Source: Arenicellaceae bacterium
GTDB taxonomy: Bacteria > Pseudomonadota > Gammaproteobacteria > Arenicellales > Arenicellaceae
Reading direction: 5' to 3'
Assembly (NCBI GenBank): GCA_029246505.1
Contig: JAQWNC010000015.1
Coordinates: 62,001 to 126,000 of the forward strand
Length of the DNA stretch: 64,000 nucleotides
Shown: in pieces, positions 1-64,000 of the stretch
How the letters are laid out: each line of letters starts with the position of its first letter
How positions within the stretch are numbered: position 1 is the stretch's first letter
Translations under genes and position numbers: made by a program
The notes under the pieces: model-generated
Told to the model about the DNA's origin: nothing
Seen by the model: only the letters and a program-made list of their open reading frames with translations
Databases searched by the model: none

Positions 1-977
1 GAAAAGCCGCTACTCACACCATAAGTTAATCCACGTTTTTCACGTAGCTCATCTGCGAGAATACTTACTAATCCTCCACCACCCAAAATGTAGTTTGCGA
101 CAATCAAAGGAATAAAGTCTGGATGACCTCGCGGGATGCCTTGATGACCTATAAGAATGGTACTTTGCTGCGAGTCAAAAGAAATAAATTGCTCGCTGGC
201 GGCTGGAACCATTGGCACTGAAACGTCTCCAGCCAGTCTACCTAACGGTATCGATGCCAATAAACCATCAACCCATGATTCGACTTGAGGTCGAGTCATA
301 TCTCCAACTACTGCAACCACTAAGTTTGATTGAACAATATATTTTTGATGAAACGCAACGAGGTCCGATTGGTCAATCGCGGCTAATGTAGATTCATCAC
401 CCGAAGCGGGTAGACCATAGGGATGGTCAGGAAACAATGTCGCCGCATAAGCTTTGCCAGCCATCACCCCGGGCGACTGTTTCTGGCGCTCTAATCCAAC
501 CAAACGTCTTGCGCGTTCACGCTCCAGAACATCTGGATTAAAGGTTGGTTTAGATAGGGTTTTCCCGAATAATTCACTAGCTTTCTGAAAAATTCCAGCT
601 TCACTTAGACTTTTAAAGCTTGCTACCACTTTATCTGCATCACTGCTCGCGCCAATTTGCGCTCCGGTTGACTCGATCGCCTCAGCAAGAGAATCTTGAC
701 CCATGCCTTCGACTCCCATCGTCAGCATTTGACTCATAAGCGATGACAATCCGAGTTTATCGGTAGGATCGTTTGCCGACCCGGCCTTAAACCCCATCGA
801 AACCTGAACCATTGGAATCTCGTGCGCCTCAACAAAGTAAACTGGAACTCCGTGTTGTGTTTCCCACACCTGAATTTCTGGTGCCGCAGACGCTGTCTGC
901 AATGTAAATAGCATTAATATTGTCACCACTAAAACTGCTAGGTTCGTAAGCCCTCTCAAAATTCGATAAGCACTCAT
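1..977 (-). CDS. M16 family peptidase-like subunit, non-catalytic partner (partial, 3' end outside window)
   Basis: The frame runs open from an ATG at 977 to the window edge, giving about 325 residues of an M16 (pitrilysin/PqqL-like) protein. A signal peptide is visible (hydrophobic stretch ending near TASAAP). The M16 fold is recognisable, for example GFKAGSANDP, where the active paralogue has the strand preceding the zinc site, but there is no HxxEH. It is therefore probably the inactive half of a two-subunit periplasmic peptidase. Its start overlaps the stop of the catalytic subunit by one base (TAATG), suggesting translational coupling. The C-terminus is not seen. Confidence 0.85.
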   Translation of the reverse strand, partial: MSAYRILRGLTNLAVLVVTILMLFTLQTASAAPEIQVWETQHGVPVYFVEAHEIPMVQVSMGFKAGSANDPTDKLGLSSLMSQMLTMGVEGMGQDSLAEAIESTGAQIGASSDADKVVASFKSLSEAGIFQKASELFGKTLSKPTFNPDVLERERARRLVGLERQKQSPGVMAGKAYAATLFPDHPYGLPASGDESTLAAIDQSDLVAFHQKYIVQSNLVVAVVGDMTRPQVESWVDGLLASIPLGRLAGDVSVPMVPAASEQFISFDSQQSTILIGHQGIPRGHPDFIPLIVANYILGGGGLVSILADELREKRGLTYGVSSGF

Positions 978-2431
978 TACGCACCCTCCCCTACATTTAT
1001 AGTATCTTCTGGGTTACTTTCCTTCGGTGACAACTTCACTGTGGTAGCATTGTTGGCAACCAAATATTTTTTCGCAACTGCCATAACCTGTTCCGGAGTC
1101 ACAGTTGATATCTTCTCAAGCCGGGTCTCTTCCAATTCCCAATTTAGACCGATAGTAACCAAGCGACCAATCTTCATAGCCTGATAGAACACTGAATCGC
1201 GTTCAAACACATCAGCTGCTTTGAGCTGTGCTTTCACACGATCAAGCTCTAGCTGACTAACTGGTGCGCTTCGGACCAGAGAAAGTTGCTCTTCAAGGCC
1301 TGCGATTAACTCGTCAGTTGACACTCCTTGGGAAGGGGAACCTCCAAATGTTATCAAGCCATCCAAACGCGTTGTTGCATCATAAGACGTCCATATTGAT
1401 GCCGCCAATTGCTGCTTACGAACCAACGTCTTTTCAAAACGCGCGCTTTGACCTCCATCGAGCACATAAACCAAGACTTCCAGAGCATACGGCTCCCAGT
1501 CCTTTGGATTATCAGCAGAAATTACAGGTACGTAATAGCCCCGAATAAACGAAGGTACTCGCGCGATACGTTCAACCGTTTTATCTCTTCCTGACGCAAA
1601 TCTAGGTTCTGGCGGTGGGTTATTAAGTTCGACCTGAGAGGGTTCCAATGCCCCGAACCATTCTTCAGCCAATTCAAACACTTCGTCTGGTATCACATCT
1701 CCTACGACCACTACTGTGGCGTTATTTGGCGCATAGTATCGTTCATACCAGTCAGCTAAATCAGCAACTGCCATTGAATCAAGATCCTTCCTCCAACCAA
1801 TAATTGGCTGCCCATACGGGCTTACCTGCCACGCTTCAAATCCGAATTGCTCATACAGCCAGGCATCGGGATTATCGTCGGTTCGCATCCTTCGCTCTTC
1901 CTTCACAACCTCAATTTCTTTTATAAATTCATCTTTTGAAAGCAATAGATTTTGCATTCTATTGGATTCGATTTCAAAACTTAAAGGTAGTCGAGACTTC
2001 TCCCATTGCTGGAAGTATGCGGTGTAGTCGTACCCGGTAAACGCATTTTCACTGCCGCCATTAGCCGCAATAATTTGCGATACTTCATTTGGGCCATAAA
2101 CATCAGTTCCTTTAAACATCATATGCTCAAGCACATGTGATACCCCAGTAATCCCTTCTGGCTCGTAACTTGATCCAACTTTATACCAAACTTGTGACAC
2201 AACCACCGGGCTACGGTGATCCTCTTTAACGATAATCCGCAAACCATTACCCAAAGTCTCTTCATGCACCCGGGCACTAAATTCCGCCAAACTGCCGCTA
2301 CCTGTTACTGGGCGTAGTTGTTGCGAAGAAGGTTGCATCACTTCTTGTTCACCACAAGAAACCAGCACTAAAGCTGCTGCAACCCAAAAAAGAGAGTAGC
2401 CTACTAAACTGTGCTTTTTAAATTTCAACAT
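977..2431 (-). CDS. M16 family zinc metallopeptidase, catalytic subunit, lipoprotein
   Basis: This 484-residue protein has a lipoprotein signal (hydrophobic stretch then LVSC, Cys26), so it is probably anchored to a membrane facing the periplasm. The inverted zinc motif HVLEH is at residues 99-103, and a downstream acidic stretch (EVVKEER, about 175-180) supplies the third ligand as in the M16 family. It is followed by the non-catalytic M16 gene with a one-base overlap. A divergent M16 pair next to ftsY is a known gammaproteobacterial arrangement (for example Pseudomonas). The substrate is unknown; the family degrades small peptides. Confidence 0.92.
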   Translation of the reverse strand: MLKFKKHSLVGYSLFWVAAALVLVSCGEQEVMQPSSQQLRPVTGSGSLAEFSARVHEETLGNGLRIIVKEDHRSPVVVSQVWYKVGSSYEPEGITGVSHVLEHMMFKGTDVYGPNEVSQIIAANGGSENAFTGYDYTAYFQQWEKSRLPLSFEIESNRMQNLLLSKDEFIKEIEVVKEERRMRTDDNPDAWLYEQFGFEAWQVSPYGQPIIGWRKDLDSMAVADLADWYERYYAPNNATVVVVGDVIPDEVFELAEEWFGALEPSQVELNNPPPEPRFASGRDKTVERIARVPSFIRGYYVPVISADNPKDWEPYALEVLVYVLDGGQSARFEKTLVRKQQLAASIWTSYDATTRLDGLITFGGSPSQGVSTDELIAGLEEQLSLVRSAPVSQLELDRVKAQLKAADVFERDSVFYQAMKIGRLVTIGLNWELEETRLEKISTVTPEQVMAVAKKYLVANNATTVKLSPKESNPEDTINVGEGA

Positions 2432-2586
2432 ATTTTTTTACCGTAAATATAAAGTGCGCTCTAGCAGCAATACTTTGCAACCAAGATATGAGCAATTAGC
2501 GTAAACCTTCATTAGCAGAAAAATTTTACCGAAGTTAGAATACGGTCTACCTTTAGAGCCTGACAAGTTAAAACGCCGCAATCAAC

Positions 2587-3669
2587 GTGTTTTTTAATCG
2601 CAAAAAAAATCCCGCTAATAATAGCTCCGAGGCAGTAGTGCCTGATGGCACTGCCATCGCGAGTCAACCTGGTGACCAAATCTCATTGAAAAGTGATACC
2701 TCACCTGAAGTGGTTTCTAAAAATGAATCCGGTGACCACGATAATATAACTTCCGTTCAGCAGGGCTTAAATAAAAGTCGACAAGGGTTCTTTACCAAGA
2801 TTACCGGCCTTTTCAATGCCAGCCAGCTTGATGATGAAGCTTATGTTGACCTTGAAGACACACTTCTCTCAAGCGATATCGGTGTACAGGCGGCGCTTAG
2901 TATAATTGAAAACTTGCGCGAAGAAGCACGTTTCAGAAAGATACAGAGTACAGGGCAATTACTTGAATTGCTCGCGCACGAAACAATGAAAATCATGCAA
3001 CCTGCGGAACAGCAGTGGTCGCTGAACCAAAAGCCTTATGTAATAGTAGTAGTAGGTGTAAACGGCGTAGGCAAAACCACAACTACTGCGAAAATTGCTG
3101 CGCACCTACAATCCAAAGGTAAAAAAGTCATGCTGGCAGCTGCGGATACGTTTCGTGCTGCGGCCACAGAACAACTACAAGAGTGGGCTTCTCGTCTCAA
3201 TATTCCGGTCATTACTCAAGGTACAGGTGGTGATGCTGCCGCTGTCGCACATGATGCTGTCACAGCTGCTGTTGCGCGAAATATAGACGTACTGCTCATT
3301 GATACCGCTGGTCGGCTGCATACACAAAACGAGCTAATGGCCCAACTAGAAAAAGTAATCCGCGTACTTTCTAAGCAAAACTCGAACTACCCCCATGAAG
3401 TACTGCAAGTACTTGATGCTGGTACCGGACAAAACGCACTGTCTCAAGTGGAACACTTTAAAAAGGCAACCAACGTGTCAAGCCTAGTATTAACAAAACT
3501 GGATGGTTCCGCAAAAGGTGGCGTGGCAATCGCTCTAACTCAAAATTTTGGGCTGCCCATACGCTTTATAGGGGTGGGCGAACACGTCAGTGACCTAAAA
3601 CCCTTTACTGCTAAATCTTATATCGAAGGCATGTTCGGTGTTGACTCAATAGAGATTCAATCGAACTAA
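2587..3669 (+). CDS. ftsY: Signal recognition particle receptor FtsY
   Basis: FtsY is the SRP-receptor GTPase that docks ribosome-nascent-chain-SRP complexes at the inner membrane. The 360-residue protein has a short acidic, low-complexity A region (about residues 1-65), a helical N domain, and a G domain with GVNGVGKTTTT (157-167), DTAGR and TKLDGSAKGG. The A region is short compared with E. coli (497 residues in total). Translation starts at GTG with no strong Shine-Dalgarno visible. It heads the ftsY-ftsE-ftsX operon: ftsE begins on the base after its stop codon. Confidence 0.97.
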   Translation: MFFNRKKNPANNSSEAVVPDGTAIASQPGDQISLKSDTSPEVVSKNESGDHDNITSVQQGLNKSRQGFFTKITGLFNASQLDDEAYVDLEDTLLSSDIGVQAALSIIENLREEARFRKIQSTGQLLELLAHETMKIMQPAEQQWSLNQKPYVIVVVGVNGVGKTTTTAKIAAHLQSKGKKVMLAAADTFRAAATEQLQEWASRLNIPVITQGTGGDAAAVAHDAVTAAVARNIDVLLIDTAGRLHTQNELMAQLEKVIRVLSKQNSNYPHEVLQVLDAGTGQNALSQVEHFKKATNVSSLVLTKLDGSAKGGVAIALTQNFGLPIRFIGVGEHVSDLKPFTAKSYIEGMFGVDSIEIQSN

Positions 3670-4356
3670 ATGATTCGGTTTCTCAATGTAAGTAAACGCT
3701 ACCCGGGAGGTCAGGATGCTCTCCGCGGGATTGATTTCGAGCTTACCGGATCAGATATGGCGCTCCTTGTTGGCCACTCGGGTGCGGGTAAAAGTACACT
3801 GCTTAAGCTAATTAGCGTCATAGAACGCCCTAGTCACGGCCAAATACTCATTGGCGATCGCAATCTTCGAACGGTAAAACGACGCGACATCGCACCAATT
3901 CGTAGACAAATTGGCATCATATTCCAGGATCATAAATTACTTAACGATCGCACTGTGTTCGACAATGTGGCTCTCTCACTGATTGTCGCTGGCGTATCCT
4001 ATAGAGAATCTAACAAGCGCGTTCGTGCCGCTTTGGACAAGGTCGGACTGCTTAAAAAAGAAGGTATGACGCCTGTCCAATTATCTGGTGGGGAGCAACA
4101 GCGTGTAGGCATTGCACGCGCTGTTGTAAATCGACCCGCAATTTTGTTAGCCGACGAACCTACTGGAAATCTTGATGCTGCATTATCCGATGAGATTATG
4201 GATTTGTTTGTCGAGTTCAACCGAATTGGAACATCAGTGCTTATCGCAACCCATGACTTGAGGCAAATTGAACGATTGAATAAACCCGTGCTAAAACTTG
4301 ATCAGGGAAAATTGATCAAAAACGATCTCCCTCTTAAGGCCCCGAATACAATATGA
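3670..4356 (+). CDS. ftsE: Cell division ATP-binding protein FtsE
   Basis: FtsE is the ABC-type ATPase of the FtsEX complex, which transmits a signal across the inner membrane to activate periplasmic murein hydrolases during septation. In the 228 residues one sees Walker A (GHSGAGKST), the signature LSGGEQQR, Walker B (ILLADEPTG) and the H-loop (ATHD). It is tightly packed: it starts directly after ftsY and its TGA stop overlaps the ftsX start (ATGA, 4 bp). This overlap is good evidence that TGA is a stop codon in this genome. Confidence 0.97.
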   Translation: MIRFLNVSKRYPGGQDALRGIDFELTGSDMALLVGHSGAGKSTLLKLISVIERPSHGQILIGDRNLRTVKRRDIAPIRRQIGIIFQDHKLLNDRTVFDNVALSLIVAGVSYRESNKRVRAALDKVGLLKKEGMTPVQLSGGEQQRVGIARAVVNRPAILLADEPTGNLDAALSDEIMDLFVEFNRIGTSVLIATHDLRQIERLNKPVLKLDQGKLIKNDLPLKAPNTI

Positions 4357-5264
4357 GTTGGTTTTCACAGAATAAAACCGAGTGCATTGCAAGTGTGCAT
4401 CGATTGATGCACACACCATTTTCCAGCTTGATGAGTATTTCAGTTGTTGCGATCACTTTGTCATTGCCCACCATCATGCAACTAATGGTCGGTAATGCTG
4501 AGCGTCTTGGTCAATCGTGGGAAGGGCGCCCGCAGTTAAGTGTTTTTCTAGCTCCAGGCACTACTGAAGCTCGCGGACTGGAGCTAACACTAGAACTGCA
4601 AGCAAAACCCGAAATTACGCAAGTGGAGTTCGTCTCGGCCGATCAAGCAATGGAAGAATTCAAAATGCTTTCTGGGCTAGGTAGCGCGATCGAATTATTA
4701 CCTGAAAACCCTCTGCCAGCATCGCTTCTAATTCTGCCCGATAGTAATTTTGATTCTGCAGAAGCGACTACGCAATTACAAGCGCAACTCCGTCAAATAC
4801 CAGAAGCCGAAGAAGTACAGCTTGATCTGGAGTGGATTCAACGGTTCAACTCCATGCTAGATATAGTAGAAAGTGGCGCTCAGGTGATTAGTATATTACT
4901 GGCACTAGCGGTAATACTTACGGTTAGCAATATGATACGGCTAGCAATTATTAATCGGAAAGAAGAAATAGAAATAATTAAGCTTATAGGCGGCTCAGAT
5001 GCCTTTGTACGCCGACCATTTCTATATCAGGGGTTCCAGATTGGCCTTGCTGGCGCACTATTAGCAAGTTTGATCACTTATGCCGTACTACTTTGGATGA
5101 ACGGCCCGATAGGAAGGCTAGCTAGTTTATATGGTTCTGATTTTGGTGTTCAGGGTTTAAGCGCTCAAGGGCTCTCTTGGCTAATTTTAGCTGGTGGTGG
5201 ATTAGGTCTACTCGCATCTGTACTCTCTGTTTCGCAGCATCTCAGAGACATAGAACCTCGATAA
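4353..5264 (+). CDS. ftsX: Cell division protein FtsX
   Basis: FtsX is the membrane subunit partnering FtsE. The 303-residue protein has a cytoplasmic N-terminus, a first membrane span (about residues 23-45), a large periplasmic loop that recruits amidase activators, and three further spans in the C-terminal FtsX-type permease domain (around 175-195, 225-245 and 275-295). The motif AIINRKEEIEIIKLIGG is characteristic of the FtsX/MacB permease fold. The start is fixed by the 4-bp overlap with ftsE. Confidence 0.96.
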   Translation: MSWFSQNKTECIASVHRLMHTPFSSLMSISVVAITLSLPTIMQLMVGNAERLGQSWEGRPQLSVFLAPGTTEARGLELTLELQAKPEITQVEFVSADQAMEEFKMLSGLGSAIELLPENPLPASLLILPDSNFDSAEATTQLQAQLRQIPEAEEVQLDLEWIQRFNSMLDIVESGAQVISILLALAVILTVSNMIRLAIINRKEEIEIIKLIGGSDAFVRRPFLYQGFQIGLAGALLASLITYAVLLWMNGPIGRLASLYGSDFGVQGLSAQGLSWLILAGGGLGLLASVLSVSQHLRDIEPR

Positions 5265-5317
5265 CAGTGGTCAAATGCTAACTAAATTACTGTTTTTTCA
5301 TACCTATCGCTTAATTA

Positions 5318-5344
5318 TTAGCACTCTGGTATGATGAGTGCTAA
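5318..5344 (+). promoter_or_regulatory. CIRCE operator upstream of rpoH
   Basis: A perfect inverted repeat TTAGCACTC-N9-GAGTGCTAA, the textbook CIRCE operator bound by the heat-shock repressor HrcA. It lies 30 bp upstream of the rpoH ATG. A -10-like TATGAT at 5330-5335 sits inside the 9-nt spacer, so HrcA binding would block promoter access. I see no good -35 at the expected distance. The same element precedes groES in this window. Confidence 0.93.
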
Positions 5345-5374
5345 CGAAACCCCTGTAGCAAATTGGAAAAGTAA

Positions 5375-6247
5375 ATGACTAATATGCCAGCAGCTATAGG
5401 TTTAGCTCCAGAATTAAACTCAGGTTTAAATCAAGAGCAAAGCCTTTCAAAATTTATTCAGCTTGCAAACTCAGCCCCTATTTTGAGTGCAGAAGATGAA
5501 CGTTCGCTCGCAACAAGCTACCGCCAAGATCAAGATCTTGATGCGGCACGGCAATTAGTTGTGTCACATATGCGGCACGTAATCTCAGTTGCTCGCGGAT
5601 TTGCCGGTTACGGCCTGCCACTGGCGGACCTAATCCAGGAAGGCAATATCGGGCTCATGAAAGCTGTTAAACATTTCGACCCCGACCGCGGCGTCCGATT
5701 AGTATCGTACGCTGTACATTGGGTCAAAGCCGAAATCTATGATTATGTAATACGTAATTGGAAGATTGTTAAAGTCGCCACCACCAAGGCACAAAGAAAA
5801 TTATTTTTCAATCTACGCAAATCCCGCAAACAACTTGCTTGGATGACCGAGCAAGAAACTCAGGACCTGGCCAGTAATCTTGACGTGCCCGTCAAAACAG
5901 TGCGGGAAATGGAGTCACGTTTAAGCACACCTGACGTGGCCTTCGATCCGCCTGGAAGTGATGATGATGAGCTAACACCTAGCCCATCTGGATACTTACC
6001 AGACATGCGCTTTAACCCGGAAATGCTTCTGCTGGAATCCGATCAAGTCTCACATCGTAAAAAGGCCCTCTCAGAAGCGATTGGCAAACTCGATGACCGC
6101 AGCCGCGAAATTGTTACACGGCGATGGCTAAATGACGACAAAGCTACTTTGCACGAGCTAGCGGATGAGTATGGTGTATCTGCAGAACGTATACGGCAGA
6201 TTGAAAAGCGTGCGATGAATACAATGAAAGGAAGCATGGATCTATAA
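5375..6247 (+). CDS. rpoH: RNA polymerase heat-shock sigma factor (sigma-32)
   Basis: This 290-residue sigma-70-family protein directs RNA polymerase to heat-shock promoters. Visible parts: region 2 (LIQEGNIGLMKAVKHFDP and the WVKAEI promoter-melting segment), the RpoH-specific box QRKLFFNLRK around residue 145 that separates sigma-32 from other sigmas and is involved in chaperone/FtsH control, and a region 4 helix-turn-helix (LHELADEYGVSAERIRQIEK). The position after ftsYEX is conserved in gammaproteobacteria. A CIRCE operator lies directly upstream and an intrinsic terminator follows. Confidence 0.97.
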   Translation: MTNMPAAIGLAPELNSGLNQEQSLSKFIQLANSAPILSAEDERSLATSYRQDQDLDAARQLVVSHMRHVISVARGFAGYGLPLADLIQEGNIGLMKAVKHFDPDRGVRLVSYAVHWVKAEIYDYVIRNWKIVKVATTKAQRKLFFNLRKSRKQLAWMTEQETQDLASNLDVPVKTVREMESRLSTPDVAFDPPGSDDDELTPSPSGYLPDMRFNPEMLLLESDQVSHRKKALSEAIGKLDDRSREIVTRRWLNDDKATLHELADEYGVSAERIRQIEKRAMNTMKGSMDL

Positions 6248-6274
6248 GATCAGAGAAGTCGAAGCTTGCTCGAT

Positions 6275-6304
6275 AAAAAGGCTACCTAATTAGTAGCCTT
6301 TTTA
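6275..6304 (+). terminator. Intrinsic terminator of rpoH (possibly bidirectional)
   Basis: Stem GGCTAC / GTAGCC around a 7-nt loop, extended by flanking A and T runs (AAAAA before, TTTTT after). It follows the rpoH stop by about 30 bp and could also end transcripts arriving from the minus-strand side. Confidence 0.9.
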
Positions 6305-6338
6305 TTTGTCTTGGTTTCTTCCTACTCGCTTATTTTTT

Positions 6339-6578
6339 CTACTGACTGGAGCCACCAGTGCTGTAGCAAGCGTGACGCATTCCAACCAGTATCACCGCGC
6401 CAAGTATATTTGTCAGAACGCCTAAAATAGATAGTTGCCGACCAGGCGATAACATTTGAGCGAACTCCAGACCAATGCCATAAACTATTATCGATACAAC
6501 CGCATAGTAAAATATTCTATTTTTCCGGAATGCCCACCACGCCAGTAGAGTGAATATAACGTAGGCACCGAAATGCAA
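6339..6578 (-). CDS. VanZ-like family membrane protein, probably 5'-truncated
   Basis: The 79 residues contain the VanZ-like core (DKGLHFGAY, if read a little upstream, then a hydrophobic span and GIGLEFAQMLSPGR). The family normally has an extra N-terminal span. Here the frame upstream of LHF is closed by a TAA about 13 codons before, and the only local start is TTG. An upstream ATG in another frame (MFFVDTGIILIG) looks like the missing N-terminal piece, so a frameshift is plausible. Function unknown; possibly a decaying gene. Confidence 0.55.
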   Translation of the reverse strand: MHFGAYVIFTLLAWWAFRKNRIFYYAVVSIIVYGIGLEFAQMLSPGRQLSILGVLTNILGAVILVGMRHACYSTGGSSQ

Positions 6579-6673
6579 ACCTTTATCCCAAAAACTAACC
6601 GATAAGTATTATGCCGGTATCAACGAAAAACATCCAATAGCTAGGGCGTATATTGCGACGCAGGCTTTGGAAA

Positions 6674-7864
6674 TCACAAACTATCCAAGCCCAACTTGAT
6701 TCGCTGCAAACCATCACTCAATATAGGCGCTGGGCAAGCAAAATTAACCCGCATCCAGTCATCGCCCGGGGCACCAAAAATGTATCCGGGGTTTAAGATA
6801 ACCTTGCCAACATTCAATAATGCCTGCTCGGCTATTTTTGCATCTACACCAAACGAATTAAGGTTAAACCAGGCCAAATATGTAGCTTGAGTCTTCATTA
6901 AAGTAACATCAGGCAACTGCTCGGCGAAAAATAATTCCACTTGATCAAGGTTGCGCACAAGCTGGGCACGAAGTTCATTCAACCAATCCAACCCTTGCCT
7001 ATACGCGACTTCGGTAGCCACCAAGCCCATAATATTTGGGTCACCCAAACCAGTTTTATGCAACTGCGATCGATACTTTCTACGCAATCTCGCATCGGGA
7101 ATAATAATATCTGAGGTTTGTAATCCAGCTAGATTAAAACTTTTGCTCGATGCCGTACAAATAATGCACTGTTCTAATATTCGCGAATCGGCTAGCGGTA
7201 ATGGTTGATGGGTATATCCAGGCCAAACTAAATCACAATGAATTTCGTCAGAGATAACTAGAATGTTATGGCGAATACACAGGCCGATCAACCTTGAAAG
7301 CTCGGCCTTTTTCCAAACACGGCCACCAGGGTTATGAGGGTTACACAACATGAACAGGCGCACGCTTTTATCACTAAATTGCTCTTCTAATTGATCAAAA
7401 TTAATCTGGTACAAACCATGGGGATCAATTTCTAATGGGTTTAGCACCAACTCCCGTTTGTTATCTCGTACTGAGCTAAAAAATGGATAATATATTGGAG
7501 GCTGGACTACGATTTTATCACCCGGGTTAGTCAATGCTAAAACCAACAGATTCATTGCTGAAACAACTCCCGGGGCATGACAAATCCAATCAGTCTGAAT
7601 AGTCCAACCATGCTGGACCTTAAACCAATCTATAACAGCTTCGCGGTATGGCTCAAATACGCGGGTATAACCAAATAACGGATGATCTAAGCGAGCTCGA
7701 AGTGCATCCAACACGCAAGGCGCGGTCGCGAAATCCATATCGGCTACCCACATAGGCAGAGCATCGCTTACACCAAACTTTGCCTGCAGATGCTCTGGCT
7801 CCCATTTAATTGACCCGGACCCTACTCGATCTGGAAATTCGCAGAAATCACCGATACCTGGCAT
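6674..7864 (-). CDS. PatB/MalY family PLP-dependent C-S beta-lyase
   Basis: A 396-residue fold-type I aminotransferase-like enzyme. The PLP lysine sits in SSKSFNLAGL and the cofactor-binding aspartate region in ISDEIHCDLVW, both typical of the MalY/PatB cystathionine beta-lyase subgroup, which cleaves cystathionine or cysteine conjugates to thiol, pyruvate and ammonia. It lies just downstream of purH on the same strand with an 18-bp gap. The exact substrate cannot be told from sequence. The homocysteine product would feed the methyl cycle encoded elsewhere in this window. Confidence 0.88.
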   Translation of the reverse strand: MPGIGDFCEFPDRVGSGSIKWEPEHLQAKFGVSDALPMWVADMDFATAPCVLDALRARLDHPLFGYTRVFEPYREAVIDWFKVQHGWTIQTDWICHAPGVVSAMNLLVLALTNPGDKIVVQPPIYYPFFSSVRDNKRELVLNPLEIDPHGLYQINFDQLEEQFSDKSVRLFMLCNPHNPGGRVWKKAELSRLIGLCIRHNILVISDEIHCDLVWPGYTHQPLPLADSRILEQCIICTASSKSFNLAGLQTSDIIIPDARLRRKYRSQLHKTGLGDPNIMGLVATEVAYRQGLDWLNELRAQLVRNLDQVELFFAEQLPDVTLMKTQATYLAWFNLNSFGVDAKIAEQALLNVGKVILNPGYIFGAPGDDWMRVNFACPAPILSDGLQRIKLGLDSL

Positions 7865-7881
7865 GGCTATGCTTAAATCAA

Positions 7882-9441
7882 CTAGTGGCGAAAGTGCCGC
7901 ATACTCGTGAACACCATCGCGATTCCATGCTCATCGGCTGCGGCAATAACCTCCTTGTCACGGATAGAACCCCCGGGCTGGATAACAGCAGCAATACCTG
8001 TTTCCCCGGCCGCATCCAGTCCATCTCGAAACGGGAAAAATGCATCTGAAGCCATTACCGCACCACGCACTTCCAATCCTGCATGTTCTGCCTTAAATCC
8101 AGCAATGCGGGCTGAATTCACCCGGCTCATTTGACCTGCACCTATTCCAACTGTCATTAAATCTTTGACATAAATAATCGCGTTAGATTTAACGAATTTG
8201 GCTACCTTCCAGGCAAACAATAGATCACTCATTTGTGCTTCGCTAGGCTGCAGTTCAGTGACCACTTTCAATTGACCGTGAAGCTCAAAATCACTGCTTT
8301 GCAACAACAAACCTCCAGCTACCCTCTTGTACTCCAACTGGCTGGTTGGTTCAGACCACTGGCCAGAAGCTAAAACCCTGATATTCTTTTTCTGCGCACA
8401 TACTGCTAACGCCGCTGTACTGATCGTGGGCGCAACCACTACTTCGACAAACTGCTGCTCACAAATTAATGCCGTCGTCTCTTCGTCAAGCTCACTATTA
8501 AAAGCAATAATCCCACCAAACGCAGACTCCGCGTCGGTCGAAAATGCACGCCGATAAGCATCTAAAAGGCTTGTGCCCACGGCCACACCACAAGGGTTTG
8601 CATGCTTGACGATAACGCACGCCGGTGTTCCGTCAAATTGTTTTATACATTCCAGAGCTGCATCCGTATCCGCAATATTATTGTAAGAAAGCTCTTTACC
8701 TTGCAACTGAGTAGCACTAGAAATCGTTCCACTTACAGGGCTAGGTTGTACATAAAATGCAGCCTGTTGATGTGGGTTTTCGCCATAGCGCATTGTTTGC
8801 TTATGTACTAACTGCGTATTAAACGTGCGCCCAAAGGGCCGTTTTTCATTTTCGATATTAAGCGCCCCAAGATGATTCGCAATAGCACTATCATAGTTGG
8901 CAGTATGTTCATACGCTTTAACAGCCAAATTAAATCGCATCTGATAATCAACCGAATCTACCTCAATAGAAGCCATCACCGAGGAATAATCATCGGCATC
9001 AACAACAATGAGAACATCTTTATGGTTCTTCGCCGCAGCCCGAACCATTGCTGGGCCACCTATATCGATATTTTCCATTGCGTCAGCCAAACTACAATCT
9101 AGCTCTGCAACAGTGGCCTCAAATGGATATAGATTTACCACCACCAAATCAATAGCCACGATTCCATGCTCCCGCATCACGGCATCATCCTTACCCCGGC
9201 GCCCTAAAATCCCACCGTGAATTAGTGGGTTCAATGTTTTAACCCTACCATCCATCATCTCGGGAAATCCCGTATGCTGACTAACTTCAGTTACCGGGAC
9301 TCCTGCATCACTCAATAACTTTGCAGTGCCACCGGTAGAAAGTATTTCCACACCCAGCTCAGCCAGCTTGCTAGCGAACTCCACTATTCCTGCTTTTTCA
9401 GAGACGCTAATCAAAGCGCGTTGTACGGAGAATTCAGACAT
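7882..9441 (-). CDS. purH: Bifunctional AICAR transformylase / IMP cyclohydrolase
   Basis: PurH performs the last two steps of purine synthesis, formylating AICAR with 10-formyl-THF and closing the ring to IMP. The N-terminal cyclohydrolase domain shows STGGTAKLL and [11 protein letters not shown]; the C-terminal transformylase shows the catalytic KHANPCG and AFGGI. I chose the ATG at 9441 ([10 protein letters not shown]) because GGAA precedes it at good spacing; an ATG at 9456 would add five residues. The dusB-fis-purH order is widespread in gammaproteobacteria. Confidence 0.95.
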
Positions 9442-9516
9442 GATTTCCAACTTCAATATAATTAAATGCTCAATTCATTGCACAAAAAGTCAATAATAAG
9501 CGGGATAGTCGAGGAT

Positions 9517-9750
9517 TTAACTTAAATTGTACTGCTTTAACTTTTTTCGTAGCGTATTCCGGTTAATACCTAACATCGCGGAAGCCACTGTTTGATTGCC
9601 TCCTGCCTTGTTCATCACTACCCGCAACAAAGGTTTTTCCATTTCAGCTAGCACCATCGCATACAGGCCTGATGGGTGCTGCCCATCCAGATCATTAAAG
9701 TATCTCTTTACTGATCTTCGAACGGTATCTGAAACTGTTGTTTTCGCCAT
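9517..9750 (-). CDS. fis: Fis, nucleoid-associated DNA-binding protein
   Basis: The 77 residues match the compact form of Fis found outside enterics (E. coli has 98). The C-terminal helix-turn-helix is clear (GGNQTVASAMLGINRNTLRKK, about residues 50-70). Fis bends DNA and activates stable-RNA promoters during fast growth. It follows dusB by 12 bp in the conserved dusB-fis operon and precedes purH. Confidence 0.95.
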   Translation of the reverse strand: MAKTTVSDTVRRSVKRYFNDLDGQHPSGLYAMVLAEMEKPLLRVVMNKAGGNQTVASAMLGINRNTLRKKLKQYNLS

Positions 9751-9762
9751 TCAATATGCGGC

Positions 9763-10764
9763 TTAAGCCGCCAGGTTTAATGTAGCTTGTAACGGTTTTT
9801 GCGCTTGCAACACAGCGCGCCTGAGCGCACCAAGCTGTTGTTCAGCGCCAAAGATACGGTTGACCGCGGCACGCTCAGTTGCCGACACCCCCAATCGCGC
9901 CATGTATTTTCCAGCATGTTTCCGAGCCAATACAACCCCGCGCTCGACCCCATAAAAACTATGCATCTCGCATAAATGTGAAATCATCGCATTAACTTTT
10001 TCCGCAATGTTTGGCGCCGCTTGGAAAGGCAGATATCCAAGTCGAATTCCAATTTCTCGAAACAGCCAAGGCTGCCCAATACCCGCACGACCCACCATTA
10101 CGCCCGCAGCACCGGTCTGTTGCATAACCGAAGCAGCTTTTTCTGGCGAGTCAATATCACCATTTGCAATCACCGGTATGTCTACCGCAGAAACCACGTC
10201 TGCTACAGTTGAGTACTCAACCTGGCCTTTAAAACGACAAGCTCGGGATCGACCATGTACGGTTAGCATTCGAACACCGATTTGTTCAGCAATACGCGCT
10301 ATCTGAACCGCATTTTTTTGCTGCAAACTTAACCCCGTACGTATCTTCAGTGTAACCGGCACCTCTACTGAAGTGACCACGGCTGTCAGTATCTTCGACA
10401 CTAACTGTTCATCACCCATTAACGCCGAGCCCGCCATCTGCCTACATACTTTTTTGGACGGGCAACCCATATTAATATCAATTATATCAGCACCGTGAGC
10501 CACATTAATAATTGCTGCTTCAGCAAGTAAATCCGGATCAGTACCAACAATCTGCACGGAAATTGGACCCTGCTCACCGGTGTGATTCATTCGTAAACGA
10601 GACAATTCAGTGTTTCTTAACTCAGGCCGTGAGGTGACCATTTCGGTAACCGCCAAACCCGCGCCCCAATGCCTACAGGCTCGCCGATACGGCAAATCAC
10701 TAACGCCAGCCATTGGCGCGGCGATGATCGGGCTATGAATTTTAATGTCGCCGATGTTAAGCAT
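9763..10764 (-). CDS. dusB: tRNA-dihydrouridine synthase B
   Basis: A flavin-dependent enzyme reducing uridine to dihydrouridine in the tRNA D-loop. In the 333-residue TIM barrel one sees the N-terminal APMAGVSDLPYR, the active-site cysteine in NMGCPSKKVCR, the HGRSR motif binding the FMN/tRNA phosphate, and ANGDI. It is the first gene of the dusB-fis pair, supporting DusB over DusA/DusC. Confidence 0.96.
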   Translation of the reverse strand: MLNIGDIKIHSPIIAAPMAGVSDLPYRRACRHWGAGLAVTEMVTSRPELRNTELSRLRMNHTGEQGPISVQIVGTDPDLLAEAAIINVAHGADIIDINMGCPSKKVCRQMAGSALMGDEQLVSKILTAVVTSVEVPVTLKIRTGLSLQQKNAVQIARIAEQIGVRMLTVHGRSRACRFKGQVEYSTVADVVSAVDIPVIANGDIDSPEKAASVMQQTGAAGVMVGRAGIGQPWLFREIGIRLGYLPFQAAPNIAEKVNAMISHLCEMHSFYGVERGVVLARKHAGKYMARLGVSATERAAVNRIFGAEQQLGALRRAVLQAQKPLQATLNLAA

Positions 10765-10948
10765 AATTCTCTATTTATAAAGGTGTTTACACCCGTACTT
10801 CACTCAGATACAAAAACCCGGACGCTAGCTGACTCAACTAATATCCAAGCTTGCACCTCTTCTATTCACACCTGTGCTGTATCAGAACAACTATTTAACG
10901 GGCGACTGATGATACGCTTCAGGCTGAAATCGGTAAAGGTTATAACTG

Positions 10949-12067
10949 CTAGCGCTGGTCTACTAGCGCGACCTCGAACCCAACCGATTTATCAGGTGGA
11001 TCAGCTATTTCCAATTTGAACTCGGTAATAACATTCGGTACTAATTCGTTTTTGGCAGTACTCGGTAAATACTCCTGTGCCGTAAATATTCTACGCGCGG
11101 CTGGCATACCATCACGATCAGTAAGCGTAAGCTGAATACCCGGAAGCGGCTGGCCAAGCGCCGTACGGCTAACCAAGTGCACATCAACGACCAAAACCCC
11201 GGCTTTTGTATCGTGTGCTGAAACAGTCGTATGCACTAGCTCAATCTTGCCTATCTGCACTAGCTCGCCAGGTGAGCATCCCGATATCTGGCACCACAAA
11301 TTTACCATCGGCCGCCCAAAAACTGTTTGTGATAACTCAAGCTTATTCAGATTAACGAGTTGCGCCACCGCAATCACAAAAAATATTATTATGGCTACCA
11401 ACCATAAACGAGGGTTCTGCAATTCAGCCTTATCTGACATCACCCTGTCGAAGGGACTGCTACTGATGTTGCGAACACCTCCGTACTTCCGCTTTTCTAC
11501 TCGAACAGATACACTGTATTCTTCGGCATCCGATGATTCTGTAGATTCAACTCCGTGCGCTACCTGCTCCTCCGGCCATACCGCGACAGCTCGCTCTATA
11601 CTTGAGCTCCTTTGTAATTCTTCATCAATCACAACTTCATCGATTAGGCCATGGACAGAGCCCACAACCGGCAGCCCTTGATCATCCGAAGGAAACTCTA
11701 TATTTATAGGCTGTCCAAGATCAGACTGCGATTCTAGTAGAGCATCGTTTAGCGGCAAAGGTATCTGGGCTTGATCTTCAGTCGCAGCCTCGCCGACTCT
11801 TAAAAATTCGGGAATTTCTGACCGGCTATGCGGCTCAACAATAAAGGAATTACGATTTTTCGCTTTAAAATGTCCTGCATCATCCGCATAATCAGATGTT
11901 CTTACTAATACGTCAGCTGGGTCATCAACAGGCAGTTCATCCAAAACAGCGGCTTCTGAATTAAACGGCTGCATACAAGCGCCGCACCGAGCCCAACCAC
12001 CAAAGTTCATGACGACAGCCGGCTCGAGCACAAATGAAGTGTCGCAATGAGGACATTTAACGTACAT
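10949..12067 (-). CDS. Zinc-ribbon / DUF3426 membrane protein
   Basis: This 372-residue protein starts with an MJ0042-type zinc ribbon (CPHCDTSF ... CGACMQPF, residues 4-40), followed by a long acidic linker, one membrane span (about residues 220-240) and a C-terminal extracytoplasmic DUF3426 domain. Its place between prmA and dusB is conserved in several gammaproteobacteria. Function is not known; the zinc ribbon would be cytoplasmic and the DUF3426 part periplasmic. Confidence 0.85.
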   Translation of the reverse strand: MYVKCPHCDTSFVLEPAVVMNFGGWARCGACMQPFNSEAAVLDELPVDDPADVLVRTSDYADDAGHFKAKNRNSFIVEPHSRSEIPEFLRVGEAATEDQAQIPLPLNDALLESQSDLGQPINIEFPSDDQGLPVVGSVHGLIDEVVIDEELQRSSSIERAVAVWPEEQVAHGVESTESSDAEEYSVSVRVEKRKYGGVRNISSSPFDRVMSDKAELQNPRLWLVAIIIFFVIAVAQLVNLNKLELSQTVFGRPMVNLWCQISGCSPGELVQIGKIELVHTTVSAHDTKAGVLVVDVHLVSRTALGQPLPGIQLTLTDRDGMPAARRIFTAQEYLPSTAKNELVPNVITEFKLEIADPPDKSVGFEVALVDQR

Positions 12068-12232
12068 CTATCAACCTATCAATAAAACTGATTACAATTC
12101 TCTCAAACAACACGATAAAGAAATTTCAGCCACCCTTCCTGAAAAAATTCCACATCAGTTGGCTATTATATATTGGCCATGCCTTCTAATCCGAATAGTC
12201 TATCGACAATAAATGCCTTAGTTCAATATTCA

Positions 12233-13111
12233 CTAATCATTGATCGAACCGACCAGTAAACACCATTGGCCTGCACTCTTCGTATCGAAGCGGCATTCCG
12301 GGAATGCACTTATTACTCGCGCTCTCTGTTCAGCCAGTATTCCTGTTAGTAACAATGTAGAATCTAACTTCAACATTTTCACCAATGTGGGCGCCAGTTT
12401 AACAATCACATCTGCGAGAATGTTAACTATAACAATATCTGCGCCCTGACTAGTATCAACTTCAGTGGGCAAACAAACTTGTAGCCGATCAAACACCCCA
12501 TTACTCTCAGCGTTCTCAATGCTGGCATTAACGGCCATTGGATCTATATCTATCGCAATGGCAGCCTTCGCTCCCAACAACAAAGCAGCTATTGCCAGAA
12601 TACCTGAACCACATCCGTAATCGATTACGCTGCAATCATTCACTTTCGCCCTTGAAAGCCAATCCAGACAAAGTGCAGTCGTTTTGTGCGTGCCCGTTCC
12701 AAATGCCAACCCAGGGTCCAGAGCAATATTACAAGCACTGGAATCTACTGGATCAAGCCAGTTGGGCACTACCCACAGGTCTTTACCGACTTTTATCGGT
12801 TTAAAGTGTGATAACCAAACGCGCTCCCAATCCTGGTCTTTGAGTATGGAAATCTCAGCCACCAAAGGCTGGTCACCGGGCACGACTTGCTCTACCAATT
12901 GATAAACTTCGTCAAGCTTAACTGCCGTAGAAAACAAGCCAGTAACATAGACCTGTTCCCAATCAGGCACACCTGGAAAAGCTACTTCATAAAATGCATC
13001 TTCACCTGCATTTTCGGTGGTAACCGCTTGAGCCAAACAAGTTTCAAGCACCGCACATAGCGTATCAACCTGGCCTTTAGAAACCTGAAACCGAAGGCGT
13101 TGCCAATTCAA
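12233..13111 (-). CDS. prmA: Ribosomal protein L11 methyltransferase
   Basis: PrmA trimethylates ribosomal protein L11. The 292 residues comprise an N-terminal substrate-recognition domain and a class I SAM-dependent fold with motif [16 protein letters not shown] and the acidic end of strand beta2 (AIDIDP). VNILADVI corresponds to the family's NIL motif. It overlaps aroQ by 4 bp (ATGA). Confidence 0.95.
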
Positions 13112-13557
13112 CTGCCTGATTGATTTTGTATAAAAGAAATAGCTGCCTGCATTGCCAGTTCATAACCTTGGGCACCTAAGCCACAAATTACGCCCACTGC
13201 GGCATCTGAAAAGTAACTGTGTTTACGAAATGCTTCGCGCGCGTGAATATTCGACAGATGTACTTCTATATAGGGTAACCCAACACCCAAAATAGCGTCG
13301 CGCAGCGCTACACTAGTATGCGTGAAAGCCGCCGGATTGATAATTAAAAAATTAACTTTACCGGCCGCCCGCTGAACAATATCGATTAACTCGTGCTCAG
13401 CATTACTCTGCCCAAAGTTAATTTCGAAACCAGCGTCACTCGCAAGTAGCAAGAGCTGCTGATTAATCTGCTCCAACGTCTTTGCACCGTAGTGCTCCGG
13501 TTCCCGAGAACCAAGTAGATTTAAGTTGGGACCGTTGAGAACAAGTATTGAGGTCAT
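13108..13557 (-). CDS. aroQ: 3-dehydroquinate dehydratase, type II
   Basis: Third step of the shikimate pathway. The 149-residue type II enzyme shows [10 protein letters not shown] at the N-terminus, the catalytic tyrosine loop (EHYG), the NPAAFTHTS substrate loop and [11 protein letters not shown] with the catalytic histidine region. It overlaps prmA directly. In Pseudomonas-type genomes accB and accC sit between these two genes; here they do not. Confidence 0.96.
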
Positions 13558-13686
13558 TTTCTATCCAGTTTATTCGCCCTACATCATAGTGGCAGTAGTA
13601 TACCTGCTCATACGAATTTATTCCGAGGACCGAGTTTTCAACGATTTCCGAACAACCGCTCAAAACATGCGAATTACACTCATGCG

Positions 13687-14283
13687 CTATATTCCTTTAG
13701 CCAAGAGCTCCCGGTCCAGCCATCCACGAATGTCTTGTTCTTTCACTGTACCCAATTTAGTGGCTAATACTTTACCCCTAAGGTCGATTAACATGGTGTA
13801 TGGAAGCAAGCCTTGTTCATTTCCATTACTTGCCATTAACTCTGGCCCTTCTAAATCAGCAATAAAAATTGGATACGTAATTCCTAGCTTTTCAACCATC
13901 TTCTTTGCCGGTTCAGCGGCATCAATTGCCAAGCCTACAATACTAAACTGCCGACTGCTCAGCTCCTGTTGTAACGCCTCCAGCATTGGCATTTCTTCAA
14001 CACAGGGTTTACACCACGTCGCCCAAAAATTGACCAACATATACTCGCTATTGATCAGGCTCAAACTGGACTTTAGCCCGTCCAAATTATTCAGCCGAGC
14101 ACTCAATAACGTTTTATTTGGCAGAACTCCTACCGGAAGTTCTGCTTTATGGGATTCGATATCTACTAACTTAACTGCTTCGCTTGCCTCAGTCGGAGCA
14201 GCTTCTTCGCTCTGACTATTTGCAAAATAATATCCACCAAAAAAAACAATGCCCGCGCCAACTATAAACACATTTTTATTCAC
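13687..14283 (-). CDS. TlpA-like periplasmic thioredoxin
   Basis: The 198-residue protein has an N-terminal hydrophobic segment (probable membrane anchor or signal) and a thioredoxin domain with active site WATWCKPC, typical of TlpA/ResA reductases. It starts with GTG overlapping the dsbD stop by one base (TAGTG), so it is probably co-translated with DsbD. DsbD is the likely electron donor. The target (for example apocytochrome or a copper site) cannot be told from sequence. Confidence 0.88.
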   Translation of the reverse strand: MNKNVFIVGAGIVFFGGYYFANSQSEEAAPTEASEAVKLVDIESHKAELPVGVLPNKTLLSARLNNLDGLKSSLSLINSEYMLVNFWATWCKPCVEEMPMLEALQQELSSRQFSIVGLAIDAAEPAKKMVEKLGITYPIFIADLEGPELMASNGNEQGLLPYTMLIDLRGKVLATKLGTVKEQDIRGWLDRELLAKGI

Positions 14284-16079
14284 TATTTGATCTCAGCTAA
14301 CAAACCCAAAAATTCTTCAGAAGGAATATAACCATATTTATTCAAGTCGTCTCTCAATGTGCCCCCAGCATCAACAAATAAAGTCGCGGGGGGGCCAAAC
14401 ACACTATAGATACCCTTGATTTCGTTTGCTAAACTGCTTGGATCGGTAACATCCACCTTAATCAACTGCACCCCTTCAAGTGCCGATATTACAGAAGGAT
14501 CAACAAAAGTCGTCTCTAACATTCGGACGCATTCGACACACCAATCAGCATAAAAATCTATGATGATTGGCTTACCTTTTGCGGCCAACAACTGCGTTTG
14601 CAAACTCGACACAGAATCTACTTCAGTGAACTTTTCTGACTGTTTCTGAATGCTCGAAACTGTGCTTCCGCTACCCTGCGTAAACACTTGCAATGGACGA
14701 AATAAATCGTTGCTACCAGCCGCTGCACCCACTAAGGTTAGCAAACCCCAAAAAAGAAATATCACCGCAAAAATCATTGGTAGGATTTTGCTTGCACCTT
14801 GAGACTCATCTTTAGATGTAAGTACCACCCAACAAAAAGCCGCCAGTCCAATTAACCAAAAAGCCCAAAGCCAAATAGACTCAAAATCCTTAATAGTATC
14901 CAGTAAATAAATAGCCACGGCCAAAATCATAAAACCAAACAATTGTGTCACCCTCTCCATCCAGGCACCTGCCTTGGGTAGCAACCAATTGGCGCCAAAA
15001 CCAAACGCTACAAGTAAAACCCCCATACCTAGCGCTAGGGAAAACATAATGGCCCCACCCAATACTGGGTCACCAAACTGAATCGCAGCGCCCAAAGCCA
15101 CTATTAGTAGTGGCGAGACACAGGCACCAACAATTAGCGCTGAAAACAAACCGACAACAAAAGCAACGCCATATTTACCAGAGGCCATTGTTGATGTGCT
15201 TTGTTGAATTCGACCTTGAATACTTGAAGGCATTTGAATTTGAAATACACCAAACAAAGACAAAGAAAGTATCGCCAAAAGTAACGCTATCGCCCCTATC
15301 CAAAATGGTGATTGAAAATAGGCCTGGAGCTGTGCTCCGGTCCAACCCGCCAGCACACCCATCGCAGTGTAAGTAACTGCGGTACCCAGTACATAGAAAA
15401 TCGAAAGTATGCCGCCTTTACCTGTTTTTGATTCGCCTGCCACCAAACCAGACAAGATTGGAATCATTGGCAACACACATGGCGTGAACGTTAATAACAC
15501 ACCAACCCAAAAAGCCGTCAGTAGATATGAAACAAGAGATTTTCGTTCAGGTTGATCGGTACTTCCAGTTGTAGCCCCAACTGCACCAAGTACCGTAGAA
15601 GCGTTATTTTCTGCCTGGTTTACAACTTCTGGCAATGCTACGGTAACCGAACGAGTCATGGGTGGATAACAGACACCAACAGGCTTGTTACACCCTTGCC
15701 CCTTAACTACGAATTCCAATTCCGAGGAACCACTTACTGAGTTCATTGAATGGGTATAATTTACACCGGTAAAATAAACTTCAATAGAACCAAACAGCTC
15801 GTCATCCACCACCTCCCCGCTCGGTATTTCCATTGGGCCTAAAACCGCTGATGAACCAACAGCAATTTGGGTAGAAAACTTATCTCGGTACATATAGTAG
15901 CCATCAGCGATCTGCCAATAAACTGTCAGTGCACCAGTATCGGTTACATCCGCAATAACCATAAAAGCTTCTTCTTCCGGCAGCAAATTTTGTGTTTGCG
16001 ACGAAAGTTGCGCCTGCCCTATTGATGCAAACATGGCCAGTACTAGGCCAAAAACTAACGGCTTCACTCGTGTATTCAT
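14283..16079 (-). CDS. dsbD: Thiol:disulfide interchange protein DsbD
   Basis: DsbD passes electrons from cytoplasmic thioredoxin across the inner membrane to periplasmic reductases. The 598 residues show a signal peptide (cleavage near GQAQ), an N-terminal DsbD-alpha domain with the Cys pair in GCNKPVGVCYPP, a central 8-span membrane domain with a cysteine in FTPCVLPM and another in GACVSPL, and a C-terminal thioredoxin domain with WCVEC. All three expected Cys pairs are present. It overlaps cutA by 4 bp and the TlpA-like gene by 1 bp. Confidence 0.96.
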   Translation of the reverse strand: MNTRVKPLVFGLVLAMFASIGQAQLSSQTQNLLPEEEAFMVIADVTDTGALTVYWQIADGYYMYRDKFSTQIAVGSSAVLGPMEIPSGEVVDDELFGSIEVYFTGVNYTHSMNSVSGSSELEFVVKGQGCNKPVGVCYPPMTRSVTVALPEVVNQAENNASTVLGAVGATTGSTDQPERKSLVSYLLTAFWVGVLLTFTPCVLPMIPILSGLVAGESKTGKGGILSIFYVLGTAVTYTAMGVLAGWTGAQLQAYFQSPFWIGAIALLLAILSLSLFGVFQIQMPSSIQGRIQQSTSTMASGKYGVAFVVGLFSALIVGACVSPLLIVALGAAIQFGDPVLGGAIMFSLALGMGVLLVAFGFGANWLLPKAGAWMERVTQLFGFMILAVAIYLLDTIKDFESIWLWAFWLIGLAAFCWVVLTSKDESQGASKILPMIFAVIFLFWGLLTLVGAAAGSNDLFRPLQVFTQGSGSTVSSIQKQSEKFTEVDSVSSLQTQLLAAKGKPIIIDFYADWCVECVRMLETTFVDPSVISALEGVQLIKVDVTDPSSLANEIKGIYSVFGPPATLFVDAGGTLRDDLNKYGYIPSEEFLGLLAEIK

Positions 16080-16426
16080 TTAATCGAACCTTCCACCCAT
16101 TCAAGATATTTTTGCGAACCAATTTTAATTGGGATCGCTATTAACTCAGGCACCTCATAAGGGTGCATTCCTAATACGGCTTTTTCCAACTCAGCATAGT
16201 TCTGTCTGGTTGTTTTTATCGCCAGCGTAACCTCTTCTTCCGAGCGTACTTGACCGTCCCAAATGTATATTGATCGCACGCCTTCTCTAATATTGACACA
16301 TGCCGCGCGCCGATCTGCAACTAATTGTTTCGCTATACGATTCGCGACCACGCTATCAGGCACGTTGCAATACACCAGCAACACTTCTTGATTGGCTTGC
16401 TCGTTGTCGATCAGGGGATCCGGCAT
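16076..16426 (-). CDS. cutA: Divalent cation tolerance protein CutA
   Basis: A 116-residue member of the CutA1 family of small trimeric proteins linked to copper/divalent-metal tolerance. Recognisable parts are ACVNI, SIYIWDGQV, and the C-terminal HPYEVPELIAIPI signature. It is the first gene of a cutA-dsbD-tlpA run on the minus strand; the cutA-dsbD linkage is conserved in gammaproteobacteria. Its stop (TGA) lies inside the dsbD start overlap. Confidence 0.95.
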   Translation of the reverse strand: MPDPLIDNEQANQEVLLVYCNVPDSVVANRIAKQLVADRRAACVNIREGVRSIYIWDGQVRSEEEVTLAIKTTRQNYAELEKAVLGMHPYEVPELIAIPIKIGSQKYLEWVEGSIK

Positions 16427-16537
16427 TACCAGTTTCTAATCATGTGAAATTTACTAAATAGTATACTATTAACAATAATTGGCGATAGTAGTTGCTTATA
16501 TGTATATACCTAACCCCACAGAACATACATCACATCC

Positions 16538-17002
16538 ATGCTATTTTTAATCATTCTTGCACTTTTCATTTTAGTACCAGTGGCCGAGATCGCCCTATTT
16601 ATCGAACTCGGCGGAAATTTTGGGGTTTTTAATACCTTGTTGCTAATTATAGTGACTGCTGTTGTAGGCGCATCGCTGGTAAGGCAACAAGGGTTTCAAA
16701 CCTTATCAAACGTTAAAGAACAAATAGCTTCTGGTAATTTACCAGCAATGGAAATGGCCGAAGGCGCAGCTTTACTATTTGCCGGTGCATTACTTTTAAC
16801 CCCCGGGTTTCTAACCGATACGATAGGGTTCTCTCTGTTAATCCCGCCGGTTAGGCGCAAATGGATTAGGTATTTGAGCCGCCAAGGCATTGTTAGCATG
16901 GCAACAGCTTGGCAATACTCAACTGCACAGAACCAGTCTCGACCAAATGCCAACCCTCGCGGAAATGTCATTGAGGGTGAATATCGAAAAAAAGAAGACT
17001 AA
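16538..17002 (+). CDS. fxsA: FxsA family membrane protein
   Basis: A 154-residue inner-membrane protein with the FxsA pattern: a first span with PVAEIALFIELG, a second span, then GASLVRQQGFQT and a conserved LLLTPGFLTDTIGF segment, followed by a variable hydrophilic tail. FxsA affects phage F exclusion in E. coli when overproduced; its normal role is unclear. The position just upstream of groESL is conserved in Pseudomonas-like genomes. Confidence 0.93.
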   Translation: MLFLIILALFILVPVAEIALFIELGGNFGVFNTLLLIIVTAVVGASLVRQQGFQTLSNVKEQIASGNLPAMEMAEGAALLFAGALLLTPGFLTDTIGFSLLIPPVRRKWIRYLSRQGIVSMATAWQYSTAQNQSRPNANPRGNVIEGEYRKKED

Positions 17003-17090
17003 GCAGCAACCGCAGTATACGCTGCGATAATTTAATACTTTTGCTCTAATTTTTTTAAAACAAACTCCGACACGAATGGAATCATCTTAA

Positions 17091-17113
17091 CAGGTAGTAT
17101 CTCCTACTACCTG
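17091..17113 (+). terminator. Perfect 9-bp hairpin between fxsA and groES (terminator-like or protein site)
   Basis: CAGGTAGTA and TACTACCTG flank a 5-nt loop. There is no T run on either side, so it is not a standard intrinsic terminator. It lies about 90 bp after the fxsA stop and about 40 bp upstream of the groES -35. It could be a processing or attenuation structure, or a dyad operator. Confidence 0.45.
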
Positions 17114-17150
17114 ACACGCCTTCCGCATAGAACTAATTTGGTTCTCCCCC

Positions 17151-17178
17151 TTGACTTTAGGAAGTTCGACCCTATTAT
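17151..17178 (+). promoter_or_regulatory. groES sigma-70-type promoter
   Basis: TTGACT (17151-17156) and TATTAT (17173-17178) are separated by 16 bp, a good housekeeping promoter. The CIRCE operator begins at the last base of the -10, so HrcA would block it. I did not find a convincing separate sigma-32 promoter. Confidence 0.8.
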
Positions 17179-17204
17179 TAGCACTCCCTCGAAGTGAGTG
17201 CTAA
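17178..17204 (+). promoter_or_regulatory. CIRCE operator upstream of groESL
   Basis: A perfect TTAGCACTC-N9-GAGTGCTAA inverted repeat, identical in both arms to the element before rpoH. It starts at the groES -10 and would be the binding site of HrcA, the GroE-dependent heat-shock repressor. The hrcA gene is not in this window. Confidence 0.96.
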
Positions 17205-17301
17205 TCACGGCGGGGCTAATTTCGTCAGTACAGGCATCTATTGATAGACACCTGATACTGGTTCCATAATTTAAAAGTATAAAACGTAGGAGAGTTTAGC
17301 A

Positions 17302-17589
17302 ATGGCTATTCGTCCGTTACATGATCGAATCATGGTTCGTCGCCTTGACGAAGAGAAAACAACCGCAGGAGGCATAGTAATTCCAGATTCTGCTTCTGAG
17401 AAACCGTCACAAGGTGAAGTGGTTGCAGTAGGCAAAGGTAAATTACTGGATGACGGTAAGGTACAAGCGCTAGATGTTAAAGCTGGAGACACTGTTCTGT
17501 TTGGCAAGTATTCCGGTACAGAAGTTAAAGTAGATGGCGAAGAATTACTCGTCATGCGCGAAGATGATGTCATGGGCATCGTCGAATAA
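17302..17589 (+). CDS. groES: Co-chaperonin GroES
   Basis: The 95-residue 10-kDa lid of the GroEL folding chamber. Visible are [12 protein letters not shown] at the N-terminus, the mobile loop that contacts GroEL ([14 protein letters not shown]), and the conserved C-terminal half with [11 protein letters not shown]. An AGGAGAG Shine-Dalgarno precedes the ATG. It is followed by groEL after 31 bp and is controlled by the upstream CIRCE operator. Confidence 0.98.
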
Positions 17590-17608
17590 TCGAATCAATT
17601 TTACTTAA

Positions 17609-19273
<1,665 letters not shown>

Positions 19274-19290
19274 CACAATCAATCGCCTTT

Positions 19291-19363
19291 GGTGAAATTG
19301 AACTAAGTTCATTTCACCAATTTAATTAAAAAGCCTCGCCGGAATATCTGGCGGGGCTTTTTT
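19291..19363 (+). terminator. groESL 3' hairpin and intrinsic terminator
   Basis: Two structures follow groEL. The first (19291-19318) is a 12-bp stem, GGTGAAA(t)TGAAC / GTTCATTTCACC, with a 3-nt loop and one bulge. The second (19333-19363) is a GC-rich stem GCCTCGCC / GGCGGGGC (one G-U pair) followed by TTTTTT, a classical intrinsic terminator. Confidence 0.9.
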
Positions 19364-19370
19364 AGGTCTA

Positions 19371-19586
19371 TTACTTTTGTAGTAGGTAGTCGAGCACAAA
19401 GGTAACTTTCATCTTAACAATATTTTGAGTAACCTTGCCATCCTTCACAACTACCTGTTGATCTGCTACCCAGGCGTTAATAACGTTATTCAGCGTTTTA
19501 CAAGAACGCGTAACATCGTTGCGAACCGCATCCTCAAAAATCTTTGTTGAAGAAGCCTATATTTCAGTAATTCGAGCTACACTCAT
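19371..19586 (-). pseudogene. Dodecin gene with a single in-frame amber stop at codon 10
   Basis: Seventy-two in-frame codons encode a dodecin (small flavin-binding dodecamer for riboflavin storage): MSVARITEI, then TAG, then a full-length remainder including the conserved tryptophan (NAWVADQQV) and the terminal strand MKVTFVLD. The TAG (19557-19559) falls where relatives have a serine in an EIS-A context. No other lesion is present, and a good GGAG ribosome site precedes the ATG. groEL and bepA use TAG as their true stop, so read-through is unlikely. It is either a fresh nonsense mutation or a sequencing error. Confidence 0.85.
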
Positions 19587-19663
19587 GTTATATCTCCGTA
19601 ATAGTTTATTGAAAAGTTGCATATGATACTGCTGCAGAAGCTAAACATATAGTGACGCGACAT

Positions 19664-19894
19664 TCACCCTTTGCGAATTAAAATCTCGAAGCGTGCGTCT
19701 TGCTCTACGCTTCCAAGTAAAGAGTGCGGGGTATGCTGCAACATTGCATCAAAGTCCTCAGGAGCGGATAAGTCAGTCGTAATTACTCGTAGCAGCTCGC
19801 CCACCTGCATTTTAGCCAATGCACGCTTGGCATGAAGAATTGGTATGGGGCAACGTAAACCGCTAGTGTCTAAGGTTGTTTCTATCTCTGTCAT
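19664..19894 (-). CDS. tusA: TusA/SirA family sulfur-carrier protein
   Basis: The 76-residue protein has the family's LRCPIPIL motif, whose cysteine carries persulfide sulfur for tRNA thiolation and other sulfur-transfer reactions. It is divergent from the bepA-like M48 gene; the same tusA-like/M48 pairing is found in Pseudomonas. Assignment to TusA itself, and not another SirA-like paralogue, is by similarity and context. Confidence 0.88.
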   Translation of the reverse strand: MTEIETTLDTSGLRCPIPILHAKRALAKMQVGELLRVITTDLSAPEDFDAMLQHTPHSLLGSVEQDARFEILIRKG

Positions 19895-19998
19895 TCGGTT
19901 AAGGTTAGCCTTGGGCGCTTAAGTTAAGGCTTTGTCTAAACATATGGTCACTTTTCAATTGTAGCCTTACGGCAGAAAAAACCTTAGGATTTCTAATC

Positions 19999-21474
19999 AT
20001 GGGCAACAAAACACGTATTTACACACTATTAGCAGCAACTTCATTGGCAGTAACTTCGCTGTCGTGTCTGACTGTTATACCTGCCCGTGCTACCGACTAC
20101 GATCAACTGCCGGATTTAGGCTCAAGCTCGGCAACTATAATCTCGGCACGCGAAGAACAAATGGTTGGAGACGATTTTATTCGTCGATCTCGGCAACAGC
20201 TAGACTTCGTCAACGACCCAGAATTACTAATTTTTATAAACGAAGTAGGGCATCGCGTTGCCGAAGCCAGTAATCATCCTGAACAGTCATTTAACTTTTA
20301 CTTAATCAACGATGATAGCTTAAACGCTTTTGCCGTTCCTGGCGGCCATATTGCCGTACACACCGGCTTGTTGCTCGAAGCAGAGAATGAAGATCAACTA
20401 GCGTCGGTATTAGCGCACGAAGTTGCCCATGTAACTCAACACCACATTGCACGTGGAATAGAAAAGTCTAAAGGCAATATCCTAACTACCTTGGCAACCG
20501 TACTCGCGGCGGCAGCGCTGGGTGGTCAGGCGGCACAGGCGGCACTTGTCTACGTAAATGCATCGGCGATCGAGAAACGATTAAGCTACAGTCGGGAATT
20601 CGAACGTGAAGCCGATTCAATAGGGATTCGTAGTCTATATGCCGCTGGTTATTCTCCAGATGAAATGCCAGGTTTTTTCAGAACTCTACAACGCTGGAGC
20701 CGCATTAAGGAAAGTGGCGCGCCTGAGTTTTTACGCTCTCATCCATTAACTATAAGCCGTATTTCAGAATCTGCAGCGCGCACGGAAAACTATCCAGATG
20801 TTCCCCTGGCCGATCAGACCAATTTTAACTACGCTAAAGCCAAGATACGCGCGATGTACGCAAAGAATATTCCATCTGAGCTTGCACTTATAGAGTCGGA
20901 AATCACAGAAACTGAAAATGCGGCGCCTGCTGACCTGCGATTCGCCTATTCGCTAATTTTAATGCGCGCCAACAAGTACGATCAAGCTAGAGCTGAAATC
21001 GCTGAATTGATATATCAATTTCCTGATCACGTTGGCTATAAACTTGCGCAGTCTGATATAGAACTCGAAGCCCAAAACTATGACCTAGGCATCGCACAAC
21101 TATCAGAAATTCGACAAAACTTATCTGACAACTGGTCGCACTACGAACAAACTGTTGATATGTACTATTCCAATGCCTTGGTATTGACCGAACGTTTTGC
21201 CGACGCCATTCCGGTGCTGCGAAAATCAATACGCAAGTCTCCAGACGAACCGCTATTCCATATTATGTTGGCCCGCGCCTACGGAGAGTCGGATGAGAGG
21301 CTTAAAGCCTATCAATCCCGCGGGGAGTACCATTATTTGAGCGGTAACCTTGGCTTTGCTCAAGCCCAATTTAAGCAAGCCGCCACATTGGCCACTTCTT
21401 ATTACGATAAAGCCAGTATTCAAGCACGGCTAGAAGATATAAAACGTCAATTTGTCATGCTTGGTGTTGAATAG
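19999..21474 (+). CDS. bepA: BepA-like periplasmic M48 metalloprotease with TPR domain
   Basis: BepA helps assemble or degrade outer-membrane proteins such as LptD. The 491 residues (E. coli 487) comprise a signal peptide (cleavage near PARA-TD), an M48 catalytic domain with HEVAH (residues 140-144), a second metal-ligand region (REFEREADSIG), and C-terminal tetratricopeptide repeats (about 300-490). The small overlap at its 3' end with a possible upstream start of the next gene is probably not used. Confidence 0.93.
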   Translation: MGNKTRIYTLLAATSLAVTSLSCLTVIPARATDYDQLPDLGSSSATIISAREEQMVGDDFIRRSRQQLDFVNDPELLIFINEVGHRVAEASNHPEQSFNFYLINDDSLNAFAVPGGHIAVHTGLLLEAENEDQLASVLAHEVAHVTQHHIARGIEKSKGNILTTLATVLAAAALGGQAAQAALVYVNASAIEKRLSYSREFEREADSIGIRSLYAAGYSPDEMPGFFRTLQRWSRIKESGAPEFLRSHPLTISRISESAARTENYPDVPLADQTNFNYAKAKIRAMYAKNIPSELALIESEITETENAAPADLRFAYSLILMRANKYDQARAEIAELIYQFPDHVGYKLAQSDIELEAQNYDLGIAQLSEIRQNLSDNWSHYEQTVDMYYSNALVLTERFADAIPVLRKSIRKSPDEPLFHIMLARAYGESDERLKAYQSRGEYHYLSGNLGFAQAQFKQAATLATSYYDKASIQARLEDIKRQFVMLGVE

Positions 21475-21532
21475 CGTACCCATCATTATCCCCTTGACGC
21501 TCCCCCCCCTACCGAAGCAGTCTAAAGCGCGA

Positions 21533-22177
21533 ATGATCCAAACCTTTTTAGCAAGCTTGCTATTGATTTCTGCAGTCTGTATTGCACAATCTGAACTCAT
21601 CAATGCAGAAATCCACCTTGCCGCCAGCCGCGCAGATTACGCCACAGTGCAGTCCTTACTCGATGCTGGTGAGAACCCCGATCAAGTAGGCGAACTAAAT
21701 AACACCGCTTTGATCATGGCCGTATTTTCCGCTGACCCACGTATGGTTGAGAGCCTCATTCGCGCAGGTGCTAATTTAAACCTCCAGGGAAACAATATGT
21801 ACACCGCCCTACATGCCGCTGTACACGTAAACAGCGGCCTATGTATGCAGCTCTTGGTGTCTGAGGGCGCGAACCCGAATCTCCCAGACTCGCTGGGGCA
21901 TACACCACTGCACCTTGCCGCTAGCTTTGGGAACCTGCGAGCAACCCAATCGCTCCTAAGCGCAGGCGCTAAACTTGAGACCATGGCTCACGGTAATCGT
22001 ACTCCACTGTTATTGGCGGCCGAACTTGGCCACACTATGGTGGTAAAAGAGTTACTGAAGCGAGGGGCAAACCCTAATGTCGTTTCAGTATGGGAGCAAA
22101 CTCCGTTGAATATGGCAACGGCTCACGACTACAAGGAAATTGTTACTTTGCTAAAAACCGCTGGTGCCGTCAAATAG
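21533..22177 (+). CDS. Secreted ankyrin-repeat protein
   Basis: From the ATG at 21533 the protein has a signal peptide (MIQTFLASLLLISAVCIAQ) and about five to six ankyrin repeats of roughly 33 residues (NTALIMAVF, YTALHAAV, HTPLHLAA, RTPLLLAAE, QTPLNMAT). It is therefore a periplasmic repeat protein, likely for protein binding. A start at 21452 is possible but would destroy the signal peptide. It follows bepA by about 60 bp on the same strand; no specific partner can be named. Confidence 0.85.
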   Translation: MIQTFLASLLLISAVCIAQSELINAEIHLAASRADYATVQSLLDAGENPDQVGELNNTALIMAVFSADPRMVESLIRAGANLNLQGNNMYTALHAAVHVNSGLCMQLLVSEGANPNLPDSLGHTPLHLAASFGNLRATQSLLSAGAKLETMAHGNRTPLLLAAELGHTMVVKELLKRGANPNVVSVWEQTPLNMATAHDYKEIVTLLKTAGAVK

Positions 22178-22206
22178 GCTATTAGCCTAGCGCCAGACAA
22201 GTAACA

Positions 22207-22222
22207 AAGTTTTGCAAAACTT
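22207..22222. repeat. Perfect 16-bp palindrome between convergent genes
   Basis: AAGTTTTGCAAAACTT is fully self-complementary and lies in the 72-bp gap between the ankyrin gene and the convergent GAPDH gene. It lacks a GC-rich stem and a clear T run, so it would be a weak terminator; it may be a protein-binding dyad or chance. Confidence 0.4.
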
Positions 22223-22249
22223 AATTACGCCTGTTTAGGTGCAGTAGGC

Positions 22250-23701
22250 TTAAGTTCGAGCCGGAACTTCTGGATAATCCAGCCCTACGTATTGCTGCAT
22301 TAACCGAACCAGCTGATTACTATACCCAGCCTCATTGTCATACCAAACGTACAGAACAGCTCGGTCACCCTCCACTATTGTGGCCTCCCCATCTACTACC
22401 CCAGCAGCCGTTGTGCCTACCATGTCAGACGACACAACTTCGGTCGACCAAGTAGAGCCGATTTGATCCTGGTAGCGTGAGTTGTACGAAACATCGCGTA
22501 AAAAATTATTCATTTCTTCACGTGTAGTTTCCCTACCCAAATTAAGATTGGTGACCACCATCGAAACATTTGGCGTCGGCACCCGAATTGCGTTGCCAGT
22601 CAATTTACCTGCTAACTCGGGAACTGCTTTAGCAATCGCTTTAGCTGCCCCGGTAGAAGTCAACACCATATTCAGCGGCGCACTTCTACCTCTTCTATCT
22701 GCAGAATGATAATTGTCGATTAAGTTCTGATCATTGGTATAAGAGTGAATCGTCTCTACGTGTCCAGACTTAACCCCAAACTTATCGTTAATTACCTTAA
22801 GTACCGGCACAATCGCGTTGGTCGTGCATGATGCTGCACTAAGAATATTGTCTTCGGCAGACAATATATCGTTGTTAATGCCATACACTATATTTTTAAT
22901 ATCTCCCTTAGCTGGTGCTGTCAAAAGAACTTTAGCGACCCCTTTCGCCTTAAGGTGCTGGCCGAGGCCCGCTTCATCTTTCCAGACGCCGGTGTTATCG
23001 ACAACCAGTGCATCATTAATCCCATACACGGTGTAGTCTATCTTACTTGGCGAACCCGCGTAAATAAATTGAATATAGTTTCCATTTACTACTAAAACCC
23101 GCTTTTCTCGATCCACCGACACAGAACCTTCAAAGTTACCGTGCACAGAATCACGGCGAAGTAAACTCGCACGTTTAAGTAAATCTGCTACTTCATCTCC
23201 CTTGGAACGGACCACCACAGCACGAAGCCGCATTTTCTCACCTGAGCCTGCTCGATCGACCAGTAAGCGGGTCAAAATTCGACCAATTCGACCAAAACCG
23301 TATAACACTACATCTTTTGGCTCTATATCGCGCTCATCGCAGCCATCCATTACAGTAGTAAGGCGGCTGTTTAAGAAAGCATCCATATCGGATTGCTCCC
23401 CGACTAGATATTCTTGCGCCAACTTCCCCAAATCTAAACGAGCAGGACACAAGCTCAATTCACCAATTTTCTGTAGCATTTCAAAACTGACTTTAATATC
23501 CAACTCATTGCCGACTATAAGCCGCGCAAAACGATGTGCCTTTACGATATCAATGGTCGTTGCTGGCACCATCTTTCGGCCAAACATTCGTAACACTAAA
23601 CCGCGCTGACGATACAAAAGTCCCAGTATCGGAATCATTTGTTCCGCTAAAGTAATTTTTTCGTTCCAGGCGTCTAAGTGGGAATCGATAACCTCACGCA
23701 C
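22250..23701 (-). CDS. Glyceraldehyde-3-phosphate dehydrogenase, long form with N-terminal extension
   Basis: The C-terminal 350 residues are a canonical GAPDH: NAD-binding GFGRIGR (about 132-138), catalytic cysteine in SAASCTTNA, substrate-binding region TGAAKAI, and WYDNEAGYS near the end. It is preceded by a roughly 125-residue helical extension not found in GapA. Such 460-480-residue GAPDHs form a known gammaproteobacterial group whose role (glycolytic or gluconeogenic) is less clear. The start is GTG with a GGAG site 9 nt upstream; the leader contains a GAGTGG/CCACTC hairpin at about 23729-23745. Confidence 0.92.
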   Translation of the reverse strand: MREVIDSHLDAWNEKITLAEQMIPILGLLYRQRGLVLRMFGRKMVPATTIDIVKAHRFARLIVGNELDIKVSFEMLQKIGELSLCPARLDLGKLAQEYLVGEQSDMDAFLNSRLTTVMDGCDERDIEPKDVVLYGFGRIGRILTRLLVDRAGSGEKMRLRAVVVRSKGDEVADLLKRASLLRRDSVHGNFEGSVSVDREKRVLVVNGNYIQFIYAGSPSKIDYTVYGINDALVVDNTGVWKDEAGLGQHLKAKGVAKVLLTAPAKGDIKNIVYGINNDILSAEDNILSAASCTTNAIVPVLKVINDKFGVKSGHVETIHSYTNDQNLIDNYHSADRRGRSAPLNMVLTSTGAAKAIAKAVPELAGKLTGNAIRVPTPNVSMVVTNLNLGRETTREEMNNFLRDVSYNSRYQDQIGSTWSTEVVSSDMVGTTAAGVVDGEATIVEGDRAVLYVWYDNEAGYSNQLVRLMQQYVGLDYPEVPART

Positions 23702-24051
23702 GTCGCTTATCTCCGTAAATGGTGTTGCTGAGTGGCTGAACCACTCTTTAAGCTAAAATTCGGGGGGCCTGAATAATACCAAATTCAGTTTGAAAATAGT
23801 CAGTAGTGACCAACAAAAACCTAAATCATAGTAATTAATTGACTCAATTGTTCGCTAAGCGCTGTGCAATAACAAATATGGCGGCTTAAATATGTTCGAT
23901 GCGGCTAAACACGCCTATTGACGCGATATTTTTGAACCTTGATATCGCCAATTCGGAAAACCAAATTAAAGCTAAATGTGCAGTTCTCATCTACTATACA
24001 AGAAGTAAGCTGACTAAGCGGTCACCTCGTGGTACAAACCACAGGTTCTTG

Positions 24052-25035
24052 ATGCGATTCGAAAAATTTGATCCTATGGCTACTTATTCCAATTTACTAA
24101 AACGTCTACTTGTTATTTGTTTGTGCATGGCTATTGCTAGCTGCTCTCGAACCGGGGATGAGGTTGTGGTCGACCCAACCTTGCGCGAATCAGTATTAAT
24201 CTCAGCGCCAGAGTTAACCGGACAAGTTACAAATCCAGTTTACCGAATTCTCGATATTGCTCAGGTTCCTGAGGAATACGCACGCGGGCATATCGATGGT
24301 GCACTTTTTGTTGATTGGCGCACCGAAATGATAGACCCCGAAACTCCGAAGCTATTTAACTTACCTCCACAAGCAATGTACGAAAGCTTAATGGACCGAC
24401 TCGGAATTAGCCCGGAATCAACGGTAGTACTATACGATAATTTTAACAGTCGGTTTGCAACGCGGATGTTTTGGACCATGCGATATTATGGCCATAGCTC
24501 AATTAAAATATTGGATGGCGGCCGTGGTGCCTGGCAGGCAGCCGGGCTCGAATTAGTCACAGAAATACCAAGTGTAACCGCTAGCGATTATAGAGTATCG
24601 ACCATCAACACTGAATTACTCGCTGAAATGCCGTTTATTAAATCGCGCTTGGCAACTGATGGCTTTGGCCTAGTAGATGGCCGACCGCACACACAATACA
24701 CCGGGGAGGCTCCAGGAACCGTATATCACACCGGCAGTGAGCACGCTGGACGGGGCCATATCTACGGGGCTCAGAATGTACCTTGGGCAACAAATTTTAA
24801 TGAAGACGGTAGCTTCAAAAATAATGCTGAGCTGCTGGAACTGTACGCTCCGCATGGCCTAACACCCGATAAAACAATTGTTACCTACTGCAATGAAGGC
24901 CTTCACGCATCTCCGCCATGGTTCGTAATGCACGAACTACTAGGCTACCCAGACGTCAAATTATATGACAGTTCAATGGGCGAGTGGGCGAATCAAGCAG
25001 AACCCAATCTAATTCTCGGCGAACATTGTATGTAA
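24052..25035 (+). CDS. Rhodanese-like sulfurtransferase, lipoprotein
   Basis: Two rhodanese domains in tandem, as in thiosulfate/3-mercaptopyruvate sulfurtransferases. The C-terminal domain has the active-site loop CNEGLHA; the N-terminal domain has DNFNSRFA with no cysteine and is the usual inactive half. A lipobox (IASC) after a hydrophobic stretch suggests membrane anchoring outside the cytoplasm. I prefer the ATG at 24052, which has AGG upstream; 24076 is possible, and an ATG at 23899 gives a non-signal extension. The 350-bp gap upstream (23702-24051) holds only the GAPDH leader; I see nothing else there. Confidence 0.82.
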   Translation: MRFEKFDPMATYSNLLKRLLVICLCMAIASCSRTGDEVVVDPTLRESVLISAPELTGQVTNPVYRILDIAQVPEEYARGHIDGALFVDWRTEMIDPETPKLFNLPPQAMYESLMDRLGISPESTVVLYDNFNSRFATRMFWTMRYYGHSSIKILDGGRGAWQAAGLELVTEIPSVTASDYRVSTINTELLAEMPFIKSRLATDGFGLVDGRPHTQYTGEAPGTVYHTGSEHAGRGHIYGAQNVPWATNFNEDGSFKNNAELLELYAPHGLTPDKTIVTYCNEGLHASPPWFVMHELLGYPDVKLYDSSMGEWANQAEPNLILGEHCM

Positions 25036-25125
25036 AGCAGCAACTTTTTTGATCTGGCAGAATTGAACAAACAAAGCACCGAAATACTATTATACGGCGT
25101 CAGGATCTCTTATAGAATTGAACTC

Positions 25126-26133
25126 TCACTCTTGCGGCGCCAACAAGTTTTCCATCGTTTGGGTAAATTGGTCAGCCTTAAAACTGGCAAATTGAAATTC
25201 CCAGCCATCAACCGCGCGCCGAAAACCTTCAAGCTCGGCATTAGATAAAACAGTAGATTGCTGATCTGTGGGAGTTACTTCCAACCGAAACCAACTAATC
25301 TCTTCGTCTGCCTCATCAATATATCGACTAGACACGATTTGAGTTTCATCACTTAACCTAAAAGTCGTAGTCGTATCTGCCGGCTTGACGGTTTGTACTG
25401 ATTCGATCTGAGCTCGAACCTTTTCAAAGTTAAGCCCAAATAGCGCCGCGCCGATTGAATCTAATATAGAGGCGTACTTAAGCGAGCGGCCTTCTGGCAG
25501 CTCACTCAATAGATACGAAACATCGTCGCCGAGAATTATGTTCACAGATTCACCATTGCTATGCACAATACTAACTTCGAGCACATCGCTTGCATCGATG
25601 TTGGTCAATTCAGTGTTCAACCAAGTAGTAGCATCAAAGCTTATGTTTACATCGGCATCTACTAACCAAGCAGTAGACTGATCGACTTGTCGCGCGTAGC
25701 GGTAAGATCCTGGGGTGTCACCAAAAAGTATGGCCGCCTTACCCGTATCCCAATCAAGCGTTAATTCAACTGTATTTCCTTCTGGCGAGACTCCTTCAAC
25801 GCCAAGGCGTTTATAGTATTCAGGCTTTGAAGTCTTTTCTTCAATCGTCCTGGCAGAAGCGATGGTTCGCAGAAACACAGCCAGCTGCGCAGTATCCACC
25901 AAATAGTTCTGAGCCTGTGCCAATACCCAGTCACCAGAGGCGTTCCGCTCAATTAGCAGTTGATCTGTACCATTGCGTAATTCAAGTTTGTGAATATCAT
26001 CAAGCCGAGAATCAACTTCTGGCACGAATAAATTACCATTGCTGATCATTTCATCCTTATTTTGTAATACTAGAACTAGCATCAGCATTACCAAAATAAC
26101 TGCCGACAATCTAATCAATGATGACTTGCTCAT
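25126..26133 (-). CDS. DUF4340 protein of a Gld-type ABC system
   Basis: A 335-residue protein with one N-terminal membrane segment (about residues 7-24) and an extracytoplasmic repeat-like region (LELRNGTDQLLIERN, GKAAILFGDTPG) typical of DUF4340. It is the last gene of a four-gene minus-strand operon after the GldG-like gene, a setting in which DUF4340 proteins are usually found. Role unknown, presumably an accessory of the transporter. Confidence 0.85.
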   Translation of the reverse strand: MSKSSLIRLSAVILVMLMLVLVLQNKDEMISNGNLFVPEVDSRLDDIHKLELRNGTDQLLIERNASGDWVLAQAQNYLVDTAQLAVFLRTIASARTIEEKTSKPEYYKRLGVEGVSPEGNTVELTLDWDTGKAAILFGDTPGSYRYARQVDQSTAWLVDADVNISFDATTWLNTELTNIDASDVLEVSIVHSNGESVNIILGDDVSYLLSELPEGRSLKYASILDSIGAALFGLNFEKVRAQIESVQTVKPADTTTTFRLSDETQIVSSRYIDEADEEISWFRLEVTPTDQQSTVLSNAELEGFRRAVDGWEFQFASFKADQFTQTMENLLAPQE

Positions 26134-26206
26134 GTAGCGCTCCCAATTAATCTTACTTTTAATACCATCAATTAGTAATTAGCAGTTATTAACCAACGGT
26201 ATAAAC

Positions 26207-28177
26207 CTACGCGCTCGAACGAGCTGAACGTTTACCAAAATGGACCATCACACCAAATACTAAAATTAAAAGCGGCACCAAGCCTATATTTACTGCTTTT
26301 AACAAACTCCCTAATCGATCAATATCCTGATCTAAATTTCGGCGCACAGCACGGAGCTCGGTTCGAATTCGACCTCGTTCCTGCAAAAATCGATCTAACT
26401 CTGTTTGTTGTTGTGGCGTAAACGCCATAGTGTCAGAACCTTCCTGACGATTACTTTGCAGCTCACCCAGGCGCTGTTCCAAACGAGCTAATTCAGTTTG
26501 TAGCGTTTGCTCAGTTTCTCGATACTGTTCCTCGGCAGACACCCGCATCCCCTCTACTAAAGTAAACGGGCGATTGGTTGTTCCTCGACTTCTCACATTT
26601 ATCAAATCTGCAGAACCGGTAAGATTATCCAAAGCGTTAATAACAAAATTGCCATTATCTGCAAACGCAGAAGGTATACGCTGGCCAAAGAAACTTTGCA
26701 CCTGAACCCACAATCGATCACTTAAGAAGTCCACATCGGCCACAATAACCATTTGGCTATCAGCAACAGATTCGAGTAAATGTTTTGGATATTCCTTCTT
26801 ATCTACCCCTTGCCGGTCCGACTCCGGATTCACTACACCAACTGGACGACCCTCTGGGAAGGCCGTTTTAATCGGTCCGGAAAAACGCGCGGCAATTACC
26901 CGAGTCTCACCAATGCCATCAAATTGATCAAACAGAGCTTGTGGGTCCTGACTAAATTGAAACAGCATGCTCTCAACCGTTTCTGTTCTGTCGCTAGAAT
27001 TAATCAGTGGCTGCATTAACAAAGAGCTTTGCTCATTCAAACTTAAATAACCCGCAGCAGATACATTTACGGTTTCTAATTCGGCAGTAATAATATCATC
27101 GCTGTCGATCGTTTCATCTGTAGCGCCAATAATCCCCGGATGCTTAAGCGGCTGTCCTCCGGGACCGGAAACAGCCAGCGCATAAACAGGATCCAAGACA
27201 ACCTGATCTATCAAAAACTCCAACCCCCACGCCTCAAATATTTTTCCTAAAGTTGAAGCTCCAGGCTGTGGCGGCATTCCCTGCCCCATTGGTTCACCGG
27301 GAGCCGCTTCGGCCAACGGATCAACAAATATCAATGCCTTGCCACCGGCCAAAAGATACTGGTCAATGCTATACAAAGTCTCGTCGCTGAAGCCCGTAGG
27401 GTGAATAAGCCAAAGCAAACTAATATCTTCGTCAATCTCTGTCACAGATTGACCAATCTCCTGCACGTCAAATAATCCGCGAGCCTGTTCGACAACCATC
27501 CACGGTTGACTCGGCTGCCCGGTTCTCGGATCTATTGCTCCGGTGACATTGACACTACTTAACAGCCCAATTTTAGTTCGTTCCGGTGTGGCTAAATTTG
27601 AAACTAATTTAGCCACATCGTACTCAAGAAATGACTCCCGAACTGGGGCAAAGAAAGGGATATTTTGTTCATCACCAATTGTATTGGTACCTACCAACCC
27701 TAGATAAAGAGGGTCTTCGCCAATGCCGCCAGACACTCCTTGCAAACCATATTGCGCAGCACGGTCTTCATCTTCCGAAAATGGCACCGGATCAAATTCG
27801 CTTAGCTTTAATTTACCGTTACTTCGATCCTCAAACTCCCGAAGTATTTCACGAACCCGCTGAGCATACCCACGTAAACTTTGCAGGTCTTCGCTGGCCT
27901 GATCAGAAAAAAATAAATATAAATTTATCGGCTCCTCAATACTTGAAAGTAACTTTTTGGTTCCATCTGAAAGGGTATAAAGTTTATTTTCAGTTAAATC
28001 GATCTTCCAGCCGTTGAACAACAAGTTACTGAGCATAACTGCGACTACAAAACCAATCGCTAGTAAAGCAAGGCTTAGCCCGGCGATTTTATCGCTCTTC
28101 TTTGCTCCGGGAATAGTAATTGCACCAGGAACAACGTTGTTCGAGTTCGAAGGTTTCTTAGCAGTAGTTTTTGTCAT
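26207..28177 (-). CDS. GldG-like ABC-type transport system auxiliary protein
   Basis: The 656-residue protein has an N-terminal span (about 30-52), a large extracytoplasmic region with the GldG/ABC-2 auxiliary pattern (KIDLTENKLYTLSDGTKKLL, then a domain ending around residue 530), a coiled-coil segment (about 550-610; LARLEQRLGEL) and a C-terminal span. In Bacteroidetes the family is named for gliding motility, but in proteobacteria it marks an export-type ABC system of unknown substrate. It follows the permease by 20 bp. Confidence 0.88.
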   Translation of the reverse strand: MTKTTAKKPSNSNNVVPGAITIPGAKKSDKIAGLSLALLAIGFVVAVMLSNLLFNGWKIDLTENKLYTLSDGTKKLLSSIEEPINLYLFFSDQASEDLQSLRGYAQRVREILREFEDRSNGKLKLSEFDPVPFSEDEDRAAQYGLQGVSGGIGEDPLYLGLVGTNTIGDEQNIPFFAPVRESFLEYDVAKLVSNLATPERTKIGLLSSVNVTGAIDPRTGQPSQPWMVVEQARGLFDVQEIGQSVTEIDEDISLLWLIHPTGFSDETLYSIDQYLLAGGKALIFVDPLAEAAPGEPMGQGMPPQPGASTLGKIFEAWGLEFLIDQVVLDPVYALAVSGPGGQPLKHPGIIGATDETIDSDDIITAELETVNVSAAGYLSLNEQSSLLMQPLINSSDRTETVESMLFQFSQDPQALFDQFDGIGETRVIAARFSGPIKTAFPEGRPVGVVNPESDRQGVDKKEYPKHLLESVADSQMVIVADVDFLSDRLWVQVQSFFGQRIPSAFADNGNFVINALDNLTGSADLINVRSRGTTNRPFTLVEGMRVSAEEQYRETEQTLQTELARLEQRLGELQSNRQEGSDTMAFTPQQQTELDRFLQERGRIRTELRAVRRNLDQDIDRLGSLLKAVNIGLVPLLILVFGVMVHFGKRSARSSA

Positions 28178-28197
28178 ATCTCTATCTCAGCCTAGCC

Positions 28198-28932
28198 CTA
28201 ATCAGCCTGTTTCATTTGCAAAACAACTGTATTGGCATACAAGAATACGCCTATTAACAGCACAAAATAAACGATATCGCGCAGGTCAATGACACCATTA
28301 CTTATACTTAAAAAGTGGGTCATAAAGCTAAGCGATGCAATCCCGTCAACAAGTATTTGTGGCGCCCAGCCTGAAAATAAATTCAGAACCAACGGAAACC
28401 CGGCTAGTAAAAACCCAAAGCAGACAACTACGGTCAATATAAAGGCAATAACCTGATTGCGCGTTAACGCTGACAAACAGGCCCCAATCGCCAAAAACCC
28501 CCCGGCCATCATTAAACTGCCAATATAGGCCGCCAAAATTGCACCATTATCTGGGGCACCAAGAATGTTTACCGTAATCCATATTGGAAAACTAAGCGCC
28601 AACGCAAGGCCCGTAAACATCCAGGCAGCTAAGAACTTCCCAAGTACCGCCTGCCACGGTGTTACTGGAAGCGTCATTAAAAATTCAATTGTGCCGGACT
28701 TACGCTCTTCAGCCCACAGGCGCATAGTTAACGCAGGCACCAGAAACAAGTACAGCCATGGGTGGTAATCAAAAAATGGCCTAAGGTCTGCTTGGCCTCG
28801 CTCATAGAAACTGCCAATTTCAAAGGTGAACGTTGCCGTAAGCACCAGAAAAATGATTAGAAAAACATACGCGACTGGCGTAGCAAAGTACTCTGCTAGC
28901 TCCCTATCAAATATAGCTTTGGTTACACTCAT
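28198..28932 (-). CDS. ABC-2 type permease (GldF-like)
   Basis: A 244-residue integral membrane protein with about six spans and the ABC-2/GldF permease signature (RLWAEERKSGTIEFLMTLPV near residues 75-95). Its start overlaps the stop of the ATPase gene by 4 bp. With the ATPase, GldG-like and DUF4340 proteins it forms a complete export-type complex. Confidence 0.9.
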   Translation of the reverse strand: MSVTKAIFDRELAEYFATPVAYVFLIIFLVLTATFTFEIGSFYERGQADLRPFFDYHPWLYLFLVPALTMRLWAEERKSGTIEFLMTLPVTPWQAVLGKFLAAWMFTGLALALSFPIWITVNILGAPDNGAILAAYIGSLMMAGGFLAIGACLSALTRNQVIAFILTVVVCFGFLLAGFPLVLNLFSGWAPQILVDGIASLSFMTHFLSISNGVIDLRDIVYFVLLIGVFLYANTVVLQMKQAD

Positions 28933-29651
28933 GCTGTTTTTCCTCCTGTTATTTCTCGAAATATATCGTCAAGCTTTCCAGTCGGGGATTCTAAAATAAG
29001 CTCACTCGGCGTCGCATCTCGCAAAATCTTACCTTCAGCAATAATCAAGGCACGAGTACACAACGCCTCAACTTCCTCGAGAATGTGAGTGGAAATCAGG
29101 ATTAACTTATTTGCCGACATCGATGTGATCAGCTCACGCACTTCGTGTTTTTGGTTCGGGTCTAACCCATCAGTTGGCTCATCCAAAATCAAAATATCCG
29201 GATCATGGAGTATCGCTTGCGCGAGTCCCACACGGCGTTTAAACCCTTTAGATAGCGTTTCAATATTCTGATCCAGAACTGATTCTAAATGAAGCGCCGC
29301 AATCACTTCGGCCATACGAGTTTCAAGTAAGTCACCACTAATATCTCTCACTTTTGCGACAAAGCCCAATAAAGAACGCGGCGTCATATCCGAATAGCTC
29401 GGCGCGCCTTCTGGCAGATACCCCATCCGCTTTCTAGCAGCTAAAGAGTCGGTTCCAACATCGTATCCGGCGACGGTAATCTGACCACTTGTGGGCGGAA
29501 TAAATCCAGTGATCATCTTCATTGTGGTCGATTTACCAGCGCCATTCGGACCTAATAGGCCAATAACCTCACCGGCAGCGCAATCAAATGAAAGCTCATC
29601 AACCGCAACAAACGATCCAAATTTCTTGGTTAGATTATTTACATTAATCAT
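28929..29651 (-). CDS. ABC transporter ATP-binding protein (GldA-like)
   Basis: The 240-residue ATPase shows Walker A (GPNGAGKST), the signature LSKGFKRRVGLAQA, Walker B (ILILDEPTDGLDPNQ) and the H-loop STH. The signature is LSKGF, as in many ABC-2 drug/polysaccharide-type exporters, not the canonical LSGGQ. First gene of the four-gene operon; a promoter should lie between 29652 and 29871. Confidence 0.93.
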   Translation of the reverse strand: MINVNNLTKKFGSFVAVDELSFDCAAGEVIGLLGPNGAGKSTTMKMITGFIPPTSGQITVAGYDVGTDSLAARKRMGYLPEGAPSYSDMTPRSLLGFVAKVRDISGDLLETRMAEVIAALHLESVLDQNIETLSKGFKRRVGLAQAILHDPDILILDEPTDGLDPNQKHEVRELITSMSANKLILISTHILEEVEALCTRALIIAEGKILRDATPSELILESPTGKLDDIFREITGGKTA

Positions 29652-29871
29652 ACGTATAACAAATCCTGAGAAGCTAATAAAAACCCAGTATACCAGTACT
29701 GTCTGATCTGGAGTATTGCGCCCTGAATGAGCATCTTATAGAAATAATCTTGCCTTCTGTTCGAATTTTTTCAAGGCGCTTATCTTAACAGTTTATCAAA
29801 GTCATCGCTTTACCCGATAAAGTTAATCGAACTAAACACCGTACATTTGATACTTGTTTTATAATCAGCCA

Positions 29872-30561
29872 ATGAGCAAAGTATTTTTCACCCATCATCT
29901 GTTTGATTTTTTGGCTGAGCTAGAAAAAAATAATACTCGCGACTGGTTTAACACCAATAAATATCGCTATATTGAGTATGTGCGCGAACCGATGCTAGAC
30001 TTTATCGAAGCCTTGGGTAAACCATTGCTTGAAATTAGTGAGTACTTTGTCGCAGACCCGCGCGGAAACGGTGGATCAATGTTTCGCATCTACCGCGATA
30101 CCCGATTCTCAAAAGATAAAACGCCGTATAAAACGCATGTCAGCATGCAATTACGACATGAAGCAGGCAGGGATGCGCATGCCCCAGGCTTTTATTTACA
30201 GCTTAAACCGGGTGGCTGTACGTTAAGTGGAGGCATATATCGAGGCGATAACGCAGCATTGAATATGATTCGTGAACGTATAGTAGCCAAGACAGAACAA
30301 TGGGACTCTTTGCAATCTGATAGTATCTTCGCCCAATCGTTTGGTCATATCTACGGGGAAGGCCTGAAACGCGTCCCTCGGGGTTTTGATAAACAACACC
30401 CTTGCGCAGAAGATTTAAAACGCAAAACATTCTTCGTGCGTTATGAGTTTGATGACGAACTCGCTTTATCTAACGAATTTATAAGCGAAACTACGCGTCT
30501 TTTTTCGGCTGCATCGCCCTTTATGCACTTTATTACCAGCGCAATTGGTCTAAGATATTGA
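29872..30561 (+). CDS. DUF2461 family protein
   Basis: A 229-residue member of the DUF2461 family: FLAELEKNNTRDWF near the start, followed by FRIYRDTRFSKDKTPYKTH and GFYLQLKPGG, the family's most conserved stretches. I start at the ATG at 29872; the longer version begins at TTG (29854) and adds six residues. Function unknown; probably cytoplasmic, with no signal. Confidence 0.9.
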   Translation: MSKVFFTHHLFDFLAELEKNNTRDWFNTNKYRYIEYVREPMLDFIEALGKPLLEISEYFVADPRGNGGSMFRIYRDTRFSKDKTPYKTHVSMQLRHEAGRDAHAPGFYLQLKPGGCTLSGGIYRGDNAALNMIRERIVAKTEQWDSLQSDSIFAQSFGHIYGEGLKRVPRGFDKQHPCAEDLKRKTFFVRYEFDDELALSNEFISETTRLFSAASPFMHFITSAIGLRY

Positions 30562-30617
30562 GCCCAGACACTACTTATGTAGTTAACACGTTACTACTTT
30601 AAGCCAATGGAAATTTG

Positions 30618-31151
30618 ATGTTTCGACTTATCCCCGTATTTCTACTCATTACCAGCTTGACTAGCTGTGTTACCGCTCCGCCAGAAACTACAGATTGGCC
30701 AAGCGATTTACCGCCTCGTGCGCTTTACGAAACCGCATGGGCACAGGACATGGGTAACCAAAAAGTGCAAAGTCTTAACAGCTACCTAAGATGGGTGCTG
30801 CGCTTCTATCAAGGGTGGCCAGTGTACGACTACGGGTGGTTGGACATTACTCGCGACGTGTTGACCTCCATGAAGGACCCTGTGGAAAAGGAGTTAGTCA
30901 CGCAGCGTTTGGTCGAAATGGGCCAGCTGATATCTCTTGAGTGGTCAAAAGATTCGTCAGATCGCTATATTCGCACGCCAACAATTAACGCCTGGGGTGA
31001 TGCGCTGCGTGAGGCCGTTGAACGCGAAGAAGTACAGGTTTTAACCAATCGAATATTTGAAGATATTGATCAACTGGCCAATCAGCAACTATCAATAAGC
31101 AACATCACGTTAAAACGATACTATGACATTGAAGAAGAAGACTTTTTTTAG
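30618..31151 (+). CDS. Uncharacterised lipoprotein
   Basis: A 177-residue protein with a lipoprotein signal (MFRLIPVFLLITSLTSC). The mature part is rich in aromatic residues (WVLRFYQGWPVYDYGWLD) and ends in an acidic tail (EEEDFF). I do not recognise the family. It follows the DUF2461 gene on the same strand by 56 bp and is convergent with the trypsin-like gene. Confidence 0.75.
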   Translation: MFRLIPVFLLITSLTSCVTAPPETTDWPSDLPPRALYETAWAQDMGNQKVQSLNSYLRWVLRFYQGWPVYDYGWLDITRDVLTSMKDPVEKELVTQRLVEMGQLISLEWSKDSSDRYIRTPTINAWGDALREAVEREEVQVLTNRIFEDIDQLANQQLSISNITLKRYYDIEEEDFF

Positions 31152-31230
31152 CGCTCTCGCGACTTATAACGTCGGCAAAAGTGCTCATATATTTCTAAGT
31201 AGATCGCTTGGTGAATTTTAGCTACACCAC

Positions 31231-32151
31231 CTAATTCAATATCCTCGTCGGGCTCAATTGAAACAAATGTCGATCAATGGAGTTCAACATGTACTCCTTT
31301 TTAGTACCTTGCCGCTCAATCGCTAACGGTACCACAACCCCGGCTTCACCAAGCGACCACACGCTTCTAAAAAACTCTGCTAACTGTCCAACCGGCTCCC
31401 CGTCGACCGATAATACAATATCTCCGGGCTCAATCCCTGCAAGGTGTGCCGGGCAATCTTTATATATTCCAACCATGACCAGTTGACCCTGATAATCCTG
31501 CACAAATGTTCCCATCCATGGCCGCGGTGTCCCCGATGCTCGACCTTGCTCTCGCATAAACTGCAGTTCATCTCCTTCCAAACTAAAGGGAACAAACATA
31601 TTGCCTTGCATTACTATATTGCTCGCAGTGTGTACTTCGGTCGCTAGCGACCCAATTCCACATAACTCACCGCGTTCGTTTAGCAAGGCACTCCCAGACC
31701 AGTCTTCAATTTCCGGTGCTGTAAATAGGGCTTCATCCAACACATATTCCCAACGACCAACAAACTCTCGTTTGCCAATGACTGCGCAATCTATTGAGTT
31801 GAATGCATTCGTCGCCTGTAAGGCTTTGCCAGGAACCACCTTATCCAAAAATGCGGCTCGAAGCCAGTGGTTACCGATAGGTACAACCGGTTTTAGTATC
31901 GCAAGCCCTAAATCAAAATCGTGCGCCACAACCCAGGCTTGCGACACCTGGCCTAAGTGATTGGTTAACCAGATTTCTTCAGCATCGAGCACCAAATAAC
32001 CAATCGTCACTAATAAACCATCTTCTGAAATTCGTACCGCAGTCCCTTCGCGTTCAGTGCCGAGCAAATTAGCCGTAGTGGCATCGTCAGGGACAATCGC
32101 CTTTATGCTTACTATAGCCTTGTTTGGTGCTTCGGTTTGACTAACACTCAT
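31231..32151 (-). CDS. Trypsin-like (S1C/DegP-type) protein with PDZ domain, catalytic His missing
   Basis: The 306 residues form a DegP/HtrA-type fold: a protease-like domain (1-200) and a C-terminal PDZ domain (about 205-295; AGIEPGDIVLSVDGEPV). The aspartate context is present (DFDLGLAIL) and a serine lies in DWSGSALL where active enzymes have GNSGG. The segment that should carry the catalytic histidine (TNxHV) reads TIGYLV, so the triad is incomplete. There is no signal peptide. It may be a scaffold or regulator and not a protease. Confidence 0.8.
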   Translation of the reverse strand: MSVSQTEAPNKAIVSIKAIVPDDATTANLLGTEREGTAVRISEDGLLVTIGYLVLDAEEIWLTNHLGQVSQAWVVAHDFDLGLAILKPVVPIGNHWLRAAFLDKVVPGKALQATNAFNSIDCAVIGKREFVGRWEYVLDEALFTAPEIEDWSGSALLNERGELCGIGSLATEVHTASNIVMQGNMFVPFSLEGDELQFMREQGRASGTPRPWMGTFVQDYQGQLVMVGIYKDCPAHLAGIEPGDIVLSVDGEPVGQLAEFFRSVWSLGEAGVVVPLAIERQGTKKEYMLNSIDRHLFQLSPTRILN

Positions 32152-32262
32152 ACTTTAAGTTTAACTTATCTCGGTTCAGGTAAAATTAGCGCTTTGCTCT
32201 GCCCCCAAATCACCGCTAAAATCGATATTAACAATAAATTGCATTCTAAAAGTCACTAAATC

Positions 32263-32481
32263 TTGCTGAACCCCAAAAACATCCAAAAACTCGCAGACTG
32301 GACGATGCCATTTGGGAAATATCGAGGGCACACGCTAATTGACCTACCTGAAGAGTATCTTTTATGGTTCGACAAAAAAGGCTTCCCAGAAGGTGAACTT
32401 GGAGCACTGATGCAATTAGCTCTCTCAATGCGAATTGATGGTCTGGAAGACGTTATTCGTCCGCTAAAGAGTAAAAAATAA
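32263..32481 (+). CDS. DUF3820 family small protein
   Basis: The 72 residues match DUF3820: MPFGKYRGHTLIDLPEEYL followed by WF and a helical tail. Relatives are annotated as quorum-sensing-regulated factors, but the role is not established. The frame begins with TTG at 32263; no ATG lies upstream in frame, and the inner ATG (codon 15) would remove conserved N-terminal residues, so TTG is likelier. Confidence 0.82.
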   Translation: MLNPKNIQKLADWTMPFGKYRGHTLIDLPEEYLLWFDKKGFPEGELGALMQLALSMRIDGLEDVIRPLKSKK

Positions 32482-32634
32482 CGATAACCCGCTCGTTTCG
32501 AGGTCTATATTGGGGCGCAATGGACCTCGGTTTTAAAACATAAAAAACGCCAGTATGGCCGGCGGTAATCGCGCTTCTCCGTAAGCTAATAGAAGAGAAG
32601 CTTAACTGTCCCGGAGTATTTCTGGAGATGGCTG

Positions 32635-33369
32635 TTACGGTGCAATCACGTCAAAAGTAAAAGTCTCGCAGCTATTCCCTGACACAGTGCCAAAATCACA
32701 ACTCAATGTCGGCGAAGAATACGTAAAATTGACATTACCACCGGGGTTGGTTGGTACGCCATATGTCGCACTCAAAGTATAGGTAGCAATTACATTTGTG
32801 GCGTCACCAATATAAGCAGTTTCGCAAGCGGTTAATGTAAAGCTTATTGCTTGACCAGTAGCAACTTGCGCAGGGGCTACCATCTTAACAATAGATACGT
32901 AGCAGGAAACTTAACCAGTCCATCAAAGTTGGAATACGAAGCATTAACTTCATCACCTATGCCATCGGTAGTCGTCTACCGCATCACCTTCGCTGTTAGT
33001 ATCCAAAAAGTCAGGTACGTCCTCACCATCAGTATTCTCGGGGGCTATAAAAATTCCACCAAATAACTGTGTACTCAAATCGTTAGTATTAAATAGCGCG
33101 ATTACGCCATCGTTAGAAAATCTGACTATTATTCCATCACTACCCGATTGCTCGTTATCCCAGTAGACATCAAAGACAGCCCCTACAAGTGCAGTACCGG
33201 TTAATGTAAAGTCCAAATTATCATCTGAGTCATGGTGAATTCTCTTATCGCTATTAGTGCTATAGCTGATATCGCCATCAAACAGTTTATTGAATGTGGG
33301 ACTGGTGGTAAGGTGATTTGGTAATGCTCCTGCAAGACTCAAGGTCGTTGTAGTCGTCGGGTTTTCTAC
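32635..33369 (-). pseudogene. Degenerate secreted-protein fragment
   Basis: Three consecutive pieces in shifted frames read as one protein: SLAGALPNHL to EGDAVDD (33342-32980), TDGIGDEVNASYSNFDGL in the next frame, then SIVKMVAPAQ to FTFDVIAP* (to 32635). The sequence is Asp/Gly/Thr-rich with a calcium-loop-like DVPDFLDTNSEGD, like modular extracellular proteins. At least two frameshifts break it, and it has no signal peptide of its own. Its upstream end abuts a glpK remnant, so the two were probably joined by a deletion. Confidence 0.7.
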
Positions 33370-33805
33370 CTCGTGTAATACCCAATAGACCTTACTAGCG
33401 GAAAAATATGGATCCAGAAGCAGGCCTGTTTATTACGCAACCATTTCTTCATGGCCAGCATCCTTAAGTGCTTTACGTAATTCTGCGGTCCGACGATCTT
33501 GTCAAACTATAGCCGGATAAATCAGAGTCAGGGTGTCGCGCTCCCAGATAAGCATCGTTTCCCGCTGATTAGTAATCCCAATTGATATGACTTCAAAACC
33601 CTTTTATTCGGCCTGCTGATATGCTTGCCGTGTGGTCACCAGAACCGTTTGCCAAATATCTTTCGGATTATGCTCAACTCAACCATTTAGGGGGTACAGC
33701 TGCTCAAACTCCTACCGTGAGACTAATACGATATTTCCTTTTTGATCAAACACAATCGCCCGGCTACTAGTGTCCCCTAGTCAATATCGCTGGTTTTTTA
33801 CTCAT
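33370..33805 (-). pseudogene. glpK: 5' remnant of glycerol kinase gene
   Basis: Starting at ATG 33805 (MSKKPAIL), the translation follows glycerol kinase: TSSRAIVFDQKGN, EFEQLYP, SIGITNQRET, QDRRTAELR, TGLLLDPYFSASK. It carries a 1-nt indel near the start and at least six nonsense codons, two of them TGA where the family has Trp (33679-33681 before VEH; 33502-33504 before QDRR). Only about 145 of roughly 495 codons remain, and the rest is replaced by the secreted-protein fragment. The gene is dead. Confidence 0.9.
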
Positions 33806-33999
33806 ATCTTGAATCTAACCCCACAGTAGTCTCTGCACTCAAATAGTTAATGCAGCACTGCAAAGTTTACTTAGTTTCAGACAAATAGATGGCATAAAAA
33901 AACGGCCTTGAATTGATCGGCAGCCGTTATTTCTAACCCAGATTTACTTCAATTAGCTCTGCTTAATATCACCTTTAAACAAAAATCTAGGTAATCAGA

Positions 34000-34033
34000 A
34001 ACCCGGTTATTCAGAACCCTGAATAACCGGGTT
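34000..34033 (-). terminator. Strong hairpin after the HiPIP gene
   Basis: A perfect 13-bp stem (ACCCGGTTATTC / GAATAACCGGGT, extended by one A-T pair) with an 8-nt loop, 6 bp beyond the HiPIP stop. There is no long U run, so it may stabilise the mRNA 3' end as much as terminate. Confidence 0.75.
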
Positions 34034-34039
34034 CCCATT

Positions 34040-34342
34040 TTATGGACGTTTAGCGTATGAAATGCACCAACCATCGGCTGTAACGTTCTTGCCTGGAAAT
34101 AAAGCACAAGGGCCGGCTACTTCTTCAACCTTCGTTACGTCTGTATACAAGATGCAATCCTTACAGTATGCACCTTCTATTGCAGATACTTCTACGTACT
34201 GAAGTGCTGCTGCAGTCGGATCATCAGTTGGAACCATCGGTAGGTCTTGAGCGAAAGCCACCCCGTCTTTCATCAAGGTAGATATTGGAACAACCAGTAC
34301 TCCAGCACCAACTACGGACAAAAATTTTCTGCGATCAGTCAT
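34040..34342 (-). CDS. High-potential iron-sulfur protein (HiPIP)
   Basis: A 100-residue precursor with a twin-arginine signal (DRRKFLSVVGAG, cleavage near AFAQ). The mature part has four cysteines in the HiPIP spacing: YCKDC, GPCALFPG and GWCISY, binding one 4Fe-4S cluster. HiPIPs are soluble periplasmic electron carriers, commonly donating to cytochrome oxidases or reaction centres. It stands alone with its own terminator, upstream of nothing related. Confidence 0.93.
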   Translation of the reverse strand: MTDRRKFLSVVGAGVLVVPISTLMKDGVAFAQDLPMVPTDDPTAAALQYVEVSAIEGAYCKDCILYTDVTKVEEVAGPCALFPGKNVTADGWCISYAKRP

Positions 34343-34521
34343 TTCGCTATCTCACTAATTATTAAATTGATTCAACATCCGGGAATATAGCATTCGGCGA
34401 GACTTTCACAACACTTTATAACGATTAAGTAATTGTTTTTATTAATGAAATTGAATCTCATTTGCAAGTCATTTCTATTTGCATTGACCAAAAGTGCACA
34501 AGGCCTTGATAGACATATATT

Positions 34522-35289
34522 TTATTCGCCTAATAAGTTTGAAAAAAAGCTGCTCAAAGCATTTTCTTTCCCCGCTTCCCAGGCTCTTAATGCTGCTGTT
34601 CCTATAATCGCAATGTCTGCATTGTCACCAATGAACCTGATATCGGCAGGCGAACTTACCCCAAACCCCACCGCCAACGGTAGATCCGTATATTGTTTAC
34701 AACGTTGCAAAAAATTAATCAGTTCGGGGCTCATGCTGGTAGCAGCACCGGTAACACCTTTACGGGCAACCGCGTACACAAACCCGTCAGCTGCCTCTGC
34801 CAACTCTTGAAGGCGAGAATCATGATTTGTTGGAGTCATAAGAACAATTGGTGAAAGCGACCTTTGCCGGGCACCCTCGAACAATGTGCACGCTTCTTCT
34901 ATAGGAAGGTCAGGCACTATAAAACCCATACCACCGGCTTGCTGCAAGCGATCAAGAAATTCAGCCTCGCCCATTTTGAACACAGTGTTGTAGTAACCCA
35001 TCATTAAAGTTTTAAACGAAAACTGATTATTCACCTTTCGCATAAATTCAAAGCAATCCTTAACACTTACACCCTGCTCAATGGCTATTTGGTTTGCCCG
35101 CACAAAGGCCGGGCCGTCAGCAGAAGGCTCAGAAAATGGGAACTGGAGTTCAACAATATCTACATTAAAACCTTGCATGATTTCCAACGCTTTTAGATTC
35201 TCTTCAAACGAAGGGTAACCGCACACAACATGGGTCATCACCAATGGCGATTTAGTTTTTTTGCGCTTAGCTATATATCCACTCAGCAT
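34522..35289 (-). CDS. trpA: Tryptophan synthase alpha chain
   Basis: Cleaves indole-3-glycerol phosphate to indole and passes it to TrpB. From ATG 35289 (MLSGYIAKRKK) the protein is 255 residues. The catalytic glutamate lies in DIVELQFPFSEP and the aspartate in SADGPAF; GFGVSSP binds phosphate. A start at 35385 would add 32 residues and overlap trpB, so I reject it. It follows trpB with a one-base gap. trpF, its usual partner in gammaproteobacteria, is not upstream. Confidence 0.95.
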   Translation of the reverse strand: MLSGYIAKRKKTKSPLVMTHVVCGYPSFEENLKALEIMQGFNVDIVELQFPFSEPSADGPAFVRANQIAIEQGVSVKDCFEFMRKVNNQFSFKTLMMGYYNTVFKMGEAEFLDRLQQAGGMGFIVPDLPIEEACTLFEGARQRSLSPIVLMTPTNHDSRLQELAEAADGFVYAVARKGVTGAATSMSPELINFLQRCKQYTDLPLAVGFGVSSPADIRFIGDNADIAIIGTAALRAWEAGKENALSSFFSNLLGE

Positions 35290-35290
35290 T

Positions 35291-36544
35291 TTAAATTCCG
35301 TATTCCACAGCTTTTTGCCGGATAAATTCACGCCACTTTTGATCATCAAGCGCATCAGCAATTGTGAAAATATCCTTATCACCACGACCCGACATGTTGA
35401 TCAATACTGATTCGTTCGGCGACATTTGTGCAGCCTCTTTAATCGCCTGTGCAAAGCCATGGCAACTTTCCAGCGCGGGAATTAACCCTTCAGTTTCCAT
35501 TGTTAGTTTTAGTGCTTCTGTTACCTCCTGATCGGTCACTGCCTCGAACCGAATTCGGCCTTTTTCCCATTGATCGACCAAAATCGGATTAACGCCAATA
35601 TAATCAAGCCCAGCAGCGACCGAATGGGTATGCATCATATTTCCATCTTCATTTTGTAAAAAATAGGTTTTATAGCCCTGCGCCACGCCTACTGAAGCAT
35701 CTTTATAGGCTAATCTAGCCGCGTGGTTACCGGCTCCAGGACCAAAACCTCCAGCCTCGCAGCCTACTAGCTCGACCTCTATATCATTAAAGAAGCCTTG
35801 AAATATCCCTATAGCATTTGATCCTCCGCCAACACATGCATATACGCGATTAGGCAAACTACCGTTGAGCACACGAAACTGTTCGCGTGCTTCGGTTCCG
35901 ATAATCGATTGAAACCAACTAACCATTTCAGGGAAAGGATGGGGGCCACAAGCGGTACCTAGTACATAGTGGGTGTCATCCATATTGGTTACCCAATCTC
36001 GCAAACACTCATTGATCGCGTCTTTTAGCGTTTGCTGCCCGTCTTCGACGGCAATGACTTCAGCCCCTAACTTCTCCATCCAAAACACGTTTGGTCGTTG
36101 ACGAGCGACATCAACCGCACCCATGTATATTTTGCACTTTAGGCCAAAGCGCGCAGCCATTGTCGCCGTAGCATAACCGTGCTGTCCCGCGCCAGTTTCT
36201 GCAATAACACGAGATTTTCCCATGCGTTTAACCAGCAATCCTTGGCCGAGTACATTGTTAATCTTGTGTGCCCCGGTCTGGTTTAGGTCCTCACGCTTTG
36301 CATAAATGCGCGCGCCCCCCAGATGCCTGGACAAGTTATCAAGACTGGTTACCGGTGTCGGCCGACCAGAATAGGAATGCAACAATTCGACATACTCTTG
36401 CCAAAAAGCTGGATCCTGTTTTGCGCTGCCAAATTCGCGCTTAAGATCCTCGATTGTTGTATGTAGAATTTCTGGAAGAAACGTACCACCGTACTGGCCG
36501 TAGTACCCCTCACGCCCATCATCATAGTCGAATAAGTCCATCAT
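35291..36544 (-). CDS. trpB: Tryptophan synthase beta chain
   Basis: The PLP enzyme condensing indole and serine. In 417 residues one sees GYYGQYGGTFLPE, the PLP lysine in GAHKINN, the catalytic glutamate in ETGAGQHG, the phosphate loop CVGGGSNAIG, and SGRGDKD at the C-terminus. It forms a two-gene trpBA operon. A structured 200-bp leader separates it from the divergent DUF218 gene. Confidence 0.97.
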   Translation of the reverse strand: MMDLFDYDDGREGYYGQYGGTFLPEILHTTIEDLKREFGSAKQDPAFWQEYVELLHSYSGRPTPVTSLDNLSRHLGGARIYAKREDLNQTGAHKINNVLGQGLLVKRMGKSRVIAETGAGQHGYATATMAARFGLKCKIYMGAVDVARQRPNVFWMEKLGAEVIAVEDGQQTLKDAINECLRDWVTNMDDTHYVLGTACGPHPFPEMVSWFQSIIGTEAREQFRVLNGSLPNRVYACVGGGSNAIGIFQGFFNDIEVELVGCEAGGFGPGAGNHAARLAYKDASVGVAQGYKTYFLQNEDGNMMHTHSVAAGLDYIGVNPILVDQWEKGRIRFEAVTDQEVTEALKLTMETEGLIPALESCHGFAQAIKEAAQMSPNESVLINMSGRGDKDIFTIADALDDQKWREFIRQKAVEYGI

Positions 36545-36555
36545 TTACGCCGCTT

Positions 36556-36633
36556 TTGTAGGTTGAAGCCCAATCGTAACCCGCTAAACGGCATATCCTA
36601 ACACTGGCTAGGATTACCGCACAGAGCCTACAA
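36556..36633 (-). promoter_or_regulatory. Structured leader upstream of trpB (candidate)
   Basis: On the minus strand TTGTAGG (36633-36627) can pair with CCTACAA (36562-36556), enclosing a 6-bp hairpin ATCCTA / TAGGAT (36614-36595) and a small CCG / CGG hairpin. The closing arm ends about 11 bp before the trpB start, where it could affect ribosome access. No run of Trp codons is visible, so this is not a classical trp attenuator. Confidence 0.4.
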
Positions 36634-36746
36634 TTACACTTCTGTTATCATAAATAGACTTTAATTCGAGAAGTAAGGCATGGTGAGCTCCCTACACCAA
36701 GCGATAACGAAGATCCCTATTACCTAGAAAGCATCGAGGCACCCGA

Positions 36747-37535
36747 ATGTACGTAACCCTGTCAAAACTGATTGCTGTCTTCATTTATCCATCAGGATTA
36801 ATCCTAATTCTCGGTTTGCTTGGTTTATGTTTATTTTTAGCCAAGCGCGCTCGTGCTGCACAAAAAGCCTTGGTTGCCGCTTTGCTGGTATTTCTAATTG
36901 CAGCCAACCCGTTAGTTGCGGGATGGCTACTGAATTCCCTGGAGAAAGACTTCCCTCCACTAAACCCTAACAGCGCACCTTATGCAGATGTAATTGTACT
37001 CCTGGGCGGCGGGCTAGGCTTACCTCTACCGCCACGAAAGACCCCGCAGCTAGTATCCGGGTCTGATCGCCTATGGCAAGCAGCACAGCTTTACAATGCG
37101 GGCCGAGCCCCCTATTTGTTGATAGCGGGTGGTAATGTATTTTCTGCTCCTGGTTTCGAAGCTGAAGCTCACTATTCCGCCGAGGTACTTACTACGTGGG
37201 GTGTCCCACGTGAAAAAATTCTCATCGAGTCGCGTAGCCGCACCACTCAACAAAATGCTGAAAATATTGCGCCTATGCTAAATACGCTCAACGCACGTAA
37301 AATTTTATTAGTGACCTCGGCATATCACATGCGCCGCTCGATCAGGACCTTCCGAAAAAAGCTATCTAACGAAGTCGAGATTATTCCAGCCAGCGCAGAT
37401 GTGGTTGTAACTCATAATCCAAACGGAAACGCTCCATCTTTATTTAGCTATCTGCCTCATCCAGGCGCCTTCAGCGGAACCCAACGCGCACTGCATGAAT
37501 ATTTCGGAATATTATACTACTGGCTCAATGATTAG
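36747..37535 (+). CDS. YdcF/ElyC-type DUF218 membrane protein
   Basis: The 262 residues begin with two membrane spans (about 13-31 and 38-58), followed by a DUF218 domain: DVIVLLGGG, GSDRLWQAAQLYNAG, IESRSRTTQQNAEN and VTSAYHMRRS. ElyC of E. coli, with the same architecture, affects envelope lipid-carrier metabolism. GAGG precedes the ATG. Paralogue identity is uncertain. Confidence 0.88.
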   Translation: MYVTLSKLIAVFIYPSGLILILGLLGLCLFLAKRARAAQKALVAALLVFLIAANPLVAGWLLNSLEKDFPPLNPNSAPYADVIVLLGGGLGLPLPPRKTPQLVSGSDRLWQAAQLYNAGRAPYLLIAGGNVFSAPGFEAEAHYSAEVLTTWGVPREKILIESRSRTTQQNAENIAPMLNTLNARKILLVTSAYHMRRSIRTFRKKLSNEVEIIPASADVVVTHNPNGNAPSLFSYLPHPGAFSGTQRALHEYFGILYYWLND

Positions 37536-37564
37536 CCTGACCAATAAGCGACTTCCTCAGCGCT

Positions 37565-38368
37565 CTATTCGAATTGATTTTTTAACCGAAAGCAGCGTAA
37601 TTTCTCAGAGCTCGAAGACGTGAGGCTTACTACATATTCTTCAAACAACAATTGAGTCAAATACCAGTTATTTGTATCTACCTCAAATGCTAGATTTGCT
37701 ATCCCTAAATCAGTAGCAACTTCTACTTCATTCATTTTGTAATTTACGCCAACTCCGATTGCCTTCCCATAGCTCTCCTTTCTCGTCCAGGCAGCTAAAA
37801 ACCGCTGACTAATAATCTGACTGGGGATATCGTCTGGTAAACTCGCAATTTCTTCGGCCTCCGCTAGCGAGAATTTTCGTTGTAAAATTCGCTGATAGTC
37901 TGGCTTGCGCGATAAATGTTCAATATCTATACCCAGCTCCCCTGAGCCACCAAACGCATAAACAACCATGTCTTGGGTATCTGAATAATTGAACCAGGGA
38001 CCACTACAGAAATCCACCAACGCCGGTTTACCGAATTCACCAAAGGCTAGCCTGATATCACATGCATTCCTGCCAAGATAAATCCCCAACAACTTGCGTA
38101 GAACAATGCGGCCATGTAAATAATAGCTTTTTTGATGAACGGATAGACGAGCATATTTTTCAGATTCGCGCGCGCTCAGCCATGATAAATATGTTTCCTC
38201 TTGTTCGCCGAGCTTGTTCGAGTTTTCGCCTTCCATGAGCTGTGCAAGATTCATTGCCCACAGGTGAACTTCCCCCTTAGCCAACTTGGGTTGCTCACTA
38301 GAATCTAGCGCCACAGATTCCCACTCGACGTCATGGGAAGCTATACCGTGTGCCGAGCGCGTCGTCAC
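37565..38368 (-). CDS. 4'-phosphopantetheinyl transferase superfamily protein
   Basis: A 267-residue Sfp-like enzyme that would transfer phosphopantetheine from CoA to a carrier protein. The two signature motifs are present: GIDIEHLSR (Mg-binding Asp/Glu) and AAWTRKESYGKAIG. It overlaps the end of ilvA by 4 bp (ATGA), so the two are co-transcribed. No polyketide or peptide synthetase is in the window, so its carrier-protein partner is unknown. Confidence 0.9.
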   Translation of the reverse strand: MTTRSAHGIASHDVEWESVALDSSEQPKLAKGEVHLWAMNLAQLMEGENSNKLGEQEETYLSWLSARESEKYARLSVHQKSYYLHGRIVLRKLLGIYLGRNACDIRLAFGEFGKPALVDFCSGPWFNYSDTQDMVVYAFGGSGELGIDIEHLSRKPDYQRILQRKFSLAEAEEIASLPDDIPSQIISQRFLAAWTRKESYGKAIGVGVNYKMNEVEVATDLGIANLAFEVDTNNWYLTQLLFEEYVVSLTSSSSEKLRCFRLKNQFE

Positions 38369-39882
38369 GACAGAAATATTTTATACGCTGGATTATCTGT
38401 CTCTTCGGCATAATAATAGCCAAGCGCTTCAAGAAAACCTTCAAACGCAATGTGGTCATCTGGTGACACCTGAATACCACACAACACGCGGCCATAATCA
38501 GTCCCATGATTTCTATAATGAAACAGGCTGATATTCCATCGATCGCCCAAGGCGTCTAAAAAATTAACTAGCGCGCGCGGTCGCTCAGGGAAACGGAATC
38601 TAAATAATCGCTCATCCGATGCCGCACCAGAATGACCTCCGAGCATGTGGCGAACATGTACTTTAGCAATTTCATTATCAGTCAAATCTACAGCCGGATA
38701 TTTGGCTGTCTGTAATGTTTCCAAAACACTATTAAAATCACCAGAATTCTTCAGTTGAACGCCGACATAAATATTGGCGTTGTGTTGGTCAGAAAAACGA
38801 TAATTAAACTCGGTAATATTGAATGGTCCCAATGCTCGACAAAACTTTCTAAAACTGCCAGATTGCTCAGAGATAGTAACCGCGAAAATCCCCTCGCGAC
38901 GTTCACCAATTTCGGTTCGCTCAGCAATATGCTGGAGTCGATCAAAATTCATATTCGCACCAGACGCGATAGCCACAAGATCGATACCAGTGCGGTTATT
39001 TTCCTTCAACCATTTTTTTGCTCCGGCGACACTTAAAGCACCAGCGGGCTCCTGAATAGTTCGAGTATCCTCAAACACATCTTTGATCGCTGCACACATT
39101 TCGTCTGTACTAATTAAAACAATCTCATCCACCAACTCCTTGGCAATATCAAATGTTAACTCTCCAACTTGCTTTACCGCGACACCGTCGGCAAAAATAC
39201 CAACATCATCTAGTACTATCCGCTCGCCGGCGAGGATAGATCGGGCCATAGCATCCGCCTCTACTGGCTCGACACCGATAATTTTTATTTCAGGACGCAA
39301 GGCTTTTACGTAGCTAGCAATTCCCGCTATCAGCCCGCCACCGCCAATAGGAACAAATATAGCTTCTAGCTCACCTACGTGCTGATCGAGAATCTCTTTG
39401 CCAATGGTGCCCTGACCGGCAATAACTAGTGGATCATCATAAGGGCTGACAAAAGTTAAACCTTTCTCAGCAAGGATTTTCTCTGCTAACGCTTGCGCAT
39501 CACTGTAACTATCGCCATGAAGCACAACTTCTGCGCCGTAATTTTTAACCGCATCGACTTTAATTTTAGGAGTGGTAGCTGGCATTACAATAGTGGCCGT
39601 TGTTCCCAGCAGCTTTGCAGACATTGCAACGCCTTGAGCATGATTTCCCGCAGACGCGGCAATAACTCCTGCTTTTAACTGCTCAGCGGACAATTCAGCC
39701 ATTTTGTTGTAAGCGCCGCGCAGCTTAAATGAGAATACCGGCAGCTGGTCTTCTCTCTTAAGCCAAATTCGACTTTCAAAGCGTCGAGACAGATTTGCAG
39801 CGTAGTCCAGATTAGTAGGCTCAATCGCGTTATAAACACTGGATTGGTCAATCAAGTTTTTGTATGAATCGCTCATCGGCAT
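38365..39882 (-). CDS. ilvA: Threonine deaminase (biosynthetic)
   Basis: Converts threonine to 2-oxobutyrate, the first step to isoleucine. At 505 residues it has the full biosynthetic architecture: catalytic domain with the PLP lysine in SFKLRGAYNKM, the glycine-rich PIGGGGLIAGI, and two C-terminal ACT-like regulatory domains (about 325-500) that bind isoleucine/valine. It faces rpiA, as in many gammaproteobacteria, but a DUF547 pseudogene lies between. Confidence 0.96.
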   Translation of the reverse strand: MPMSDSYKNLIDQSSVYNAIEPTNLDYAANLSRRFESRIWLKREDQLPVFSFKLRGAYNKMAELSAEQLKAGVIAASAGNHAQGVAMSAKLLGTTATIVMPATTPKIKVDAVKNYGAEVVLHGDSYSDAQALAEKILAEKGLTFVSPYDDPLVIAGQGTIGKEILDQHVGELEAIFVPIGGGGLIAGIASYVKALRPEIKIIGVEPVEADAMARSILAGERIVLDDVGIFADGVAVKQVGELTFDIAKELVDEIVLISTDEMCAAIKDVFEDTRTIQEPAGALSVAGAKKWLKENNRTGIDLVAIASGANMNFDRLQHIAERTEIGERREGIFAVTISEQSGSFRKFCRALGPFNITEFNYRFSDQHNANIYVGVQLKNSGDFNSVLETLQTAKYPAVDLTDNEIAKVHVRHMLGGHSGAASDERLFRFRFPERPRALVNFLDALGDRWNISLFHYRNHGTDYGRVLCGIQVSPDDHIAFEGFLEALGYYYAEETDNPAYKIFLS

Positions 39883-39960
39883 TAAATTTTTACAGCGCCA
39901 GTTTAAGCGCGTTACAGTAACTCCAGATTCTACCCTGTCACCAGCTCACTTGTTTATACA

Positions 39961-40761
39961 ATGATTAAATTACTACAAACTTTTATTCTACTATCTGCCA
40001 GCGCACTACCTACCGCGATAGCATTGGAGCAAGCTATTCGCGTTTTTACTGAAAGCGATGAAACAAGCATCGTCGATATTGATCATACGCATTGGCAGGA
40101 ATTTTTGTCCGAAACAATAATCACGACACACCAATCCGGTATAAATCGTCTCGACTATTCTGCGGTGAGTCCGAAGCAAAAATCATTGCTAGCAAATTAT
40201 CTTATGTAAATGCGCAGTATTAACCCGAGGCCATACTCGCGAGTTTCCTAGTTCGTGTACTGGGTCAATTTATACAATGCGCTGACAGTCAGTATTGTCT
40301 TAGACCGCTATCCGATAGACTCGATTCGAGATATTAAATTTGGACTTTTCACATTCGAACCCTGGGAAAATAAAATACACCCTGTAGCAGGTTTGGAACT
40401 GTCGTTGGATGATAATTAGCACAAAATACTGCGGCCGATTTGGCAAGACCAGCGCATACATTACGCACTAAAGTGCGCCAGTATAGGTTACCCGAATTTA
40501 AAGGCTCATGCTTTCACCGCTACTAATACAAAAGAGCTGCTGAATCTGGCTGCTCGGCAATATATTAAACACCCTCGCGGTATAGCAATAAAGAATGGCA
40601 AACTGCATATTTACCATTGATACTTAGGAGATTTCGGTGGTGATGTCAATGGGATTATCAAACATATTAGTGAGTACGCTGAACCATCATTATTTGGACT
40701 GCTAAAACGAGCCTTTTACCGGTATGATCATACCTATGATTGGGATTTAAACAGACCGTAA
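39961..40761 (+). pseudogene. DUF547 family gene with four in-frame stop codons
   Basis: A single 267-codon frame encodes a DUF547 protein with a signal peptide (LLSASALPTAIA): WVNLYNALT, LDRYPIDSIRDI, IHYALKCASIG, DFGGDV and YDWDLN are all recognisable. It is interrupted by TAA (40207), TAG (40249), TAG (40417) and TGA (40618) but has no insertion or deletion. The TGA falls where the family has a tryptophan (xWYxxDF). The first 82 codons could still be translated, but the conserved domain could not. Confidence 0.88.
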
Positions 40762-40882
40762 TCATTGTTAAGCGACGTTGCAAATTAATCGCATACTGAA
40801 TGTCATCGGGTGCATACCACCGGAAAAACCTTGGTACCTTATTTTTAATGCCTATTCTTATGCCTAGGGGAGAAATAAAATA

Positions 40883-41539
40883 ATGTCTGCCAATCAACAA
40901 AAGCTAAATGCCGCCCGAGCTGCTATGGAGCATATCGAACGGGATTGGATAATCGGTGTCGGCACTGGTTCAACTGCGAATCACTTCATTGACGTGTTAG
41001 CAGAACACAAAGGGGAAATTGATGGCGCGGTAGCCAGCTCGGAAGCATCTGCGCAACGATTGACTAATCATGGCATCCGCGTGCTCGGTCTAGACCAAAC
41101 TGGCGATTTACCGGTCTATGTGGATGGTGCGGACGAAGCAACAAAGCACCTGCACCTTATAAAAGGCGGAGGTGCTGCTTTAACCAGAGAGAAAATTGTT
41201 GCTGCGGCTAGCAAAAAGTTTATTTGTATTGCTGATTTGTCAAAACTTGTGCCGGTTCTGGGGAAATTTCCACTACCAATCGAAGTCATTCCCATGGCCC
41301 GATCATACGTCGCGCGGCAGCTATTTAAACTAGGCGGTCGACCAGTGTTTCGCGATGGGTGCATCACAGATAATGGAAACGAAATACTTGATGTCCATGA
41401 TCTGGATATTCCCAATCCGGTAGAAATGGAAACCAAACTAAATCAAATTGTAGGAATCGTTACTAATGGTTTGTTTGCAGCAAGACCTGCAAATTTACTT
41501 ATCCTGGGCGAAGATAACCGAGTACAAGAGATAAGTTAA
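40883..41539 (+). CDS. rpiA: Ribose-5-phosphate isomerase A
   Basis: Interconverts ribose 5-phosphate and ribulose 5-phosphate in the non-oxidative pentose phosphate pathway. The 218 residues show [19 protein letters not shown] with the catalytic aspartate, and [12 protein letters not shown] with the catalytic glutamate/lysine region. GGGAGA precedes the ATG. The length is normal (E. coli 219). Confidence 0.97.
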
Positions 41540-41877
41540 TGACAACCCATATAGAAAAAAGCTCTATTTAGAATTATGTCCTCTCAATATTCTGATATGC
41601 GATGTCGCACTTGCGCCTCAAATTTTGCGGCAAAAACCGCGCCCAGAGATATTAAAACTTTGATTGCCATAATATTGCCGTTAAAGCAATACCGCCGCCA
41701 AGGATGCTACAGGCAAAGTTGGCATATTGATAAAAACTTCACTACGCACACTCCGTGTACTATTTTGGATGCCATTTTGAACATTTTCATCTATGAGTTA
41801 GCGAAAAGTATTACTAACGAATCATACGAAATAGTCGAAACGAAGCAAGTTAAAATAGAACAAACATTGGTTTGAAA

Positions 41878-42682
41878 CTACCGAACCCAACCAACAAGAA
41901 CACGCAGCATCGACATCGGTAGTATCGTTCGGTGAAATTCTCGGCAATACAGACGGCTAATAGCCTCTGTAGCCAAAACGAATACCGCCGACATACCGGA
42001 AATAGAATTGGCCACGGCCACTACCGAGACTATCGCATCACAAAGCGAAACTGAGCCGGTAGCAAACACCCTCGCACTCAGTAGCGACCCTAGACCCAAT
42101 GATGCTAGCGACCTGTTTCAACCGGGCCAGAACGGGAACACTGCATTGGCGCAATTCGAAACGTCGAGTGCACCTCCTGCTACAAACATTTCTGTAGAAC
42201 CAAAAGATAATGCCGATAACAATAACCAGGTTCAAATGCTTTCCGAAGAGCAACCATTAGCAGGTTTAGTCGCCGATGACCAAAACATTGAAAATCTCCC
42301 GACAGAAAATCAGATAAGTAATTCCCCACCGGTAATAGATTCAAATGATAACGCCAGTAATCATGAACGGTTGTGAATATTTGAACAAGCGGCTGAGCAA
42401 TTTACATTACAAATCGGAAGCTATAAAACACCTAATACTTCCCAAGCCGCCCCATCAGAGCTAGAATTAACCTTGGATCCACTCTTAAAACATCGGCAAA
42501 GCAGCGATGATAAATGGCAATACCTACTGTATGGATCATACCAAACAATTGAATTAGCCGAGGCTGCCGCGAAAACTTTGAGCCTGAAAGGCCCATGGAT
42601 TAGAACTTTTGAGAGTCTTCAAAAAAATCGCTGTAAGGCGGTTGATGCAAGCTCTGCAGAGCCGACTTACTGTAAATCCTGA
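41878..42682 (+). pseudogene. DamX-like SPOR-domain protein, disrupted
   Basis: From about 41940 one frame encodes a disordered, acidic Ser/Thr/Asn-rich linker, then a SPOR domain (FTLQIGSYK, WQYLLYGSYQTIELAEAAAKTL, GPWIRTFESLQ). SPOR domains bind denuded septal peptidoglycan. A TGA at 42374-42376 replaces the tryptophan expected just before the SPOR start in DamX relatives, and the linker continues 5' in another frame (41878-41935). No intact N-terminus with a membrane span is found. The 340 bp upstream (41540-41877) show nothing I can identify and may be further debris. Confidence 0.7.
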
Positions 42683-42757
42683 AAAATTTGGTCTATGCCT
42701 AGAGCAAGTAAAGCCGCAGATCAACAATACCCTAAGTCAGCAAGACTGAATTTATTC

Positions 42758-43873
42758 TTAGCGCTGCGGGGTATGTTGTAAGGATCCAGACATAATTTGT
42801 TTAAACGCATCAAATGACGGCATTTTTCGCAATCTTTCGCCGCGACTATCTACTAGACCATAGCCGGGGTTAACTAACTGCCACCAATAAACTCGCTCGA
42901 CCCACCCGGTTTGCCAGGCAATTTGATAATACAACTTTAAGTAAGTAGCCTGAGTCGCTTCATCGACCGTACGTGATGAGTGTCCGGAATTCGGTGTATA
43001 CGGCTGGGTGTTGAGCAGGGGCCAGTTGGTCTCGGTTATCCAAAGCTCGTCAGTGCATCTGTTACCAAGACTTGCCATCGCTTTAAACAACCGCAGTTTA
43101 TTTTCTAGGTCAAAGACCCCGTACTGCGCATTCCAAGGTGAGTGTCGCCTATTTACATATAACTCGGCAGCTATCGCATCCAACTGATAGTCGGCAAAGT
43201 TGAAGGCTGTTCGCCAAGCAAGTAAAGGCTCAAAATCAATAACCGAAGAGCCAAGAACCTTCAGGCCGGTCGGCCGTAATTCTTCAGCGATACTCTGTAA
43301 AGCGATATAATCGCGCGTACTACGGCAACCCCATTTGCTGCGATTAACAGCATTAGCGATCCATACCGCCTCGCAGACCGCGCCGTCGTCAAGCCCGCCA
43401 AATATCTGTTTTAGCTGGCGTCGCCAGTTAGTCAAATTTTGCACTGAATCACGATTCTGCAAAATATTGACAACAAATCGACAGCCTTCAAACTTTTCCA
43501 TCCAGGTACGATAATCGTCTATTCGATGAGACTCCCAACATGGAATTCGAACTAAAAGGTTTTTCACCCCTAGCTCAGCTACCATTTCTACTAATTGTTG
43601 GTTATAACCAGCTAGCGGTGAAACACTTAAACCTACAAAATCACGCACGGGAATGTCTCGACAGCTTTTACTTAAGCTCCAATACTTGAGCAATAGCGGC
43701 AGCGCCCCATACACGGCGGCTCCGGAAACTTTTGCGTATTCTATTAACTGACGCGCCCTTAAACGAGGCTTGGCAACCGCTTGGAGCTTATATGGTTGAC
43801 AAGAATATCGATCCCACCATTTTGGCGGTGGCTCAAACACTATTGGCCTTCGTGGCAAATCGCGGCCCGACAC
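42758..43873 (-). CDS. Glycoside-hydrolase-like (clan A type) protein
   Basis: A 371-residue protein resembling TIM-barrel glycosidases: FVGLSVSPLAGYNQQ near barrel strand 1, LLVRIPCWES, and a late strand WITETNWPLL whose glutamate would be the nucleophile. Where clan A enzymes have NE(P/V) for the acid/base, this protein has ANAVNRSKWG, so the general acid may be missing. There is no signal peptide; the Arg/Trp-rich N-terminus is unusual. Similar proteins occur near lipopolysaccharide genes, but the context here gives no clue. Confidence 0.55.
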   Translation of the reverse strand: MSGRDLPRRPIVFEPPPKWWDRYSCQPYKLQAVAKPRLRARQLIEYAKVSGAAVYGALPLLLKYWSLSKSCRDIPVRDFVGLSVSPLAGYNQQLVEMVAELGVKNLLVRIPCWESHRIDDYRTWMEKFEGCRFVVNILQNRDSVQNLTNWRRQLKQIFGGLDDGAVCEAVWIANAVNRSKWGCRSTRDYIALQSIAEELRPTGLKVLGSSVIDFEPLLAWRTAFNFADYQLDAIAAELYVNRRHSPWNAQYGVFDLENKLRLFKAMASLGNRCTDELWITETNWPLLNTQPYTPNSGHSSRTVDEATQATYLKLYYQIAWQTGWVERVYWWQLVNPGYGLVDSRGERLRKMPSFDAFKQIMSGSLQHTPQR

Positions 43874-43970
43874 GGCCGGTTAATATTCTAACGGCACGTA
43901 TGTTTTTGCTATAGATTGTCATCGTTCGACTATAATATAGTCTGACAGCCAAACGCACCAGCAGCGACCA

Positions 43971-44165
43971 ATGCTAGAAGAGACCAGTCTGCCCTGTCCA
44001 TATTGTGGAGAACCATTAAATTTATTAATCGACATTTCAACCGGTGATCAAAATTATGTTGAGGATTGCCAAGTCTGTTGCCGGCCGATTGAATTTTCTC
44101 TATGCACTTGGCGCGAAAACGGAAATATAAAGTATCAGCTTGGCTTAAAAACAGACAACGATTAA
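43971..44165 (+). CDS. CPXCG motif-containing cysteine-rich protein
   Basis: A 64-residue protein with CPYCGEP (residues 9-15) and a second cysteine pair (DCQVCCRPI), a probable zinc ribbon. The family is small and widespread in gammaproteobacteria, with unknown function. Its 3' end overlaps the convergent trmB by 4 bp. Confidence 0.88.
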   Translation: MLEETSLPCPYCGEPLNLLIDISTGDQNYVEDCQVCCRPIEFSLCTWRENGNIKYQLGLKTDND

Positions 44166-44848
44166 GTTCTGACAAATAGTATATCCCGGACCTGATGTCC
44201 TAACCGTTCACCGCGAGCTTCATATTTAGTCAAGGGTCGCCAATTTGGCCGTGCTGCATACGCTTTCGCAGTATTTTCAAAACTCGAATGTGTGTTTAAT
44301 AATTCGAGCACTTCATCAGCATACGGCTCCCAATCAGTAGCAATATGAAGCTCCCCTTTAGAGGTTAGAACACGCGACAATGTATCTAAAAACCCTCTAT
44401 TAATTAGTCTACGTTTAATATGTCGCTTCTTTTGCCATGGGTCCGGGAAAAAAATTTGTACTCTGGAAAGTGAGCCTAATGACAGTTGTTGCTCAAACAC
44501 CATCACGGCATCATCTAAAGATACACGTATATTATTTAGCGCGCGCTGCTGCACCTGAACAAGCAAACTACCGACACCAGGTTGGTAAACTTCGATGCCT
44601 AGGAAATTTGAATCTGGCGCCGCTTCAGCCATGTCCGCCAATGACTGACCATTACCAAAACCGATTTCACAAACCACAGGGTTCTCATCGCCAAATAATA
44701 ATCTGAAATCTAATTTTCCATCGGCCAACGAAACCCCCAACAAAGGCACTTGTTGATCCAAAGCTCGTTGCTGCCCTGCAGTAATACGACCCTCACGACG
44801 CACAAAACTACGTATCGGCCGATGTTGTTTATTGATAGCGTTTGACAA
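44162..44848 (-). CDS. trmB: tRNA (guanine-N7)-methyltransferase
   Basis: Methylates G46 in the variable loop of tRNAs using SAM. The 228 residues show CEIGFGNGQSL (SAM motif I), the acidic LGIEVYQPG, FPDPWQKKRH (tRNA/catalytic motif) and TDWEPYADE. The start appears to be TTG at 44848. The 292-bp interval to fdxA holds a tandem repeat (45009-45059) and otherwise nothing recognisable; no thiG lies next to trmB, as it does in Pseudomonas. Confidence 0.95.
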   Translation of the reverse strand: MSNAINKQHRPIRSFVRREGRITAGQQRALDQQVPLLGVSLADGKLDFRLLFGDENPVVCEIGFGNGQSLADMAEAAPDSNFLGIEVYQPGVGSLLVQVQQRALNNIRVSLDDAVMVFEQQLSLGSLSRVQIFFPDPWQKKRHIKRRLINRGFLDTLSRVLTSKGELHIATDWEPYADEVLELLNTHSSFENTAKAYAARPNWRPLTKYEARGERLGHQVRDILFVRT

Positions 44849-45008
44849 AAATTTAACCGTTAGTATGGAAAGCGCAAAATTCTAACAGCTCAAGTCGGTT
44901 CAATCAGTCCAAATAAGCATTGCGTCGGCTCCAGACAATAAGTAACGGTATATCTCCCAGCCTGCGCCGTTAATAATTACTGTTTGTCCTGCCCACGCAT
45001 GCATTACG

Positions 45009-45059
45009 TATTCTCTAGGATACTATAATTAATTTATTCTCTGGGATACTATAATTAAT
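45009..45059 (+). repeat. Tandem 26-bp repeat carrying duplicated -10 element, upstream of fdxA
   Basis: Two 25-bp copies with a 26-bp period, TATTCTCT(a/g)GGATACTATAAT followed by TAAT, differ at one base. Each carries a TATAAT (45024-45029 and 45050-45055), so the fdxA promoter seems to have been duplicated. The second -10 is about 85 bp upstream of the fdxA start. Confidence 0.75.
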
Positions 45060-45140
45060 CTACATTACTGTAGCGTCGCACTTGATTTCAGTGTTCGCTT
45101 GTAATAGTTTTCGACCCAACGAAATCGAAGAGAATATCTA

Positions 45141-45464
45141 ATGACATACGTAGTTACCGACGATTGCATTCGCTGCAAATTAACTGATTGTGTTGAAGTT
45201 TGTCCGGTGGATTGTTTCCACGAAGGACCCAACATGCTGGTAATCGACCCAGATGAATGTATTGACTGCTCGCTTTGCGAACCCGAGTGCCCTGTCGAAG
45301 CCATTTATTCGGAAGATGAATTACCGGATGGCAAAGAAGAATTTCTAGCGCTCAATACCGAGCTTTCAGCAAATTGGCCAGTAATTAACGAATCAAAAGA
45401 TCCTCTACCAGAATGGGAAGATTGGAAAGATAAAGAAGGAAAACTTGAGTACCTGGAACGTTAA
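45141..45464 (+). CDS. fdxA: Seven-iron ferredoxin (3Fe-4S/4Fe-4S)
   Basis: The 107 residues match Fdx[19 protein letters not shown] near the N-terminus and [16 protein letters not shown] following, supplying cysteines for one 3Fe-4S and one 4Fe-4S cluster, then the family's long helical tail (LPEWEDW). A soluble low-potential electron carrier. A duplicated promoter-like repeat lies upstream. The 230 bp after it contain only a 39-codon frame at 45546 that I could not place. Confidence 0.96.
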
Positions 45465-45692
45465 ACAGGAACTATTTAGCAGTTGTACAAAGCTAACCTA
45501 TTGAACCGGAAATAAAATATCGCTTCCACATAACTGTATAGAGCAATGGCAAATACACACGTAATGCCCGGCCTTATTTCAAAGCTAGGTGAGCTATTAA
45601 GACAAATAGACTATCACCAAATTCAGATCAATAAGAAGGCCCTACGCAAGCGGGCGGTATTGTGAAAGAGATAGATCGTGATGGTCTAGTGA

Positions 45693-45902
45693 TCAATTGG
45701 AACTTGGTTTAAGTGGCTTATATTTTCGTTTAGCCCCTTTTTGCTCGGCAAGATATACCGCCTTCATTGACAGAGACTTGCCATTTTCATCACGATAAAC
45801 GCCAACCCCCAAATCAACTTTATTAATATTCTGATCTTGTCGGTACTGCTCCATTATTACGCCGATGGGGCCTTCCGGTAGGATGCTTAAATTCTCAAAC
45901 AT
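45693..45902 (-). pseudogene. N-terminal stub of aspartate/aromatic aminotransferase
   Basis: Sixty-nine codons match the start of AspC/TyrB (MFENLSILPEGPI, VDLGVGVYRDENGK, KAVYLAEQK) and then stop; the other roughly 330 residues, including the PLP lysine, are absent. The neighbouring 45465-45692 shows no continuation. A truncated remnant. Confidence 0.85.
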
Positions 45903-46128
45903 AGATCACTTAAAAAGAAACTGTACCGAGTTAGATGCTTTCAACTTAAAAACAATTTTTTATTATTAATATCAATGATTAACCTTATTTATTTAATTAA
46001 ATTAATGAGCTATTAGTAAAAACTTATACTCGTTTAACTAATAGCTTGATAGAATTAACTCTCATGCCTATGAAAAGCATGACATTTTTGAGGAAAATAT
46101 ATCGAAACATAAGTAAAGTAAAACTATT

Positions 46129-47322
46129 ATGAACATAAATTATACTAAAAAAGTTAAGCATTGGATTGCTAGTGCTATCGGGGTCGTGCTAATTGCCTCG
46201 ATTGCACCGGTCTCTGCACAAGTCTACAAAGACGTAACGAGATTGGGTACCAACCAAGCAATATGCACACCTGGCATCCAATCAGGTGGCGAATTACAAG
46301 CGTTTTTTGCAAACAACCCACAAGCTCTTCAGAATATTTTAGCCAGTGCCGGGTGGTCCGGAAATCCACAAGATTTAATAGATGCGGTCGCTGCTGGTGA
46401 TTTCTCCAAAAAACTTTATGCCCCAGGTACCGAGTTTGAATGGATGTCGGCGCGTCAAAGCGGTAGCGAAGCAGCATTACCCTACCGACGTTGGGCTGGT
46501 AGTGAAGCGTTTGAGGGATTTGAGGTCAACGTTGTTTCAAACTGTCAACAGCACCAAATTGTAATCCCTAACGCCTGCTGCAATGTATCCTTAATTGCGT
46601 CTAGTCCGGTAGCCGTTGGCCAACCAAATCTAACCACGTCTATATCAGGCGATACTTTAACCGTGTGTTCAGATGAAGGCGCTGCTTTGAAGCTGGTTTA
46701 TCCATCTGGCCAAACACAAACACTTGTGCTTGATGACAATAGCTGCTGGAGTGGAGTCCTTCCAGCTGGTTCTTACTCTCTGGAGGCTGAGGCCCCCGAA
46801 CAATGTGGAACTGGCGTGGCTAGAGCCTCTGCCACTATCGCTGCAGCTGCAGTTGCATCCAAGAGTGTTCTCATTCCTTATATAGGTGCGTTCTACGGTA
46901 CAGAAACCCGCTTACGTTTCGAACAAGCCTTGAATATGGGCATACGTGATTCATCTGGTGTCACAGGTATAAAAGCAGGAATTCTGAGCCCAATTAACGA
47001 AACCTTAAGCTTGTTTGTACAAGGCGGTTACATTAGCCGCGACGGTATAAATCAAGGAAATATCTATCCCGAAAATAATTTATTTCTCGACATTGGGCTT
47101 GAGAAAAGCGTTGGTGGCAGTGGCTTCATCGGTGGCGGCATAGGTGTATGGAATATCGATGATGGTGATTTTGATGATGGCTCAATCTTTATACACGGTG
47201 GATCAAATATCGGAAACACACCGCTACAATGGTTTGTCGAAGGCCGTTCATTTATTGACGACATTGAAGACAATAAAGTTGACGACATGGTGTCGGCTGG
47301 AATTCGGTACCTATTTAAGTAA
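46129..47322 (+). CDS. Unknown secreted protein with C-terminal beta-barrel-like domain
   Basis: A 397-residue protein with a signal peptide (cleavage near VSAQ). Residues 30-150 form a domain with CNVS-type cysteine pairs (ICTPG, SNCQQH, NACCNVS), followed by an immunoglobulin-like stretch with two cysteines (TVCSDEGA, NSCWSG). From about 240 to the end, alternating polar/apolar strands finish in a terminal aromatic-basic (IRYLFK), typical of outer-membrane beta-barrels. I do not recognise the family. It has a clear downstream terminator and a 226-bp AT-rich upstream region, so it is transcribed alone. Confidence 0.7.
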   Translation: MNINYTKKVKHWIASAIGVVLIASIAPVSAQVYKDVTRLGTNQAICTPGIQSGGELQAFFANNPQALQNILASAGWSGNPQDLIDAVAAGDFSKKLYAPGTEFEWMSARQSGSEAALPYRRWAGSEAFEGFEVNVVSNCQQHQIVIPNACCNVSLIASSPVAVGQPNLTTSISGDTLTVCSDEGAALKLVYPSGQTQTLVLDDNSCWSGVLPAGSYSLEAEAPEQCGTGVARASATIAAAAVASKSVLIPYIGAFYGTETRLRFEQALNMGIRDSSGVTGIKAGILSPINETLSLFVQGGYISRDGINQGNIYPENNLFLDIGLEKSVGGSGFIGGGIGVWNIDDGDFDDGSIFIHGGSNIGNTPLQWFVEGRSFIDDIEDNKVDDMVSAGIRYLFK

Positions 47323-47360
47323 GCTCTTAATATAGCTGGTAATAAAATCTATAATGAAAA

Positions 47361-47388
47361 ACGGTGCCAATTGCGGCACCGTTTTTTT
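47361..47388 (+). terminator. Intrinsic terminator after the secreted protein gene
   Basis: Stem ACGGTGCC / GGCACCGT with a 6-nt loop, followed by a run of seven T. About 40 bp after the stop codon at 47322. Confidence 0.93.
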
Positions 47389-47423
47389 ATCTAAGTTAAA
47401 TAGACTAGCCACCTTCTGGACGA

Positions 47424-48644
47424 ATGGATTTACTCTCGTCGGTAGAAGCCACGCAACTGGTTAAATCTGCGAATAGGCTTAGCGCCATTGCTGCGCGACT
47501 GTGCGCTACCCGTATTGAGTTCTGGCTCACATGCTGACAACGCGAATGATTTACTGGCATCAAATCAGAGCTTCAAGTTAGAAGTTGTTGATAACGGAAC
47601 ACTAATAAAATTATTACTCACAAATCCTCCATCGAACGCTTTTGTTGACGGTGAAATTATTGAAGGTATCCGTGAACATCTTTACGCGGTACTAAGAGAT
47701 ATTATTTATGTCAGCGATAAGCTCGCCGACTGGCGCGCACGAGGTGATTCTACCTCAGATATCGTATTTCGAATTCTGCGTAATACTAAATTGCTTGATG
47801 AACAACCCCGCCCTCCGTTAGCGGTATGTTCAGGCGGCCACGCTATCAGCGCGCAGGAATATGACTACCTCAAAGAGCTGGGCTATCAATTAGGCCTTCG
47901 TGGTTTTGACATTTATACCGGCTGTGGCAGCGGCGCTATGAAAGACCCAATGAAAGGTCAGCAATCGCACATGCCAAGCAACGGCTTCTGTCTAGCCGAT
48001 ATATGGGAATATCAGAGCCTGGAAATATCGTTGCAGAAGCGCCTAACGCGATAGTGAACAACCTGGCAGTCATACTTGATATCGAAAAAGGACTGGAAGC
48101 TTTTATTCGTCTGGCTAATGGAGTCATAGTATTTCTCAGTGGGGTCGGTACCGCCGAAGAAATCCTCTACTTACTTTGCATTCTAGTAAATGAAAATAAC
48201 CGCAAACAATTAACGCCCCTGGTTTTAACCGGGCCAAAATCCGCAAAATCGTACTATCAAATTATTATTAGCGATCCCACGGTGGCGTCAAAATATTTGG
48301 CGCAGAACATTTCCGAAAATACACAGCTATTTAATTGGTATTTAAAAATTCACAAAAACTACAAACTAAGTTCGTACCGTCACACAACAACGTAGCTCAA
48401 CTCAAACTATCTAGATCTTCAACCCCGGCGCAACTAGCAGTTAACTTACGATAAATGTTCTCGTCCACCGTCGCTGGCAACGTAAAGCCTTCAGTTGTAG
48501 ATTCGATTCAATCTAACGGGGGTATTCAAGATCCGTGGTGATGCCGAGATAATGAGCAATCTGGATACATTGTTAGCCCAATTTATAAAGCAAGGCCAAA
48601 TGAAAGCGTCTGGCAAATATGAGCCTTGTTACGAAATAGTCTAG
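47424..48644 (+). pseudogene. ppnN: Disrupted ppnN (LOG-family nucleotide 5'-monophosphate nucleosidase)
   Basis: The translation follows PpnN along its length but in several frames: MDLLSSVEATQLV from 47424, then CALPVLSSGS ... AFVDGEIIEGI ... GCGSGAMKDPMKG from about 47488, then after a shift near 48000 ISEPGNIVAEAPN ... GGTAEE-like GVGTAEEILYLL, and finally the C-terminus EIMSNLDTLLAQF ... YEPCYEIV ending at 48644. At least three frameshifts and internal stops are present. PpnN cleaves purine/pyrimidine monophosphates and binds (p)ppGpp in E. coli. Confidence 0.87.
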
Positions 48645-48663
48645 CCTCTAATCACTAACTTCG

Positions 48664-51357
48664 CTAATCCGCGATAACACTACCGAGCCAACGCTCAACC
48701 TTTTCCTTCGGCATATTCTTACGCCTTGCATAATCTTCAATTTGATCGTCCTGTAATCTGGTCACTGCAAAATACCGACTGTCCGGATGAGAAAAATACC
48801 AACCACTGACCGCCGCAGTCGGCAGCATCGCAAAACTCTCAGTAATCGTGATACCCGCATTTTGATCTGGCTGTAGAAGCTTCCATAAGGTAGCTTTTTC
48901 AGTATGGTCTGGGCAGGCCGGATAACCTGGCGCAGGCCTAATACCTATATAACGCTCCTTAATAATATCTTCATTTTGCAATTCTTCTTCGACAGCGTAA
49001 GCCCAATATTCCTTACGTACTTTCTCGTGCAAAAGTTCGGCGAACGCCTCAGCTAATCGATCAGCCAGAGCCTTTAACATTATCGACTGATAGTCATCGT
49101 GGTTAGCCTCAAATTCTGCCAACTTCGACTCAATATCTCCACCAGTTGCGCAGGCAAAGGCGCCAATATAATCTAACTTACCGGCCTCTTTAGGCGCAAT
49201 ATAGTCTGACAAACAATAATTAAACTGATTTCCTTTTTTCTGGTCTTGCTGGCGTAAATGATGAAGCATTGTAAGCGTTTCGTTACGGCTATCATCGCTG
49301 TAAAGTTCAATATCATCATCGATACTATTGGCAGGATAAAATCCGATCACTGCGTTAGCCGTTAACCATTTCTCATCAATAATTTTGTCGAGCATATGCA
49401 TAGCATCTACATGTAATTTTCGTGCCTCTTCACCAACGACCGCATCATTAAGAATGCGCGGGTACTTCCCCGCAAGCTCCCAGGCTATAAAAAATGGCGT
49501 CCAATCGATAAGGTCCCGTAGCTCTTCCAGTGGATAGTCCTCAAAAACCTGAAGGCCCAATTTTTTAGGTTTGGGGGGTTGGTAGTTTTCCCAATCAATA
49601 TCTAGCTTATTATCACGCGCTGCAACAAGCGAAATAGATTTTCTTACGTTTGCAGTACTGGCACGGCGTTGCCGCACGTGCTCGTATTCATCCCGAATAG
49701 CAGCAACGTAAGCGCCCTTAGTGTCGGGTATCAGTAATTTCTGTGCTACGCCTACTGCCCGCGATGCGTCGGTAACATGAATAACCTGGTCATTCTGATA
49801 ATTAGGCTCTATCTTAAGGGCAGTGTGTAGCCGAGAGGTGGTCGCACCCCCGATCATCAATGGAAGTTTAAATTTCTGACGCTGCATTTCCTTTGCCACG
49901 TGTACCATTTCATCAAGTGAGGGAGTTATAAGCCCCGAAAGGCCAATAATATCGCATTCCTTTTCTTTCGCAGTTATCAAAATCTTTTCTGCCGACACCA
50001 TCACGCCAAGATCAATAACCTCAAAGTTATTACACTGCAAAACGACACTGACAATATTCTTGCCTATATCATGCACATCACCTTTTACCGTGGCCATAAG
50101 AATTTTACCGTTAGACCGTTTTTCTCCATCTTGTTTGTCACCCTCAATAAAAGGCAACAGCCATGCAACAGATTTTTTCATTACTCGTGCGGACTTGACC
50201 ACTTGAGGTAGAAACATTTTGCCAGCGCCAAATAAATCACCAACAACGTTCATACCGTCCATCAGTGGACCTTCGATCACCTGAATAGGACGATCAATGG
50301 TAAGCCTAGCCTGTTCAGTATCCTCTTCGATAAAATCGGCTATACCTTTTACTAAAGAGTGAGAAAGCCGTTTTTCCACTGCCCAACTACGCCATTCCAA
50401 GTCTCTGGTCTTATCAACCTTCACGCCATCGCTTCGATAATCACCTGCTATTGCTAACAGCTCCTCGGTAGCGCCCGAATGGGTATTGAGAATAACCGCC
50501 TCAACTTTTGCACGAAGCTCTTCTGGTAAGTCATCATATACCGCAAGCTGACCGGCATTTACAATACCCATATCCATGCCCGCCTGAATAGCGTAGTACA
50601 AAAATACAGAATGGATTGCCTCGCGCAGCGTGTCATTACCACGAAACGAAAAGCTTACATTAGATACACCGCCGGAAACCTTGACGTATGGAAGCCGTTG
50701 CTTTATTTCACGCGTAGCCTCAATAAAATCAACAGCATAATTATTATGCTCATCAATTCCTGTCGCGACGGCAAAGATATTGGGATCAAAAATTATATCT
50801 TCGGGAGCAAACCCTACGCGCTCTACAAGTATCTTATACGCTCGTTCACAAATCTCGACCTTACGTTCCTTGGTGTCCGCTTGACCCACTTCGTCAAATG
50901 CCATCACAACAACAGCTGCACCATAACGCATGATCAGTTTAGCTTGCTTAATGAAAGGCTCTTCACCCTCCTTAAGCGAAATAGAATTTACGATACCCTT
51001 GCCTTGTAAGCATTTAAGCCCCGCCTCAATCACCTCCCACTTAGAAGAATCCACCATCACTGGTACTCTAGCGATATCAGGCTCAGCTGCCATTAAATTT
51101 AAAAAAGTCACCATCACTGCTTTTGAGTCGATTAGGCCTTCGTCCATATTAACGTCAATAATTTGCGCGCCACTCTCAACCTGATCACGCGCCACCTCCA
51201 GAGCGGCGTCGTAATCACCTTCCTTGATTAACCTTCTGAATTTTGCAGACCCGGTAATGTTGGTACGTTCGCCCACATTAACGAACAGACTCTGGTCTCC
51301 AATCCGAAATGGCTCCAAACCTGAGAGTCTCATCTCTTTTACAATGGTCTTACTCAT
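48664..51357 (-). CDS. metH: Cobalamin-dependent methionine synthase, C-terminal part (folate, B12 and activation domains)
   Basis: The 897 residues carry the pterin-binding domain ([11 protein letters not shown] at the start, ASCN-type [15 protein letters not shown]), a cap/B12-binding module with [10 protein letters not shown] (the histidine that ligates cobalt) and GLSGLITPS, and the SAM-dependent reactivation domain ([23 protein letters not shown]). Only the homocysteine-binding domain is missing, and it is encoded by the upstream gene, overlapping by 4 bp (ATGA). Together the two total 1244 residues, close to one-piece MetH (1227 in E. coli). Confidence 0.96.
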
Positions 51358-52397
51358 TTAAGCCCTTCAACCAAAAGCACCTCGCGCGGTGGGATATTTG
51401 CTACTGCATTTGCGATCGCTTCAATATGACCAGGGGTAGATCCACAGCAGCCACCCACAATATTCACAAAACCACTACTTGCCCATTCCTTGATATTTTC
51501 AGCCATTTCATCGGGAGTCATGTCGTACTCGCCTATTTCATTTGGCATACCCGCATTAGGGTGTGCAGAAACAGCGGTTCTTGAAATTCTTGATAACTCT
51601 TGAACGTATTGGCGCAAATCTTCAGGTCCGAGGGCACAATTTAAACCAATACTTAGAGGGTTTGCATGCTGCAAACTATTATAAAAGGCCTCTGTTACTT
51701 GCCCACTTAACGTTCTGCCACTCTGATCGGTAATTGTGCCAGAAATCATGATGGGTAGTTCTACATCGCGATCATCGAAATACTGCTTGGTAGCAAATAC
51801 TGCCGCTTTCGCGTTTAGTGTATCGAAAACTGTTTCTATTAAAATAATATCAGCACCTCCGTCGATCAAACCCCGGAGTGCAACGCCATAATCCTCAACC
51901 AATTGGTCAAAAGTAGTAGCCCTCGCGCCTGGATCATTAACATCTACCGACACGGATGCAGTTTTTTGATTCGGCCCCAATACGCCGGCAACGAACCGGG
52001 GGTTTTTTTGTGTACTAAAGTCATCGGCGGCCACTCTGGCTAACTTGGCGGCCTCTTGGTTTATCTCATAGGCAAATTCGGATAACTCATAACGTCCCAA
52101 ATCACTGGGCGTAGAATTAAAACTATTGGTTTCTATTATGTCAGCACCGGCTTCGAGATAGTCCTGATGAATACCTAAGATGATCTCGGGCTGTGTAAGT
52201 ACCAGCAAATCATTCATGCCTCTTAACAATATATGCCAATCTTTGAAACGATCACCACGATAGTCTTGTTCTTCGAGTTTTTTGTTTTGGATCATGGTCC
52301 CCACTGCACCGTCGAGCACGAGGATTTTGCGGGCTAATGCAGCTCGTAATAGCGCAGTACGATTTATTCTACTAACCTTTTCCTCTGTTGCAGACAA
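51354..52397 (-). CDS. metH: Methionine synthase, homocysteine-binding domain as a separate protein
   Basis: The 347 residues form the N-terminal homocysteine S-methyltransferase barrel of Met[12 protein letters not shown] at the start, [10 protein letters not shown], a first zinc cysteine in [10 protein letters not shown], and the zinc pair GGCCGSTP at the C-terminal end of the barrel. It ends where the folate domain gene begins, with ATGA overlap, so this is a split MetH. It follows metF after 11 bp in the ahcY-metF-metH operon. Confidence 0.95.
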
Positions 52398-52408
52398 GTA
52401 AACAGCCT

Positions 52409-53302
52409 CTAAGCCAGCTCGAGACGTTTACAAATTTCAATCGTTGGGTTTGCTTTATTAAGAGTGTAAAAATGAATTCCTGGCGCGCCGCCCTCCAGCA
52501 AACAATCACACAATGTCGTAATCACCTCAGCGCCAAAATCCTTCAATGCGTCCGCATCATGCTGATATTGCTGAAGGCGGCTTCGTAGCCAGCGAGGAAT
52601 TTCAGCACCGCAAATATCTGAAAAGCGAGCAAGTTGAACAAAATTTGTAATCGGCATTATACCCGGCACGATTGGCACTTTTATATTTGCCTGGATGGCA
52701 CTATCGACAAGCGCGAAATATGCATCTGCATTGAAGAAATACTGCGTAATCGCCGAATGTGCACCGGCTTCAACTTTACGTTTAAAATTCAGCAGGTCCG
52801 TCACGGGATCTGCGGATTCGGGATGATATTCCGGATAAGCTGCAACCTCGATCAAAAACTGATCGCCAGTCTCAGCTCGAATAAATGTTACTAACTCATT
52901 TGCATACGCAAAATCGCCTAATTCGACCATACCCGATGGCCGGTCACCACGCAATGCCACCAAGCGCTTGACTCCGATATCACTGTATTTTCTGAGCAGC
53001 TCACGAATACTATCCTTGGAAGCACCGATACAAGATATGTGTGGCGCAGCATCGCCCCCCGAGTTAATAATGCTTTTAACCGCGTCAAATGTTCCTTCAC
53101 GCGTACCACCTCCCGCACCAAATGTCACCGAATAGAAAGAAGGTGCTAAAGCATCCAGTTCACCACGCACCTTATTTAGGTTTGTAACTCCCCGCTCTGT
53201 TTTTGGCGGGAAAAACTCAAAGCTTATTTCGGGCTTATTTGTCAACTCACGACTCGTATGTGGGGATATACCAACCAAAAAATGACTGCAAGGGGTCGCC
53301 AT
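52409..53302 (-). CDS. metF: 5,10-methylenetetrahydrofolate reductase
   Basis: Produces 5-methyl-THF, the methyl donor for MetH. The 297-residue flavoprotein shows [30 protein letters not shown] and the [10 protein letters not shown] loop. Its start is 24 bp downstream of the ahcY stop, and metH follows immediately, so one transcript encodes SAH hydrolysis, methyl-folate formation and homocysteine remethylation. The N-terminus before ISFEFF is about ten residues longer than usual; a later start is possible. Confidence 0.95.
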
Positions 53303-53326
53303 CGACCCGCTGCAAGCCGCGCTAGT

Positions 53327-54748
53327 TTAATATCTATAAGGCTCAGGCTTATATGGGCCCCCTACTTTAACGTTAATGTAGTCTGCTTGCTCCTGCGTGA
53401 GTACAGTCAACTTTGCACCGATTTTCTCCAAGTGAAGTCTGGCAACTTTCTCATCGAGAAGCTTTGGTAAAACATAGACGTCATTATCATATTTGCCAGG
53501 ATTATTAAAAATTTCCATTTGCGCTAATGTCTGATTAGTAAATGAATTAGACATTACAAAACTTGGATGGCCCGTACCACAACCTAGATTCACTAAGCGG
53601 CCTTGGGCAAGTAAAATAATGCGCTTGCCATCCGGAAAAATCACATGGTCAACCTGATCTTTAATAGTCTCCCATTCGCAGTGCTCTAAGCCAGCCACAT
53701 CAATTTCATTGTCAAAATGGCCAATATTACAAACGATTGCCTGATTCTTCATTTTCGCCATATGATCATGAGTAATAATGTTGAAATTACCCGTGGTAGT
53801 CACGAATATATCTGCTTCACTGACAACGTCATCCATTGTCACCACCTGGAAACCTTCCATCGCGGCCTGAAGGGCACATATAGGATCAATCTCGGTAATT
53901 TTTACAATAGCTCCCAGACTGGCTAATGACTGGGCTGAACCCTTACCAACATCACCATAACCTGCAACAACAGCCACTTTGCCCGCTATCATTACGTCGG
54001 TAGCACGCTTTATTGCATCAACCAAAGATTCCCGGCAACCGTACAAATTATCGAACTTCGACTTAGTAACTGAATCATTAACGTTGATTGCAGGGAACGG
54101 CAATTCTCCACGGTCGCGCATTTGGTATAACCGAGCCACGCCAGTAGTAGTTTCTTCAGTAACTCCCTTAATCCCGGACAAACGTTTTGAATACCAACTA
54201 CCGTCTTTCTCAAGCTGAGCTTTAATCGCCGCATAAAGATATGTTTCTTCTTCACTTTCAGGGTTATCAAGCACGCTAGGGTCTTTTTCTGCCTTACTTC
54301 CAAGAATAAGCAGCAATGTAGCGTCTCCACCATCGTCAAGAATCATATTTGGACCAGTGTCCCCCGCCCAGTCAAAGATGCGATGTGAGTAATCCCAGTA
54401 CTCCTCTAGCGATTCGCCTTTATAGGCAAATACCGGAATGCCTTGAGCAGCGATTGCTGCCGCAGCATGGTCTTGGGTAGAAAAAATATTACAGGATGCC
54501 CAGCGAATTTTAGCACCCAAAGCCGCCAAAGTTTCAATCAATACGGCGGTTTGAATCGTCATATGCAAAGAGCCTGTGATCTTTGCTCCTTTTAACGGCT
54601 GCTGGCTACGGAATTCTTCACGTGTAGCAATTAGGCCAGGCATTTCAGTTTCGGCAATAGCAATTTCCTTCCGGCCAAAACCAGCAAGATCAATATTCGC
54701 TACGTGATAATCAGTAAAATCAGAAGAGGGCGCTAGATTTACGCTCAT
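53327..54748 (-). CDS. ahcY: S-adenosylhomocysteine hydrolase
   Basis: Cleaves SAH to adenosine and homocysteine, relieving inhibition of methyltransferases. The 473-residue bacterial long form has [13 protein letters not shown], the NAD site [24 protein letters not shown], and the C-terminal YKPEPYRY that completes the partner subunit's cofactor site. First gene of ahcY-metF-metH. A GGAG site lies 8-11 nt upstream of the ATG within a potential hairpin, below a SAH riboswitch. Confidence 0.97.
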
Positions 54749-54772
54749 TTTTCAGCTCCAGTCGATGAAAAA
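54748..54772 (-). promoter_or_regulatory. Hairpin presenting or sequestering the ahcY ribosome-binding site (candidate expression platform)
   Basis: On the minus strand TTTTTCA (54772-54766) can pair with TGAAAAA (54754-54748), placing GGAG (54759-54756) in an 11-nt loop and the first base of the ATG at the stem base. It is one nucleotide from the riboswitch pseudoknot strand, so ligand-dependent folding could affect it sterically. Confidence 0.5.
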
Positions 54773-54773
54773 C

Positions 54774-54900
54774 GAGCACCGTTCGAGTCCGCAATATTAC
54801 GCGGGCGAAATTTCGTTACTTGAGCCTGAGACCCTCTACTATTGGTATTACTTTTAAAAGTAACTAAATAATAGCGTGAATCTTGCAGCGCTCCTCAAGT
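54774..54900 (-). promoter_or_regulatory. S-adenosylhomocysteine (SAH) riboswitch upstream of ahcY
   Basis: The 5' core GAGGAGCGCTGCAAG, the middle CAGGCTCAAGT and the 3' AACGGTGCTC match the SAH aptamer consensus (GAGGAGCGCUGCAA ... CCAGGCUC ... AACGGCGCUC). P1 is a perfect 7-bp ACTTGAG/CTCAAGT (54900-54894 with 54824-54818). The pseudoknot pairs GAGCGCT with GGTGCTC (54780-54774), using G-U pairs. The P2 arm is long and includes ACTTTTAAAAGT; an extra stem CCGC/GCGG lies between P1 and the pseudoknot strand. A TATAAT (54920-54915) sits 14 nt before P1. SAH binding should raise expression. Confidence 0.93.
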
Positions 54901-54914
54901 CGTTGTCGGGCGGG

Positions 54915-54920
54915 ATTATA
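54915..54920 (-). promoter_or_regulatory. -10 element of the ahcY-metF-metH promoter
   Basis: Consensus TATAAT on the minus strand, placing the transcription start at or just before P1 of the riboswitch. A weak -35 candidate (TGGTAA) lies 17 bp upstream. Confidence 0.75.
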
Positions 54921-55033
54921 CGTATTGATGAAGCGTATTACCAGCACCTATACAGCGCTAATTTTAAAATCTGATTTTTACTCGACCAGATTATTAACCT
55001 GATACTTTTAGAATCAACTACTTGCTTGGGATT

Positions 55034-55519
55034 CTATTTACTGCCGGTAAATGTTCCTGCCTCACCTCCAGAGAACGGCGAATATTCTGGAAACCTAGTG
55101 TCGTCGGTACATAGATAATCTGCAATGACATCACCATTCGTATCGGTTGCGGCAACGCTGCCCGTATACGTAGCAACGCCATCACAACTTAGCGTTCCCC
55201 GAGTAAATAAAGAGTCAGCGGAGACGCTAAACCGACCGTCAACGATTGGCCCCGCAGCCTGAAAACCCTCATCGACTATCGTTACTGTATTTCCCACAGA
55301 ATTCACATCCAGCCTAAACGGTGTTGTTTCTATTTCACTCACGGTTATTCCAGACACGCTATATGTAACCGTTTTTGTTTGAGAGCCAGTAAATGTTCCC
55401 GCTATCGGATTCGATTCTGGCTGCTCGCCTCCCCCTCCAGAGGAACTATCTCCAGTGCCACCGCATGCCGTCAGCAAAATAGAGACTAAACTCAGAATTC
55501 CTATAAACCTTCTTTGCAT
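55034..55519 (-). CDS. Uncharacterised lipoprotein
   Basis: A 161-residue protein with a lipoprotein signal (SILLTAC) and a Gly/Ser-rich linker. The mature part repeats a TFTGS motif (GTFTGSQ near residue 43 and GTFTGSK at the end) and has two cysteines. I do not recognise the family. It lies between the ahcY promoter and the MarR gene, same strand as both. Confidence 0.7.
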   Translation of the reverse strand: MQRRFIGILSLVSILLTACGGTGDSSSGGGGEQPESNPIAGTFTGSQTKTVTYSVSGITVSEIETTPFRLDVNSVGNTVTIVDEGFQAAGPIVDGRFSVSADSLFTRGTLSCDGVATYTGSVAATDTNGDVIADYLCTDDTRFPEYSPFSGGEAGTFTGSK

Positions 55520-55553
55520 ATTTAAAGCTCGAAAATTAATTTAAGTTAAATAC

Positions 55554-56027
55554 TCAAGTAATTTGAGTCTCCTTAGCCAGGTGCTCAATCAGCTTTGTTA
55601 GTGCTCGATCAACAACCTGCAGCTCCTCACCACCCAACACCTTTAGTAAATCACGCTGAGCAGCTACTCGGTGTGGGAGTATTTCTTTATACACATCCAT
55701 TCCATGGTTTGTAATATTATAAAATATACTGCGCGCATCATCTGGGTGCTCTTCACGCACAGCATACCCGCGGTTATGTAAACTACGCAAGCCTCGACTA
55801 ACTTGCGCCTTATCATGCATAGTCAAGCCCACCATGTCTGATACGGTGGAAGGAGCATGTACCGCCAGTTGGCCCAAAAGCCACCATTCGATAAGCGAGA
55901 GGTCAAACCGTCCAGCCAAATAGCGTGTGACCCTACGACCCGACAATAAGTACAGAACGCGAATTTTATACGTCAGAAAATCTTCTATTGGAGCGTCTTC
56001 GGGCAGTAACTGAAGGTCGTCACTCAT
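55554..56027 (-). CDS. MarR family transcriptional regulator
   Basis: A 157-residue winged-helix regulator: helices with FDLSLIEWWLLGQLA, then the recognition region VSDMVGLTMHDKAQVSRGLRSL, and the wing with EEHPDDARSIFYNIT. MarR proteins usually repress nearby genes in response to small ligands. Its neighbours are metK (upstream, same strand, 81 bp) and an unknown lipoprotein (downstream), so either could be a target; nothing in sequence decides. Confidence 0.9.
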   Translation of the reverse strand: MSDDLQLLPEDAPIEDFLTYKIRVLYLLSGRRVTRYLAGRFDLSLIEWWLLGQLAVHAPSTVSDMVGLTMHDKAQVSRGLRSLHNRGYAVREEHPDDARSIFYNITNHGMDVYKEILPHRVAAQRDLLKVLGGEELQVVDRALTKLIEHLAKETQIT

Positions 56028-56108
56028 TCACGTGTCTCTAAGTTAGATTAACTTTCATACTAGTATATGTTGAAACCGAACTGATATTTACAACCAATAT
56101 TTCATAAT

Positions 56109-57281
56109 CTAGGATGCATGCGCAGCGTCACGCAATGCTTCAGCTTTGTCAGTTCGCTCCCAGGTAAACTCAGATTCGGTTCGGCCAAAATGCCCATAAG
56201 CCGCACTCTTTCGATAAATTGGTCGTAACAAATCAAGCGTTTGAATAATTGCTTTTGGTCGTAAGTCGAAATGAGCATCGATCAATGCTTCAATTTTTTC
56301 TTCCGCAATAGTGCCTGTTCCAAAGGTATTAACCATTAAACTCACCGGGTCAGCTACACCAATGGCGTAGGCTACCTGTACCTCACAGCGATCTGCTAAG
56401 CCAGCCGCAACAATATTCTTTGCAACATAACGACTGGCATACGCTGCAGAGCGATCCACCTTGGATGGGTCTTTACCTGAAAAAGCGCCGCCACCGTGGT
56501 GTGCCGCGCCGCCGTAAGTATCGACAATAATTTTTCTACCGGTTAAACCACAATCGCCAACCGGACCTCCAATAACAAAACGACCGGTAGGATTAACCAA
56601 ATAGCGGGTATCTTTAGTAACCAAATTAGTCGGTATTATTGGTTTAATGACCTCTTCGATGATAGCTTCTTGCAGATTTTTATGAGAAATATCATCATCA
56701 TGCTGCGTTGAGAGAACAACGGTATCTACTGAAACCGGCTTTCCATCCAAATAGCGCATCGTTACCTGAGACTTTGCATCGGGTCGTAGCCAGGTCAATG
56801 AACCCGATTTCCGAACATCTGCCTGTTGTTTAACCAGGCGATGCGAAAAAGTTATAGGTGCCGGCATTAATACATCCGTTTCGGTACACGCATAACCAAA
56901 CATTAATCCCTGATCACCCGCACCTTGCTCAAGATCTAACCCTTCACCTTCGTTAACACCTTGAGCTATATCGGCAGATTGTTTATCAAGCGCAACAATA
57001 ACTGCACAACTCGCATGGTCAAATCCCATTTCGGACGAGTCATAGCCAATTTCTTTGATCGTTTCACGGACGGCCTCAGTTACACCGTCCAAGCGCCCTT
57101 TGGTAGTAATCTCTCCAGATAGCACGACCATGCCGGTATTAACCATCGTTTCACAAGCTACTCGTGACCCCGAGTCCTGCTCTAACAATAAATCAAGAAC
57201 AGTATCGGAAATTTGATCGGCAACTTTATCGGGATGACCTTCTGAAACGGATTCAGAGGTAAAAAGGTAACTTCTACTCAT
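56109..57281 (-). CDS. metK: S-adenosylmethionine synthetase
   Basis: Makes SAM from methionine and ATP. From ATG 57281 the protein ([19 protein letters not shown]) is 390 residues; a further in-frame ATG at 57353 would add 24 non-conserved residues and lacks a ribosome site, whereas GAGG lies 7 nt before 57281. Active-site motifs GHPDK, GAGDQG and [16 protein letters not shown] are intact. With ahcY, metF and metH nearby it completes the methyl cycle. A SAH-riboswitch-like element lies in its leader. Confidence 0.96.
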
Positions 57282-57370
57282 GGGATTCCTCAAGCCGGTA
57301 CTGGCGTATATATTTGCTAGAACAGGAGTTCTCGTAGACTCATTTCCCGACATAAGCTAATGTTAAAAAA

Positions 57371-57440
57371 TGAGCGCTGTTGTATTTATATGCCCGAGCC
57401 TGGAAGGTTCTTGACAGAGACTTTCGCAACGCCCGTCAGG
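57371..57440 (-). promoter_or_regulatory. SAH-riboswitch-like element in the metK leader (candidate)
   Basis: In order on the minus strand: CCTGA (57440-57436), CGGGCGTTGCGA, a variable P2, CCAGGCTCGGG, a 10-nt linker, and AACAGCGCTCA. Compared with the SAH consensus, CCAGGCTCG and AACxGCGCTCA are retained. P1 forms as CCTGA/TCGGG (one G-U), and the pseudoknot as GGGCGTT/AGCGCTC (57434-57428 with 57378-57372, two G-U). The top of P1 has a C-C mismatch and P2 is weak. It starts 12 nt after a TATAAT, the same geometry as at ahcY. Confidence 0.62.
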
Positions 57441-57452
57441 ATAAGTGCGCGG

Positions 57453-57458
57453 ATTATA
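57453..57458 (-). promoter_or_regulatory. -10 element of the metK promoter
   Basis: Consensus TATAAT on the minus strand, 12 nt before the first stem of the riboswitch-like element. No strong -35 is visible. The transcript would have a 5' leader of about 165 nt. Confidence 0.7.
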
Positions 57459-57622
57459 TAGACCAACACGCGTCCTTTCCAGTTCTTGTTATGAATCTAT
57501 GAGAAAATACTGTTTACGGAAATTATCATTCTGTCGATCAGTTCGGCATACTCACTAACAAGTAAGTATCCTGACAATATAAAAGTATTAGTACTGAAGC
57601 TCTCCAACCACTGCATGATTTA

Positions 57623-58234
57623 GTGCTTTTAACACGCTATACATTGGTGCGCATTTTGAACCTGAATAAAAAAAGCTGGGCTTTTGGTGGCTTAGGTATT
57701 GGCCTAATACTCGTTAGCGTAGCTATGGTTCAAACCCTTCGATTTTTCTTATTTCGGCACCCTGCATCATCATTGACCGCCATAACCCTAATATGCGCTG
57801 GCTTAATGGTTGCACTCGGCGGAATGATTATATTGCTTCGACTGGACCGTCACGTAGTCCTTCAACCACCAGATAACCGAGAAAAAGACTCTCGATTCAA
57901 ATTACTATGGTGTCACTTGTCCGCACTAACGGTGTGGGTAGGCTTACCCCTTGGAAACCTGATATTTCCCTATTTAATCTGGGCTTTTGGCCGGCACGAA
58001 TCGCCTAAACTAAACCAGGAAGGGCTCGAGTGCCTTAACTTTCAGCTTAGTTTAACACTTTATATATTGCTTTCTGCGTTTATGTTTTACTTGTACATCG
58101 GCTTCTTGATGTTGGCGGGCTTATTTTTACTGCACCTGATATTCGCCCTATATGCTGCTTATAAATCACTGCAAGGCAAAGCGTTTAAATATCCACTCAC
58201 GATCCAAATCATCAAGCCGATAAATTCCAACTAA
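57623..58234 (+). CDS. DUF4870 membrane protein
   Basis: A 203-residue membrane protein with two N-terminal spans and a C-terminal DUF4870 domain (CHLSALTVWVGLPLGNLI, then LIWAFGRHESPKL and NFQLSLTLY). The family is of unknown function. The start used here is GTG at 57623; later TTG/GTG codons (57641-57652) are possible, so the N-terminus is uncertain. It is divergent from metK and convergent with hemL. Confidence 0.82.
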   Translation: MLLTRYTLVRILNLNKKSWAFGGLGIGLILVSVAMVQTLRFFLFRHPASSLTAITLICAGLMVALGGMIILLRLDRHVVLQPPDNREKDSRFKLLWCHLSALTVWVGLPLGNLIFPYLIWAFGRHESPKLNQEGLECLNFQLSLTLYILLSAFMFYLYIGFLMLAGLFLLHLIFALYAAYKSLQGKAFKYPLTIQIIKPINSN

Positions 58235-58249
58235 ACTATATTAAAGTTC

Positions 58250-59521
58250 TTATACGATTGACCCCAAGCTAATTTCTGCGGCATCAATCGTCTGTTTTAT
58301 ATCTTCATCAGTGTGCGCTTCAGAAATAAATCCAGCCTCAAAAGCAGATGGGGCCAAGTACACACCATTCTCCAACATAAGGTGAAAAAACTTCTTGAAT
58401 CGTTCACCGTCACAACTCATAACCTCAGAAAACGTCTGTATCCGTGGCTTATCAGAAAAGAATAAACCAAACATACCCCCAACGCTTTGAGCAAGCATCG
58501 GGATGTTTGCATCTTCAGCTACCCCCAATATACCTTCCGTTAGCGACTTCACTTTCAATTCCAATTCCTGATAAAACCCTTCACGCGAAACAAGTTCAAT
58601 CGTTTTTAATCCCGCAGCCATAGCAATAGGGTTTCCTGACAATGTGCCGGCCTGATAAATTGGGCCATCCGGTGCTATACAAGACATGATCTCGTCACGA
58701 CCACCAAATGCACCAACCGGCATGCCGCCACCAATTACTTTTCCAAACGCTGTCAAATCCGGACGTACCTCGTAAAGGCCTTGAGCCCCACCCAAGGCCA
58801 CTCTAAATCCTGTCATCACCTCATCGAAGATCAAAACACCGCCATAATTAGTACAAACTTCACGTAAGCCTGAAAGAAACCCAGGGTTAGGCGGAATAAC
58901 ATTCATATTGCCGGTTACAGGTTCTACAATTACAGCCGCAATCTGTTCGCCAATTTCATCGAACACATCTCGAACCTGTTCAATATCGTTATAGTTAAGC
59001 GTAATCGTATGTTCTGCTAACGAAGCCGGTACGCCTGGCGACGTTGGTACGCCCATAGTCAAAGCCCCTGAGCCAGCTTTTACTAACAGACTATCTGAGT
59101 GCCCGTGATAACAACCTTCAAACTTGACGATTTTATCTCGATTGGTAAATCCACGCGCTAGACGTATAGCGCTCATAGTCGCTTCCGTTCCAGAGCTAAC
59201 CATACGTACTCTATCGATCGAAGGTATGAGTTGGCATATTTTCTGTGCAAGCTGCGTTTCAATTTCAGTTGGCGCGCCAAAACTTAATCCTTTACTAGCG
59301 ACTTCTATTACAGCACCGATTACCTCAGGGTGCGCATGTCCCAAAATCATCGGACCCCAACTGCCAACATAATCAATGTGTGGCTTTCCGTCGGCATCCC
59401 AAACTCGAGCGCCGAGCGCCCGATCAATAAACACTGGCTCTCCCCCTACACCATTAAACGCCCGAACCGGTGAATTTACACCGCCCGGAATATATTTTTT
59501 CGCTTGCTCAAATCTGCTCAC
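58250..59521 (-). CDS. hemL: Glutamate-1-semialdehyde 2,1-aminomutase
   Basis: Converts glutamate-1-semialdehyde to 5-aminolevulinate for haem synthesis. The 423-residue fold-type I PLP enzyme shows [26 protein letters not shown], the PLP aspartate in [10 protein letters not shown] and the PLP lysine in [16 protein letters not shown]. In Pseudomonas thiD and thiE precede hemL; here only a thiD fragment remains upstream. Confidence 0.97.
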
Positions 59522-59639
59522 ATCGACTCCACTCTTGACTAAATGACAACGCTTTTTCGCGTATAGACTCTAAAACAACATTTTTCTCTCGAAGATCAGA
59601 CGACACCTAACTTGACCTGATATCAAATACACCACTGAT

Positions 59640-59822
59640 GCGACACCAATTCAATGTCGACGGTCTTAAAACCACTAACAAGATGCGTGCCTTAATCAGT
59701 GAGTACACTTATGGCAGTAACTGGTGCGCTCCCAGTGCACAGATAGTTTGGGCATCAGCCATTATTCCAGCACCACCGGCAGGATCATGTCCGCCAATAA
59801 CCAACACGTTATTAATACTCAT
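59640..59822 (-). pseudogene. thiD: 5' remnant of thiD (HMP / HMP-phosphate kinase)
   Basis: From ATG 59822 the translation gives VLVIGGHDPAGGAGIMADAQ and CALGAH, the unmistakable ThiD N-terminus; after a frameshift it continues PVTAISVLTD (stop) GTHLVSGFKTVDIELVSHQ. About 60 of roughly 265 codons remain, and no thiE is found before hemL. The 59522-59639 stretch holds nothing recognisable. The remnant keeps its expected orientation next to hemL. Confidence 0.88.
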
Positions 59823-59880
59823 ATTTCCATGCGCCAACCAAGTATTTACCTAAAATTCCAAATAACAAAATCTTAGCAAT

Positions 59881-59906
59881 AAAAAAGCACCCCAAAGGGT
59901 GCTTTT
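59881..59906 (-). terminator. Intrinsic terminator of rpmE
   Basis: Stem AGCACCC / GGGTGCT with a 4-nt loop. On the minus strand it is followed by a T run (complement of AAAAAA at 59881-59886). About 50 bp beyond the rpmE stop. Confidence 0.9.
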
Positions 59907-59955
59907 CGACAATTTATTTCTAGCTGTCCATTCTGACAGCGGGAATACTGGCGAA

Positions 59956-60162
59956 CTACTTCTTCCGCCCGTATCTTTCCTGAAATCGACCGACGCGGCC
60001 GGCAGTATCCATTACCTTCTGCTGTCCTGTATAAAACGGATGGCACGCAGAACATATTTCTACAGTTAAATCCTGACCTAAAGTTGATCGAGTATCGATT
60101 GCATGTCCGCAAGCGCACGTTATTTTCATTTCTGAATAGTTTGGATGGATATCAGCTTTCAT
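59956..60162 (-). CDS. rpmE: 50S ribosomal protein L31
   Basis: The 68-residue zinc-containing form: MKADIHPNY at the start, [14 protein letters not shown] and [13 protein letters not shown] giving the zinc cysteines, basic C-terminus. The start is the ATG at 60162; a longer frame to 60255 is not conserved. It lies between rho and the thiD remnant and has its own terminator. Confidence 0.96.
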
Positions 60163-60278
60163 GATTCTCTCTGTAATGCTGTGGATGACGATGATGTACC
60201 GTCGATCGCATTTCAATTGGGCGCGGATGGTAATCCAACTCAGCCTAACAAGCAAGACCCCCCAACTCCTAGGCGAGC

Positions 60279-61541
60279 CTATCGTTTCATTGCACTAAAA
60301 AACTCGGCATTACTCTTGGTCGACTTCAGCTTATCTAACAAAAACTCTATCGCCGTCACATCGTCCATCGGGTGTAACAATTTCCGTAACAACCAGATGC
60401 GCTGTAGTTCCGTCGGATCCGTCAATAATTCTTCCTTTCGGGTCCCCGATTTATTAACAATAATTGCCGGATATACTCGCTTCTCAGCGACCTTTCGATC
60501 GAGATGTATTTCTGAGTTACCGGTACCCTTAAACTCCTCGTAAATAACTTCATCCATCTTAGACCCAGTATCAATTAAGGCTGTGGCTAAAATTGTTAAG
60601 CTTCCTCCTTCCTCGATATTTCGAGCCGCCCCAAAGAACCTTTTAGGTCGCTGCAGTGCATTCGCATCAACACCACCGGTAAGTACCTTCCCTGAAGCAG
60701 GTGCGACGGTGTTATACGCACGTGCTAAACGGGTAATAGAATCGAGCAAAATTATAACGTCTTTTTTATGCTCCACCAATCGTTTAGCCTTTTCTATTAC
60801 CATTTCGGCAACTTGCACATGTCGCATAGCAGGCTCATCAAAGGTTGACGAAATCACTTCACCACGAACTGAGCGCTGCATTTCAGTAACTTCCTCCGGG
60901 CGCTCGTCAATCAGTAACACAATTAATTCACAATCCGGATTGTTATGCACGATCGCCTGTGCAACCTGCTGTAACATCACTGTTTTACCACTCTTTGGTG
61001 AAGACACAATCAATCCACGCTGCCCCTTGCCAAGCGGAGCGATCAAATCGATCACTCTGCCACACAGGTCTTCTGAGGATCCATTTCCCATTTCCAGACG
61101 CATGCGCTCGTCCGGATGCAATGGAGTTAGATTTTCAAAAAGTATTTTATTTTTAGCTTCTTCTGGTGGTTGATAGTTGATTGTTTCAACCTTTAGCAAA
61201 GCAAAATATCGCTCCGATTCTTTAGGTGGTCGTATTAAGCCGTGTACCGTATCGCCAGTGCGTAAATTAAATCGCCTAATTTGGCTCGGTGAAACATAAA
61301 TATCGTCCGGCCCAGCCAAGTAAGAGCTATCCGCGGAACGCAGAAAACCAAACCCGTCTTGCAATATTTCTACCACGCCCTCACCACTAATATCCTCACC
61401 GGCCTTTGCGTAAGCTTTTAATACGGTAAATATTTGATCCTGCTTGCGCATACGGCCAATTCCATCGAGCTCTAGGCTTCGACCGATTTCTGCAAGTTCT
61501 GTGGGTGGCTTCTTCTTTAATTCAGCGAGGGATACAGACAT
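60279..61541 (-). CDS. rho: Transcription termination factor Rho
   Basis: Hexameric RNA-dependent ATPase. The 420 residues (E. coli 419) show an N-terminal RNA-binding fold ([13 protein letters not shown] with the RNP-like motif), Walker A ([12 protein letters not shown]), [13 protein letters not shown], the Q-loop segment and the R-finger region (SGTRKEELL). Located downstream of trxA on the same strand after a 304-bp leader. Confidence 0.97.
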
Positions 61542-61845
61542 AATTAATTAGGTGTGCCAGATAGGCTAAGGTAGGAAATCCTGAACAGAGATGTATAAAG
61601 CCCAGGAAGGTAAATCTAGAATTATATTAAAAGCTTGCTGAGAATCTTTGTTATGGCCTGTTTCGTACAGACCCCACTAGCATAGCCCAACAACTGAGGG
61701 CGGATTATCTCCCAACTAAAGAACGTTACCACGGCTTCATACGGGGGTCCAGCGCCAACATGAGGCCCTGCACTGTCGGGGCTGCCCCTAAAACCACACT
61801 GAGGTGCTGCGTATTTATTCTCTAACGCTAAGAATATCGCTAGTG
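61542..61845 (-). other. Long rho leader / trxA-rho intergenic region
   Basis: On the minus strand the first half is GC-rich and structured (GGGGCAGCCCC, then GGACCCCCGTATGAAGCC), and the last 80 nt before rho are pyrimidine-rich and G-poor (TTTACCTTCCTGG ... GATTTCCTACC), the kind of sequence Rho loads on. It fits autogenous control of rho by premature termination, as known in E. coli. Two tiny frames (10-11 codons) occur, but neither resembles RhoL. Confidence 0.5.
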
Positions 61846-62169
61846 CTAAATATTTTCGTCAATAAAAGTAATTAACTGAGACTTACTCAATGCACCAACC
61901 TTGGTAGCCGCTACTTCTCCGTTTTTGAAAATCATTAGGGTTGGGATTCCGCGAATACCATACTTTGGTGGTGTGCCAGAGTTTTCATCAATATTTAATT
62001 TAGCCACCTTTAAGCGGCCGGTGTAGGTGGCCGCGAGCTCTTCGAGTACGGGGGCCACCATTTTGCACGGTCCACACCATTCGGCCCAGTAATCGACCAG
62101 CACTGGTTCAGTGCTGGCAATAACTTCGGCATCAAAAGAATCATCAGAAATCTTGAGTGTATTGGACAT
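61846..62169 (-). CDS. trxA: Thioredoxin
   Basis: The 107-residue cytoplasmic disulfide reductase with active site WCGPCK (Cys32, Cys35), the cis-proline in IRGIPTLM, and normal length (E. coli 109). Upstream of rho on the same strand and divergent from rhlB, the usual gammaproteobacterial trio. It can supply electrons to the DsbD encoded at 14.3-16.1 kb. Confidence 0.97.
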
Positions 62170-62356
62170 AATCAGTATCAGTTAGATCAGTATCGGTTAG
62201 AATTAGTAATTACTGCGAAGCAACGCCTTGTCGCACTCCGCAATATTGAGGTCGCTCACTATATAATAGTTTGTGACCGACGTTTATTTTGACGGCAATC
62301 ATCAACACATTGCAAGTATATATCACACAAATAGGGTTAAACCCTGAGGATTTCAA

Positions 62357-63982
62357 GTGAGCGATAAACATACCGATAACAAAGAGGCTAATTCAAAACC
62401 TGCCAAAATTATCATTGACGATAATATGTCCACAGAAAAGTCACCTGCTTTAGACAAGATTGGTATTGACGACAAGGTGGAAAGCCAACCAGCATCTGAC
62501 GATGAAAGCGAAGGTGGGCACGAAGAGAACGTTGAGCTCAAAACTTTCACCAACGAAATAAAATCGACGGCTCAACAAACACTGGCCGATAATGCTAAGC
62601 ACTTAAGTACACAAACATTTGCTGGCCTGGATATCTGTGAACCTGTGCTAAACGGAATTAAAGAAACTGGCTTCGAATACTGCACTCCAATTCAAGCTCT
62701 CGCGTTACCCATAGCGTTACAGGGTATCGATGTCGCCGGGCAAGCGCAAACTGGCACTGGGAAAACCGCTGCATTTTTAATCGCCACATTCCATCACCTG
62801 CTAAAGACCGAAATAAAGGAGAAGCCAACCCCCCAATTGCGTGCACTAATTCTAGCCCCGACCAGAGAGCTTGCAATACAGATACACGAAGATGCCAAGC
62901 CCTTAAATATACATACCGGCCTAAAGCTTGGCCTTGCCTATGGCGGTACGGATTACCAAAAACAACGCGAACAGCTGGAAGCAGGCGTAGATGTTTTGAT
63001 AGGAACTCCTGGTCGAATTATCGACTATTTTAAACAGGGCGTATTCAATATCAAAAAACTGGAAGTCATGGTGCTTGACGAGGCTGACAGAATGTTCGAT
63101 CTAGGCTTTATTAATGACATACGCTATTTGTTTCGAGCAATGTCACTAGCAGAAGCTCGATTGAGCTTGATGTTCTCAGCAACTCTATCCCTGCGAGTGA
63201 AAGAACTTGCTTACGAACATATGGCAAGCCCTGAGTCGGTGGTCGTTGAAACCGAAAAAATAACTGCGGAGCTGGTAACTGAGAAAGCATACTTGCCTTC
63301 CAATCCAGATAAACTGCCATTATTGATGGGGCTTCTTCAAGCGCACGCCGGGTTACGGTGCCTGGTATTCATAAACACCAAGCGGATGGCCGAACAAATT
63401 CAGGCGACATTAAATGCCAATGGTTTTGAAAACGGCATGCTTTCGGGTGACGTTCCTCAAAGAAAACGTGAAGCGCTTCTAAAAAAGTTTAAATCTGGTG
63501 AAATTAATACGTTGATAGCAACGGATGTTGCCGCTCGCGGCTTGCACATTCAAGATGTCGGACTGGTTATAAATTTTGATTTACCACAGGATGCTGAAGA
63601 CTATGTGCATAGAATTGGTAGAACCGCTCGTGCTGGAGCCACCGGAATAGCCATAAGCTTGATCTGTGAAACTTTTGGCATGCATGCGGCAGATATAGAG
63701 AAATACACCGGGCACAAACTCCCCGTCGAGCGCAATTACGAAGATTTTCTGGCCAAAGATATGGTTATTATTGAACCTCCGCAACGTAACAGGCGCGGCT
63801 CAAGAGACTCCAAAACAAGCTCCCTCAGGAGTACCAGTGTCGCCAAACCCGCTAAAAGTATCACAAAACCCGTGATGCCCAAGGTAGAACTCGTAAAGCT
63901 AAAAGACCCAAACACCGCAGAGCGATCCAAACTAATCAGGAGCCGCATTAGCCGCATTGGTGATATCCCCTCTGTTGGATAG
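62357..63982 (+). CDS. rhlB: DEAD-box RNA helicase RhlB
   Basis: The 541 residues comprise a charged, low-complexity N-terminal extension (about 1-80), the two RecA-like helicase domains with Q motif (CTPIQALALP), motif I (AQTGTGKTAAF), DEAD box (LDEADRMFD), SAT (FSATLS) and motif VI (HRIGRTARAG), and a basic tail. RhlB partners RNase E in the RNA degradosome in E. coli. The assignment among DEAD helicases rests on the position opposite trxA-rho. The gene is complete, ending 18 bp before the window edge. Confidence 0.93.
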   Translation: MSDKHTDNKEANSKPAKIIIDDNMSTEKSPALDKIGIDDKVESQPASDDESEGGHEENVELKTFTNEIKSTAQQTLADNAKHLSTQTFAGLDICEPVLNGIKETGFEYCTPIQALALPIALQGIDVAGQAQTGTGKTAAFLIATFHHLLKTEIKEKPTPQLRALILAPTRELAIQIHEDAKPLNIHTGLKLGLAYGGTDYQKQREQLEAGVDVLIGTPGRIIDYFKQGVFNIKKLEVMVLDEADRMFDLGFINDIRYLFRAMSLAEARLSLMFSATLSLRVKELAYEHMASPESVVVETEKITAELVTEKAYLPSNPDKLPLLMGLLQAHAGLRCLVFINTKRMAEQIQATLNANGFENGMLSGDVPQRKREALLKKFKSGEINTLIATDVAARGLHIQDVGLVINFDLPQDAEDYVHRIGRTARAGATGIAISLICETFGMHAADIEKYTGHKLPVERNYEDFLAKDMVIIEPPQRNRRGSRDSKTSSLRSTSVAKPAKSITKPVMPKVELVKLKDPNTAERSKLIRSRISRIGDIPSVG

Positions 63983-64000
63983 GGATAGCCAAGAAATTAG

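Follow-up and report, generated by a model that had tools for sequence, protein, structure and literature searches.

SAH is a product inhibitor of methyltransferases and a by-product whose precursor is SAM. The targets ascribed to the SAH riboswitch (RF01057) in surveys are ahcY, metF and metH, and SAH riboswitches are stated not to control metK (Leyn et al. 2014, PMC4239095); a literature search, with the class's primary papers (Wang 2008, Edwards 2010) outside its scope, returned no report of metK under RF01057. The SAM-SAH riboswitch (RF01727) of the Rhodobacterales directly precedes metK and has a pseudoknot as the core of its structure (PMC2864571, PMC7367207), the SAM-Chlorobi motif (RF01724), described in Chlorobi, occurs in the leaders of operons with metK and ahcY (PMC2864571), and the SAH-responsive ArsR-family protein SahR controls regulons in which metK, ahcY, metH and metF stand under one regulator (PMC4239095). 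The metK leader described here lies in a window (the whole stretch of DNA that was analysed) of 64,000 nucleotides, and its element resembles the SAM-SAH riboswitch in position and in the presence of a pseudoknot but differs from it in core motif and structure, RF01727 giving no match on 57250-57500 up to E = 10. The regulatory idea is that of the SahR regulon, which however employs a protein and a DNA operator where the window has an RNA aptamer, while the SAM-Chlorobi motif likewise sits in a leader but belongs to another RNA family and has no match in that of the window. With the SAH riboswitch RF01057 the element shares its sequence, its P1/P2/pseudoknot architecture and the ligand contacts that were checked, and the same genome also has an ahcY element; the differences are the target, metK, and the loss of the top P1 pair. 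The element and its helices are as follows:

57365..57441, minus strand: SAH riboswitch aptamer upstream of metK (RF01057, model R2, covariation in 53 metK-linked elements)
57440-57436 with 57397-57393, minus strand: P1 of the metK aptamer, five pairs, none flagged as non-standard in the RF01057 alignment
57434-57429 with 57377-57372, minus strand: pseudoknot of the metK aptamer, GGGCGU with GCGCUC
57423-57421 with 57406-57404, minus strand: P2 of the metK aptamer, weak (RF01057 alignment)

The presence of an SAH-aptamer core in the metK leader, which the sequence-only reading had proposed, was borne out by a match of RF01057 at 57441-57365 (minus strand) that extends over the full length of the model (positions 1-78 of 78) and scores 41.7 bits against a curated gathering score of 37, with E = 2.5e-4 for 64 kb searched against all 4227 Rfam families. 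Both stretches of the core motif that had been read from the letters, CCAGGCTCG and AACAGCGCTCA, are present. RF01057 aside, no Rfam family matched 57250-57500 up to E = 10, the SAM and SAM-SAH models that had been suggested for comparison included. Across the whole 2.64-Mb genome RF01057 has two matches, of which the metK-leader element is the best (E = 2.4e-6). A covariance model, R2, for which 50 metK-linked elements from other families were used and that of the window was excluded, also ranked the element first among its matches in 88 kb (E about 5e-8, 40.2 bits); a further model, R1, contained the window, and its match is not independent for that reason. A chance match was rejected on the strength of the RF01057 E-values for the 64 kb and the genome and of the recovery of the element by the independent model R2. 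As judged from its sequence, the metK leader carries a true representative of the SAH riboswitch class, albeit one that has diverged somewhat, and we infer that SAH is its ligand.

The pseudoknot consists of four Watson-Crick and two G-U pairs, and the expectation that its 5′ strand departs from consensus in ways that preserve pairing through G-U holds, as GGGCGT pairs with GCGCTC by way of two such pairs; the same A-U to G-U change at the first G-U site is seen in 7 of 53 aligned rows, and a U-G at the last position in 16 of 53. P1 forms as anticipated as far as its five pairs are concerned, but a further pair at its top is C.C in the window (C57435 with C57398), the sole row among 53 without G-C (52 of the 52 other metK-linked rows have it), and because the RF01057 model does not include this pair it marks divergence rather than exclusion from the class. 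P2 comprises three pairs followed by two mismatches flagged in the RF01057 alignment, where the UGC, CCAGG and AAC motifs and the joining regions are intact. We take G15, C16, A29 and C46 of the crystallised construct to correspond to these three motifs, and with this residue-to-motif mapping the equivalents of all four are kept in the metK aptamer. The structural study of the SAH aptamer (PMC7057144) names these four nucleotides as contacting the ligand. The visible divergence of the metK copy lies in P1 and P2, and with a broken top P1 pair and a weak P2 the copy may bind poorly.

Across the 53 metK-linked elements 95.1% of the cells that make up P1, P2 and the pseudoknot are paired, and 14 of 19 pairs show changes on both sides; the pseudoknot, which covaries, is paired in 99.7% of cells. 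None of 500 shuffles reached any of five covariation measures, and slid structures dropped to 27-40% paired. Compensation of the kind that had been proposed as a check among relatives is thus found in P1, P2 and the pseudoknot of metK-linked homologues from other families, but within the order the metK-linked element was found, among 109 genomes, in the window's genus only, so that orthologous covariation is not available for the window copy. The covariation supports the SAH class on metK, and does not by itself support selection on the window copy.

The genes and elements on the minus strand are, in sequence:

57453..57481, minus strand: sigma-70-like promoter of the metK leader (TGGAAA, 17 nt, TATAAT; 10 of 12 matches in a pattern scan)
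56109..57281, minus strand: metK, methionine adenosyltransferase (TIGR01034, 601.5 bits against a cut-off of 309.4)
56027-55554, minus strand: MarR-type regulator, downstream of metK
55519-55034, minus strand: lipoprotein-like ORF, between the MarR-type regulator and the ahcY aptamer
54767..54902, minus strand: second SAH aptamer, upstream of ahcY (RF01057, 35.1 bits, below the gathering score of 37)
53327..54748, minus strand: ahcY, adenosylhomocysteinase (TIGR00936, 594.2 bits against 497.6)
52409-53302, minus strand: metF, after ahcY and followed by a two-piece metH

Promoter-like sites are no more numerous in the region than chance would give, but the one listed is located where a transcript starting just before the aptamer would need it. 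Its -10 hexamer, TATAAT at 57458-57453, is the one already noticed just before the aptamer and has TGGAAA 17 nt upstream of it, the distance from its end to the aptamer being 11 nt. The likely start of metK is ATG 57281, which is preceded by a GAGGA Shine-Dalgarno sequence at 57291-57287 and is the point (about residue 25) from which metK homologues mostly align. The open frame itself opens at ATG 57353, in frame and inside the competing hairpin described below; this start was rejected as it is without a Shine-Dalgarno sequence and homologues begin at the equivalent of 57281. The metH of the window (48664-52397) is split into a homocysteine-binding part of 347 aa with a TTG start and a remainder of 897 aa, the two overlapping at ATGA, and in the sister genome (L139) the two metH parts are likewise separate matches.

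The ahcY element, which had been noted 2.6 kb from that of metK, does exist at this distance, but its score of 35.1 bits is under the gathering score; its P2 carries a long insert, and in a genome of the same genus the ahcY element is above threshold with 39.7 bits. Both aptamers are followed by a hairpin that competes with the pseudoknot:

57338..57375, minus strand: competing (anti-pseudoknot) hairpin of the metK leader, which takes up the 3′ pseudoknot strand of the aptamer
54743..54777, minus strand: competing hairpin of the ahcY element, which encloses the Shine-Dalgarno sequence and start codon (ATG 54748) of ahcY

The metK-leader hairpin has a predicted stability of -13.4 kcal/mol (z = -3.55; 0 of 200 shuffles as stable), and that of ahcY -15.6 kcal/mol (z = -2.99; 1 of 200). 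A duplex test of the aptamer 3′ strand and tail against the downstream stretch gave p = 0.08 for the window alone and p ≤ 0.05 for 67 of 70 metK-linked leaders of other families, namely 29 of 29 in family f86, 30 of 30 in f14 and 8 of 11 in f149, the families being placed by similarity to named metK loci. In f86 the stem and loop of the hairpin hold metK's own Shine-Dalgarno sequence and AUG, and this arrangement, like that of ahcY in the window, is compatible with SAH binding setting the start site free. The metK start is well downstream of the hairpin in the window and in f14 and f149, with the window RBS about 46 nt past the hairpin. Direct release of the RBS by the hairpin was not borne out by folding of the platform on its own, which gave none for the window or, by this measure, for most other leaders. 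An intrinsic terminator as the output was rejected, none being present between the aptamer and metK. Some f14 leaders (L294-L323) contain four mutually complementary segments, corresponding to the aptamer strand, an anti-strand, an anti-Shine-Dalgarno and the Shine-Dalgarno sequence, a pattern which suggests a relay that would free the RBS on ligand binding. The anti-pseudoknot strand holds an ATG in most metK-linked leaders (window, f14/f149), in the window that of a short frame, MSLRELLF*, at 57343-57317 (minus strand), and this ATG may be a mere consequence of complementarity to CUCAUU.

Within the window's order 56 of 109 genomes contain an SAH element. In the first 41 of these order genomes (tblastn) the checked elements precede ahcY, save for the window metK copy and one weak hit, both core motifs were found in no other metK leader examined in the order, and the coordinates of SAH hits and metK revealed no further SAH element upstream of metK in the rest of it. 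The weak hit (L142 / L028, G005:C5:20020-20090) scores 30.1 bits with RF01057 and has none of metK, ahcY, metF and metH alongside. In a sample of the class, 156 of 369 genomes carry SAH elements, mostly between metK and ahcY, but at five of the loci that were fetched metK is the next gene. The element is directly upstream of metK at 68 of the 90 loci checked in f14, f86 and f149, a count on which uniqueness to the window genome was rejected for the class. It lies 83-124 nt before metK at 30 of 30 loci in f14 and 3-30 nt before it at 28 of 30 in f86, and is found on metK in some genera of f149 and on ahcY in others. Among named records, it is situated 91 nt (Piscirickettsiaceae MAG, L072) and 119 nt (Methylococcaceae bacterium UBA975, L087) before a metK-ahcY-metF run. 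As ahcY is probably co-transcribed in such runs, metK may be a passenger there; it is the evident target in f86 and in the window, which have separate elements for metK and ahcY, many f86 genomes having a second one about 1.2 kb on, before ahcY (SAH-metK-SAH-ahcY; L156, L157, L264-L293). Predicted SAH elements upstream of metK are thereby conserved in at least three gammaproteobacterial families. Three genomes of other families have SAH elements directly before metH (L158, L160, L162).

One other genome of the genus was compared (G001, a draft that is 88% complete and 4% contaminated), and it has the same neighbourhood. Its syntenic metK is cut to residues 361-411 (72.5% identity; L139:1944-2134, G001:C71), and directly before this remnant stands a 26-nt piece of the aptamer with 22 identical positions (L139:1944-1969), a likeness reached by 0 of 2000 shuffles; a marR gene was not found at the syntenic place. 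A second and different metK (71% identity) is encoded on a separate contig of G001 (L140, G001:C209), without an SAH element and beside a metF-like gene, and could be a replacement of the essential gene or a contaminant. The metK element likely already existed when the two species diverged and then degenerated in G001 along with the gene.

On the evidence above it is quite probable that the window element functions as an SAH riboswitch for metK. It could instead be a decaying relic, a former SAH riboswitch that has lost the integrity of P1 and P2 and with it any regulation, a reading favoured by the C.C at an otherwise invariant P1 top pair, by the weak P2, by a score of 41.7 bits that is low in the 37.7-66.1 range of metK-linked elements, and by the sister genome, in which metK and leader have both decayed. 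We consider such a relic unlikely, as the pseudoknot, the joining regions and those ligand contacts that were checked show no damage, pairing survives the changes in the pseudoknot, and the aptamer piece in G001 decayed together with its gene whereas the window has both, with metK intact. It is scarcely credible that the element has changed its ligand, for example to SAM, to suit metK. Gene context is what speaks for it, given that SAM-sensing riboswitches often precede metK (PMC2864571) and that the copy has diverged; the nucleotides named for SAH binding are kept, however, and the metK-linked elements elsewhere are ordinary SAH aptamers by score, reaching 66.1 bits. The earlier suggestion of an altered ligand in a divergent element is accordingly not upheld, the divergence being in P1 and P2.

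As to the sign of the response, the class is described as raising expression (stated for ahcY, PMC7057144), and we lean towards the same direction at metK. It is nevertheless conceivable, if very improbable, that once SAH is bound the U-rich tail AUUUUUUAA becomes available for pairing with the Shine-Dalgarno region UUGAGGAAU, whereby metK expression would go down. The window platform does fold in this manner when the pseudoknot strand is blocked, the mean unpaired probability of the RBS falling from 0.58 to 0.38, the opposite of activation, but the tail helix contains several G-U pairs and is one among many competing folds, and the other families show no consistent change in accessibility of this kind. 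Were it true, SAH would promote its own clearance by way of ahcY but lower SAM synthesis, and one aptamer class would have opposite outputs on two genes of one cycle.

The preferred reading is probably that of an ordinary SAH aptamer on an undocumented but recurrent target, which raises SAM synthesis when SAH accumulates. Under this proposal accumulating SAH would bind the metK aptamer and lock the pseudoknot, and the locked pseudoknot would withhold the aptamer 3′ strand, GCGCUC, from the downstream competing hairpin, with a consequent increase in metK expression; the hairpin would presumably exert its effect on the metK RBS some 46 nt further downstream. The ahcY element would respond in the same way, so that SAM synthesis and SAH clearance would be raised together, as a switch of SAM-cycle flux. 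The logic at metK, which had been expected to differ from that at the SAH-recycling genes, is less odd than was first suggested in view of the SahR regulons and of the recurrence of metK-linked elements in other gammaproteobacterial families.

What the comparative sequence data point to, then, is a riboswitch class already known but attached to a gene that the literature surveyed rules out as its target; the arrangement is conserved in several lineages, and the window copy has diverged. A published generalisation on the SAH riboswitch regulon is thereby corrected, with a predicted RNA sensor of SAH on SAM synthetase in several gammaproteobacterial lineages. The cleanest case is that of family f86, where separate elements stand on metK and ahcY in one genome and the hairpin lies over the metK start codon. 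The finding raises the question of whether SAH, besides promoting its own removal, also stimulates SAM synthesis by feed-forward.
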